Positions 1 to 64,000 of a DNA stretch of 64,000 bases are shown here, piece after piece; the stretch's first letter is position 1; each line of letters opens with the position of its first letter. The notes under the pieces were generated by a model. The model made no database searches. It was not told the origin of the DNA and saw nothing but the letters and a program-made list of their open reading frames with translations. The stretch spans positions 44,924,959 through 44,988,958 of the forward strand of contig OZ025252.1 in assembly GCA_964019135.1 (NCBI GenBank). The letters are read 5' to 3'. A program made the position numbers and the translations under genes. This DNA comes from Arenicola marina. Lineage: Eukaryota; Annelida; Polychaeta; Arenicolidae.

Positions 1-177
1 ATTTGAATTTATAATCTACGCGTCGCAAAGGCAAATGATAAAACATACTACATGTTATCTGTTACTTAGTTTATCTTGTGTTAGTTGTCGCCAATCAATG
101 ACGAGATGGAACAATATGGCAATTATATGATAATCAAGTTAATTGTACGAGTGTTTCTCATGAAAGCTATAAGCTGA

Positions 178-310
178 GCTAAGGACCATCCCGGGAAATC
201 AGGTTTGATGAAACCTGTCACAGACGCAGGTGCTGGGCTTCGAACCAATGACTTGTTGATCTCCAGCTCAGCCTGCTTACCGACTGAGCCAGGGAGATTC
301 CCAGCACAGT
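178..310 (-). mobile_element. tRNA-derived SINE (copy 1)
   Basis: Read on the minus strand, the segment has an A-box-like TGGCTCAGTCGG near 290 and a B-box-like GGTTCGAAGCC near 240, spaced as in a tRNA-type RNA polymerase III promoter. About 60 bp of non-tRNA tail follows towards 180. It does not form a convincing tRNA cloverleaf, so a tRNA-derived SINE is preferred to a tRNA gene. The outer limits are approximate because no target duplication was seen. Confidence 0.6.
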
Positions 311-2127
311 CATAATAATAAGGAATTGGTACATTGAGGCTCTCACGTATCGTCTTCTTTTCTATTTGGCTGTGGAAAGAATGAAATTATTAAGCAATGA
401 GTTAGTAGTTAAGATTTAATAAAATCCGGAAGTTTCTATACTTCTAAAAAGTATTTTTTTCTTATAATTATAGATTTTTTCCCATATTTGTTCACGGACG
501 TAGTGCTAATAATACGAAGGATTTTCCTTGAGTGTATCATTACAACTACAATGCACTGAGAAATATTAGGAGCATTTTCTTTCTTTGGTGATACAGAGAA
601 TGTCTAAGTCTCAGATTGGCACATGGAGAAAAAACACACGTTGCTGCTCCAGCTATAGAGAGAAAAAAACACAAACGAAGTCATTTGGGTAGAACTTACC
701 TATGTGTATAACTAGCTGCATGTAGTGCCCCCCCCCCCCCCTTTCCTCCTTGGTTATGTGTCTATAGGAAGGGATTCATAAATAATTCAACATGGCCTGT
801 CTTAAGCCATGAAGTAGCATCATAAGGTAGCAGGTCCGCCATATAAATAGAACGATTCGGGGAAACTCGAACCGTCGTATCTGAAACCCAAACCAAGCAA
901 CACTCACGGCCAAAACTATGGTATTTGTTGGTTAGCTGGATTGCTTTCTTTCATCATCAGATCATCGTTGACAGCTTCCAGACTTGATGCTCCATGCAAT
1001 GTCCACTCTTTCCAAAACAACAAGCAATGAACCCGGCATTGATGAACACTTGTGTTCCCACAATTGAGCCACAATCCTTTGCGTCTCGCTGCACCAGGCG
1101 TTTTGCTCTCTCACTAGGTGCTAGCCCGATGCATCAGTTGACTGCGAAATGGCTCACTAGAGGGCGGCACTAATATAAATGTTGTACTGGTTCTGGCGTG
1201 TACAGTCTGAAGACAGCATTTAAAGCGGGTGTCCAACTTAATTTAATCACGATCTGCACCAAAAGTTTACATCTTAATATTAAATTGGCGACTGTTAACG
1301 CTTCCTTTCGGCCGACTGATAAGTAGAAAAAAATTAAGGCAACCCGCCCCCAGCCATGTCAAGCAGAGCGCCACTTTGCCGGGAGCAGTGACGCATATTG
1401 TGACTATTCATATGGCGCCGCCTTACGTTATAACTCGCGGAGAGAGAGATCAGGGCCGCGATTTACAGATGAACAGCGGCAGTTCCAAGCCGCGCAGAAG
1501 CACAAGATCTTAGCGTTTCATGGAAAAGTACCGTCCAAACAAATTGATATACGTCTTGCGACGATTGACTCTGCAACAATGCCATGATTGGACTTAGAAT
1601 CGGAGCTATTTATATGAGCGATTATCACGCGCTCTTGTTTTGCTCACACGATAGGCGTAATTTCCGGTTTGAATAAATTAGAGTATGGCCTCCTGATTGG
1701 TCCATCGCGGACACGCCTCCAAAAAGGGCTGCCGCCTGGGTAGGCGGCGAAATCGTGCCTGGCGGTCACTTCTAAATTATGTTGTGAGCTACAGATATAA
1801 TGAAAAAGTCTATAATTTGGAGGATAGATAATTGGGTATGATAGGAATCGGTAAAGCAGCGTTAGAGGCCAGGCTGGCGGTTCCCTTTAATGACCATGTC
1901 GTGTTAGCAAGCAAGGTGCATCTTTCGTGCTAGAGCCCACGAAATTTATTATTGGAGTAAATGGCATGCGCGAGTCATAAGTCATACCTTCTTCGGGATA
2001 TTTCCCATCTAATCTGCTTTTTTCGCTCGTTCAGTCTTACTTGAACTCGGCAATGGCTAAGTAACAGAGACGAACGCAGTGGATGAGTTTAGGTGACTTC
2101 GATGACGGTGTGTGATATCTCTCTCCA
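311..2127. other. Unique non-coding DNA, no gene seen
   Basis: There is no open frame of useful length, no splice-bounded coding segment and no RNA gene. A run of 13 C lies near 729-741. Composition is mixed and the stretch looks like ordinary intergenic DNA. Confidence 0.5.
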
Positions 2128-2465
2128 TCGACCCTCCGACCCTTCCCTCCCCTGATTTATCCCTGCGTCTCCCACCTCTACCCTTCCCTCCTTCACCTCT
2201 GCCTTTCCCCCATTAACCTCTGCCCTACCTTCCCTTTCCCTTCCCACCTCTGCCACCCCCTTATGTCACCCGCACCTCTGCCGTACCTTCCCTCTCGCTT
2301 CCCACCTCGTCCCTACCTTTTCTCTGCTTTCCCATCTCTGCTACTCCCTCTTGCCACCCCTACCTCTGTCCCTCCCTTCTCTCTCCTTCCCACTATCTCC
2401 CTTCCATGCACTCCTCCCTCCGCCACCCCTTGTTCTCTACCCCCCCCCCTCCCCGCCCTCACTCC
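2128..2465. repeat. Polypyrimidine tract, decayed minisatellite
   Basis: The + strand is almost all C and T. Phrases such as CACCTCTGCC and TACCTTCCCT recur at irregular spacing, as in an old, diverged tandem repeat. The reverse complement resembles the purine-rich right flank of the 38-bp array (6791-7110), where CAGAGG and GGGAGG phrases recur. The short open frames across it reflect composition. Confidence 0.5.
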
Positions 2466-3589
2466 CGATGTCTGTTGTCTCCATCATTGTGAAATGGATA
2501 ACCCAAAAGCGCAAACCACTCCAAGTAAGAGCTTTACAATGTCGACACACTGACGTCTTCACCAAGCGGATAGCTGTCCCCTTCGGCGACGTCATTTTAA
2601 GACGTAGATCTAACGCATTATGTAGGTACTATGTAGCTCACTCTGTAGGCTATATCCTTTTTTCCAAATGACGCTGATGCCGCCTTCACCTTCCTGTTGC
2701 TCATTGATTGGTCCGCGGGCGAAAACAAAGCGTGGGATAATCTTAATTTTTCTATCTTCCCATAACGACGTAATTTTCCACCATACGACGTCCCCCTCCC
2801 CGCCATCCCCTCGGTCCTCTCCATCCCCACCGTCCATGCCGTCCCTCTTATCTATGCCAGCTGGACTACGTGTGTCCTATCTCAGAGGTATAGATGTTTG
2901 TCTTAAATAGCTTTTTCCATTCGTATTTTAACTGTTTTGTTGAGACAGCGTTGGTGTAGTTCCTATGAAGCGGCGTACTAACAAGACGCTGGTTGAAAGG
3001 GCTCAGCGCTGTGATAACATGATGATAACCGATGGGGTGTCAATGGGTATCTGTGAGCCCATTTCTGGATGTCCTGGACAGGGACCACCTAGTCGGTACC
3101 TCTGTAATGATGTCACACCGATACACTGTGTTAGGTGGCGATGGCAGTCTTCATAACGGTAAATCAGCCATCACTTCTCTATGTTATCGTTATTGGCATA
3201 AACCTAATGGCCCAAAAATAGTTTATCATGGATGAAATCGTCGTTGTGTGGTAGTTTTTGATGGCAGGAACATTAAATGACGATGTTCTTTCCCCCGGTG
3301 GCTCGTATCGTAGTCGAACGCGCCGGAAGACGCCAGACAATGAAAACAAAGAAAGTGACGTCATAATGGGAAGAAAAAACAATTCAGATTAAAAGCTTTG
3401 TTTTTGCCCACGGACCAAGCTACATAGTGAGCCACATAGTACCTACATAATGCGGGGAAAGCTCTTACTTGAAGTGGTTTGCTTCTGCTCGCTTTTGAAC
3501 TGCGCTATTTGTGGCATTTGAGTGAAGGCGGCGGCAGGAAGAAGGCGTTGCGGAAGAAGGATTGAATGAAGGAAAGGAACGTAATGTGA
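2466..3589. other. Non-coding DNA, no gene seen
   Basis: Only short open frames under about 80 codons occur, with no recognisable domain. Nothing repetitive or structured was noticed before the 38-bp array begins. Confidence 0.45.
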
Positions 3590-6500
3590 GGCAGAGAGCA
3601 TGGATGTACAGCGGTGGGGTGTGGGAAGGCAGAGAGCATGGATGTACAGCGGTGGGGTGTGGGAAGGGAGAGAGCATGGATGTACAGCGGTGGGGTGTGG
3701 GAAGGCAGAGAGCATGGATGTACAGCGGTGGGGTGTGGGAAGGCAGAGAGCATGGATGTACAGCGGTGGGGTGTGGGAAGGGAGAGAGCATGGATGTACA
3801 GCGGTGGGGTGTGGGAAGGCAGAGAGCATGGATGTACAGCGGTGGGGTGTGGGAAGGCAGAGAGCATGGATGTACAGCGGTGGGGTGTGGGAAGGGAGAG
3901 AGCATGGATGTACAGCGGTGGGGTGTGGGAAGGCAGAGAGCATGGATGTACAGCGGTGGGGTGTGGGAAGGGAGAGAGCATGGATGTACAGCGGTGGGGT
4001 GTGGGAAGGGAGAGAGCATGGATGTACAGCGGTGGGGTGTGGGAAGGCAGAGAGCATGGATGTACAGCGGTGGGGTGTGGGAAGGGAGAGAGCATGGATG
4101 TACAGCGGTGGGGTGTGGGAAGGCAGAGAGCATGGATGTACAGCGGTGGGGTGTGGGAAGGCAGAGAGCATGGATGTACAGCGGTGGGGTGTGGGAAGGG
4201 AGAGAGCATGGATGTACAGCGGTGGGGTGTGGGAAGGCAGAGAGCATGGATGTACAGCGGTGGGGTGTGGGAAGGCAGAGAGCATGGATGTACAGCGGTG
4301 GGGTGTGGGAAGGGAGAGAGCATGGATGTACAGCGGTGGGGTGTGGGAAGGCAGAGAGCATGGATGTACAGCGGTGGGGTGTGGGAAGGGAGAGAGCATG
4401 GATGTACAGCGGTGGGGTGTGGGAAGGCAGAGAGCATGGATGTACAGCGGTGGGGTGTGGGAAGGAAGAGAGCATGGATGTACAGCGGTGGGGTGTGGGA
4501 AGGCAGAGAGCATGGATGTACAGCGGTGGGGTGTGGGAAGGGAGAGAGCATGGATGTACAGCGGTGGGGTGTGGGAAGGCAGAGAGCATGGATGTACAGC
4601 GGTGGGGTGTGGGAAGGGAGAGAGCATGGATGTACAGCGGTGGGGTGTGGGAAGGCAGAGAGCATGGATGTACAGCGGTGGGGTGTGGGAAGGCAGAGAG
4701 CATGGATGTACAGCGGTGGGGTGTGGGAAGGGAGAGAGCATGGATGTACAGCGGTGGGGTGTGGGAAGGGAGAGGGCATGGATGTACAGCGGTGGGGTGT
4801 GGGAAGGGAGAGAGCATGGATGTACAGCGGTGGGGTGTGGGAAGGCAGAGAGCATGGATGTACAGCGGTGGGGTGTGGGAAGGCAGAGAGTATGGATGTA
4901 CAGCGGTGGGGTGTGGGAAGGCAGAGAGCATGGATGTACAGCGGTGGGGTGTGGGAAGGGAGAGAGCATGGATGTACAGCGGTGGGGTGTGGGAAGGCAG
5001 AGAGCATGGATGTACAGCGGTGGGGTGTGGGAAGGCAGAGAGCATGGATGTACAGCGGTGGGGTGTGGGAAGGGAGAGAGCATGGATGTACAGCGGTGGG
5101 GTGTGGGAAGGCAGAGAGCATGGATGTACAGCGGTGGGGTGTGGGAAGGCAGAGAGCATGGATGTACAGCGGTGGGGTGTGGGAAGGCAGAGAGCATGGA
5201 TGTACAGCGGTGGGGTGTGGGAAGGGAGAGAGCATGGATGTACAGCGGTGGGGTGTGGGAAGGCAGAGAGCATGGATGTACAGCGGTGGGGTGTGGGAAG
5301 GCAGAGAGCATGGATGTACAGCGGTGGGGTGTGGGAAGGCAGAGAGCATGGATGTACAGCGGTGGGGTGTGGGAAGGGAGAGAGCATGGATGTACAGCGG
5401 TGGGGTGTGGGAAGGCAGAGAGCATGGATGTACAGCGGTGGGGTGTGGGAAGGCAGAGAGCATGGATGTACAGCGGTGGGGTGTGGGAAGGCAGAGAGCA
5501 TGGATGTACAGCGGTGGGGTGTGGGAAGGGAGAGAGCATGGATGTACAGCGGTGGGGTGTGGGAAGGCAGAGAGCATGGATGTACAGCGGTGGGGTGTGG
5601 GAAGGCAGAGAGCATGGATGTACAGCGGTGGGGTGTGGGAAGGCAGAGAGCATGGATGTACAGCGGTGGGGTGTGGGAAGGGAGAGAGCATGGATGTACA
5701 GCGGTGGGGTGTGGGAAGGCAGAGAGCATGGATGTACAGCGGTGGGGTGTGGGAAGGGGGAGAGCATGGATGTACAGCGGTGGGGTGTGGGAAGGCAGAG
5801 AGCATGGATGTACAGCGGTGGGGTGTGGGAAGGCAGAGAGCATGGATGTACAGCGGTGGGGTGTGGGAAGGGAGAGAGCATGGATGTACAGCGGTGGGGT
5901 GTGGGAAGGCAGAGAGCATGGATGTACAGCGGTGGGGTGTGGGAAGGCAGAGAGCATGGATGTACAGCGGTGGGGTGTGGGAAGGGAGAGAGCATGGATG
6001 TACAGCGGTGGGGTGTGGGAAGGGAGAGAGCATGGATGTACAGCGGTGGGGTGTGGGAAGGCAGAGAGCATGGATGTACAGCGGTGGGGTGTGGGAAGGC
6101 AGAGAGCATGGATGTACAGCGGTGGGGTGTGGGAAGGCAGAGAGCATGGATGTACAGCGGTGGGGTGTGGGAAGGCAGAGAGCATGGATGTACAGCGGTG
6201 GGGTGTGGGAAGGCAGAGAGCATGGATGTACAGCGGTGGGGTGTGGGAAGGGAGAGAGCATGGATGTACAGCGGTGGGGTGTGGGAAGGGAGAGAGCATG
6301 GATGTACAGCGGTGGGGTGTGGGAAGGGAGAGAGCATGGATGTACAGCGGTGGGGTGTGGGAAGGGAGAGAGCATGGATGTACAGCGGTGGGGTGTGGGA
6401 AGGCAGAGAGCATGGATGTACAGCGGTGGGGTGTGGGAAGGCAGAGAGCATGGATGTACAGCGGTGGGGTGTGGGAAGGGAGAGAGCATGGATGTACAGC

Positions 6501-6790
6501 GGTGGGGTGTGGGAAGGCAGAGAGCATGGATGTACAGCGGTGGGGTGTGGGAAGGGAGAGAGCATGGATGTACAGCGGTGGGGTGTGGGAAGGCAGAGAG
6601 CATGGATGTACAGCGGTGGGGTGTGGGAAGGGAGAGAGCATGGATGTAGAGCGGTGGGGTGTGGGAAGGGAGAGAGCATGGATGTACAGCGGTGGGGTGT
6701 GGGAAGGCAGAGAGCATGGATGTACAGCGGTGGGGTGTGGGAAGGGAGAGAGCATGGATGTACAGCGGTGGGGTGTGGGAAGGGAGAGAG
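3590..6790. repeat. 38-bp minisatellite, about 84 copies
   Basis: The unit contains GAGAGCATGGATGTACAGCG followed by GTGGGGTGTGGGAAGG. Units are nearly identical. The main variation is one C/G position (AAGGCAGAG or AAGGGAGAG), with rare singletons such as AAGGAAGAG near 4462 and AAGGGGGAG near 5755. Between about 5000 and 5700 the pattern approaches C-C-C-G, a four-unit (152 bp) higher-order period. The unit has no stop codon on either strand, and 38 is not a multiple of three, so all six frames stay open for over 3 kb. This explains six overlapping frames of more than 1000 codons. Each unit carries G-runs (GGTGGGG, GTGGGAAGG) that could form two-tetrad quadruplexes. Confidence 0.95.
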
Positions 6791-7110
6791 AAGGTAGGAC
6801 AGAGCTGGGTAAGGGTGAACGAAGTTAGGGCAGAGGCGAGGGAGGGAGCGGCAGGGGTGCGACACGGAGGGGTATGTTAGGATAGATATGGGAGGGAAGA
6901 AGGGACAGAGGTGGTGGAAGAGACAATGGAGACGCATGGACGGTGAGGGACAGACGGGGGGGGGGGGGGATGAAGAGGGAGCCACGGCGATGGGGAAGGA
7001 GCAGAAAGTGGGGCAGATGTGTGGAAACTAGGAAATCCGGGAATGGAGAGAAAGAAGGAATATATAGCAAGTGGGAAGGACATGTAACGAGTGTAGGGAT
7101 AGGAGTGTAG
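6791..7110. repeat. Purine-rich flank of the 38-bp array
   Basis: The + strand is strongly A/G-rich, with recurring GGGAGG, CAGAGG and GGCAGAGG phrases and a G-run near 6957-6969. It reads as the reverse complement of the kind of sequence at 2128-2465. It is probably a diverged older part of the same tandem domain. No coding evidence. Confidence 0.4.
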
Positions 7111-7353
7111 AGTGATAGGGGCGGAGGCAGCAGGCCGATGCTGTATATAAATGCATATGGACTACGTTCCTTCTCTGCATTTCGCGTATATCGGAAGAGA
7201 CAATGGGTAAGAGCAGTTTGCTGTGTACTCTGCCTGAAATATGCATGTATTCCCGCAGCGCGGCGCACCCACAGAGGCGATAATACCACCGTTATCCGTT
7301 GTAACGCAACTTTGTTTCCGACGGTATGACGTTGAGCCGAGCGTCCGCTTACT

Positions 7354-7676
7354 GGGCGCATTTCTCTATACCAGGACCGGTAGGCCGCCCGCGGGTGTGC
7401 CGACAGGGATATGCCTATTCCAATGAAATGCAGACCCGATTCCCATCCGGTGCACGTAGGGGCACTAGCTGCAACCAACCTACTCTCATCACCTTTCAAT
7501 CAGCCGGCATCTTCTCCCGAATGTCCCGTGCAGCTTTGAACGGGGCACATCGGCATACCGAATGGATGCGCGCGCACCCATACCCGGTTTGAAGAAGTGC
7601 CGGGCGGTATACCGATGCGTAATGTGCGTATTCGTGTTACCGCAGTGATATACCGAGCTACCAAAGAAATGCGCCC
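7354..7676 (+). mobile_element. MITE-like non-autonomous DNA element, copy 1
   Basis: The element is 323 bp. It starts GGGCGCATTTCT and ends AGAAATGCGCCC, a perfect 12-bp terminal inverted repeat. It is flanked by ACT on both sides (7351-7353 and 7677-7679), a 3-bp target-site duplication. An inverted copy at 28270-28617 matches along most of its length, for example CATATCGGCATACCGAAT-like and GATGCGTAATGTGCGTATTC-like blocks. There is no transposase frame. A 3-bp duplication occurs in PIF/Harbinger, CACTA and a few other superfamilies; the termini do not decide which. Confidence 0.8.
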
Positions 7677-7679
7677 ACT

Positions 7680-8781
7680 GTGGGTGGTATTTTGCCGGTC
7701 CCAGGGTTGTCAAAGCGATTGGTTATGGGATTCACATTGTGCTCGTCTTATATTTAGACGAGAAACAAATAGAAAAATTGTCAGACAGCCTAGGCCGTTT
7801 GTTTCAGCGGCGTCATGTTTACTTGCCCAAAATATTTCCGTTCGGGCATCGGGTTACTCGTGATCATATTGGAAAATAAAAGTATTATTTCAACCAAAAC
7901 TCGTTTAAATGTTTCATTGATCGTTCGGCGCTAACAGCACATATACCTAAACAGATTTGAAGGTTTCATATAGTATTACAAAGTTTCTCATACGACACAA
8001 TGCATTGCAGAATACGAATTACGGAGTATGCACCTCCGTCTTTATCAGGATCACGGTTTCCTTAATTCTGCGCATGCGCCCGACGACCTACGGAAGCCCC
8101 ACACGCAAGCTGCACCCACGTATGAACCAGTACACAAAAGAATCTTAGGGAACCTGAGCTGCTCTGGCGTTGATTTTTATTTCTCACGCCTTTTTAAAAA
8201 TTGTGTGACGTCACTCCTTTGCCTAAATGTTCATTATCTAAAAGAATGCATCGGAAAACAGACCTAGCCGTGTTATATTAACTTACGTGTGCGTTATTTA
8301 AATAAAGACACTGTCACTGTCAAGCTCCAAGACGGCGGGGGGTTAGATCAGAAAGCTCGAAATATATGGAAAGTCGACAGTTATCGATTGCATATATTTC
8401 TCATGCCGTCTATAAATGGGAGACAGTCTGACATTGCCAAGTCATATCATTGGTACAGCATGTGTCAGATATGTGTTTAATGGTGAAGAAAAATATTACA
8501 AAGGACATATATGGATGATTTATGTTACAGCAGAAGTGTTAGATCCCTCATATTGCTTTTCAGGGGGCGATGTTTTTAGGATAGTTAGACGTAATGACTT
8601 CGTGTGATTTAGATAACAACACTTAAAACATGTCTACTTCTTCCACGCCTTCCCATTCCTAACCTCCCTGCTGGGGTTTCACAATGACGAAGCGTTGTTT
8701 CCATAAAGCCAGATCCTGCATTAGTCGGGCAGTGCAATTGATACAATAGTAAATTGTCTGTGTCTAAACATGGACAATTAA
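7680..8781. other. Non-coding DNA, no gene seen
   Basis: Mixed-composition DNA between the MITE and the 46-bp array. Open frames are under 80 codons and show no domain. No RNA gene or repeat was recognised. Confidence 0.45.
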
Positions 8782-10351
8782 CTTGAATATCAAGCCAGCT
8801 AACCAGCAGCCAGCATGGCGGGGTGACCTTCAATATCAAGCCAGCTAACCAGCATCCAGCATGGCGGGGTGACCATCAATATAAAGCCAACCAACCAGCA
8901 GCCATCATGCCGGGGTGACCTTCAATATCAAGCCAGCTAACCAGCAGCCAGCATGGCGGGGTGACATTCAATATCAAGCCAGCTAACCAGCAGCCAGCAT
9001 GGCGGGGTTACATTGAATATCAAGCCAACCAACCAGCAGCCAGCATGGCGGGGTGACCTTGAATATCAAGCCAGCTAAACAGCAGCCAGCATGCCGGGGT
9101 GACCTTCAATATCAAGCCAGCTAACCAGCATCCAGCATGGCGGGGTGACCTTCAATATCAAGCCAACCAACCAGCAGCCATCATGGCGGGGTGACCCGTG
9201 ACCTTCAATATCTAGCCAACCAACCAGCAGCCATCATGGCGGGGTGACCTTCAATATCAAGCCAGCTAACCAGCAGCCAGCATGGCGGGGATACATTTAA
9301 TATCAAGCCAACCAACCAGCGGCCAGCATGGCGGGGTGACCTTGAATATCAAGCCAGCTAACCAGCAGCCAGCATGGCGGAGTTACCTTGAATATCAAGC
9401 CAACCAACCAGCAGCCAGCATGGCGAGGTGACTTTCAATATCAAGCCAACCAACCAGCGGCCAGCATGGCGGGGTGACCTTGAATATCAAGCCAACCAAC
9501 CAGCAGCCAGCATGGCGGGGTTACCTCGAATATCAAGCCAGCAGCCAGCATGGCGGGGTGACCTTGAATATCAAGCCAGTTAACCAGCAGCCAGCATGGC
9601 GGGGTGACCTTGAATATCAAGCCAGTTAACCAGCAGCCAGCATGGCGGGGTGACCTTGAATATCAAGCCAACCAACCAGCAGCCAGCATGGCGGGGTTAC
9701 CTCGAATATCAAGCCAACCAACCAGCAGCCAGCATGGCGGGGTGACCTTGAATATCAAGCCAGTTAACCAGCAGCCAGCATGCCGGGGTGACCTTGAATA
9801 TCAAGCCAACCAACCAGCAGCCAGCATGGCGGGGTGCCCTTGAATATCAAGCCAGTTAACCAGCAGCCAGCATGCCGGGGTTACCTTGAATATCAAGCCA
9901 ACCAACCAGCGGCCAGCATGGCGGGGTGACCTTGAATATCAAGCCAACCAACCAGCGGCCAGCATGCCGGGGTGACCTTGAATATCAAGCCAACCAACCA
10001 GCAGCCAGCATGGCGGGGTTACCTCGAATATCAAGCCAACCAACCAGCAGCCAACATGGCGGGGTGACCTTGAATATCAAGCCAACCAACCAGCAGCCAT
10101 CATGGCGGGGTGACCTCCAATATCAAGCCAGCTAACCAGCAGCCAGCATGGCGGGGTCACCTTGAATATCAAGCCAACCAACCAGCAGCCATCATGGCGG
10201 GGTGACCTTGAATATCAAGCCAGCTAACCAGCATCCAGCATGGCGGGGTGACCTTGAATATCAAGCCAGCTAACCAGCAGCCAGCATGGTGGGGTTACCT
10301 TGAATATCAAGCCAACCAACCTGCAGCCAGCATGGCGGGGTGACCTTGAAT
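8782..10351. repeat. 46-bp minisatellite, about 34 copies
   Basis: The unit contains AATATCAAGCCAACCAACC and CAGCATGGCGGGGTGACC. The variable part after AAGCCA occurs as three forms (GCTAACC, ACCAACC, GTTAACC). A second site alternates ATGGCGGGG/ATGCCGGGG, and GTGACC alternates with GTTACC. An extra 10 bp (GTGACCCGTGACC) near 9190 and a shortened unit near 9530 break the register. Units are more diverged than in the 54-bp array, suggesting an older array. Confidence 0.92.
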
Positions 10352-10640
10352 ATATAGGAAATTTACACGTAATCGTCCGCCAGATGGCGCAACAAGAGTG
10401 ACGGGTATTGTAGCTCTGGTTGGCACCGTGAACCCATGGAGATAGCAATGACAGCTTTTCCCAAACAGATCGATTAATGTTTTTGTGCACTCGGATTGAA
10501 TATCCCCACACCCGAAGCTGGCCGCAAGAAAGGCTGGTACACAATGTGTTATGTCCTGATATCGCCCGCAATGGCAATGCACTCACCCCAGCCCCAAGCA
10601 CTTCACTGAGTCCTTAATCAAGGCCCTCCAGTAGCAATTT

Positions 10641-11260
10641 CCCCGTCGACGCCGGCGATAAGGCCAACGTTGACCCATGACGTCCGCCCACACCGGCGAT
10701 AAAGCCAACGTTGGCCCATGACGTCTGTCCACGCCGGCAATAGAGCCAACGTTGGCCTCTGACATCAGTCCACCGCGAGGATAAAGCCAAAGTTGGCATC
10801 TGACGTCCGTCTACCGCGACGATAAAGACAACTTTGGCCTCTGACGTCCGTCCACCCAGGCCGTGGATGAAGCCAACTTTGGCCTCTGACGTCCGTCCAC
10901 CCAGGCCGACGATAAAGCCAACGTTGGCCACGGACGTCCGTCCCCCAGGCCGACGATGAAGCCAACTTTGGCCTCTGACGTCCGTCCACCCAGGCCGTGG
11001 ATGAAGCCAACTTTGGCCTCTGACGTCCGTCCACCCAGGCCGACGATAAAGCCAACGTTGGCCACGGACGTCCGTCCACCCAGGCCGACGATAAAGCCAA
11101 CTGTGGCCTCTGACGTCGGTCCACCCAGGCCGACGATAAAGCCAACTGTGGCATCTGACGTCGGTCCACCCAGGCCGACGATAAAGCCAACTTTGGCCTC
11201 TGACGTCCGCCTACCCAGGCCGACGCTAAAGCCAATGTTGGCCTCTGACGTCCGTCCACC
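10641..11260. repeat. 45-bp minisatellite, ancestral form of the 34-bp array
   Basis: Diverged units of about 45 bp carry GATAAAGCCAACTTTGGCCT, TGACGTCCGTCCACC and CAGGCCGAC. They run directly into the 34-bp array, which shares GACGATAAAGCCAAC and TGACGTCCGTCCACC but lacks the GTTGGCCT and AGGCC portions. Mixed units occur between 11260 and 11560. The 34-bp unit is therefore best read as a shortened derivative. Higher diversity here fits the older edge of the array. Confidence 0.88.
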
Positions 11261-14200
11261 CCGACGATAAAGCCAACTCTGACGTCGGTCCGGCTAGGCC
11301 GACGATAAAGTCAACGTTGGCCTCTGACGTCCGTCCACCCCGACGATAAAGCCAACTCTGACGTCCGTCCACCCCGACGATAAAGCCAACTCTGACGTCG
11401 GTTCGCCCAGGCCGACGATAAAGCCAACGTTGGCCTCTGACGTCCGTCCACCCCGACGATAAAGCCAACTCTGACGTCCGTCCACCCCGACGATAAAGCC
11501 AACTCTGACGTCGGTTCGCCCAGGCCGACGATAAAGCCAACGTTGGCCTCTGACGTCCGTCCACCCCGACGATAAAGCCAACTCTGACGTCCGTCCACCC
11601 CGACGATAAAGCCAACTCTGACGTCCGTCCACCCCGACGATAAAGCCAACTCTGACGTCCGTCCACCCCGACGATAAAGCCAACTCTGACGTCCGTCCAC
11701 CCCGACGATAAAGCCAACTCTGACGTCCGTCCACCCCGACGATAAAGCCAACTCTGACGTCCGTCCACCCCGACGATAAAGCCAACTCTGACGTCCGTCC
11801 ACCCCGACGATAAAGCCAACTCTGACGTCCGTCCACCCCGACGATAAAGCCAACTCTGACGTCCGTCCACCCCGACGATAAAGCCAACTCTGACGTCCGT
11901 CCACCCCGACGATAAAGCCAACTCTGACGTCCGTCCACCCCGACGATAAAGCCAACTCTGACGTCGGTCCACCCCGACGATAAAGCCAACTCTGACGTCG
12001 GTCCGGCTAGGCCGACGATAAAGCCAACTCTGACGTCCGTCCACCCCGACGATAAAGCCAACTCTGACGTCCGTCCACCCCGACGATAAAGCCAACTCTG
12101 ACGTCCGTCCACCCCGACGATAAAGCCAACTCTGACGTCCGTCCACCCCGACGATAAAGCCAACTCTGACGTCCGTCCACCCCGACGATAAAGCCAACTC
12201 TGACGTCCGTCCACCCCGACGATAAAGCCAACTCTGACGTCCGTCCACCCCGACGATAAAGCCAACTCTGACGTCCGTCCACCCCGACGATAAAGCCAAC
12301 TCTGACGTCCGTCCACCCCGACGATAAAGCCAACTCTGACGTCCGTCCACCCCGACGATAAAGCCAACTCTGACGTCCGTCCACCCCGACGATAAAGCCA
12401 ACTCTGACGTCCGTCCACCCCGACGATAAAGCCAACTCTGACGTCCGTCCACCCCGACGATAAAGCCAACTCTGACGTCCGTCCACCCCGACGATAAAGC
12501 CAACTCTGACGTCCGTCCACCCCGACGATAAAGCCAACTCTGACGTCCGTCCACCCCGACGATAAAGCCAACTCTGACGTCCGTCCACCCCGACGATAAA
12601 GCCAACTCTGACGTCCGTCCACCCCGACGATAAAGCCAACTCTGACGTCCGTCCACCCCGACGATAAAGCCAACTCTGACGTCCGTCCACCCCGACGATA
12701 AAGCCAACTCTGACGTCCGTCCACCCCGACGATAAAGCCAACTCTGACGTCCGTCCACCCCGACGATAAAGCCAACTCTGACGTCCGTCCACCCCGACGA
12801 TAAAGCCAACTCTGACGTCCGTCCACCCCGACGATAAAGCCAACTCTGACGTCCGTCCACCCCGACGATAAAGCCAACTCTGACGTCCGTCCACCCCGAC
12901 GATAAAGCCAACTCTGACGTCCGTCCACCCCGACGATAAAGCCAACTCTGACGTCCGTCCACCCCGACGATAAAGCCAACTCTGACGTCCGTCCACCCCG
13001 ACGATAAAGCCAACTCTGACGTCCGTCCACCCCGACGATAAAGCCAACTCTGACGTCCGTCCACCCCGACGATAAAGCCAACTCTGACGTCCGTCCACCC
13101 CGACGATAAAGCCAACTCTGACGTCCGTCCACCCCGACGATAAAGCCAACTCTGACGTCCGTCCACCCCGACGATAAAGCCAACTCTGACGTCCGTCCAC
13201 CCCGACGATAAAGCCAACTCTGACGTCCGTCCACCCCGACGATAAAGCCAACTCTGACGTCCGTCCACCCCGACGATAAAGCCAACTCTGACGTCCGTCC
13301 ACCCCGACGATAAAGCCAACTCTGACGTCCGTCCACCCCGACGATAAAGCCAACTCTGACGTCCGTCCACCCCGACGATAAAGCCAACTCTGACGTCCGT
13401 CCACCCCGACGATAAAGCCAACTCTGACGTCCGTCCACCCCGACGATAAAGCCAACTCTGACGTCCGTCCACCCCGACGATAAAGCCAACTCTGACGTCC
13501 GTCCACCCCGACGATAAAGCCAACTCTGACGTCCGTCCACCCCGACGATAAAGCCAACTCTGACGTCCGTCCACCCCGACGATAAAGCCAACTCTGACGT
13601 CCGTCCACCCCGACGATAAAGCCAACTCTGACGTCCGTCCACCCCGACGATAAAGCCAACTCTGACGTCGGTCCACCCCGACGATAAAGCCAACTCTGAC
13701 GTCGGTCCGGCTAGGCCGACGATAAAGCCAACTCTGACGTCCGTCCACCCCGACGATAAAGCCAACTCTGACGTCCGTCCACCCCGACGATAAAGCCAAC
13801 TCTGACGTCCGTCCACCCCGACGATAAAGCCAACTCTGACGTCCGTCCACCCCGACGATAAAGCCAACTCTGACGTCCGTCCACCCCGACGATAAAGCCA
13901 ACTCTGACGTCCGTCCACCCCGACGATAAAGCCAACTCTGACGTCCGTCCACCCCGACGATAAAGCCAACTCTGACGTCCGTCCACCCCGACGATAAAGC
14001 CAACTCTGACGTCCGTCCACCCCGACGATAAAGCCAACTCTGACGTCCGTCCACCCCGACGATAAAGCCAACTCTGACGTCCGTCCACCCCGACGATAAA
14101 GCCAACTCTGACGTCCGTCCACCCCGACGATAAAGCCAACTCTGACGTCCGTCCACCCCGACGATAAAGCCAACTCTGACGTCCGTCCACCCCGACGATA

Positions 14201-14923
14201 AAGCCAACTCTGACGTCCGTCCACCCCGACGATAAAGCCAACTCTGACGTCCGTCCACCCCGACGATAAAGCCAACTCTGACGTCCGTCCACCCCGACGA
14301 TAAAGCCAACTCTGACGTCCGTCCACCCCGACGATAAAGCCAACTCTGACGTCCGTCCACCCCGACGATAAAGCCAACTCTGACGTCCGTCCACCCCGAC
14401 GATAAAGCCAACTCTGACGTCCGTCCACCCCGACGATAAAGCCAACTCTGACGTCCGTCCACCCCGACGATAAAGCCAACTCTGACGTCCGTCCACCCCG
14501 ACGATAAAGCCAACTCTGACGTCCGTCCACCCCGACGATAAAGCCAACTCTGACGTCCGTCCACCCCGACGATAAAGCCAACTCTGACGTCCGTCCACCC
14601 CGACGATAAAGCCAACTCTGACGTCCGTCCACCCCGACGATAAAGCCAACTCTGACGTCCGTCCACCCCGACGATAAAGCCAACTCTGACGTCCGTCCAC
14701 CCCGACGATAAAGCCAACTCTGACGTCCGTCCACCCCGACGATAAAGCCAACTCTGACGTCCGTCCACCCCGACGATAAAGCCAACTCTGACGTCGGTCC
14801 ACCCCGACGATAAAGCCAACTCTGACGTCCGTCCACCCCGACGATAAAGCCAACTCTGACGTCCGTCCACCCCGACGATAAAGCCAACTCTGACGTCGGT
14901 TCGCCCAGGCCGACGATAAAGCC
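11261..14923. repeat. 34-bp minisatellite, about 107 copies
   Basis: The unit contains GACGATAAAGCCAACTC then TGACGTCCGTCCACCCC. Most units are identical over long stretches. A 38-bp variant unit ending GGTCCGGCTAGGCC occurs at 12001 and again at 13705. The spacing of 1704 bp equals 49 units of 34 plus one of 38, a large internal duplication. Longer variants with GGTTCGCCCAGGCC sit near both ends (11400, 11513 and 14897). The unit lacks stops in all three minus frames, which yields open frames of up to 1214 codons and, together with the next array, 2247 codons. Every unit contains the TGACGT core of CREB/ATF sites. Confidence 0.95.
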
Positions 14924-14967
14924 TTTCGTACTTTCTTGGTATTTTTGAAACCGTATTCTGTGTATTC

Positions 14968-17900
14968 GGATCAGGGATCTGTTACTTCTGCCCTGGAGGA
15001 CAGTAAACACCAACCTGTGGTGGATCAGGGATCTGTTACTTCTGCCCTGGAGAACAGTAAACACCAACCTGTGGTGGATCAGGGATCTGTTACTTCTGCC
15101 CTGGAGGACAGTAAACACCAACCTGTGGTGGATCAGGGATCTGTTACTTCTGCCCTGGAGGACAGTAAACACCAACCCGTGGTGGATCAGGGATCTGTTA
15201 CTTCTGCCCTGGAGGACAGTAAACACCAACCTGTGGTGGATCAGGGATCTGTTACTTCTGCCCTGGAGGACAGTAAACACCAACCCGTGGTGGATCAGGG
15301 ATCTGTTACTTCTGCCCTGGAGGACAGTAAACACCAACCTGTGGTGGATCAGGGATCTGTTACTTCTGCCCTGGAGGACAGTAAACACCAACCTGTGGTG
15401 GATCAGGGATCTGTTACTTCTGCCCTGGAGGACAGTAAACACCAACCTGTGGTGGATCAGGGATCTGTTACTTCTGCCCTGGAGGACAGTAAACACCAAC
15501 CTGTGGTGGATCAGGGATCTGTTACTTCTGCCCTGGAGGACAGTAAACACCAACCTGTGGTGGATCAGGGATCTGTTACTTCTGCCCTGGAGGACAGTAA
15601 ACACCAACCTGTGGTGGATCAGGGATCTGTTACTTCTGCCCTGGAGGACAGTAAACACCAACCTGTGGTGGATCAGGGATCTGTTACTTCTGCCCTGGAG
15701 GACAGTAAACACCAACCTGTGGTGGATCAGGGATCTGTTACTTCTGCCCTGGAGGACAGTAAACACCAACCTGTGGTGGATCAGGGATCTGTTACTTCTG
15801 CCCTGGAGGACAGTAAACACCAACCTGTGGTGGATCAGGGATCTGTTACTTCTGCCCTGGAGGACAGTAAACACCAACCTGTGGTGGATCAGGGATCTGT
15901 TACTTCTGCCCTGGAGGACAGTAAACACCAACCTGTGGTGGATCAGGGATCTGTTACTTCTGCCCTGGAGGACAGTAAACACCAACCTGTGGTGGATCAG
16001 GGATCTGTTACTTCTGCCCTGGAGGACAGTAAACACCAACCTGTGGTGGATCAGGGATCTGTTACTTCTGCCCTGGAGGACAGTAAACACCAACCTGTGG
16101 TGGATCAGGGATCTGTTACTTCTGCCCTGGAGGACAGTAAACACCAACCTGTGGTGGATCAGGGATCTGTTACTTCTGCCCTGGAGGACAGTAAACACCA
16201 ACCTGTGGTGGATCAGGGATCTGTTACTTCTGCCCTGGAGGACAGTAAACACCAACCTGTGGTGGATCAGGGATCTGTTACTTCTGCCCTGGAGGACAGT
16301 AAACACCAACCTGTGGTGGATCAGGGATCTGTTACTTCTGCCCTGGAGGACAGTAAACACCAACCTGTGGTGGATCAGGGATCTGTTACTTCTGCCCTGG
16401 AGGACAGTAAACACCAACCTGTGGTGGATCAGGGATCTGTTACTTCTGCCCTGGAGGACAGTAAACACCAACCTGTGGTGGATCAGGGATCTGTTACTTC
16501 TGCCCTGGAGGACAGTAAACACCAACCTGTGGTGGATCAGGGATCTGTTACTTCTGCCCTGGAGGACAGTAAACACCAACCTGTGGTGGATCAGGGATCT
16601 GTTACTTCTGCCCTGGAGGACAGTAAACACCAACCTGTGGTGGATCAGGGATCTGTTACTTCTGCCCTGGAGGACAGTAAACACCAACCTGTGGTGGATC
16701 AGGGATCTGTTACTTCTGCCCTGGAGGACAGTAAACACCAACCTGTGGTGGATCAGGGATCTGTTACTTCTGCCCTGGAGGACAGTAAACACCAACCTGT
16801 GGTGGATCAGGGATCTGTTACTTCTGCCCTGGAGGACAGTAAACACCAACCTGTGGTGGATCAGGGATCTGTTACTTCTGCCCTGGAGGACAGTAAACAC
16901 CAACCTGTGGTGGATCAGGGATCTGTTACTTCTGCCCTGGAGGACAGTAAACACCAACCTGTGGTGGATCAGGGATCTGTTACTTCTGCCCTGGAGGACA
17001 GTAAACACCAACCTGTGGTGGATCAGGGATCTGTTACTTCTGCCCTGGAGGACAGTAAACACCAACCTGTGGTGGATCAGGGATCTGTTACTTCTGCCCT
17101 GGAGGACAGTAAACACCAACCTGTGGTGGATCAGGGATCTGTTACTTCTGCCCTGGAGGACAGTAAACACCAACCTGTGGTGGATCAGGGATCTGTTACT
17201 TCTGCCCTGGAGGACAGTAAACACCAACCTGTGGTGGATCAGGGATCTGTTACTTCTGCCCTGGAGGACAGTAAACACCAACCTGTGGTGGATCAGGGAT
17301 CTGTTACTTCTGCCCTGGAGGACAGTAAACACCAACCTGTGGTGGATCAGGGATCTGTTACTTCTGCCCTGGAGGACAGTAAACACCAACCTGTGGTGGA
17401 TCAGGGATCTGTTACTTCTGCCCTGGAGGACAGTAAACACCAACCTGTGGTGGATCAGGGATCTGTTACTTCTGCCCTGGAGGACAGTAAACACCAACCT
17501 GTGGTGGATCAGGGATCTGTTACTTCTGCCCTGGAGGACAGTAAACACCAACCTGTGGTGGATCAGGGATCTGTTACTTCTGCCCTGGAGGACAGTAAAC
17601 ACCAACCTGTGGTGGATCAGGGATCTGTTACTTCTGCCCTGGAGGACAGTAAACACCAACCTGTGGTGGATCAGGGATCTGTTACTTCTGCCCTGGAGGA
17701 CAGTAAACACCAACCTGTGGTGGATCAGGGATCTGTTACTTCTGCCCTGGAGGACAGTAAACACCAACCTGTGGTGGATCAGGGATCTGTTACTTCTGCC
17801 CTGGAGGACAGTAAACACCAACCTGTGGTGGATCAGGGATCTGTTACTTCTGCCCTGGAGGACAGTAAACACCAACCTGTGGTGGATCAGGGATCTGTTA

Positions 17901-20206
17901 CTTCTGCCCTGGAGGACAGTAAACACCAACCTGTGGTGGATCAGGGATCTGTTACTTCTGCCCTGGAGGACAGTAAACACCAACCTGTGGTGGATCAGGG
18001 ATCTGTTACTTCTGCCCTGGAGGACAGTAAACACCAACCCTGTGGTGGATCAGGGATCTGTTACTTCTGCCCTGGAGGACAGTAAACACCAACCTGTGGT
18101 GGATCAGGGATCTGTTACTTCTGCCCTGGAGGACAGTAAACACCAACCTGTGGTGGATCAGGGATCTGTTACTTCTGCCCTGGAGGACAGTAAACACCAA
18201 CCTGTGGTGGATCAGGGATCTGTTACTTCTGCCCTGGAGGACAGTAAACACCAACCTGTGGTGGATCAGGGATCTGTTACTTCTGCCCTGGAGGACAGTA
18301 AACACCAACCTGTGGTGGATCAGGGATCTGTTACTTCTGCCCTGGAGGACAGTAAACACCAACCCGTGGTGGATCAGGGATCTGTTACTTCTGCCCTGGA
18401 GGACAGTAAACACCAACCTGTGGTGGATCAGGGATCTGTTACTTCTGCCCTGGAGGACAGTAAACACCAACCTGTGGTGGATCAGGGATCTGTTACTTCT
18501 GCCCTGGAGGACAGTAAACACCAACCTGTGGTGGATCAGGGATCTGTTACTTCTGCCCTGGAGGACAGTAAACACCAACCTGTGGTGGATCAGGGATCTG
18601 TTACTTCTGCCCTGGAGGACAGTAAACACCAACCTGTGGTGGATCAGGGATCTGTTACTTCTGCCCTGGAGGACAGTAAACACCAACCTGTGGTGGATCA
18701 GGGATCTGTTACTTCTGCCCTGGAGGACAGTAAACACCAACCTGTGGTGGATCAGGGATCTGTTACTTCTGCCCTGGAGGACAGTAAACACCAACCCGTG
18801 GTGGATCAGGGATCTGTTACTTCTGCCCTGGAGGACAGTAAACACCAACCTGTGGTGGATCAGGGATCTGTTACTTCTGCCCTGGAGGACAGTAAACACC
18901 AACCTGTGGTGGATCAGGGATCTGTTACTGCTGCCCTGGAGGACAGTAAACACCAACCTGTGGTGGATCAGGGATCTGTTACTTCTGCCCTGCAGGACAG
19001 TAAACACCAACCCGTGGTGGATCAGGGATCTGTTACTTCTGCCCTGGAGGACAGTAAACACCAACCCGTGGTGGATCAGGGATCTGTTACTTCTGCCCTG
19101 GAGGACAGTAAACACCAACCTGTGGTGGATCAGGGATCTGTTACTTCTGCCCTGGAGGACAGTAAACACCAACCTGTGGTGGATCAGGGATCTGTTACTT
19201 CTGCCCTGGAGGACAGTAAACACCAACCCGTGGTGGATCAGGGATCTGTTACTTCTGCCCTGGAGGACAGTAAACACCAACCTGTGGTGGATCAGGGATC
19301 TGTTACTTCTGCCCTGGAGGACAGTAAACACCAACCTGTGGTGGATCAGGGATCTGTTACTTCTGCCCTGGAGGACAGTAAACACCAACCTGTGGTGGAT
19401 CAGGGATCTGTTACTTCTGCCCTGGAGGACAGTAAACACCAACCTGTGGTGGATCAGGGATCTGTTACTTCTGCCCTGGAGGACAGTAAACACCAACCCG
19501 TGGTGGATCAGGGATCTGTTACTTCTGCCCTGGAGGACAGTAAACACCAACCTGTGGTGGATCAGGGATCTGTTACTTCTGCCCTGGAGGACAGTAAACA
19601 CCAACCCGTGGTGGATCAGGGATCTGTTACTTCTGCCCTGGAGGACAGTAAACACCAACCCGTGGTGGATCAGGGATCTGTTACTTCTGCCCTGGAGGAC
19701 AGTAAACACCAACCTGTGGTGGATCAGGGATCTGTTACTTCTGCCCTGGAGGACAGTAAACACCAACCCGTGGTGGATCAGGGATCTGTTACTTCTGCCC
19801 TGGAGGACAGTAAACACCAACCTGTGGTGGATCAGGGATCTGTTACTTCTGCCCTGGAGGACAGTAAACACCAACCTGTGGTGGATCAGGGATCTGTTAC
19901 TTCTGCCCTGGAGGACAGTAAACACCAACCTGTGGTGGATCAGGGATCTGTTACTTCTGCCCTGGAGGACAGTAAACACCAACCCGTGGTGGATCAGGGA
20001 TCTGTTACTTCTGCCCTGGAGGACAGTAAACACCAACCCGTGGTGGATCAGGGATCTGTTACTTCTGCCCTGGAGGACAGTAAACACCAACCCGTGGTGG
20101 ATCAGGGATCTGTTACTTCTGCCCTGGAGGACAGTAAACACCAACCCGTGGTGGATCAGGGATCTGTTACTTCTGCCCTGGAGGACAGTAAACACCAACC
20201 TGTGGT
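14968..20206. repeat. 54-bp minisatellite, 97 copies
   Basis: The unit contains GGATCAGGGATCTGTTACTT, CTGCCCTGGAGGACAG and TAAACACCAACCTGTGGT. The span is 5239 bp, which is 97 x 54 plus one base. The extra base is a C in the run at 18038-18040 and is the only indel noticed. Variation is nearly confined to CAACCT/CAACCC; rare changes are GAGAAC near 15051, ACTGCTG near 18929 and CTGCAGG near 18990. Units from about 15300 to 18030 look identical, while those after 18040 mix T and C variants. With 54 divisible by three, an 18-residue repeat stays open on +, but no in-frame ATG or gene context was found. Confidence 0.96.
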
Positions 20207-20976
20207 TTATCAGCTCATATAAAACCGACGTTTGCATAATGTGACAGGCGTGCGCCACGGGGACCTTGTTTCAACGACTCATGTCAGATTGTCGCTACCC
20301 GGGCTTCTGCTATATGCAAGCTTTCTTGTGGACGGAAGGCAGCCACAGCGAGAGCGAGGGTTAAGAGGGAGAGAGAGGGTAGGGCAGCGAGAGGGAGGGC
20401 GAAGTGAGTGCGATAGGCAGAGAGGTGCGTGGGTGTGTGGGTGTGTGGGGAAGGGAGGGGTGACCGCCTCCCCTGTGCCGGCGGAGGGTCACGGCGCCCC
20501 TGGGGACGGACCAATCACAGAGATGGAGAATGCCTCGCTTGCCGCCGGTATCGGTGGTAACCACGGTGTGGGGGCGGCACACCCTACAGAGAGAGCAGTT
20601 GACCGGGGCACGGATAGGCTGCGACTATGATGGTAGCCGTGGGTGCGGCACTCCCAGGGCTGTGACCTTCGCCTGCGTCACGGCAAAGGTGACCCGATCG
20701 CATCCCCGTGACGTCGGCACGTCAGGCCAATGTATTATTCACACATTCTGACGTGAATACACCGCTAGGATCGGTCAGCTGAAAGGTGCCGCCACCTAGC
20801 GACGAGCGGGCGCGGTGTGTTGTTTACAGCAGCTTGGAGTCGTGGTTATTGAACGGCTGTGTGGTACTGCTACCGACATGGACGGGGCACACCAGACACT
20901 CGGCTCGTAGCTGTGGAAGTGGAACAAAGACCTCGTGACTATCGTCTCTCCCGCACCGTGTGTTTACAGTCCGGTG

Positions 20977-20984
20977 TGACGTCA
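20977..20984. promoter_or_regulatory. Consensus CRE palindrome
   Basis: The sequence is TGACGTCA, the full palindromic cAMP-response element, about 670 bp upstream of the GPCR start codon. Occupancy cannot be inferred from sequence alone. Confidence 0.4.
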
Positions 20985-21572
20985 CTCCTGCGATAACCGC
21001 GTTCCGTTATCTCGGTTGTTATGACGTTGCTGTTGTTGTCCGCTGTAAGTAGCTAAGGACCTTACGGGATGTAGCCACATGTGCCTCACGTGGAATACCG
21101 CGCCAGACACATCCATAGGATAGCCTCCGTCAGCACCACGTGGTGACTGACTACACCACCTATTGGTCTGTCGTTCTGTTAGTAGCCAGACGGGCCTGTA
21201 AAAGAAGCTTCCGGCCTCAAGCCTTTGACATGCAGATTATGCCACCAGCAACTTTAGAGAGACCGGGGCCTTGTTATATACGACTGAATAACAGCGGTCA
21301 CAAACAGATATGTGGATTGGCTTGTCAGTGAATTGTCAGGAATTCAGCTATAACGCTTTAAATGGTAAACCAAATGTGGTAAAACTGGTTCTACTCCATT
21401 TGTAACGTAGACGGAGTATCGATGAAAGAAACTACAAACAATATATATGGAATACATATGGAATATGCATCAACGGATATAGAACTCGCGACTTGACGTG
21501 AAACTGTAAAACACGCCGAGAGTCGCAAGCGGATATTGCTTCCACACAGGATATGACGTCGAGAATAAAGTT

Positions 21573-21581
21573 TTATATATA
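21573..21581 (+). promoter_or_regulatory. TATA-like box candidate
   Basis: The run TTATATATA lies about 70 bp upstream of the GPCR ATG and 13 bp downstream of a TGACGTC motif. If functional, transcription would start near 21605 with a leader of about 45 nt. AT-rich runs are common by chance. Confidence 0.3.
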
Positions 21582-21650
21582 CAGGGTGATTTTGAAGAAG
21601 ACAGTTAGGGTAGGTTACGGTAGGATAAGGTAGGCCGGAGCAGATATAAC

Positions 21651-21915
21651 ATGGAACTGCCCTTTGACCTCCACTCCAACAACAGTGGTCGGTCCCTGGT
21701 TTACCCTCACCGCCCGGGTCTGGCGCTTACCTACGTCAGCATCATCGGCGTCGCCTCCGTGGCCGGAACCTTCGGCAACATCCTCATCATCGTCGTCATC
21801 ATGACGTCATCGTCGGCCAGGGCTCACGCTCCGGCCGTCGGCAACATGTTCATCGTTAATCTGGCCTTGGCGGATATCGTAGTCACCGCGCTCATCAACC
21901 CCTTCAGCATTGTGG
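21651..21915 (+). CDS. GPCR exon 1: N-terminus, TM1, TM2
   Basis: This exon encodes residues 1-88 and the first base of codon 89. It ends ATTGTGG before GTAAGT, so the intron is phase 1. Exon 2 supplies GT to complete a glycine codon, and the TM2-TM3 linker reads smoothly through the join. The last 25 bases belong to the first unit of the 42-bp array, so this donor is only the first of a tandem series. The open frame itself continues to a TGA at 22137-22139. Confidence 0.85.
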
Positions 21916-24900
21916 GTAAGTCTGTCTGGTCGCTCATCAACCCCTTCAGCATTGTGGGTAAGTCTGTCTGGTCGCTCATCAACCCCTTCAGCATTGTAGG
22001 GAAGTCTGTCTGGTCGCTCATCTACCCCTTCAGTATTGTGGGTAAGTCTATCTGGTCACTCATCTACCCCTTCAGCATTGTGGGTAAGTCTGTCTGGTCG
22101 CTCTTCTACCCCTTCAGTATTGTGGGTAAGTCTATCTGATCACTCATCTACCCCTTCAGCATTGTGGGTAAGTCTGTCTGGTCGCTCATCAACCCCTTCA
22201 GTATTGTGGGTAAGTCTATCTGATCACTCATCTACCCCTTCAGCATTGTGGGTATGTCTGTCTGGTCGCTCATCTACCCCTTCAGCATTGTGGGTAAGTC
22301 TGTCTGGTCGCTCATCTACCCCTTCAGCATTGTGGGTAAGTCTGTCTGGTCGCTCATCTACCCCTTCAGCATTGTGGGTAAGTCTGTCTGGTCGCTCATC
22401 TACCCCACTACCTACACATCATTCAGCATTGTGTGTATAGCGTGTCTGCTCGCTAATCAACCCATTCTGTGGTGTAGGTAAATGTATCTGGCCGCTCATC
22501 AACCCCTTAGTGTCTGTGTAAATATCAGAAACAAATACGTCAACTATGCTTTGACCCAGACCGGAAAAAAGGGCGAACTAGTGCCTGATTGGTTCATATT
22601 AAACTATGTCTAAAGACCGTATTGTATGGCGATCGAGCGTACAGAAAATAAACGACGAATCTTTTGAGCTACATAAATACGTGTTAACGTTGCAAAGTTA
22701 CACTGGCTCCAAGTAACAATGAAGCCAGTGATTGCCTGGCATTACACCGCCTGGTGATTGCCTGGCATTACACCGCCTAGTGATTGCCTGGCATTACACT
22801 GCCTGGTGATTGCCTGGCATTACACCGCCTAGTGATTGCCGGGCATTACACCGCCTGGTGATTGCCGGGCATTACACCGCCTAGTGATTGCCTGGCATTA
22901 CACCGCCTAGTGATTGCCTGTCATTACACCGCCTAGTGATTGCCTGGCATTACACCGCCTAGTGATTGCCTGACATTACACTGCCTGGTGATTGCCTGTC
23001 ATTACACCGCCTAGTGATTGCCTGGCATGACACCGCCTAGTGATTGCCTGGCATTACACCGCCTAGTGATTGCCTGGCATTACACCGCCTAGTGATTGCC
23101 TGGCATTACACCGCCTAGTGATTGCCTGGCATTACACCGCCTAGTGATTGCCTGGCATTACACCGCCTAGTGATTGCCTGGAATTACACCGCCTGGTGAT
23201 TGCCTGGCATTACACCGCCTGGTGATTGTCTGTCATTACACCGCCTAGTGATTGCCTGGCATGACACCGCCTAGTGATTGCCTGCCATTACACCGCCTAC
23301 TGATTGCCTGGCATTACACCGCCTGGTGATTGCCTGCCATTACACCGCCTAGTGATTGCCTGACATTACACTGCCTGGTGATTGCCTGTCATTACACCGC
23401 CTAGTGATTGCCTGGCATGACACCGCCTAGTGATTGCCTGTCATTACACCGCCTAGTGATTGCCTGGCATGACACCGCCTAGTGATTGCCTGGCATTACA
23501 CCGCCTGGTGATTGCCGGGCATTACACCGCCTAGTGATTGCCTGGCATTACACCGCCTAGTGATTGCCTGGCATTACACCGCCTAGTGATTGCCTGCCAT
23601 TACACCGCCTAGTGTTTGCCTGGCATTACACCGCCTAGTGATTGCCTGGCATTACACCGCCTAGTGATTGCCTGGCATTACACCGCCTAGTGATTGCCTG
23701 GCATTACACCGCCTAGTGATTGCCTGGCATTACACCGTCTAGTGATTGCCTGGCATTACACCGCCTGGTGATTGCCTGGCATTACACCGCCTAGTGATTG
23801 CCTGGCATTACACCGCCTAGTGATTGCCTGGCATTACACCGCCTAGTGATTGCCTGGAATTACACCGCCTAGTGATTGCCTGGAATTACACCGCCTGGTG
23901 ATTTCCTGGCATTACACCGCCTAGTGATTGCCTGGCATTACACCGCCTAGTGATTGCCTGGCATTACACCGCCTAGTGATTGCCTGGCATGACACCGCCT
24001 AGTGATTGCCTGGCATTACACCGCCTGGTGATTGCCTGGCATTACACCGCCTGGTGATTGCCTGGCATTACACCGCCTAGTGATTGCCTGGCATTACACC
24101 GCCTAGTGATTGCCTGGCATTACACCGCCTAGTGATTGCCTGGCATTACACCGCCTGGTGATTGCCTGGCATTACACCGCCTGGTGATTGCCTGGCATTA
24201 CACCGCCTAGTGATTGCCTGGCATTACACCGCCTAGTGATTGCCTGGCATTACACCGCCTGGTGATTGCCTGGCATTACACCGCCTAGTGATTTCCTGGC
24301 ATTACACCGCCTGGTGATTGCCTGGCATTACACCGCCTGGTGATTGCCTGGCATTACACCGCCTAGTGATTGCCTGGCATTACACCGCCTACTCCATGTT
24401 GATTACTAACCACCGCTTTGACTTCGCTGTTTGCGCTGTACGGCTACGTCCATCATCAATTTTTACGAAAACCTTATGCCCAAAAACCTGGGAATCCCAG
24501 TCTGAGGTGTCTTATTCATCGGTCTTCGATCGGCATAAAGCTTTGGCAATTCAGCGATAGGCAAACAGTGCAATTGACTCAAACGTTGGTCATTCTCTTT
24601 CTCCTTAAATGGTTGAACAAAGAACGCGTTATTCGGGCTTACGATTTACCGCACGTCGGGGGCTAAAAGAGTCCGAGGGCATTTTCCTTTTCCGCGGACG
24701 TTAACTTCCTCCAAAGTCCACGTCCCTATGAAACGAACACACTACATTACAGAAAAATAATATCGCGAGGGAAAAATGAACTGAAGTCACACTTTGAGTC
24801 TTTACCATGGGCGATGGACCCGCATGCACTGTGATGGTCGAGTTGCCTTCCTTCCAATGCATTGCACCACTTCTCGGGGCTTCATTCCCAACGCCAACTA

Positions 24901-27900
24901 TAATCCTGTGACTAAATTCACTGCGCTTATGTGATACTGTTCCGGTGCTCCGCATCAGGTTTACAGGGTTTTTAAGGCCGCTGACAGATGTAATGGTCCA
25001 TGTCCTAATTAGTGATGGTTTATTCCAAACCTAGTGTGTATCTACTGATATCTAACGACTACAACATATCTAATACGATAACCCACAACCCATCCACAGA
25101 ATGAAATATCACCAGATGTTTAAACGTCCTTCTGAGGCCAACCAACCAACCTCTCTCTCTCCCTGTCTCTCTCTCTGGTTCGGACTCTCTATTTCTCTCC
25201 TGCATAAACACAGACGGTGTAATGCCCCGAGAGGCCATGGAATGACGAGTCCCTATTTAAAGTCCATCATTCATGCGGAGCCTGATCCAGATAGGGCCAA
25301 GCTGCTCATGATACAGAACATATGGACCGTGTTCCCCATTTCAACCCTGGTTATCCGCTTATGCTGTGGTGCTTGCCCCACCCCAGCCCCCACCCCCACT
25401 CCACCCCCAGCGCCACCGTACCCCCAGCCCCATCATCACCTCACCCCACCCCACCCCCAGCCTCAGCTTCACCTCACCCCACCCCTCCCCCAAACCACCC
25501 CCAGCACCCCCCCCCCCCACCCCCAGCACCACCCCACCCCCTGCCCCACCCACACCATCAATCTATGTCACGTTATAGGTAGATAACGGCCGACCAGGCG
25601 TCCGACAGAGAGGCCGAGTCTGAGAGGGAGGCAGGAGTTCTGAGAGGGAGGCAGGGGCTGTGAGGGGGAGGCAGGAGCTCTGAGAGGGAGGCAGGAGCTC
25701 TGAGAGGGAGGCAGGGGCTGTGAGCGGGAGGCAGGAGCTCTGAGAGGGAGGCAGGAGTTCTGAGAGGGAGGCAGGAGCTCTGAGAGGGAGGCAGGAGCTC
25801 TGAGAGGGAGGCAGGAGCTCTGAGAGGGAGGCAGGAGCTCTGAGAGGGAGGCAGGAGCTCTGAGAGGGAGGCAGGAGCTCTGAGAAGGAGGCAGGAGCTC
25901 TGAGAGGGAGGCAGGGGCTCTGAGAGGGAGGCAGGAGCTCTGAGAGGGAGGGAGGAGATCTGAGAGGGAGGCGGCAGCTCTGAGAGGGAGGCAGGGGCTC
26001 TGAGAGGGAGGCAGGAGCTCTGAGAGGGAGGCGGCAGCTCTGAGAGGGAGGCAGGAGCTCTGAGGGGGAGGCAGGAGCTCTGAGAGGGAGGCAGGAGCTC
26101 TGAGAGGGAGGCAGGAGCTCTGAGAGGGAGGCAGGAGCTCTGAGAGGGAGGCAGGAGCTCTGAGAGGGAGGCAGGAGCTCTGAGAGGGAGGCAGGAGCTC
26201 TGAGAGGGAGGCAGGAGCTCTGAGAGGGAGGCAGGAGCTCTGAGAGGGAGGCAGGAGCTCTGAGAGGGAGACAGGAGCTCTGAGAGGGAGGCAGGAGCTC
26301 TGAGGGGGAGGCAGCAGCTCTGAGAGGGAGGCAGCAGCTCTGAGAGGGAGGCAGGAGCTCTGAGAGGGAGGCAGGAGCTCTGAGAGGGAGGCAGGAGCTC
26401 TGAGAGGGAGGCTGGAGCTCTGAGAGGGAGGCAGGAGCTCTGAGAGGGAGGCAGGAGCTCTGAGAGGGAGGCAGGAGCTCTGAGAGGGAGGCAGCAGCTC
26501 TGAGAGGGAGGCAGGAGCTCTGAGAGGGAGGCAGGAGCTCTGAGAGGGAGGCAGGAGCTCTGAGAGGGAGGCAGGAGCTCTGAGAGGGAGGCAGGAGCTC
26601 TGAGAGGGAGGCAGGAGCTCTGAGAGGGAGGCAGGAGCTCTGAGAGGGAGGCAGGAGCTCTGAGAGGGAGGCTGGAGCTCTGAGAGGGAGGCAGGAGCTC
26701 TGAGAGGTAGGCAGGAGCTCTGAGAGGGAGACAGGAGTTCTGAGAGGGAGGCAGGAGATCTGAGAGGGAGGCAGGAGCTCTGAGAGGGAGGCAGGAGCTC
26801 TGAGAGGGAGGCAGGAGCTCTGAGAGGGAGGCAGGAGCTCTGAGAGGGAGGCAGGAGCTCTGAGAGGGAGGCAGGAGCTCTGAGAGGGAGACAGGAGCTC
26901 TGAGAGGGAGAGAGGAGATCCGAGAGGGAGGGAGGAGATCTGAGAGGGAGGCGGCAGCTCTGAGAGGGAGGCAGGAGCTCTGAGAGGGAGGCAGGAGCTC
27001 TGAGAGGGAGGCAGGAGCTCTGAGAGGGAGGCTGGAGCTCTGAGAGGGAGGGAGGAGATCTGAGAGGGAGGCAGGAGCTCTGAGAGGGAGGCAGGAGCTC
27101 TGAGAGGGAGGCATGAGCTCTGAGAGGGAGGCAGGAGCTCTGAGAGGGAGGCGGCAGCTCTGAGACTGAGGCTGGAGCTCTGAGAGGGAGGCAGCAGCTC
27201 TGAGAGGGAGGCAGGAGCTCTGAGAGGTAGGCGGCAGCTCTGAGAGGGAGGCAGCAGCTCTGAGAGGGAGGCAGGAGCTCTGAGAGGGAGGCAGGAGCTC
27301 TGAGAGGGAGGCAGGAGCTCTGAGAGGGAGGCAGGAGCTCTGAGAGGGAGGCGGCAGCTCTGAGAGGGAGGCTGGAGCTCTGAGAGGGAGGCAGGAGCTC
27401 TGAGAGGTAGGCGGCAGCTCTGAGAGGGAGGCAGGAGCTCTGAGAGGGAGGCGGCAGCTCTGAGAGGGAGGCAGGAGCTCTGAGAGGTAGGCGGCAGCTC
27501 TGAGAGGGAGGCAGCAGCTCTGAGAGGGAGGGAGGAGATCTGAGAGGGAGGGAGGAGATCTGAGAGGGAGGCGGCAGCTCTGAGAGGGAGGCAGGAGCTC
27601 TGAGAGGGAGGCAGGAGCTCTGAGAGGGAGGCAGGAGCTCTGAGAGGGAGGCAGGAGCTCTTAGAGGGAGGCAGGAGCTCTGAGAGGGAGGCAGGAGCTC
27701 TGAGAGGGAGGCAGGAGCTCTGAGAGGGAGGCAGGAGCTCTGAGAGGGAGGCAGGGGCTCTGAGAGGGAGGCAGGAGCTCTGAGAGGGAGGCTGGAGCTC
27801 TGAGAGGGAGGCAGGAGCTCTGAGAGGGAGGCAGGAGCTCTGAGAGGGAGGCAGGAGCTCTGAGAGGGAGGCAGGAGCTCTGAGAGGGAGGCAGGAGCTC

Positions 27901-30900
27901 TGAGAGGGAGGCAGGAGCTCTGAGAGGGATGCAGGAGCTCTGAGAGGGAGGCAGGAGCTCTGAGAGGGAGGCAGCAGCTCTGAGAGGGAGGCAGGAGCTC
28001 TGAGAGGGAGGCAGGAGCTCTGAGAGGGAGGCAGGAGCTCTGAGAGGGAGGCAGGAGCTCTGAGAGGGAGGCAGGAGCTCTGAGAGGGAGGCAGGAGCTC
28101 TGAGAGGGAGGCAGGAGCTCTGAGGGGGAGGCGGCAGCTCTGAGAGGGAGGCAGGAGCTCTGAGAGGGAGGCAGGAGCTCTGAGAGGGAGGCAGGAGAGA
28201 TGAAGAGAGGGAGAAACAAGGAAAGGCGGCGGAGGGAGGGAGGAAACGTGAGCACCCCGGGGAGTAAGAGGGCGCATTTCTTTGGTAACCCGGGTGTATT
28301 CCTACGGTGGACCGAATACGCACATTACGCATCGGTTCACCGCCCGACACTTCTTTCACCCGGGTATGGGTGCGCGCGCATCTATTCGGTATGCCGATAT
28401 GCCCCGTTCGAAACAACACGGGACTATCGGGAGAAGATGGCGGCTGATTGAAAAGTAATGAGAGTAGGTTGGTTCCAGTGCCTTAATGTGCACCGGATGT
28501 GAACGGTGTGTGCATTTCATTGGAATAGGCATATCCCTATCGGCACATTCGGAGGTTCCCTGTCACGTGTTGCGGGCCCGGGGCGGGATACCGAACTTGG
28601 CCCAAAGAAATGCGCCCAGAGTTTTATAAGCCAAGCTTGAGAGTTTATGAGAAGAAATCAATACATAATTAGTCTGTATCTAAATCAAAACCAGTAATTT
28701 CAGAGAAATCAAAACCAGTAATTTCAGAGAAATCAAAACCAGAAATTTCAGAGAAATAAAAACCCATTCCGGGGATCCGTAATGTTGAGTATACGCGACT
28801 CAAATACCATGGTCCAAATGGCGTCTTCTTGAAAACAACCTGCCATCACGTCTCTCTCTCTCTCTTTCTGAAGTCAATTGTATTAAATCGTTGGAACTTT
28901 CGTGGACCAGACATAGCACGCACCCGGCCATTCCTCGGGACCGCAGAAATGTCAACGAGTCGTGATACCCCCGGTGCAGCCAGACAGAACGCGGTCAGAG
29001 GTCAAAGGTTGACGGGTCACGATTAGTCTCAAAAAGATGCATCCATGGAATTCTGCCGCTCTGAAAACAGAAAATATGAACTAATTTTAATTAAATGTCA
29101 CCTCCATCACCACGTGGCCTAAATACCCTCAGAACGGCTTGGACTACCTGGAGTCGTGTATGAAGGAGGAAGGAGGAACGCGAGACTTGTTCGTAAATGT
29201 TTGACACGTGACATTTCCTGTAGCTTTTAAAGCCGGCGTCTGTAAAATGGTTTACCGTCGGTGTCAGCGTGATTGACACACGACTATAGAACAGACGTTT
29301 AGTGAGTGTTGCACGGCGATGAGAAGTCAATTGTGTCTTATTGTCGTGGTAACCAAACACATACATTGCCACTGTATATATAAGCTTAACAGGCTGGTGT
29401 TGACGATGCTCCCGTGGTCACAACTGTGATTACGCCTCATGCCGCGGATATTCATGGGGCGCCAAACGTAACCGACTTTCACTCCTCACAAAATGATTTG
29501 TCGACATAAAACGCCATTCTAATTAAACCTTTGTCCAAACAAGATTGATTCTCTCGACAAAAGTACTTGTTGGTGAGAGAATGACCTGTTTCTTTAGTAT
29601 GCCTAATTATATTCTGTAGACTAATGTTGCTTTTGTCCAGATGAAACAGAATATTGTCTACACAAATTGTCCACAAAATGAACTAAAATCTGTCCACAAC
29701 GCTGCTGAGGCGGCATTTCACTCTATAACAGAATATTATTCAATTAAGCCCAATGCGCGTTTGTAGACAGAATACAGCTCTGCTTAAACAAAACTTTTTA
29801 CAAAATGGAAGTTTCTGGAAAAAGTGTACTTTGTCGACGAAACGAAAGAAGTTATAATTGGCTTTTTATCTACATCCGTCTCCTTTGTAATTTAGTCTCA
29901 TGTCGTGAGCCAGTTGGTCCCATATAGGCAGGCAGGCCAGTCAATCGCATAATTACAAGCGTACAGCCTTACAGAACAGCATACTGTTATCGGAAGTCTG
30001 TGGAGACTTAGTACCGGAAGTAGACCCCCGCAAGAATCGCGTTTGCTACCCTTATATTCCCTAGTCATCAAGCGTCAGGTCGCCAAACTTTCCCTGCCTG
30101 GGGTCGCCAAAATTTCCCTGCCTGGGGTCGCCAAACCTTCCCTGCCTGGGGTCGCCAAACCTTCCCTGCCTGGGGTCGCCAAACCTTCTCTGCCTGGGGT
30201 CGCCAAACCTTCCCTGCCTGGGGTCGCCAAACCTTCCCTACCTGGGGTCGCCAAACCTTCCCTGCCTGGGGTCGCCAAACCTTCCCTGCCTGGGGTCGCC
30301 AAACCTTCCCTGCCTGGGGTCGCCAAACCTTCCCTGCCTGGGGTCGCCAAACCTTCCCTCCCTGGGGCCCCCAAACCTTTTCTGCCTGGGGTCGCCAAAC
30401 CTTCCCTGCCTGGGGTCGCCAAACCTTCCCTACCTGGGGTCGCCAAACCTTCCCTGCCTGGGGTCGCCAAACCTTCCCTGCCTGGGGTCGCCAAACCTTC
30501 CCTGCCTGGGGTCGCCAAACCTTCCCTGCCTGGGGTCGCCAAACCTTCCCTCCCTGGGGTCGCCAAACCTTCCCTGCCTGGGGTCGCCAAACCTTCCCTA
30601 CCTGGGGTCGCCAAACCTTCCCTCCCTGGGGTCGCCAAACCTTTTCTGCCTGGGGTCGCCAAACCTTCCCTGCCTGGGGTCGCCAAACCTTCCCTACCTG
30701 GGGTCGCCAAACCTTCCCTGCCTGGGGTCGCCAAACCTTCCCTGCCTGGGGTCGCCAAACCTTCCCTGCCTGGGGTCGCCAAACCTTCCTTGCCTGGGGT
30801 CGCCAAACCTTCCCTGCCTGGGGTCGCCAAACCTTTTCTGCCTGGGGTCGCCAAACCTTCCCTGCCTGGGGTCGCCAAACCTTCCCCACCTGGGGTCGCC

Positions 30901-33900
30901 AAACCTTCCCTGCCTGGGGTCGCCAAACCTTCCCTACCTGGGGTCGCCAAACCTTCCCTGCCTGGGGTCGCCAAACCTTCCCTGCCTGGGGTCGCCAAAC
31001 CTTCCCTGCCTGGGGTCGCCAAACCTTCCCTGGCTGGGGTCGCCAAACCTTCTCTGCCATACGGCTATAGCTTTGGGATAACCATAAATGTAAATAAGAC
31101 TCACGACACGGGGCAGGTTTTAAATGCTCTAAGGTTCTACATGTATCTGATGACTTTATATAATATATTTTGTAAATCGTTCTATACATCTTAAGCTTTT
31201 GGATATTGAATTATGTTGCCCTATGTTACATGGCTCTGTTTGCTTTTCATTATCTTAATATGTTCCATGGATCTTTATATTGATTTATATTGCTCTCTGT
31301 GTTCTATGTTGAATTACATGGCTTCTATGTTCTGTTTATGTTGACTTATATTGCCCTTTGTGTTCTATATTCTCTGTATATTGAATTATGGTTCTCTTTA
31401 CGTTCGATGGCTCTTTGTATTGATATACTAGTCTAGTGTTCGTAGTAATAAGCGAAAGAAATAACAGTATGACCGTATTTTGTTTTATACGTCAAATAGT
31501 AGCAGGCAGAAGACATTGGGCAGAAATAACATCGATAATTATATTGACATAAATTGAGACCGGGAGCTACGGAATAACGGGACATAAATGTTAAGGATCA
31601 TTAAACCCTGTGCAATTATTGTGCATCCAGTACAGAATATTCAAATTGCGGCTAAAGCACGATATAAACGAATATCAGTCCAGTAAAATTAAGGCCCAAG
31701 CTCATACATTGATTGAGTAAAAAAAAAGGGTTGATTGAGTTTAAAAAAGGGGCTGTTTCCCGTCCGTTGTTCGTCATTTAACGTATTACTACTACCTTCA
31801 GTGGATAAAATCTGCCTGACGTCCTGGTTGGTCTATAGAATTGACTATACTTAACTATACTGTAAAATTGGATCAAAGATCAAAAATATCAAATCAATTC
31901 AAATAGGCAAGGTTCCCCGGGAGTTCGTACTCTTGCTACGGTCACCATGCGCGATAAGCACCCGAAAGCGATATTATGCCGCGGGATAAGGTGATAAGCA
32001 CCCAGCGGTTGTGTTGACACATGCGATAGCTTTGACACATCTAAGAGCGACGGCTGGATATTAATAGGTTCAAGGCGGCTGCTGCTGCCAATGGGCTCTT
32101 GCATGCCGCGGCATAGTGGGACAGACAGCCTCATTTTATTAGTATAGATAGAAGATAGCTATTGCCCCTCTGTGTTCTATATTATCTGTATATTGCATTA
32201 AAATGCCCGTCAATGTTTTATGGCTCTGTAAGTTCAATTATATTTCCCCCTATGTGTCATTGCTCTTTTGTTTTATATTTCGTGCCCCCCCCCCCCCCTC
32301 GAACCTAATCCGGAAGTCTGATCATTCGTCCCGTCTTGTGTTTAACACGGCGGTGTGTCAGGAGGGCTGGCGACATATACATGTTCAATATTTTGCGTGG
32401 GACGCAGTGGTCCTCGCCTTGCAATCTTCTAGTGATTAACTCCCAGCCTCGAGCATGTTTTTTTTGCCTGGCGATGTATTCAGTATTTTGCCGCTTAATT
32501 TCCAGCTAGCTAGCTGCCTACAGAATAATTCTACCCTCCCCCAGCGCCGCTTACTGACGATTTCCCTCCCTCTGCTCTACGTCAAATTTAACCATCAGAA
32601 TCATCCTTCATAGGAAAAAATTGAAATTGAAGTCCAAAATACCACTGTCTAGCATTTACAGTGATACTGGTACCGTACCGTACCAGACGAATTCGGTTTT
32701 GATTAATAGAAGCCATGTTTCTTTTCCAACTATCGAGTTCAATCGAGGTCAAAGACTTAAGGCGCTGTGAACTTTGACCCGTGTCATATTGAAATATTTC
32801 TAACCTTAACACTTGCATTGTGAGATTACGACAACGGAATTGTCCGTCGGAAAAAAATACAAAATTAAACCTAAACAGCGCTCGAAAACAATTCGTTACC
32901 CCAGAACCGTTGAAGTCAACAATGAGGTCGGCGGTTACGTGGGGCAGAGGTGATGTGAGGAACAAGCTCCCTTTTCTGGCATAGTGTGATTATTTAGTTA
33001 TTATTTATAGTTAGTAGTTATATTACGCCATTGCTCCTAAAATGCTGCAGTTTCATTTGCAGTGTTCTATAGTTGTACATAGCTCTACAAGGGCAAAGGC
33101 ACTGTGTGTTGGTGGCTCTACGTGTTCTTACTCATTCGCAATCAGTTGTTATTGGCTCAATTCGTTTTATTTCCTTGTGTCTGCACGAGAGAAGAGGGAT
33201 TTGGGGGATACCTTACAAAGAAATAGAGAAAACGACTTTAGTATTTACCTAATTTGGCTCTGGCTGGAACAAGTTGGATTTATTTCTTCAATAAATTACT
33301 ACATGCGGTGACAGTCTCAACGGGCGCGGAACCTTCAGGCCGGATCCCCCTGGCGGCAATAACCGACGCTCGGTGGTGATTTCATTTCCGGTTCCGGAGA
33401 TACTGTCGCTGGAAAGTCTCGCCAGATGCGGTATTGGACTGTCATAGAATCTCGCGTGACAACAGCTCAACGACTTTCTCAATTTGCAAATAATTGCTTG
33501 GGGACAGTCGGGTTACCCCGGCAACGAGATTGACCTTGAGGAAGGCGATTGAGACGCGACATGGACCACGTAAAGGTGAAGATGTCGCAAGACGCCTGTC
33601 GTATTCATTCAAAGACAATCCAAGATCCAGTTTCCCGGAGCCTGTATAATTCGCACCGGAAGTGGACGAGACGAGCGGTGCACCATAAAGTGACGTCATC
33701 AACATTCTTTTGTTTCACTCCGGACATTTGGTGACTTTCGTGGATCGTAAAGACCGCGTAGCTTGATGTATGGAAGCGATAAAACAACGCATCAATCTGA
33801 CGTACGAAAGCAGTAAAAAACATCAAAAGAAGAACTGACCGTCTAGGTAATAAAGCGTTTGCACTAAGGAACAAATTCAACAGATCACAGACCACAATTT

Positions 33901-36900
33901 TTGTCTCTCGAATAGCTCGGCCGTATATATCGGTCATGTGACAGGAAAGTTGCAGTCAGAATGAATCACCTTAACGTGGAGATAAAGATATTGTAAAGCC
34001 GCCCACATTCGTTCACACTTAAGTTGATTGGTCGTTCAATAGTAACTTTCCATTAATCCCGAGCAAAATAAACATTGCACGCTTATACTCAAAGCAAACT
34101 CTCATATACTTCGCCCCAATGATATCCCCCACCTGTTCTCGTGGTCGCATCATCAGTAACTCACCACGCGAATGTCGTCAACCACTCATCCGGCCAACTT
34201 ACCAGGCTAACGTCGTCAGTAACTCACCAGGCTAACGTCATCAATAACTCACCAGGCTAACGTCGTCAATAACTAGCGTCAACAACTCACCAGGCTAACG
34301 TCGTCAATAACTAACCTCAATAACTCACCAAGCTAACGTTGTCAATAACTCACCAAGCTAACGTCGTTAGTAACTCACCAAACTAGCGTCGTCAGTAACT
34401 CACCACGCTAACGTCGTCAATAACTCACCAGGCTAACCTCGTCAATCACTCACCAAGCTAACGTCGTCAATAACTCACCAAACTAACGTCGTCAGTAACT
34501 CACTAGGCTAACGTCGTCAATGACTCACGAGGCTATCGTCGTCAATCACTCACCAAGCTAACGTCGTCAATAACTAACGTCAATAACTCACCAAGCTAAC
34601 GTCGTCAGTAACTCACCAAACTAGCGTCGTCAGTAACTCACCACGCTAACGTCGTCAATAACTCACCAGGCTAACCTCGTCAATCACTCACCAAGCTAAC
34701 GTCGTCAATAACTCACCAAACTAACGTCGTCAGTAACTCATTAGGCTAACGTCGTCAATGACTCACCAGGCTATCGTCGTCAATCACTCACCAAGCTAAC
34801 GTCGTCAATAACTAACGTCAATAACTCACCAAGCTAACGTCGTCAGTAACTCACCAAACTAGCGTCGTCAGTAACTCACCACGCTAACGTCGCCAATAAC
34901 TCACCAGGCTAACCTCGTCAATCACTCACCAAGCTAACGTCGTCACTAACTCACTTAGCTAACGTCGTCAATAACTCACCAGGCTAACGTCGTTAATAAC
35001 TCTCCACGCTAACGTCGTCAGTAACTCACTAGGCTAACGTCGTCAATTACTTACCAGGCTATCTTCGTCAATCACTCACCAAGCTAACGTCGTCAACAAC
35101 TCACCAGGCTAACCTCGTCAATTACTAACTAAGCTAACGCCGTCAATAACTCATCAAACTTACTTCGTCAGTAACTCACCAAACTAACGTCGTCACTAAC
35201 TCACTAAGCTAACGTCGTCAATAACTCACCAGGCTAACGCCGTCAATAATTCACTAAGCTAGCGTCGTCAATAACTCACAAAACTTACTTCGTCAGTAAC
35301 TCACCAAACTAACGTCGTCAATAACTTACCAGGCTAACGTCGTCAGTAACTCACCAGGCTAACGTCGTCATTAACTCATGAAGCTAACGCCCTCACTAAC
35401 TCACGAGGCTAAAGTTGTCAATAACTCACCAGGCCGTCAATAACTCATGAAGCTAACGTCCTAACTAACTCACCAGGCTAACGTCGTCAACAACTCACCA
35501 GGCTAACGTCGTCAATAACTCACCAGGTAAACGTCGTCAAAAACTCACCAGGCTAACGCCGTCAATAATTCACCAGGATAACGTCGTCAATAGCTCACCA
35601 AGCTAACAACGTCAATAACTCACCAGGCTAATGTCGTCAATAGCTCACCAAGCTAACGTCGTCAATAACTCACCAGGCTAACGCCGTCAATAATTCAAGG
35701 CTAACGTCGTTCAGTAACTCACCAAGCTCACTTCGTCAACAACTCACGAAGCTAACGTCTTCAATAACTCACGAAGCTAACGTCTTCAATAACTCACCAG
35801 GCTAACGTCGTGAATAATTCACCGGGTTAACGTCGTGAATAACTCACCAGGCTAACGTCGTCATTAACTCACCGGGCTAACGTCGTCAATAGCTCACCGG
35901 GCTAACGTCGTCAATAACTCACCAGGCTAACCTCGTCAATCACTCACCAAGCTAACGTCGTCAATAACTCACCAAACTAACGTCGTCAGTAACTCACTAG
36001 GCTAACGTCGTCAATGACTCACGAGGCTATCGTCGTCAATCACTCACCAAGCTAACGTCGTCAATAACTAACGTCAATAACTCACCAAGCTAACGTCGTC
36101 AGTAACTCACCAAACTAGCGTCGTCAGTAACTCACCACGCTAACGTCGTCAATAACTCACCAGGCTAACCTCGTCAATCACTCACCAAGCTAACGTCGTC
36201 AATAACTCACCAAACTAACGTCGTCAGTAACTCATTAGGCTAACGTCGTCAATGACTCACCAGGCTATCGTCGTCAATCACTCACCAAGCTAACGTCGTC
36301 AATAACTAACGTCAATAACTCACCAAGCTAACGTCGTCAGTAACTCACCAAACTAGCGTCGTCAGTAACTCACCACGCTAACGTCGCCAATAACTCACCA
36401 GGCTAACCTCGTCAATCACTCACCAAGCTAACGTCGTCACTAACTCACTTAGCTAACGTCGTCAATAACTCACCAGGCTAACGTCGTTAATAACTCCCCA
36501 CGCTAACGTCGTCAGTAACTCACTAGGCTAACGTCGTCAATTACTTACCAGGCTATCTTCGTCAATCACTCACCAAGCTAACGTCGTCAACAACTCACCA
36601 GGCTAACCTCGTCAATTACTAACTAAGCTAACGCCGTCAATAACTCATCAAACGTACTTCGTCAGTAACTCACCAAACTAACGCCGTCAATAATTCACTA
36701 AGCTAGCGTCGTCAATAACTCACAAAACTTACTTCGTCAGTAACTCACCAAACTAACGTCGTCAATAACTTACCAGGCTAACGTCGTCAGTAACTCACCA
36801 GGCTAACGTCGTCATTAACTCATGAAGCTAACGCCCTCACTAACTCACGAGGCTAAAGTCGTCAATAACTCACCAGGCCGTCAATAACTCATGAAGCTAA

Positions 36901-39900
36901 CGTCCTAACTAACTCACCAGGCTAACGTCGTCAACAACTCACCAGGCTAACGTCGTCAATAACTCAACAGGTAAACGTCGTCAAAAACTCACCAGGCTAA
37001 CGCCGTCAATAATTCACCAGGATAACGTCGTCAATAGCTCACCAAGCTAACAACGTCAATAACTCACCAGGCTAATGTCGTCAATAGCTCACCAAGCTAA
37101 CGTCGTCAATAACTCACCAGGCTAACGCCGTCAATAATTCAAGGCTAACGTCGTTCAGTAACTCACCAAGCTCACTTCGTCAACAACTCACGAAGCTAAC
37201 GTCTTCAATAACTCACGAAGCTAACGTCTTCAATAACTCACCAGGCTAACGTCGTGAATAATTCACCGGGTTAACGTCGTGAATAACTCACCAGGCTAAC
37301 GTCGTCATTAACTCACCGGGCTAACGTCGTCAATAGCTCACCGGGCTAACGTCGTCAAAAACTCACCAGGCTAACGTCTTTAGTAACTCACCAAGCTAAA
37401 CGTCTTCAATAAGTCACCAGGCTAACGTCGTCAATAACTCACCAAGCTCACGTCGTCAATAACTCACCAGGGTAACGTCGTCAATAGCTCACCAGGCTAA
37501 CGTCGTCAAAGACTCACCAGGTTAACATCGTCAATAACTCACCCGGCTAACGTCGTCAGTAACTCAGCGAGCTAACGTCTTCAATAACTCACCAGGCTAA
37601 ATTCTTCAATAAGTCACCAGGCTAACGTCGTCAATAACTCACCAGGCTAACGTCGTCAGTAACTCACGACGCTAACGTCGTCAATAACTCACCAGGCTAA
37701 CGTCGTTACCAGGCTAATTGCGGTCGTTTGCTTCCATGTCTGCGGCTCCTTCCGTCATCTCCACATCCGGATCAAGGTCGATAATACCATCAGCCTCGTT
37801 AGGCGGACGTACCACACGGCTGTTAGGTCCCCGGATGAGGGTCGCCAAGGGTGGTCCCTCCAGTCTCGGGTCCCCGCCCCAGCCACTCCGTTTACCCCCC
37901 TCGTTATCATGGATGTTGGCGTCGTGAGGACGCCTGAAGGTCGGGGTTTGCGGGCGGCTCAGGTCTGCAGGTGCTCTCGAGGGTCTGTGTCAACTTGGAG
38001 CTTCCACAAGCCTTGCGGTGTCCAGCAAGGACACGGGAGTTGTTATTGGGTGTGGTGTGTGTGTGGGGGAGGGGGTTGAGCTCGATATGGCATTGGTTCG
38101 AGTGCGAGACGGGTTTATCTGAGTAAAAGTCTCCCATATATCCCGTTTGAGCCGCCTTTCGGCGGGGCATAGTGTAGGAATTGGAGATGGGCTAACGGCT
38201 GGGACAGAGCCGGGTATTGTCAATAAAGTAGCCATTGGAGAAGATTTCTCAATATTGGTTTCGGGTCGTAAACCGACCAAAGCCGTTCCCCTCTGTAATC
38301 TGTCTGTTCGCTAACCCGAACAGTCTTGTGTTAGACATTTCAGACGATTTCACCAAAACTATTTAAGAAAAAAAGACGTTTTCTTTGAAGTGTATAATAA
38401 CAGATCTAATGGATCTAGGAATTTGAAAGGAGGGATGTTTGGTTATGACCGTGAAGGGAAGGGGGATGCACATCTTAGATGGCATTGACTTTGCATGGAA
38501 TACGGCATTCTGCCTCAAAAAAAGGTTAACAGTTGTTAACATCGGGTAAGCCACTAAGCTAGTGCCAAGTCTAGATCATCCCGCTAACGGCTGATCATCG
38601 AGTTTGACACAAAAGCGTTCAATATATCAACTGAGAGAACGTTCGAGTGTGACTGCAGCAGGCACTGTGTCTGCTGTCTCACATGGCGTGAAAACAGAAA
38701 ACAACCTGTTTCTTTATGGCGATTGGACATTCTATCCAATGGGCAAAACTTCCCCGATAACGAGGGTCAGTACCACGCTGAATCAGACGTTTCTGGGGCT
38801 TCAGAGGGCAACAAGAGTGATGCGCCAGAAAGCAATAAGTCTCACTGCTCCACTCCTCACTGCTACCGCACGTGGGATTTTTGCATCGATCTTTGCCATT
38901 GCTGCAATGAACTGTGACTGTAATAGCCCACTACGGGTAGTGAATGGGCTGTACATGTCGCCCAGAACACATGCTTAGGGCCATGAGAAGTCGTGGTTTA
39001 CGAGTTATTGCTTTTTCCACACGAATGTCAGTTTTTTTTGCGGAATGTTCAAATAGAAAAATGTGATCTAATCGCAACTCTGATCCGTTATCTATTATCA
39101 TGGCGGGCAGGCCGAGTGGTTCTTGGTGGACGAGGGCTGAAACGCCGACCAGTGCTAAATATTATTTGACGATGACAGTTTCAATGGAGCTACTTTCTTA
39201 CCCGGGGCGCAGGGGGTGGGGGGGGGTGCCTTTTCCGATCTCCACGATTGGCGTCCATAAATTCCTGGAGATTTGCGATTACCTGTTGGCAAGTTTTTGG
39301 GGATCGTTATCCGTACAATTCCAGGTTCAACTATTTACCGCGATCCGTTATCCATTATAGCAGCGTATTCCTCGATATTCGCGATATCTTGGAGATCCTC
39401 ATCTTGGAGATTTGATATAGCTCTCTCTAATTCTTGGGGATTCGCGATCCAGAGGGGGTATCCCCCCCAGCATAAGATCTTACTGCAAAAAAAGTATGGG
39501 GAGTACGCACTGGACGTGGGCGTGTCCAGGGGGGGAGGGCGCACAGGGGGCACGTGGCCCCCTTTTAGAACCTAAAATATGTATGTGCCACCTCCCCCCC
39601 CCCCCTTTCAAATTCTGTGCCGCCTGGCCAGGGGTGGAGGCACAGGGGGCACGTGCCCCCCCCCCCCCCCCCTCTCCCCTTCTGACCCTAAAATATACCT
39701 TACCCTCTCTCCCTTTCAAATGGAGCATCACGGTCGCCTACGTCTTTGGCTTTTACGCGCATTTTTTATGTTTTTGTAGAAGAATTTATTAAGCTCCCCT
39801 TTCAAGAATATCTGCACACGCCCCTGCTTGAGCTATAGCACCGCTCCACCATTGACCCCGCCCACCGACGTCACGTGATCTTTACAGATTAAAGTATCCA

Positions 39901-42900
39901 AGACCAATTCAGATACCCAATGGGCACCCTTGTGTTGTAGTCGCGCATGCTAGTCATGCTAGCCCATTCTGCCAGCAGAGGGAGCTCGCTCTTCACATCA
40001 CCTCTGTGCGGCAGAACTGCTAACCTCACCGTTGACCTCAGTTGTGCCGGGGTAACGAATGGTTTACGAAGATTGTTCAGATTGAATTTTGCATTGTCGA
40101 GGCAGAATTTGAAGAATATAGACATTCCGTTGTCGTCTGATTTCAATAGAAAAATTAATCGAAGAAATGGTTCAAAATAACAAGGGGTCAAATTTCAAAG
40201 CGCCCTTGACCTCGATGGAACGCAAAACGATTCGAAAGTAACATGGAATCTAATTAATCAAAATTTAGTGAATTCGTCTGGTACGGTACCAGTAGTCAAT
40301 GCTAAACATTGGTGTATTTGATGCCAAACTTCGAAAATATCTTCCATGAAATTCATTCTCCAATGTGTCCTATCCTATCCTATCCTAGCGCCCACCGCTA
40401 GGTGGCGATCTCACGCGACACTCGTTCCTTCGTGGTGCATAATCAGAAGGCCGCCTTGTGGAAAACCTGCTCCAAAGATTCAAAAAGGGTCATTTTGATT
40501 GGCTAATTAGGCAATAAATTAATTAATTAACTTTCGATTTAGCTCCAGGTCTTACTGTTTTACTGCCAATATCGACATTTTGCAAGTGCTATACATGTAA
40601 GGAATTTTCCCCTCAAGCGGACCTATAGGATGCGCCTGGGGATGGGTTGTGGTGGGGGGAAAGCGGAGGATGGAGGGGGTGGGGGGAGGCGCCCTGGGTT
40701 GGGGTGGCGATGAACATGGTGAACATGGATCCCATATTATACTGAAAAGGGAATGGGGGTCTAGGCGGAGAATTTCGGAGAAAACAAATGAGTTTGCTTT
40801 TACCGCCGTGATCTCTTTTAAGGCGCCAATTTTATTGTTTTTATCCAACTCACCGTGATTCATTTTCAGGCACCATTTTGTTTATTGTTTATATCCAATC
40901 GATAGGTGAAGGATTAAACTGAGGGTAATATTATATTTCGCCTAGATGTGGCTCTAGATTAGTCGCCCATTAGCGCTTATTCCCTTTAAAACTCCTCGTG
41001 CGGAATAAAGGCTGAAACCCATGGCCAATGGGTCCCCCCCCCCTCTGCCACCCCCCCCCCCTATCCTGGCTGATCTTAAATGCTACAGCGGTCCCATCCT
41101 TCCCGCTAGAGGGCGTACTGATTCATCTCGCCATTGCCATGTCACAATATTGATCGGCCATCATGTTTTATTGGTGCGGTTCACACCTTTTGCCCACAGG
41201 ATGAACTGAAGAGAGCTGTACACAACAAGTGAAGCGGTCACATGACAGCCTATAGATAGCTACATAAAAAAACACATCCCCGCAGAAAATAGTGGTAATG
41301 TCCGACAGCCATACAAAGGAGGACATCCTATAAACACAGGGCCACGTTACATCCGACGGCCAGTGTCCGCACAGTTGGTGAGGTAGTCGCCACTGTTCTT
41401 GAGGTAGTCGCCACAGTGTTTGAGATATTCGCCACAGTTGTTGAGTTAGTCGCCACAGTTGTTGAGGTAGTCGCCACAGTTGTTGAGGTAGCCGCCACAG
41501 TTGGTGAGGTAGTCGCCACTGTTGGTGAGGTAGTCGCCACTGTTCTTGAGGTAGTCGCCACAGTGTTTGAGATATTCGCCACAGTTGTTGAGTTAGTCGC
41601 CACAGTTGTTGAGGTAGTCGCCACAGTTGTTGAGGTAGCCGCCACAGTTGGTGAGGTAGTCGCCACTGTTGGTGAGGTAGTCACCACTGTTCTTGAGGTA
41701 GTCGCCACAGTGTTTGAGATATTCGCCACAGTTGTTGAGTTAGTCGCCACAGTTGTTGAGGTAGTCGCCACATTTGTTGAGGTAGTCGCCACAGTTGGTG
41801 AGGTAGCCGCCACATTTGGTGAGGTAGTCGCCACAGTTGTTGAGGTAGTCGCCACAGTTGTTGAGGTAGTCGCCACAGTTGGTGAGGTAGCCGCCACATT
41901 TGGTGAGGTAGTCGCCACTGTTCTTGAGGTAGTCGCCACAGTGTTTGAGATATTCGCCACAGTTGTTGAGGTAGTCGCCACAGTTGTTGAGGTAGCCGCC
42001 ACAGTTGTTGAGGTAGCCGCCACAGTTGGTGAGGTAGTCGTCACATTTGTTGAGGTAGTCGCCACAGTTGGTGAGGTAGTCGCCACAGTTGTTGAGGTAG
42101 TCACCACAGTTGTTGAGGTTGCCGCCACAGTTGTTGAGGTAGTCGCCACTGTTGTAAGGTAGTCGCCACAATTGTTGAGGTAGTCGCCACAGTTTTTGAG
42201 GTAGTCGCCACTATTTTGATGTAGCCGCCACAGTTCTTAAGGTAGTCGCCACAGTTGTTGAGGTAGTCATCACAGTTGTTGAGGTAGCCGCCACAGTTCT
42301 TGAGGTAGTCGCCACAGTTGGTGAGGTAGTAGCCACTGTTCTTGAGGTAGTCGCCACATTTGTTGAGGTAGTCGCCACAGTTGTTGAGGTAGTCGCCACA
42401 TTTGTTGAGGTAGTCGCCACAGTTGTTGAGGTAGTCGCCATATTTGTTGAGGTATTCGCCACAGTTGTTGAGGTTGCCGCCACAGTTGTTGAGGTAGTCG
42501 CCACAGTTGTTGTGATAGCCGCCACAGTTGTTGAGGTAGTCGCCACAGTTGTTGAGGTAGTCGCCACAGTTGTTGAGGTTGCCGCCACAGTTGTTGAGGT
42601 AGCCGCCACAGTTGTTGAGGTAGCCGCCACAGTTGTTGAGGTAGTCGCCATAGTTGTTGAGGTAGTCGCCACAGTTGTTGAGGTTGCCGCCACAGTTGTT
42701 GAGGTAGCCGCCACAGTTGTTGAGGTAGTCGCCACAGTTGGTGAGGTAGCCGCCACATTTGGTGAGGTAGTCGCCACAGTTGTTGAGGTAGTCGCCACAG
42801 TTGTTGAGGTAGTCGCCACAGTTGGTGAGGTAGCCGCCACATTTGGTGAGGTAGTCGCCACTGTTCTTGAGGTAGTCGCCACAGTGTTTGAGATATTCGC

Positions 42901-45900
42901 CACAGTTGTTGAGGTAGTCGCCACAGTTGTTGAGGTAGCCGCCACAGTTGTTGAGGTAGCCGCCACAGTTGGTGAGGTAGTCGTCACATTTGTTGAGGTA
43001 GTCGCCACAGTTGGTGAGGTAGTCGCCACAGTTGTTGAGGTAGTCACCACAGTTGTTGAGGTTGCCGCCACAGTTGTTGAGGTAGTCGCCACTGTTGTAA
43101 GGTAGTCGCCACAATTGTTGAGGTAGTCGCCACAGTTTTTGAGGTAGTCGCCACTATTTTGATGTAGCCGCCACAGTTCTTAAGGTAGTCGCCACAGTTG
43201 TTGAGGTAGTCATCACAGTTGTTGAGGTAGCCGCCACAGTTCTTGAGTTAGTCGCCACAGTTTTTGAGGTAGTCGCCACAGTTGGTGAGGTAGTAGCCAC
43301 TGTTCTTGAGGTAGTCGCCACATTTGTTGAGGTAGTCGCCACAGTTGTTGAGGTAGTCGCCACATTTGTTGAGGTAGTCGCCACAGTTGTTGAGGTATTC
43401 GCCATATTTGTTGAGGTATTCGCCACAGTTGTTGAGGTTGCCGCCACAGTTGTTGAGGTAGTCGCCACAGTTGTTGTGATAGCCGCCACAGTTGTTGAGG
43501 TAGTCGCCACAGTTGTTGAGGTAGTCGCCACAGTTGTTGAGGTTGCCGCCACAGTTGTTGAGGTAGCCGCCACAGTTGTTGAGGTAGCCGCCACAGTTGT
43601 TGAGGTAGTCGCCATAGTTGTTGAGGTAGTCGCCACAGTTGTTGAGGTTGCCGCCACAGTTGTTGAGGTAGCCGCCACAGTTGTTGAGGTAGTCACCACA
43701 GTTGTTGAGGTAGCCGCCACAGTTGTTGAGGTAGCCGCCACAGTTGTTGAGGTAGCCGCCACAGTTGTTGAGGTAGTCGCCACAGTTGTTGAGGTAGCCG
43801 CCACAGTTGTTGAGGTAGTCGCCACAGTTGTTGAGGTTGCCGCCACAGTTGTAGAGGTAGCCGCCATAGTTGTTGAGGTAGTCGCCACAGTTGGTGAGGT
43901 AGTCGCCACAGTTGTTGAGGTAGCCGCCACAGTTGTTGAGGTAGTCGCCACAGTTGTTGAGGTAGCCGCCACAGTTGTTGAGGTAGTCGCCACAGTTGTT
44001 GAGGTTGCCGCCACAGTTGTTGAGGTAGCCGCCATAGTTGTTGAGGTAGCCGCCACAGTTGGTGAGGTAGTCGCCACAGTTGTTGAGGTAGCCGCCACAG
44101 TTGTTGAGGTAGCCGCCACAGTTGTTGACGTAGCCGCCGCTGGTGCTTGAATCTAATGGCCACCTGAACCCCTGGCAGCCTCTGTAGGACCCTCTCGTCC
44201 CCACTCATCGCTCGCCTAGGGACAGGTGGTCAATTGACCCGACGTCAATGTTATGGCCGGCGTCTTGATTACGCGGCGATCCGGCGGCGCCAGTGGCCAC
44301 AGAGTGGTCGGGGGAGACGGAGGGGGGTGGGGATGAGGGTAGTGATGGTCGGTTGGGGGGGGGGGGGCACTAGGGGGTGAGGGGAGTGGAAGGGAATGGT
44401 GGTCGGTGGGGATGGAGTTTTTTTCTTCTTTTCTGAGGGTTTTTTTTTGCTGGTGACTGCTTGGTGGTCTTAATGGGGTCTCCTCGGTCAAGCAATCCAC
44501 ACTACTGTCCCCATGTTTGAATTTTTTTCATAGTGCGTTTATGTTTGTTCTTTTCTGCTATGTATGCTTGACTAAAAATAAAATGATTTTGATTCTAATT
44601 TTGATTCTGGGAGAGGAGTGATCAGGGGCGGGGGCGTGGGGCGGGGGGGCGAATGGTCAGGAGAGTGGAGTGAACCCATAGTTGGGTCGCATAGAAATCG
44701 ATCCGTAGAGACAGCTTAGGAACATCCGCTTGGGATGTTCCGGCCAGTTTCCTATTACCCTAATTGGAGAAAACTTGCACCTACGACCGTCACGTAGACT
44801 GGGGCTAACGCCAGTCAGCCCGTAGTCTCTGTCCCAGCCAAGTGATCCCAGATCAACAAGCACATGTCTGTAACAGAGAATGATGGATTAGATTTGGCGT
44901 TTTTACGATTACGTCACTGTTCTGTGTTATGATATGAATGGACCCGCCCCGCCCCAGAGCCCAGCCCCCACCCCCTGCCTCAGCCCCCACCTCCACCCCC
45001 GCCCCCGTCAGAGCCCTGGTTCTGTATCGATTAATGGGAAAACTTTCGTCACTATGACAATGCAGTGAATAATTGCTTAGGTGGCTGATATTTAATGGAC
45101 ATCCAGCTAACGATTTATTATTTTATCACTGGCCTACGATTTTATTATTTTATCACTGGCCTTATAATTCCTACAAAGTAAACCATTGTGTGTGTGGTGG
45201 GGGGGGGGCAATGTTCAGAATATTCAACTGTGGCGAGACTCTGAACCATGTATCAAGAAAGTCCCCCCCCCCCCCCAAGACGAATAAATAATGGATTCTT
45301 AATGACAATCATTTGTTTCTTACCTGTCGTATTAGTTATGGATATATAGTGGCGCATGGAGTTTTGGACGAGCCTGTAATAATTCAAAGCGAATAAATAA
45401 CGGATTCTTAATGAAATCAATTGTTTGTTCCACAAATTTCTGTCGCGGAATCGATTTGACATTTCACTAGGGTCAAGGACCCTCCTATACACTTTTTACA
45501 ATTCGAAGATCTAACCATGCTTGGGTAGATACCTAATTTTATCTCATTAAGACATTAAATTCAACTTCGACCCTTGTTGAGCGTCTTCTCTTGCCCATGT
45601 TGCTCGTGTAGAAGTGCGTGGGAAGGGAGTAAACCTCAAAAGGACATTCCAAGTGGCCGATCTTCCGAGTTTTTGTCTTCCGCGTCCGCTGTCGTCTGGG
45701 ACCAAACCAGACATCCGTCAGAACGGGACGCGAAATTATGGCGGGAGAAAAATACAATGGTGGCGGGCGCCTAGCAACGCCGCTCACGTCTCCATTGAGA
45801 ATGAATGACATTGCGGATTTATACGTGCATTAACCCAATATACCTCTATAAAATGTCGATGTGATGCTCATGCAAAGATATTACGTTATCATCATCAGGG

Positions 45901-47610
45901 TAGTTTTGTTGCCATATATGTGCGTGACGCACGGCGGGCATTGTTTTTACGTGGTGTCACGTGGTGCAGTGGCTGCTGCCGCCTGTAACCTATCGTTCAA
46001 AAATCCATCGAGAATTTGGGATCGTAGATTATTAAGCGACGCATGGGGACAAACACAAACGCTACTGATACTAAATAATTCAAAATCCTTTATTAGGAAA
46101 AATGTAGTAACCTTTATGTAAGCAATGACACTGCCTGCATGGCCGATAAAGGGTAAACAAAGTTACATAAATGTTGCATGATCACCTTTAGGTGGCGCTC
46201 TCCAAAACGCATTTACCGTATTTGACACATTATTATACTCCTTGTTAAATGACGATATTAATCTCATTCAGATTTTACTGACGTACGGAGGAGTGTAACA
46301 GAGATATCGTCATTCGCTGCCATGCTATATAAACGCTTCTGGTTTAGTTTTATCTCATCCTTTGTCGTGAATAATAAATTCATCTTCCATAAATTTTATG
46401 ACATTACCCACACCATTATTTTAGCTTATACGTGCTATACGCACTGACGTAGCATTAGGCCTGTTAATATCCGCCTCCATATATATATATATATATATAT
46501 CTGTATATCGTTTCAGGTGTGCTCATAGGGGAGGAGTTTTTCTCGCGCCACCCCGGGCTGTGCCCAGTCCTGGCCGGCGTGTGCGTGGTCACGTGCACGG
46601 CCTCCCTCCTGTCCATCGGCGCCATCAGCCTCAACCGCTACGTGTACATCTGCCACCGAGAGGCGTACACCCGGGCGTACACCCGGCGTAACAGCCTCCT
46701 CGTGTGTCTGGCCATCTGGACGACGGGTGTCTTGGTGGATCTGCCCATGGTGCTGGGCTGGGGCGCCCACGGCTTCGACAACAAGAGCCACAAGTGTATC
46801 TGGGACCGGATGTACGATCACTCCTACATCGTCTTCTTCGCCGTCGGTGTGATAGTCACTCCGCTGTGCGTCATCACAGCCTGCTATTGCCTCATCTTCC
46901 ACAGAATAGTGGTCACCAAGATGAAGTTGGTCCATTACGCCAACGCTAACTCGGAACCCCCGACCAAATGGAGCGTGTTGTGGAAGAGTTTATCCCAGGC
47001 CAAGACCATGTTTTTCATTTTTGTGGCCTTCACGCTGTGTTGGACGCCCTACGCGATCGTCATCGCGGTGGACTCGGACGACTCATTCCCGCTCGAGGTT
47101 CACTTGATGAGCTCGATGATCGCACACCTCCACGCCAGCCTCAACTTCATCCTGTACGGGGCCACCAATAACCGCTTCCGCACCGCCTACCGTAACATCC
47201 TCTTCTGCTGCGTGCAGTCCGCGCGCCGTGACGTCTCAGGTGTGCACCGCTCCTGCAACACTGGCCGTGCCCATGGCAACGAACCGCGCGGGGTGTCCGC
47301 CGTCCACACGAACATGCAAGCGAACGAGCACACCGGTAACTTCTCAAGCAATCCTTTCGAATTCGCGTCACTTCACCATCATTCTCGCCATCATATCTAC
47401 GACAACTGTTGCTGCAACGGAATTTGGACTAAATGCCGAAAACATGAACCGCCTGCCATTCATCAAGGTGAATCGCTGTTAAATACGGGATCTATCAGGT
47501 CAGGGACACATGAACATAACCGGAGGACGCTCTCGGCACCACAAGGCCATGTTGTAATCCAGCAACACGTCGGTGTTAGTCTAAACGGGTTTGCGAGGAC
47601 TACGTGCTAA
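21651..47610 (+). CDS. Melatonin-receptor-like class A GPCR (two exons)
   Basis: Joining 21651-21915 to 46517-47610 gives a 452-residue seven-transmembrane receptor. The ATG has A at -3 and G at +4. A sequon N-N-S lies near residue 10. TM1 (about 26-51) has GN at 42-43; TM2 (about 65-88) has LALAD with Asp75. Cys104 and Cys182 can form the conserved TM3-ECL2 disulfide. TM3 ends NRYVYICH (128-135) instead of DRY, TM6 has CWTP (263-266), and TM7 has NFILY (298-302) instead of NPxxY. NRYxYICH and NxxxY are melatonin-receptor family traits. The tail of about 140 residues is Cys- and His-rich. His292 sits at the retinal-lysine position, so it is not an opsin. The ligand is unproven, and GPR84- or moody-like relatives are alternatives. 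Confidence 0.85.
21891..22394 (+). repeat. 42-bp minisatellite made of exon end plus splice donor
   Basis: Twelve units start at 21891, 21933, 21975 and so on every 42 bp. Each contains CAACCCCTTCAGCATTGTG or CTACCCCTTCAGCATTGTG followed by GGTAAGTCTGTCTGGTCG. Donor GT positions are 21916, 21958, 22042, 22084, 22126, 22168, 22210, 22252 (GTATGT), 22294, 22336 and 22378. The third unit has lost its GT (GGGAAGT at 21999-22005). Because 42 is 14 codons, all donors are in one frame and phase until TGA at 22137. Units 1, 2, 4, 5 and 6 are thus usable without a stop. Degenerate remnants continue to about 22500. Confidence 0.93.
22728..24390. repeat. 26-bp minisatellite, 64 copies
   Basis: The unit contains GTGATTGCCTGGCATTACAC and CGCCTA or CGCCTG. 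The span divides into 64 units with essentially no indels. Variation is by substitution: CCTAG/CCTGG, GGCATT/GACATT/GTCATT/GCCATT and CATTACA/CATGACA. It lies in the GPCR intron about 800 bp after the exon. Confidence 0.95.
24391..25374. other. Intronic unique DNA, no gene seen
   Basis: Unique sequence between two arrays in the GPCR intron. There is a CT-rich patch at about 25150-25200. Open frames are short and show no domain. Confidence 0.45.
25375..25560. repeat. C-rich low-complexity tract
   Basis: Nearly 190 bp of CCCCA/CCCCC phrases interspersed with AGC and ACC. The minus strand carries many G-runs and could form quadruplexes. Short proline-rich open frames here reflect composition. 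Confidence 0.7.
25619..28197. repeat. 20-bp minisatellite, about 129 copies
   Basis: The unit is TCTGAGAGGGAGGCAGGAGC. The register never slips across the whole 2.58 kb, so all variation is by substitution: GAGCTC/CAGCTC/GATCTC at the junction, GGCAGG/GGCGGC/GGGAGG/GGCTGG inside, and GAGGGG. Three minus frames are stop-free, giving open frames up to 904 codons rich in leucine, proline and serine. These are consequences of the unit and not a gene. Homopurine runs could favour triplex structures. Confidence 0.95.
28270..28617 (-). mobile_element. MITE-like non-autonomous DNA element, copy 2
   Basis: This 348-bp copy lies in reverse orientation to the element at 7354-7676. Its ends are GGGCGCATTTCTTTGG and CCAAAGAAATGCGCCC, a 16-bp perfect inverted repeat, flanked by AGA on both sides (28267-28269 and 28618-28620). 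The different flanking triplets of the two copies support independent insertions. It lies 73 bp beyond the 20-bp array. No transposase is encoded. Confidence 0.8.
28682..28765. repeat. Short 24-bp tandem repeat, about 3.5 copies
   Basis: The phrase AAATCAAAACCAGTAATTTC plus AGAG is repeated three times with a partial fourth copy. The last units carry CCAGAAATTT and ATAAAAACC changes. It is a small array in the GPCR intron. Confidence 0.85.
28766..30077. other. Intronic unique DNA, no gene seen
   Basis: Mixed AT-rich intronic DNA. A short CT microsatellite lies near 28852-28866. Open frames are under 100 codons without a recognisable domain. Confidence 0.45.
30078..31058. repeat. 24-bp minisatellite, about 41 copies
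   Basis: The unit contains AAACCTTCCCTGCCTGGGG and TCGCC. With 24 divisible by three, one plus frame reads an eight-residue KPSLPGVA repeat, and two minus frames are also open. Variants are CTACC, CTCCC, TTTTCTG and one GGCCCCC near 30365. It lies in the GPCR intron and no promoter, start context or splice context supports translation. Confidence 0.95.
31195..32290. repeat. Decayed AT-rich tandem repeat split by an insertion
   Basis: From 31195 to about 31430, phrases such as GTGTTCTATGTTGAATTA, TATATTGCCC and TTACATGGCTCT recur with heavy divergence. The same vocabulary (TCTGTGTTCTATATTATC, TATATTGCATTA, TTTTATGGCTCTG) resumes at about 32168-32290. The intervening segment of roughly 730 bp lacks it, so a later insertion seems likely. 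No gene. Confidence 0.5.
31431..32157 (-). mobile_element. Possible Helitron-like insertion
   Basis: This segment interrupts a decayed tandem repeat. On the minus strand its start near 32145 reads TCTATACTAATAAAATGAGG followed by CTGTCTGTCC, which resembles 5' ends described for Helitron/Helentron elements. It has no TIR and no obvious target duplication, consistent with that class. No Rep/helicase coding was found. An 81-codon minus frame at 31889-32134 shows no known domain. Class and limits are tentative. Confidence 0.3.
32598..32982 (-). mobile_element. Dispersed repeat family 2, copy A
   Basis: This segment is the inverted homologue of 39969-40362. Shared landmarks on the minus strand are CTCACATCACCTCTG, GGGGTAACGAATTGTTT, ATTCCGTTGTCGT, TTGACCTCGATTGAA, ATTAATCAAAA and GAATTCGTCTGGTACGGTAC. 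It spans about 385 bp with no clear TIR or target duplication. A 125-codon minus frame covers it but matches nothing recognised. It may be a non-autonomous element or part of a larger one. Confidence 0.6.
32983..34150. other. Intronic unique DNA, no gene seen
   Basis: Unique DNA in the GPCR intron. Frames of 60-110 codons exist at 33288-33937 but overlap each other on both strands and show no domain. Confidence 0.45.
34151..37713. repeat. 25-bp minisatellite with kilobase-scale duplication
   Basis: The unit contains CAATAACTCACCAGGCTAAC and GTCGT. Divergence between neighbours is high, but blocks repeat at long range. Sequence from 34441 recurs from 35935 (offset 1494), and that from 35885 recurs at 37329 (offset 1444). 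The 50-bp drop equals two units missing from the second copy near 36680. A smaller block of about 240 bp, starting CAATCACTCACCAAGC near 34544, recurs near 34783. The array therefore has nested higher-order structure. Confidence 0.93.
37714..38280 (-). pseudogene. Degenerate coding-like fragment, unknown family
   Basis: One minus-strand frame runs from about 38280 to TAG at 37714-37716 with a single internal TGA at 37990-37992. This gives about 188 sense codons. The upstream part is Pro/Thr/Ser-rich and contains CPAERRLKRDIWETF. The downstream part is basic and ends in an acidic stretch (DGIIDLDPDVEMTEGAADME) before NDRN-stop. The composition looks protein-like and resembles the end of a retroelement Gag or ORF1, but no motif proves it. 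It sits in the GPCR intron on the opposite strand, directly beside the 25-bp array. Confidence 0.35.
38588..38917 (+). pseudogene. Cys-rich open frame without a start codon
   Basis: A frame of 109 codons runs from just after a TAA at 38585 to TGA at 38915-38917 and contains no ATG. Cysteines cluster at the start (FECDCSRHCVCC) and end (HCYRTWDFCIDLCHCC), separated by an acidic, Ser/Asn-rich middle. It could be an exon fragment, a remnant of a mobile element or chance; another plus frame is also open here. No family is assigned. Confidence 0.2.
38918..39968. other. Intronic DNA with C/G-runs and short direct repeats
   Basis: GATCCGTTATCTATTA near 39083 recurs as GATCCGTTATCCATTA near 39342. 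Two related segments each contain CACAGGGGGCACGTG (39540 and 39640) followed by long C-runs and CCCTAAAATAT-like text. The right edge near 39813 reads CACACGCCCCTG, the reverse complement of a CAGGGGCG start typical of some hAT elements, but no matching left end was found. Confidence 0.35.
39969..40362 (+). mobile_element. Dispersed repeat family 2, copy B
   Basis: The inverted partner of 32598-32982, in plus orientation. It carries CAGCAGAGGGAGCTCG, TTCACATCACCTCTG, GGGGTAACGAATGGTTT, ATTCCGTTGTCGTC, TTGACCTCGATGGAA and GAATTCGTCTGGTACGGTAC. Divergence from copy A includes small indels, so both are old. No coding capacity is evident. Confidence 0.6.
40363..41364. other. Intronic unique DNA, no gene seen
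   Basis: A short TCCTA repeat lies at about 40369-40386, and G-rich and C-rich patches near 40650-40690 and 41032-41060. No supported coding segment. Confidence 0.45.
41365..44140. repeat. 21-bp minisatellite with nested duplications
   Basis: The unit contains CACAGTTGTTGAGGTAGTCG and C. A 147-bp block (seven units) marked by CAGTGTTTGAGATATTCG starts at 41414, 41561 and 41708. The same marker at 41939 recurs at 42882, and GTTGTAAGGTAGTC at 42151 recurs at 43094; both give an offset of 943 bp, showing one large duplication. Seven codons per unit keep several frames open on both strands (Val/Ala/Thr-rich on +, Asn/Cys/Gly/Tyr- or Thr/Ala-rich on -). No gene context supports translation. Confidence 0.95.
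44141..46478. other. Intronic DNA before GPCR exon 2
   Basis: G-runs occur near 44354-44367, C-rich text near 44940-45010 and a C-run near 45263-45276. The phrase AATAAATAATGGATTCTTAA near 45284 recurs as AATAAATAACGGATTCTTAA near 45392. No supported exon or RNA gene. Confidence 0.45.
46479..46500. repeat. (AT)11 microsatellite near an acceptor
   Basis: Eleven AT dinucleotides end 16 bp before the acceptor AG of GPCR exon 2. The space normally holding a long polypyrimidine tract is only CTGTATATCGTTTCAG, so this acceptor has a short pyrimidine run. Confidence 0.9.
46517..47610 (+). CDS. GPCR exon 2: TM3 to C-terminus
   Basis: The exon follows an acceptor ending GTTTCAG at 46516 and runs to TAA at 47608-47610. 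It carries TM3 (about 104-127), NRY, TM4 (about 149-170), ECL2 with Cys182, TM5 (about 191-216) with Pro204, TM6 (about 252-273), TM7 (about 284-304) and helix 8 starting NNRFRTAYRNIL. No further introns are needed. An antisense open frame at 46513-46935 is a shadow of this exon. Confidence 0.9.
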
Positions 47611-48061
47611 ATGCCGTATACAACATTGATTATTAGTTTCTTACCGTAAAGGCAGCAACGGAGTCTAAACCCGACAGCCAAGCAAACGTGTTAATTGTTC
47701 TTCAGTCTTCAGGGCAGCGACCCACTGTGTTCATTCGTAAAATTCATGTTGATGATTAACGTATGTATATAGAATATGTATATAATGGGGAGGGGGGGGG
47801 CATGGAGCATTTATGGGTAAATGGAGGAATGTTCTCACCGTGGAGGGTCTTATCCTGGAATTAGGGAGAGAAACGCACCCCCAGGTTCAAGGCAGATGAA
47901 GGTGGAAATGACGACCTTCGCGTTGGAGACTCTCGTCTAACCCTTCTCGTGGCGGTTACTGGTATGTGGTATGGACATGTAAGGACCATGAAGATTGACC
48001 CGTGTCCAATATGCTATCGAAAGGATCGACACAAATTGTCACCGATGCACGTTAAATTTCA

Positions 48062-48067
48062 AATAAA
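48062..48067 (+). terminator. Polyadenylation signal of the GPCR gene
   Basis: AATAAA lies about 450 bp after the GPCR stop codon and is the first canonical signal seen on + after it. A second AATAAA occurs near 48263. Use of the site is inferred. Confidence 0.5.
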
Positions 48068-49087
48068 GTTTGGAAACTATCGCGACTGGTATCAAGTTTG
48101 GGGTACGTAACTTTCGAAACTGTTTGCAGTTTGTAGCGTACTAAGTTATTTTTTAGTTTCACCAAACATTCGAGTGTGATATCTGACCGTGCCTGACGTT
48201 TTTCCTCCTGGATCTTCTTAATCTGGTCAGACAGCTACTAATGCATACGTCCTATGGCGCACAATAAACGAGACTTGCATGCCTTATTATCAACCGAGTA
48301 TCAAACCACAACACACGGAAATACAACAAGTCGACACATGATTACAGATGTCCATTGAGTCATTGTAAAACAACGCTCCTGGTTCTACAAGCCACAATGT
48401 ACCACGTCACGCCCCCCCGCCCCCCCCCCCCCCCCCCCAGCCCAGCTCCCCAACGAATATCCTACAGTTCCAGTCTTCTCTGCCGGTTAGTTGGCCCATC
48501 ACAATAGTATTGCAATGTTTTTGATGCACACAACGCATAGACCTTCCAGCATACTTCAGAAAGTCGGTGAACAGGGTACTTAATGCTGCAAAACGCGTTG
48601 ACCTACTTTCGGTGTTTAATAAACAACCAGATTTATTCTTGTTTGCACCTGAGCGTACAGCGCGGTGTCCTGGCTCCACTGTGTAAAATTACTTCCGCTT
48701 AAGCTTAACCCACTCGCTGCCAAAGCCGTAACAATATTTCATTAATCCGATGGCTCATATGGTGAACCCGAAAGCGAAATTCCATGTCTGCGATCGATAG
48801 TGAGCCTTAGCAGATCAGCCGAGGACTGCGTGATTACCTAACGTTAACCAGACTGCATCCCCGACGCCGTCCACGACTAGGAATCCTTATAATCCGTACA
48901 TTTAAAAAAAGCTGACGTGGCGTTGGCGGCCAGTGAACTGGGGATAACTATGTAGCAGAGCACCCAGCAGGATGGATGGCTCGACTATGGCAAAACAAGT
49001 GTTGTGGAAGATCTCCACGGGGAAAGTTGTAAATGTGCGGTAACCGTGACGCAATAACCATCTCTAACTGAATATGTAATAGGCAAG
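48068..49087. other. Intergenic DNA, no gene seen
   Basis: Contains a long C-run with one G at 48412-48438. A 90-codon minus frame at 48407-48679 begins or ends in this low-complexity tract and has no domain. Confidence 0.45.
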
Positions 49088-51950
49088 GTAACGGTAAGTA
49101 CGGTACATTAACCACGGTAAGAAAACACGCTCTATAGTAATATCAAATATTTAGTGACCCTGGCACAATAACCAAGTTGCAGGGGTAACCACGGTACAGT
49201 AACCACGGTACAGTAACCACGGTACAGTAACTGCGGTACAGTAACCACGGTACAGTAACCACGGTACAGTGACTGCGGTACAGTAACCACGGTACAGTGA
49301 CTGCGGTACAGTAACCACGGTACAGTAACCACGGTACAGTGACTGCGGTACAGTAACCACGGTACAGTAACCACGGTACAGTAACAAAGATAAAGTAACT
49401 ACGGTACAGTAACCAAGGTAAAGTAACCACAGTACAGTAACCATGGTACAGTAACCACGGCACAGTAACCACGGTACAGTAACCACGGTAGAGTAACCAC
49501 GGTACAGTTACCACGGTAGAGTAACCATTGTAAAATAACCACAGTACAACAATCATGATACAGTAACCAATGAAAAGTGACCACCTTACAGTAACCACGG
49601 TACAGTAACCACGGTACAGTAACCACGGTACAGTAGCCACGGTACAGTAACCATGGTACAGTAACCACGGTACAGTAACCACGGTAAAGTAACCATTGTA
49701 AAATAACCACAGTACAACAATCATGATACAGTAACCAATGTAAAGCGACCACCTTACAGTAACCACGCAACAGTAACCACGGTACAGTAACCACGGTACA
49801 GTGATCATGGTACAGTAACCACGGTACAGTAACCACGGTACAGTAACCACGGTACAGTAACCACGGTACAGTAACCACGGTACAGTAACCACGGTACAGT
49901 AACCACGGTACAGTAACCATGGTACAGTAACCACGGTACAGTAACCACGGTAAAGTAACCACGGTACAGTAACCACGGTACAGTGATCATGGTACAGTAA
50001 CCACGGTACAGTAACCACGGTACAGTGATCATGGTACAGTAACCACGGTACAGTAACCACGGTAGAGTAACCACGGTAGATTAACCACGGTACAGTAACC
50101 ACGGTACAGTGATCATGGTACAGTAACCACGGTACAGTAACCATGGTACAGTAACCACAGTACAGTAACCATGGTACAGTAACCACGGCACAGTAACCAC
50201 GGTACAGTAACCACGGTAGAGTAACCATTGTAAAATAACCACAGTACAACAATCATGATACAGTAACCAATGAAAAGTGACCACCTTACAGTAACCACGG
50301 TACAGTAACCACGGTACAGTAACCACGGTACAGTAACCACGGTACAGTAACCATGGTACAGTAACCACGGTACAGTAACCACGGTAAAGTAACCATTGTA
50401 AAATAACCACAGTACAACAATCATGATACAGTAACCAATGTAAAGCGACCACCTTACAGTAACCACGCTACAGTAACCACGGTACAGTAACCACGGTACA
50501 GTGATCATGGTACAGTAACCACGGTACAGTAACCACGGTACAGTAACCACGGTAGAGTAACCACGGTACAGTAACCACGGTACAGTAACCACGGTACAGT
50601 AACCACGGTACAGTAACCACGGTACAGTAACCATGGTACAGTAACCACGGTACAGTAACCACGGTAAAGTAACCACGGTACAGTAACCACGGTACAGTGA
50701 TCATGGTACAGTAACCACGGTACAGTAACCACGGTACAGTGATCATGGTACAGTAACCACGGTACAGTAACCACGGTAGAGTAACCACGGTAGATTAACC
50801 ACGGTACAGTAACCACGGTACAGTGATCATGGTACAGTAACCACGGTACAGTAACCATGGTACAGTAACCACAGTACAGTAACCATGGTACAGTAACCAC
50901 AGCACAGTAACCACGGTACAGTAACCACGGTAGAGTAACCATTGTAAAATAACCACAGTACAACAATCATGATACAGTAACCAATGAAAAGTGACCACCT
51001 TACAGTAACCACGGTACAGTAACCACGGTACAGTAACCACGGTACAGTAACCACGGTACAGTAACCATGGTACAGTAACCACGGTACAGTAACCACGGTA
51101 AAGTAACCATTGTAAAATAACCACAGTACAACAATCATGATACAGTAACCAATGTAAGGCGACCACCTTACAGTAACCACGCTACAGTAACCACGGTACA
51201 GTAACCACGGTACAGTGATCATGGTACAGTAACCACGGTACAGTAACCACGGTACAGTAACCACGGTAGAGTAACCACGGTACAGTAAGCACGGTACAGT
51301 AACCACGGTACAGTAACCACGGTACAGTAACCACGGTACAGTAACCATGGTACAGTAACCATGGTACAGTAACCACGGCAAAGTAACCACGGTACAGTAA
51401 CCACGGTACAGTGATCATGGTACAGTAACCACGGTACAGTAACCACGGTACAGTGATCATGGTACAGTAACCACGGTACAGTAACCACGGTAGAGTAACC
51501 ACGGTAGATTAACCACGGTACAGTAACCACGGTACAGTGATCATGGTACAGTAACCACGGTACAGTAACCACGGTAGAGTAACCACGGTAGAGTAACCAT
51601 TGTAAAATAACCACAGTACAACAATCATGATACAGTAACCAAGGTAAAGTGACCACCTTACAGTAACCACGGCACAGTAACCACGGTACAGTAACCATGG
51701 TACAGTAACCACGGTACAGTAACCACGGTACAGTAACCACGGTACAGTAACTACGGTGCAGTAACTACGGTGCAAGAACCATGGTACAGTAACCAATGTT
51801 AAGTAACTACGGTATAGCAACAAAGGTAAAGTAACTACCGTACAGTAGCCAATATAAAGTAACAACGCCACAGCAACCAATGTAAACATGTTACAGCAAC
51901 CAAGATAAAGTAATCACGGTGCAGTATCAGTACCAAGGTAAAGCAGTCAA
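49088..51950. repeat. 14-bp minisatellite with 700/714-bp higher-order repeat
   Basis: The unit is CCACGGTACAGTAA. Variants include CATGGTACAGTAA, GTGATCATGGTACA and CACGGTAGAGTAA. A rare block with CCAATGAAAAGTGACCACC occurs at 49567, 50267 and 50981 (offsets 700 and 714, that is 50 and 51 units), with a further relative near 51634. A second marker CCAATGTAAAGCGACCACC recurs at matching spacing. Stop-free minus frames give long Val/Tyr/Leu/Thr-rich open frames. It lies between the GPCR and TTC8 3' ends. Confidence 0.95.
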
Positions 51951-53047
51951 TGACAAGTCAATGCTAATGCAACCATGCTGCACCATAAAGAGGGCCTACA
52001 CTCCTCTTGTCTAACCATTATCGCCTAACATGTCTAAACATGCATTGATTTAACTTTCGGGGCTGTCAGTGAAATGTTTGCATTTGTTCTTGGAGCGTGT
52101 CTATAGAAGGTTTTTTTCTCCGTGGTAGTTTACATTCAACCTGCATTCATAAACGGCTTCTCAAAGACTACAAGCGTAAATTATCAAAGGGGTCAAATAT
52201 GTAAATTTACGACTTTATATATTAATTATCCGATACTGAATCAGCTGTCACTGTCGAATTAGCATCTGGGAAGATTGTTATAGGCCTTTTTACGACCTTT
52301 CGATCGTGACATCAGTCCATTACGGCTGATTACAGACGGATGAAACCATTGGATCCATAGAAATGTGTCATCCTGGAAATTATCCAGATAGGAGAACTCT
52401 ATCTGTGAACAATGAGGCTGGTTTAAGTGCATGGCCTTATCGTCGTCGATTGGCTTTGAAGACGCGATACTCGGCCGTTGCTTGGCGACCAGGAGACAGC
52501 TAGATAAGGGGTAATTACAGTTAAACACAAGAATGACGCTCATCGGGATGCAACGAGACCGCAGCGAGACCGCAGCGGGACCGCAGCGACAGCCTAATGG
52601 ACGAAAAGTAGCAATGCGTAGATACAAACTGACACTGTGGCCGTTGGTGGCGCCTTATAGCGGAGATTTATCGATCTTAGCCGTCATTAACTGGGGGAAA
52701 AGCCTGTAGTTTATCCACGTCGTTATTCAGGGTGGAGTGCCCCCCGTGCAGTGTTTGGGCGGTGGTCATCAGTACGTGGGAGTGACACTATATCACGCCG
52801 TAACTGTGACGCAAGGAGCCAGTTTCTTGCACCCACAAGGCGACAACCCAAGGCCACTCTAGAGTGACGGGCCATGGTTAGCATGTCGTTAGCTAGATTT
52901 ATGTAGAGTGTTCTTACAAAGGACTCCATGGAAACGACCTCATAATATCGGTTACTTCATGTACCTGGGATGAGAGAGGGCGTCCCAAGATCAGGCTGAA
53001 CCGCAGATCAACAGGTCGTGGGTACGCCCCCCCCCCGCACCGTGATC
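51951..53047. other. Intergenic DNA, no gene seen
   Basis: Unique sequence between the 14-bp and 33-bp arrays. There is a small CCGCAGCGAGA-type tandem near 52556-52590. Open frames of up to 122 codons show no recognisable family. Confidence 0.45.
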
Positions 53048-56000
53048 TGCGGGAGGTTTCATTCACCCACATCTCATTGCCGCGGGAGGTTTCATTCACC
53101 CACATGTCATTGCCGCGGGAGGCTTCATTCACCCACATCTCATTGCCGCGGGAGGTTTCATTCACCCACATGTCATTGCCGCGGGAGGTTTCATTCACCC
53201 ACATGTCATTGCCACGGAAAGTTTCATTCACCCACATGTCATTGCCGCGGGAGGTTTCATTCATCCACATGTCATTGCCACGGGAGGCTTCATTCACTCA
53301 CATCTCATTGCCGCGGGAGGCTTCATTCACCCACATGTCATTGCCGCGGGAGGTTTCATTCACCCACATCTCATTGCCGCGGGAGGTTTCATTCACCCAC
53401 ATGTCATTGCCGCGGGAGGTTTCATTCACCCACATCTCATTGCCGCGGGAGGTTTCATTCACCCACATGTCATTGTCGCGAGAGGTTTCATTCACCCACA
53501 TGTCATTGCCGCGGGAGGTTTCATTCACCCACATGTCATTGTCGCGAGAGGTTTCAATCACCCACATGTCATTGCCGCGGGAGGTTTCATTCACCCACAT
53601 GTCATTGCCGCGGGAGGTTTCATTCACCCACATGTCATTGCCACGGGAGGTTTCATTCACCCACATCTCATTGCCGCGGGAGGCTTCATTCACCCACATG
53701 TCATTGCCGCGGGAGGTTTCATTCACCCACATCTCATTGCCGCGGGAGGTTTCATTCACCCACATGTCATTGTCGCGAGAGGTTTCAATCACCCACATGT
53801 CATTGCCGCGGAAGGTTTCATTCACCCACATGTCATTGCCGCGGGAGGTTTCATTCACCCACATGTCATTGTCGCGGGAGGTTTCATTCACCCACATCTC
53901 ATTGCCGCGGGAGGTTTCATTCACCCACATCTTATTGCCGCGGAAGGTTTCATTCACCCACATGTCATTGCCGCGAGAGGTTTCATTCACCCACATGTCA
54001 TTGTCGCGAGAGGTTTCAATCACCCACATGTCATTGCCGCGGGAGGTTTCATTCACCCACATCTCATGGCCGCGGGAGGTTTCATTCACCCACATCTTAT
54101 TGCCGCGGGAGGTTTCATTCACCCACATGTCATTGCCGCGGGAGGTTTCATTCACCCACATGTCATTGTCGCGAGAGGTTTCAATCACCCACATGTCATT
54201 GCCGCGGGAGGTTTCATTCACCCACATGTCATTGTCGCGGGAGGTTTCATTCACCCACATCTCATTGCCGCGGGAGGTTTCATTCACCAACATCTCATTG
54301 CCGCGGGAGGTTTCATTCACCCACATGTCATTGCCGCGGGAGGTTTCATTCACCCACATGTCATTGCCGCGGGAGGTTTCATTCACCCACATGTCATTGC
54401 CGCGGGAGGTTTCATTCACCCACATGTCACTGCCGCGGGAGGTTTCATTCACCCACATGTCATTGCCGCGGGAGGTTTCATTCACCCACATGTCACTGCC
54501 GCGGGAGGTTTCATTCACCCACATCTCATTGCCGCGAGAGGTTTCATTCACCCACATGTCATTGCCGCGGGAGGTTTCATTCACCCACATCTCATTGCCG
54601 CGGGAGGTTTCATTCACCCAGATCTCATTGCCGCGGGAGGTTATCTCATTGCCGCGTGAGGTTTCATTCACCCACATGTCATTGCCGCGGGAGGTTTCAT
54701 TCACCCACATCTCATTGCCGCGGGAGGCTTCATTCATCCACATCTCATTGCCGCGGGAGGTTTCATTCACCCACATCTCATTGCCGCGGGAGGTTTTATT
54801 CACCCACATGTCATTGCCGCGGGAGGTTTCATTCACCCACATGTCATTGCCGCGGGAGGTTTCATTCACCCACATGTCATTGCCGCGGGAGGTTTCATTC
54901 ACCCACATGTCATTGCCGCGGGAGGTTTCATTCACCCACATGTCACTGCCGCGGGAGGTTTCATTCACCCACATGTCATTGCCGCGGGAGGTTTCATTCA
55001 CCCACATGTCATTGCCGCTGGAGGTTTCATTCACCCACATGTCATTGCCGCGGGAGGTTTCATTCACCCACATGTCACTGCCGCGAGAGGCTTCATTCAC
55101 CCACATGTCATTGCCGCGGGAGGTTTCATTCACCCACATGTCATTGCCGCGGGAGGTTTCATTCACCCACATGTCACTGCCGCGGGAGGTTTCATTCACC
55201 CACATGTCATTGCCAAGGGAGGTTTCATTCACCCACATGTCATTGCCGCGGGAGGTTTCATTCACCCACATGTCATTGCCGCGGGAGGTTTCATTCACCC
55301 ACATGTCATTGCCGCGGGAGGTTTCATTCACCCACATCTCATGGCCGCGGGAGGTTTCATTCACTCACATCTCATTGCCGCGGGAGGTTTCATTCACCCA
55401 CATGTCACTGCCGCGGGAGGTTTCATTCACCCACATGTCATTGCCGCGGGAGGTTTCATTCACCCACATCTCATTGCCGCGGGAGGTTGCATTCACCCAC
55501 ATCTTATTGCTGCGGGAGGTTTCATTCACCCACATGTCATTGCCGCGGGAGGTTTCATTCACCCACATGTCATTGCCGCGGGAGGTTTCATTCACCCACA
55601 TCTCATTGCCAAGGGAGGTTTCATTCACCCACATGTCATTGCCAAGGGAGGTTTCATTCACCCACATGTCATTGTCGCGGGAGGTTTTATTCACCCACAT
55701 GTCATTGCCGCGGGAGGTTTCATTCACCCACATGTCATTGCCGCGGGAGGTTTCATTCACCCACATGTCATTGCCGCGGGAGGTTTCATTCACCCACATG
55801 TCATTGTTGCGGGAGGTTTCATTCACTCACATCTCATTGCCGCGGGAGGTTTCATTCACCCACATCTCATTGCCGCGAGAGGTTTCATTCACCCACATGT
55901 CATTGCCGCGGGAGGTTTCATTCACCCACATCTCATTGCCGCGGGAGGTTTCATTCACCCATATGTCATTGCCGCGGGAGGTTTCATTCACCCACATCTC

Positions 56001-56467
56001 ATTGCCGCGGGAGGCTTCATTCATCCACATCTCATTGCCGCGGGAGGTTTCATTCACCCAGATCTCATTGCCGCGGGAGGTTTCATTCACCCAGATCTCA
56101 TTGCCGCGGGAGGTTATCTCATTGCCGCGTGAGGTTTCATTCACCCACATCTCATTGCCGCGGGAGGTTTTATTCACCCACATGTCATTGCCGCGGGAGG
56201 TTTCATTCACCCACATGTCACTGCCGCGGGAGGTTTCATTCACCCACATCTCATTGCCGCGGGAGGTTTCATTCACCCACATCTCATTGCCGCGGGAGGT
56301 TTTATTCACCCACATGTCATTGCCGCGGGAGGTTTCATTCACCCACATGTCATTGCCGCGGGAGGTTTCATTCACCCACATCTCGATGCCGCGGGAGGTT
56401 TCATTCACCCACATGTCATTGCGCGGGAGGTTTCATTCACCCACATGTCATTGCCGCGGGAGGTTTC
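53048..56467. repeat. 33-bp minisatellite, about 104 copies
   Basis: The unit contains CCGCGGGAGGTTTCATTCAC and CCACATGTCATTG. Common variants are CATCTCATTG, GTCGCGAGAGG and GAGGCTTC. One truncated 21-bp unit (AGGTTATCTCATTGCCGCGT) occurs near 54641 and again near 56114; the 1473-bp spacing equals 44 full units plus the truncated one, marking an internal duplication. The length of 11 codons keeps several frames open on both strands, up to 1160 codons. These lack gene context and are treated as repeat artefacts. Confidence 0.95.
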
Positions 56468-57799
56468 TTGGCCCAGTTTAACGTTTATTCTGGTAGATGA
56501 CGTATAAAGCATCACTGTTCGAATAAGATTCGCTCCTGATTAGCTCTCACGGTAGCACAACCTACAGAGCAGAACTAGACGCTGTTAGTACTTTCCACAA
56601 TGTGTCTCGCTAGGTCTTTCACGATCAGCTACAAAAAAGTTTATCCGCAGGTTACCGACCTACAATCCTCAACCATCAAACATTAACGCCATAATAAATC
56701 ACAGATAAGAATATCAGCGACGTAAATCCGACTCTCGTGTTACGAAGGCAGAAACCAAGTTAATCTGCGTGCTGACCGTATAACGCAAGCTAACTCGTAT
56801 CTCACTATGTCATTTATCGTCGCGAATCAAGTGAACTTGCTGGGTGATCTTATACATTGGTTTTTGGGGCCAGAACCTGTGGTCTTAAACGATCCAAAAG
56901 TGGCGGACGGAAATAAAACTTTATGGGTCTTTCGGCAACTCAGAAGCACAATGAAAGAGGTAGGGGGAGGCGAGTGGTTGGGGCGACACAGCTCAGGCGA
57001 TCGGGGGGTCGCCGTTAAAACTTACGACCGGGGGGGTTGGCCGAGGGGGGCGGGGGGGGGGAGGGGGACGTCATACGTCATAAAGTGCAGCCCATGTCAT
57101 TTTGTGGGGTTATGTAAAAAAGTGGGGAGGCAGATGCCCCCCGCCCCTCCCGACGAGCCTTGGTCTAGCCAGATAGTCAGATACCTACATCTGGGGCAGG
57201 TGTCATCCAGTCCCAGGTCATTGTCCCGGGAGTTTCCTGGGCCCAGCTTAACCTTCGTAGGCTAACATATCAACATTGCATTTCAGAAGTTATTGAACAT
57301 GTCATGGTTCCCTAGAATACTGACCTCAATGTTAACCATACCAATAATCCCATATGCCACGATGGTGAATATATGTCTACTTAGATCCAAATAAAAGGAA
57401 ACGAGGTATGGTTTTACTGACGTGAGCATTTTTAATGACGTATATTCTCGTGCACAAACAAACACATTTCCACACAATCACCTTATCACAGACAGTTTAC
57501 ATACTTCATGACACAATTTGAAAATAAACATACAGCTGCTGACTTAACAACAGAACTGAGACACAATATCTATAAGTGCAAGTCTGGATGGAGAACGGAT
57601 GCCTTATGACGCAGGACAATGAATGGAAGTTTAATGACGGCTTGAATGAAATATCATTGAAACTTAACCTAATGAACTCTTACTCAATAACTATATATAC
57701 AGTTGAACTAGACGAGTTTGACTTGTGTAGGACGCTTTAACCCGTGTAGGTGATATCGTGATACCGTGACAATGAGAAGGCTCAAGGGAGATGTAAGCT
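56468..57799. other. Intergenic DNA with a repeat-related segment
   Basis: Text just after the array (GGCCCAGTTTAACGTTTATT, from 56470) resembles 57230-57262 (GGGCCCAGCTTAACCTTCG), and GTCATTGTCCCGGGAGTTTC near 57218 resembles the array unit. The array may have grown from such a dispersed sequence. G-rich text lies near 57030-57070. ATTAAA on the minus strand near 57431 and 57635 could serve as weak poly(A) signals for TTC8. Confidence 0.45.
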
Positions 57800-57925
57800 A
57801 TGTCTTCGGGGGTAACCCTCACTCCTTGCACAGGTGGGACTCGAACCCCGCACCGGCCGCTTGGGCTGGCCCAGCATAGCACCCTGGTACGCTACCGACT
57901 GGGCCATGGGGCGACCCCTGCACTA
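57800..57925 (-). mobile_element. tRNA-derived SINE (copy 2)
   Basis: On the minus strand, ATGGCCCAGTCGGTAGCGTA (A-box region near 57905) is followed by GCGGGGTTCGAGTCCCACC (B-box near 57845), with a non-tRNA tail towards 57780. Its 5' edge merges into the 21/24-bp array, whose units contain the same GACCCCTGCACTACAC text. It has no functional tRNA fold by eye. Confidence 0.65.
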
Positions 57926-58618
57926 CACCGGCTGACCCCTGCACTACACGGGGGTGTGACCCCTGCACTACACGGGCTGACCCCTGCAATACACGGGGGT
58001 GTGACCCCTGCACTACACGGGCTGACCCCTGCAATACACGGGGGTGTGACCCCTGCACTACACGGGGGTGTGACCTCTGCACTACACGGGCTGACCCCTG
58101 CACTACACGGGGGTGTGACCTCTGCACTACACGGGCTGACCCCTGCACTACACGGGGGAGTGACCTCTACACTACGCGGGGGCGTGACCCCTGCACTACA
58201 CGGGCTGACCCCTGCGCTACATGGGGGAGTGACCTCTGCACTACGAGGGGGCGTGACCCCTGCACAACACGGGCTGACCCCTGCACTACACGGGGGTGTG
58301 ACCCCTGCACTACACGGGCTGACCCCTGCAATACACGGGAGTGTGACCCCTGCACTACACGGGCTGACCCCTGCACTACACGGGGGTGTGACCCCTGCAC
58401 TACACGGGCTGACCCCTGCAATACACGGGGGTGTGACCCCTGCACTACACGGGGGTGTGACCTCTGCACTACACGGGCTGACCCCTGCACTACACGGGGG
58501 AGTGACCTCTGCACTACGCGGGGGCGTGACCCCTGCACTACACGGGGGCGTGACCTCTGCACTACGCGAGGCGTGACCCCTGCACTACGCGGGGGCGTGA
58601 CCCCTGCACTACGCGGGA
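57910..58618. repeat. Mixed 21/24-bp minisatellite at the TTC8 3' end
   Basis: Units alternate between CGGGCTGACCCCTGCACTAC plus A (21 bp) and a 24-bp form with GGGGGTGTGACCCCTGCAC. Variants include GGGGGAGTGACCTC and GCGGGGGCGTGACC. The array starts at the 5' edge of a SINE and ends 8 bp before the TTC8 stop codon. On the minus strand it would be the beginning of the TTC8 3' UTR. Both unit lengths are multiples of three, hence the long plus and minus open frames. Confidence 0.92.
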
Positions 58619-58626
58619 TGGCGACA

Positions 58627-58743
58627 TCACAACAAGGCGAAGTGCTGCCGGATGTCCTTCATCAGGTCTTTGGAGTCGATGTGATCCGGAAAGGCGTCGA
58701 TGGATCGGCGGACGGATGTAAAGCTGCTCTGCATGTCACCCAC
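58627..58743 (-). CDS. TTC8: TTC8 terminal exon j
   Basis: It follows CTCCAG and encodes VGDMQSSFTSVRRSIDAFPD, HIDSKDLMKDIRQHFALL and TGA. The GC-rich 21/24-bp array begins only 8 bp after the stop codon, so the 3' UTR would be repeat RNA. Confidence 0.94.
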   Translation of the reverse strand: MGDMQSSFTSVRRSIDAFPDHIDSKDLMKDIRQHFALL

Positions 58744-61700
58744 CTGGAGACACGGGCGGGGTGGGGGTGGAGAGGGGGGCAGACAGCGGCGTTAAACCAG
58801 GAATCGAATGACGTTAACTTAAAACACGGGTGAACTGCAAGATTTATGTGTGACTTCTATAATGCGTGCATTGTGTCATATTGCGTCTAAATGATACACC
58901 ATGCCAAATATGGCATACAATGTTCATTCGCGAAACGACGAACATGCACTCTCGAGTATTGATTCACCTTTGGCTGGTGTTTAACACAGGCGGATATGGA
59001 CAGCCATTTTCGCATATTGCGAATAATTCAATGCAAAGACACAGGTCCCAAAAACATTATGGGATGTCGGAGGGTAAACTGTAATTAAGAATAGGTACGC
59101 ACACTAGTATTATGGGCATTATTGACATATAGAAGGAGAAGCAGTTCAGTTTACCTTTTCTCGATTATTATTATCCGGCGCATTAAGACGTGAAAGCGGA
59201 TAATCTTACCTTATTTGCCAGAGACGCAAAGTTGTAATGCGGTTCAAACATATGTGGAGCCAGACCGAATGCGGCCTGGAAAAACGCCCTCGCCTGAAAC
59301 AAATAAGAAACACAAGATGGCTATCAAACAGCCAGCCACCTCTCGTTGGAACCACTACTACCGCCATACCACGTTGCAGTGATCCACTTATTATTGATAT
59401 TAGTTTTACAGGAAAACCCAGTGTCGATGTGTGTGTTGCCGGCGCAATCGCAGGCCTGCAATTCAGATAAGCAAACCTGCCCCCCCCCCACCCCCCACAC
59501 ACACCCGCACAGACTGTGCGTGGTGATTGAGCCGGCAAAACCGTCCCGATGTTTAGCCCTTACAAAGGCTATAAAGGCCTGACCTAGTCTGCTGCGTTGT
59601 AGTTTCTTTCTCAACGCATCATCACTACAAGCCAATTAGCAAACCTTATCAAAGCAAGTCTCTACCGCAGCGAGTCAACGTGCCATTCGAGACACCCTAA
59701 GTACAGATATTACACCTCTGCTGTCCTTCTGTGGTATTTGAACATGACATCCCTTCCAATCTATAGTCATTTACGGTAAGGGCTTATCGGAGGCCTTTCG
59801 TACCATTTCGACTCGTCCCTTGCGCATCTCGAGCACGCCGAGATTGTTGTAGGCCTCGGCGTGGTCGTTGTTGGCGGCCAACGCCAGGCGGAAGCACTGG
59901 TACGCCAGGTTAAGATCGCCGATACCCTGCAGGACATGACGACCACGTGGTCACAGCATTGACACATTAACGGTAAGAAGGTGCTTTAATAACTGGCATT
60001 AAATTATAATGTAATTATCTTTAACAAAGGTCGTAATATAACCATACATAAAATGCGATAAATAATTCGATAGCATAAAGATATAAATTATTCACAAAAT
60101 AGATGAATAAGATATTGAATTGTTAAAGAAAACCTATGAAAATAACATTGCCACTAGATTGGAAGCTGACCTGCGCCACGTGACCGATGTTGTACCACAC
60201 ATCCCCCACCACCTCCTCGCTGGCAAGGGCAAGCGCCCTCTCGAAGCAGGTCAAGGTCATGTCATACTGCTGGGCGTAGAAGCAGCTGAGGCCGAGGTTG
60301 GTGAACAACTCTGCGTTGTACACACCCATTTGGAGTAGTCTCCTGAAGCCACATTGCCACAACCATGAACATCGGTGATTCGTCCATTTTAGCGCGAAAT
60401 ATTGTTTCAATAATAATAATAATAATATAGCGCACATATTACTCACACCTAGCATTTACCCCGAAAGCCATTTCCTGGAAGAGGGATCATAAATTATTGA
60501 TTATATAGCAATCGTGAAGCAGGTGACGTGTATAAATTGACGAGAATAGCTCACGTGGCGAGTCTACAAGGTAACTACCGGTAAATCATATAGTTGCTCC
60601 ACTCTTACACATACAAGTAAGTGGACTTGTGAGCTTCAACCAACAGATCGAGGCCAACCTGTAGAACTTGAGTGCGATCTCCGGCTGGTCGGTGTAGAAG
60701 TAGTGGGTGCCTATGGAGGCTATGGCCTCGATACTCATGTTGTCAGCATGTAACACGGACTTGTAGTACGTCACAGCGCTGTCCAAGTCCTTCAACCCCT
60801 GTTAGGATACATTTTTCACAAAGTCAACACATTCCTTGTAAGGACAAATATCTACAATATATACATATTACGCTAACTATTTATCCCTTAACAATGATCC
60901 TAAGATACGGTTCTGCCGCACTACGTGAGCGTACGGGCACTGGACATCAATGCATATCAACATCAGGCATAGTAAAGTATGAGCGATAATACAGCGGAAT
61001 GACCCAGAACTTGAGCCACGTGGCTTCACACCTCGTATATGCGGGCGATGGAGGTGAGCAGTGAGGCCTCCCCCGGGAACTTCTCCAGACCCTCCTTGTA
61101 GAGGTCCACGGCGGAGAGCGGCTGGTCCAGGCGCACGTAGACCTTGGCCAAGTACAGGTAGGTATCAACCATCTCTTGCTGCTTCAGCGCGGACTTAAAC
61201 TGCTTCTCGGCATCTCTGTACATGCCAAGTCTGTAAAAAAAAAAGAGTTCAACTTTGCCTGATTTGTAAAAATTCCTTTGTAGTAGTGAGTGCAAGAGTT
61301 TACATGTTGTGGAAGTGTACATTTTTCTATGTCTTGCCACAAAAAGCTTGCCACTAGAGAGCAATTGATGAATGAATAGAAATAAATGACGAGATATAGA
61401 AGTATTGGTCGTGACTACCGATAGTCGCTAGGCAATGAACACACACTCTACCTGTAATAACATTTGCCGAGCTGCACTTTCCACCACCAGTCTTTAAACT
61501 GACAGGCCTCCGTTGCATTGGAAGCCAAATCTAACGCCTGAAAGCAGAATAGAAGCATATCCATCAGAGAAACTACAGACATTATACTATATCTGGCAAA
61601 GGACAACATTCCCTTACTGGAGTCACGTTCCCTCAAGTCTATCTTGGAGTATCCTGGGAATTTCCTAATTCATTAAAATACGACAAAGACACTCCATGGC

Positions 61701-63286
61701 GATAAACTTATCACATTAATTACGTTTAAACACCAGTCACTCGCAGTAACGACCCCAAAGCCGTAAACAAGCAAAGTTATACTTGGCTATATATTGTTCA
61801 TAGATATAATAGTAAACAAAAACACGTGATATTCTTACATTTCTCACGTCGTTCTCGTGATGGAAGATGTACTCGAAGAGTGCCTTGGCCAGGTTGGGGA
61901 TGGAGGCGTACTTGGCCATGTTGAGCCTCGCCAGGTTGATAAAGGGACCGTCAGGCGTCGACAGCATCGAGGCCTACAACATCACCGCACGACTGACACA
62001 CTACTCTAATAGAGAAAAAGAGTTCATATTACAGTGCTTTTTATAACATATTTGAGTAACAACACTTTTTTTAAAGAAGTTATGCAGCTAAACGTCTGTA
62101 ACAAACAATCCTGTAAAACCACTCTCCTGTATTAGTTTTGGTTAAGATACGGAAACTCTGAGAATAAATCATTTCATTATTAGATTCTAAACACTAAAAT
62201 TAAATTAATGTTGATGTGGCTAGGACATACTGATAGACATGTATTAGCAAAAATCGCCGACTCAGGTTAAGTATTACCAGTTCCAAAATAATCAACATAG
62301 GCATTTTTCGGACCCGCATGCCTAAACTCCGTCGTTTTCTACACGCGCGTCGCTCGATCGCTAAGATGGATAACCGCTCAAAATACGATATATTATGACT
62401 TATATGCCTTCAATTACGGCACATGGCTAACCGCTCAAAATACGCCATTACGACTCGTATGCCTACATTTACGGTATACGTCTGGTTTGAGGGGTGCTTA
62501 CTATGGCTAACCGCTCAAATTACGCCATTACGACTTGTATCCCTACAGTTACGGTATACATCCGGTTTGAGGTGTGCTTACTGTTCCCAGTCGGACGTAT
62601 CTGCCGGACGCGCTGGTGACGGGTCTGGCGGTGTGGGAGGTCCGGGGGGCACGGATAGCCTGCTCCATGGTGCCGGGACGGGCCGACTGGGTGCCCGGCC
62701 GGGAGAACCCGCTCAGAGGGCGGCCAGACTGGGACATAGGTCTACAGGAATGGAGGGGGGGGGGGGGTGAATAAGAGCCACATCAAAACAATGCATATGT
62801 CTGTGGTTGGGAAGAATTGATTTAACTGTTATTATTTTCTTGACAATTAACAGCCCATAATTAACTATCATACATATATATGTTTGGTCCCCGGCGGGAG
62901 TCAACTCATGATCTTCCTATCTTGAGTCAGCCACTTCTTCGTCTAAAGGGGTGGTGCCTCTTGCCATGGCTAGTAGGAATGGTTTGACTGAGACCGTTTG
63001 ACTATATCTTTATATATACAGTACTTGACCAATCAATCAAGTTCTAATCAGATTCTAAACAAAACATTACATGTAAAGTGCACAGATCAATAATGAGTCA
63101 TTACCTCATGGCCTGGCTGGGGGCACCTTGTCCAGTGCCTGGCTGCTTCAAAGAGGTCCCTGGCCTCGACACCTGAGCTATGGCATTGTCATCCATAACC
63201 ATCTCTGCTATACCTTCCTCATCTACCTCGACTTCATCCAAGTACACTTGCTCAGTGAGAGCTCTGGTCTTCAGTGTCCAAGCAGC
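58627..63286 (-). CDS. TTC8: Tetratricopeptide repeat protein 8 (BBS8), 5' partial
   Basis: TTC8/BBS8 is a subunit of the BBSome, the coat-like complex that moves membrane proteins in and out of cilia. Ten exons join in frame: 63286-63105, 62741-62582, 61973-61839, 61537-61452, 61230-61032, 60798-60659, 60342-60171, 59926-59804, 59293-59210 and 58743-58627. They encode 465 residues to TGA at 58629-58627. The N-terminal third (about 1-114) is low-complexity with RPGT and GRP phrases. Residues from about 115 form TPR helices, with family text such as DGPFINL, FEYIFHHENDV, KDWWWKVQ, YLAKVYV, SDQPEIAL-like YTDQPEIALKFYR, AQQYDMTL, EAYNNL and the terminal IRQHFALL. Compared with vertebrate TTC8, only the first roughly 50 residues are missing, presumably beyond 64000. 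Confidence 0.95.
59210..59293 (-). CDS. TTC8: TTC8 exon i
   Basis: It encodes ARAFFQAAFGLAPHMFEPHY and NFASLANK between GTTTCAG and GTAAGA; 28 codons, phase 0. Confidence 0.94.
59804..59926 (-). CDS. TTC8: TTC8 exon h
   Basis: It encodes GIGDLNLAYQCFRLALAANN, DHAEAYNNLGVLEMRKGRVE and M between CTGCAG and GTACGA; 41 codons, phase 0. Confidence 0.94.
60171..60342 (-). CDS. TTC8: TTC8 exon g
   Basis: The acceptor CTTCAG gives G to complete Arg and then RLLQMG, the family sequence. A second AG three bases downstream (GAG) would drop one Arg. It encodes GLSCFYAQQYDMTLTCFERA and ends NIGHVAQ before GTCAGC. Confidence 0.92.
60659..60798 (-). CDS. TTC8: TTC8 exon f
   Basis: It encodes GLKDLDSAVTYYKSVLHADN through YTDQPEIALKFY, ending with AG before GTTGGC (phase 2). 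It corresponds to a TPR pair in the family. Confidence 0.93.
61032..61230 (-). CDS. TTC8: TTC8 exon e
   Basis: It follows a T-run and ACAG. It encodes LGMYRDAEKQFKSALKQQEM, VDTYLYLAKVYVRLDQPLSA and ends ARIYE. The donor is GTGTGA, weaker than the other donors of the gene. Confidence 0.93.
61452..61537 (-). CDS. TTC8: TTC8 exon d
   Basis: It encodes ALDLASNATEACQFKDWWWK and VQLGKCYY, ending with AG of Arg before GTAGAG (phase 2). The WWW motif is a strong family mark. Confidence 0.95.
61839..61973 (-). CDS. TTC8: TTC8 exon c
   Basis: It encodes ASMLSTPDGPFINLARLNMA through FEYIFHHENDVRN, bounded by TTGTAG and GTAAGA. It is exactly 45 codons, phase 0 at both ends. Confidence 0.95.
62582..62741 (-). 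CDS. TTC8: TTC8 exon b
   Basis: It follows CCTGTAG and starts with A, completing Arg. It encodes the Arg/Pro/Gly/Ser-rich linker (SQSGRPLSGFSRPGTQS, GTMEQAIRAPRT, ASGRYVRLGT) and ends in phase 0 before GTAAGC. Confidence 0.93.
62885..62965 (-). mobile_element. Possible tRNA-like SINE fragment in a TTC8 intron
   Basis: On the minus strand, AAGTGGCTGACTCAAGATAG is followed by CATGAGTTGACTCCCGCCGG, which loosely fits A-box and B-box spacing. The match is weak and the limits are guesses. Confidence 0.25.
63105..63286 (-). CDS. TTC8: TTC8 exon a (first exon seen)
   Basis: The exon starts after TTTGACAG with AAWTLKTRALTEQVYLDEVE and ends SQAM plus AG of an arginine codon before GTAATG (phase 2). 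It holds the acidic EIDVD-like and NAIAQVSRPGTSL segments typical of the family. It begins in phase 0, so one or more upstream exons with the start codon are missing. Confidence 0.93.
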
Positions 63287-63837
63287 CTGTCAAAGAAAGA
63301 TATAGTCACCAAGACATTGAGCAGATGATGATGATCGTGGTTTGGTTTAGAAGTTACAGAACAGAAATACATCACATAATAATGCATGTATTGCCCTAAA
63401 TATAACCAGTTGCATATATATAAGGTTTGCATTATAAACTATTAACTTTGAGCTTTAAAGAGGGGCTTATAGCCATATAGTTTTGGAGCAGAAAAGGGTA
63501 TTTCTGGAAGGAGTTACTTCAAGACAAATGTGAATTGTACATTCTTGGTATAAGCCCACCTTTATATAAACAGTTATACATATAGAAAGGAACAGATATT
63601 TTGAAAAGGTTTGTTACTTAGGGGATGTTGAGGGCTGTGACTGCATCGCAGTTGTGCACTTGCTTGTATGACCTTACCCTGCTTGCTCTATATAATGGTT
63701 ATATATAGCTATAAAATATAAGTTTGGCATCATTAAAATTATTGCCTGTCTTGCTTACATGTATCAGTGATTTCGCATAAAATATGGGTAGAAATGTCAT
63801 TCATAAATCTGACTTTAGGTCATCTATCGGCAGGGCT
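63287..63837. other. TTC8 upstream intron or flank, no exon seen
   Basis: AT-rich sequence. No minus-strand segment resembles the TTC8 N-terminus, so the first exon probably lies past 64000. Confidence 0.5.
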
Positions 63838-64000
63838 ATACCTTGATAGCTCAGTGAGTTAGAGCACTTGCATTGAGTGCTCTAGTCACCTGAAGGCCTA
63901 GCTGTACAGGGATCAGTGCTTTACGCCAAACTGTGGCCAGTCTGTGTAGTCGCAAGATAAAGATCCCATGTCCTTCTTGGGAAAGAGTCGCTATAATATT
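63838..64000 (+). mobile_element. tRNA-like SINE, truncated by the window end
   Basis: CTTGATAGCTCAGTGAGTTA followed by GAGCAC is a clear tRNA A-box region. No good B-box is visible downstream. The tail has AGATCCCATGTCCTTCTTGG, and the element runs into the window edge. Confidence 0.45.

Follow-up and report, generated by a model that had tools for sequence, protein, structure and literature searches.

A minisatellite with multiple splice donors was reportedly found in human IFI6 (6-16) by Turri et al. in 1995; its repeat unit is 12 bp long. Two downstream repeat units of IFI6 act as donors, and three mRNA species are made (PMC4526556). Tandem repeats that lie across exon–intron boundaries have been described in amphioxus under the name of 'mirages', with units of 10–72 bp in Adh3 and of 150–160 bp and 157 bp in the globin genes BflGb6 and BflGb9, respectively (PMC3087553). 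The BflGb6 mirage has six units on one haplotype and three on the other (PMC3087553), and somatic instability has been reported for the Adh3 mirage (PMC3087553, PMC3902484). On the basis of the Adh3 data and of RT-PCR on the globin genes, the authors suggest that regular splicing is unaffected, and they add that mirage copies might serve as cryptic sites (PMC3087553). According to a second paper, aberrant mRNAs are not generated by the Adh and TnC mirages, and the same is inferred there for the imperfect repeats of PGBD5 (PMC3902484). Minisatellites known as variable internal tandem repeats modify gene structure in duplicated human genes and in some instances activate cryptic splice sites; these repeats are found in recent human paralogues, and an array of intact donors like that reported here is not described in the available portion of that source (PMC2812944). 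DDX3Y has a minisatellite in its 5' exon, which is not a donor array (PMC3039753).

Analysis of a 64,000-base window, the whole stretch of DNA considered here, revealed an array of this kind in a receptor gene. The type of array is already known from the amphioxus mirages and human IFI6, and the present case is a tandem donor array in a GPCR gene. Among the matches listed from the open-licence literature, none concerns a GPCR with such a donor array, which is no proof of absence. A sequence-only reading had placed twelve copies of a 42-bp unit at 21891–22394 on the forward strand, and our analysis reproduced both the placement and the composition, each of the 12 copies consisting of 25 exon bases, a donor and intron bases. 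The same array appears in the TRF table at 21889–22406 as 12.3 copies with 93% matches. We number the copies from the exon side, so that copy 0 would comprise the authentic exon end and its donor.

The array resembles the amphioxus mirages of Adh3, BflGb6, BflGb9 and TnC, with which PGBD5 has been compared: the unit crosses an exon–intron boundary and so multiplies a splice site, and splice signals survive in many of the copies while being lost from others; homogenisation within the cluster, described for the mirages, may also have occurred here (PMC3087553, PMC3902484). The 42-bp unit moreover falls inside the 10–72-bp range given for Adh3 (PMC3087553). Unlike the amphioxus cases, the 5' splice site of a receptor gene is here repeated 12-fold and in frame; RT-PCR and haplotype lengths are reported for the amphioxus arrays. 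As in IFI6, a minisatellite provides several donors; the unit is 42 bp here compared with 12 bp in IFI6, and use of the repeat donors is reported for IFI6. Since the IFI6 repeat donors are used, use of later donors in the present array is possible.

The coding part of exon 1 (21651–21915, forward strand) runs from Met1, encoded by the ATG at 21651, to TM2 and ends in phase 1. That of exon 2 (46517–47610, forward strand), immediately preceded by TTTCAG, encodes the remainder of the receptor and contains the stop codon. Joining the two gives a protein of 452 residues that matches the Pfam family 7tm_1 with a score of 133.7 bits, against a cut-off of 30.5, over the full extent of the profile (1–260 of 260), and the predicted gene product is a class A (rhodopsin-family) GPCR. 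Such a receptor, together with a TTC8/BBS8 exon elsewhere in the window, suggests that the DNA is that of an animal. Within the best 60 of 624 matches in the PDB, the top match was melatonin receptor 1B (E = 5.4e-31) and the next the alpha-1A adrenergic receptor (E = 7.3e-30). Because these two matches are close, we term the predicted protein melatonin-receptor-like only and claim no orthology to MT1/MT2. From the frame, the donor and the fit to the family, described below, we infer that exon 1 ends at 21915, immediately before the donor at 21916. Two features of the exon 2 region may be recorded here. A (TA)10 run at 46480–46499 lies just 5' of the acceptor, with little pyrimidine tract in between, and a small in-frame coding repeat at 46662–46690, made of 2.5 copies of a 12-bp unit, reads AYTRAYTR just past the NRY motif.

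The array itself is far beyond anything expected by chance. Pairwise, its copies differ at 0–8 positions. Copies 0 and 1, on the exon side, are identical, as are copies 4, 6, 9, 10 and 11, and two copy types alternate, with copies 3, 5 and 7 of one type and copies 4, 6 and 8 of the other, producing an 84-bp sub-pattern. In BflGb6 the cluster boundaries are described as escaping homogenisation (PMC3087553), in contrast to the identity of the exon-side copies here. On the intron side the array continues into a degraded tail of about two diverged copies (22395–22508, forward strand), which was located by local alignment to the unit; the tail aligns with a score of 104, compared with at most 29 for 200 mononucleotide shuffles and 20 for the upstream flank, and the alignment requires one insertion of 15 bases and another of a single base. 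Both the tail and the 84-bp sub-pattern had escaped the sequence-only reading. The alternating types, the identical copies and the degraded intron-side tail are as expected of array turnover, and the alternation in copies 3–8 makes it probable that some of the array was built up 84 bp at a time. Each copy also contains an acceptor-like CCCCTTCAG 8 bases upstream of the donor, at 21899–21907 for example; a micro-exon of 8 bases, or splicing inside the array, is therefore conceivable.

Repeats are prone to misassembly, and the draft of one amphioxus mirage was apparently misassembled (PMC3087553), which raises the question of whether the copy number is an assembly error. Several copies carry private differences and the array is merely about 0.5 kb long, both of which speak against such an error, and we regard it as most unlikely. 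The five identical copies are those whose number is least certain.

Tandem arrays make up 34,118 of the 64,000 bases of the window (53%), so it is unsurprising to find an array over a splice site. When the 22 merged array blocks were placed randomly in 20,000 trials, the donor was spanned, with at least 10 bases on each side, in 54% of them, and either the donor or the acceptor in 79%. Only 56 of the 1359 coding bases lie inside arrays, so overlap with an exon edge is less common than the random trials would suggest. Overall, no special cause is needed to account for the overlap of array and exon. The large arrays in the window have units of about 14–54 bp, and one of them extends over 5.2 kb (54 bp × 97; 14968–20213). 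The receptor intron holds a second minisatellite, at 22727–24391 (26 bp × 64), which starts about 220 bases past the degraded tail.

Nor does the in-frame character of the repetition call for selection, since 7 of 15 unit lengths, hand-picked from the TRF table with the present array included, are divisible by 3. Constraint on the donors was not seen: positions −3 to +6 are variable at 3 of 9 sites, compared with 6 of 33 elsewhere in the unit (Fisher p = 0.37), in what is a weak test with 12 related copies. Selection on the coding sequence was likewise not significant, 4 of 9 variable sites being synonymous in the frame of the exon against 29 of the 126 possible changes to the consensus unit (p = 0.13), and this test is equally weak for the same 12 related copies. 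Stops are present in the array.

The explanation that we consider probable is that the array is a neutral boundary-spanning minisatellite resembling the amphioxus mirages, with copy 0 functional and the mRNA made mainly from the donor at 21916. A 42-bp stretch that happened to cover the boundary of exon 1 and intron 1 would have been duplicated in tandem to found the minisatellite, which slippage or unequal exchange may then have extended into the intron, some of the growth occurring in steps of 84 bp. Copy 0 would have remained the functional end of the exon, the later copies being by-products whose donors are intact but mostly unused. The first donor, adjoining unique exon sequence, would thus give rise to most of the mature mRNA and to a receptor of 452 residues, and occasional use of later donors would yield either truncated messages or receptors enlarged by 14-residue modules.

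The donor, TGG/GTAAGT, is kept unchanged and in phase 1 in 10 of the 12 copies; some, but not all, of the copies have therefore lost the signal. The donor at 22000 is destroyed (GGAAGT) and that at 22252 is altered (GTATGT). The unit length of 42 is a multiple of 3, which keeps every copy in phase 1. The first intact donor is at 21916–21921. Four more in-frame donors, at 21958, 22042, 22084 and 22126 (together 21958–22131), lie ahead of the first in-frame stop, a TGA within the array at 22137–22139, and another five, at 22168, 22210, 22294, 22336 and 22378 (22168–22383), are downstream of it, all on the forward strand. When the donors at 21916, 21958, 22042, 22084 and 22126 were joined by script to 46517, products of 452, 466, 494, 508 and 522 residues were obtained, and the six unit positions past the stop gave 162 residues each. 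The sequence-only reading had listed the same five GTAAGT donors as being in phase 1 and before the stop, had given these five lengths for their in-frame splicing to 46517, and had noted that the third donor is destroyed and that later copies follow the stop; as a description of the sequence, all of this proved correct.

That reading had gone on to propose, while marking donor use as an inference, that the array could yield a set of receptor isoforms. The in-frame joins on which the proposal was built are real in the sequence, but the isoform set is unsupported, and it is the 452-residue form that fits the family best. With the C-terminal tail removed, the forms with 0, 1 and 5 modules were scored against 7tm_1, and they reached 135.0, 122.7 and 121.2 bits, respectively, the last of these in two stretches. 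The spacing between the conserved Asp of TM2 and the Cys with which TM3 begins is 28 residues in the first-donor form, a value near the 26 counted by hand in the melatonin receptor 1B row. As the form without modules is the best fit of the three scored, the first-donor product is likely to be the normal receptor. The scored longer forms appear to depart from the family, which does not of itself prove them to be dead.

A functional generator of splice isoforms, in which the choice of donor adds 0, 1, 3, 4 or 5 of the 14-residue modules after TM2 and copy number polymorphism alters the set, would be served by the four extra intact in-frame donors ahead of the stop, whose predicted U1 pairing equals that of the first, and it has a parallel in the three mRNA species that human IFI6 makes with its downstream repeat donors (PMC4526556). 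The modules would, however, lengthen the TM2–TM3 link, with the reduction in receptor fit seen in the 1- and 5-module forms; half of the ten intact donors sit past the stop; the weak tests above revealed constraint on neither donors nor coding; and in-frame repetition requires no selection. We consider this explanation improbable. An elaborated version, in which copy number fixes the isoform set, the five equal donors are chosen by tissue or allele, modules inserted where TM2 ends extracellularly change the response to ligand and the copies past the stop cut output, is in our judgement quite improbable.

For the neutral minisatellite, what has to be considered is why the first donor should prevail. 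The 10 GTAAGT donors have the same predicted pairing with U1, −10.3 kcal/mol. We also considered RNA accessibility as a cause of donor choice and rejected it: the predicted mean unpaired probability at the 12 unit positions ranges from 0.25 to 0.50, being highest at 22126 (0.50), and the value of 0.38 at 21916 lies unfavoured within this range. With the 10 donors equal in U1 pairing and accessibility not favouring 21916, the local signals give no reason for the first to be preferred. Moreover, when equal donors compete, the choice often falls on the intron-proximal one, an outcome that in this gene would lead to a truncated message and that counts against predominant use of 21916. In human DOK7, SRSF1 reportedly moves donor choice toward the intron-proximal site (PMC5585400).

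The same preference lends itself to another interpretation, namely that the intron-proximal donors at 22210–22378 are often used, leading to a premature stop and a degraded message, and that copy number tunes output through this leak or switch. Five intact donors do lie past the stop. Under the 50–55-base rule of nonsense-mediated decay, use of the last donors would leave the stop at 22137 at least 70 bases before the junction, and the message would probably be degraded; a distance of at least 70 bases holds for the donor at 22210 and all later ones, and use of 22168 would place just 28 bases between stop and junction. Set against this is the suggestion of the amphioxus authors that mirage arrays leave regular splicing undisturbed (PMC3087553, PMC3902484), and we hold such a lowering of expression to be unlikely.

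Suppression of polyadenylation by U1 has been described (PMC3826338, PMC6946686). The array might accordingly be viewed as a ten-site landing pad for U1 at the start of the 24.6-kb intron, guarding the long transcript from premature polyadenylation. Among the 1655 GTs in 21651–46516, the top predicted U1 score is shared by the 10 array donors and a site at 38546, so that 10 of the 11 best predicted sites are in the array, and the intron from 22395 to 46516 contains 12 AATAAA and 10 ATTAAA motifs. U1 protection probably has a limited range, however, and its reach would leave most of the intron uncovered; nor was constraint seen on the donors. This role is very unlikely.

The array offers a clean natural test of spliceosome choice among ten identical donors that differ in position, and each in-frame choice ahead of the stop would show in the length of the protein. 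If use of the first donor proves to be near complete, exon context, and not donor strength, decides. It would also be a further boundary-spanning minisatellite of the sort from which exons may lengthen and introns be gained, a role proposed for such arrays on the basis of the amphioxus globin genes (PMC3087553).

Elsewhere in the window, no match to a described RNA family reached the gathering score, and the open frames at 32588–32989 (reverse strand), 38595–38978 (forward) and 37663–38079 (forward) each matched no Pfam family. In a further open frame, at 61026–61427 on the reverse strand, residues 58–132 match a PDB chain of TTC8/BBS8 (Bardet-Biedl syndrome 8) with an E-value of 2.3e-31.
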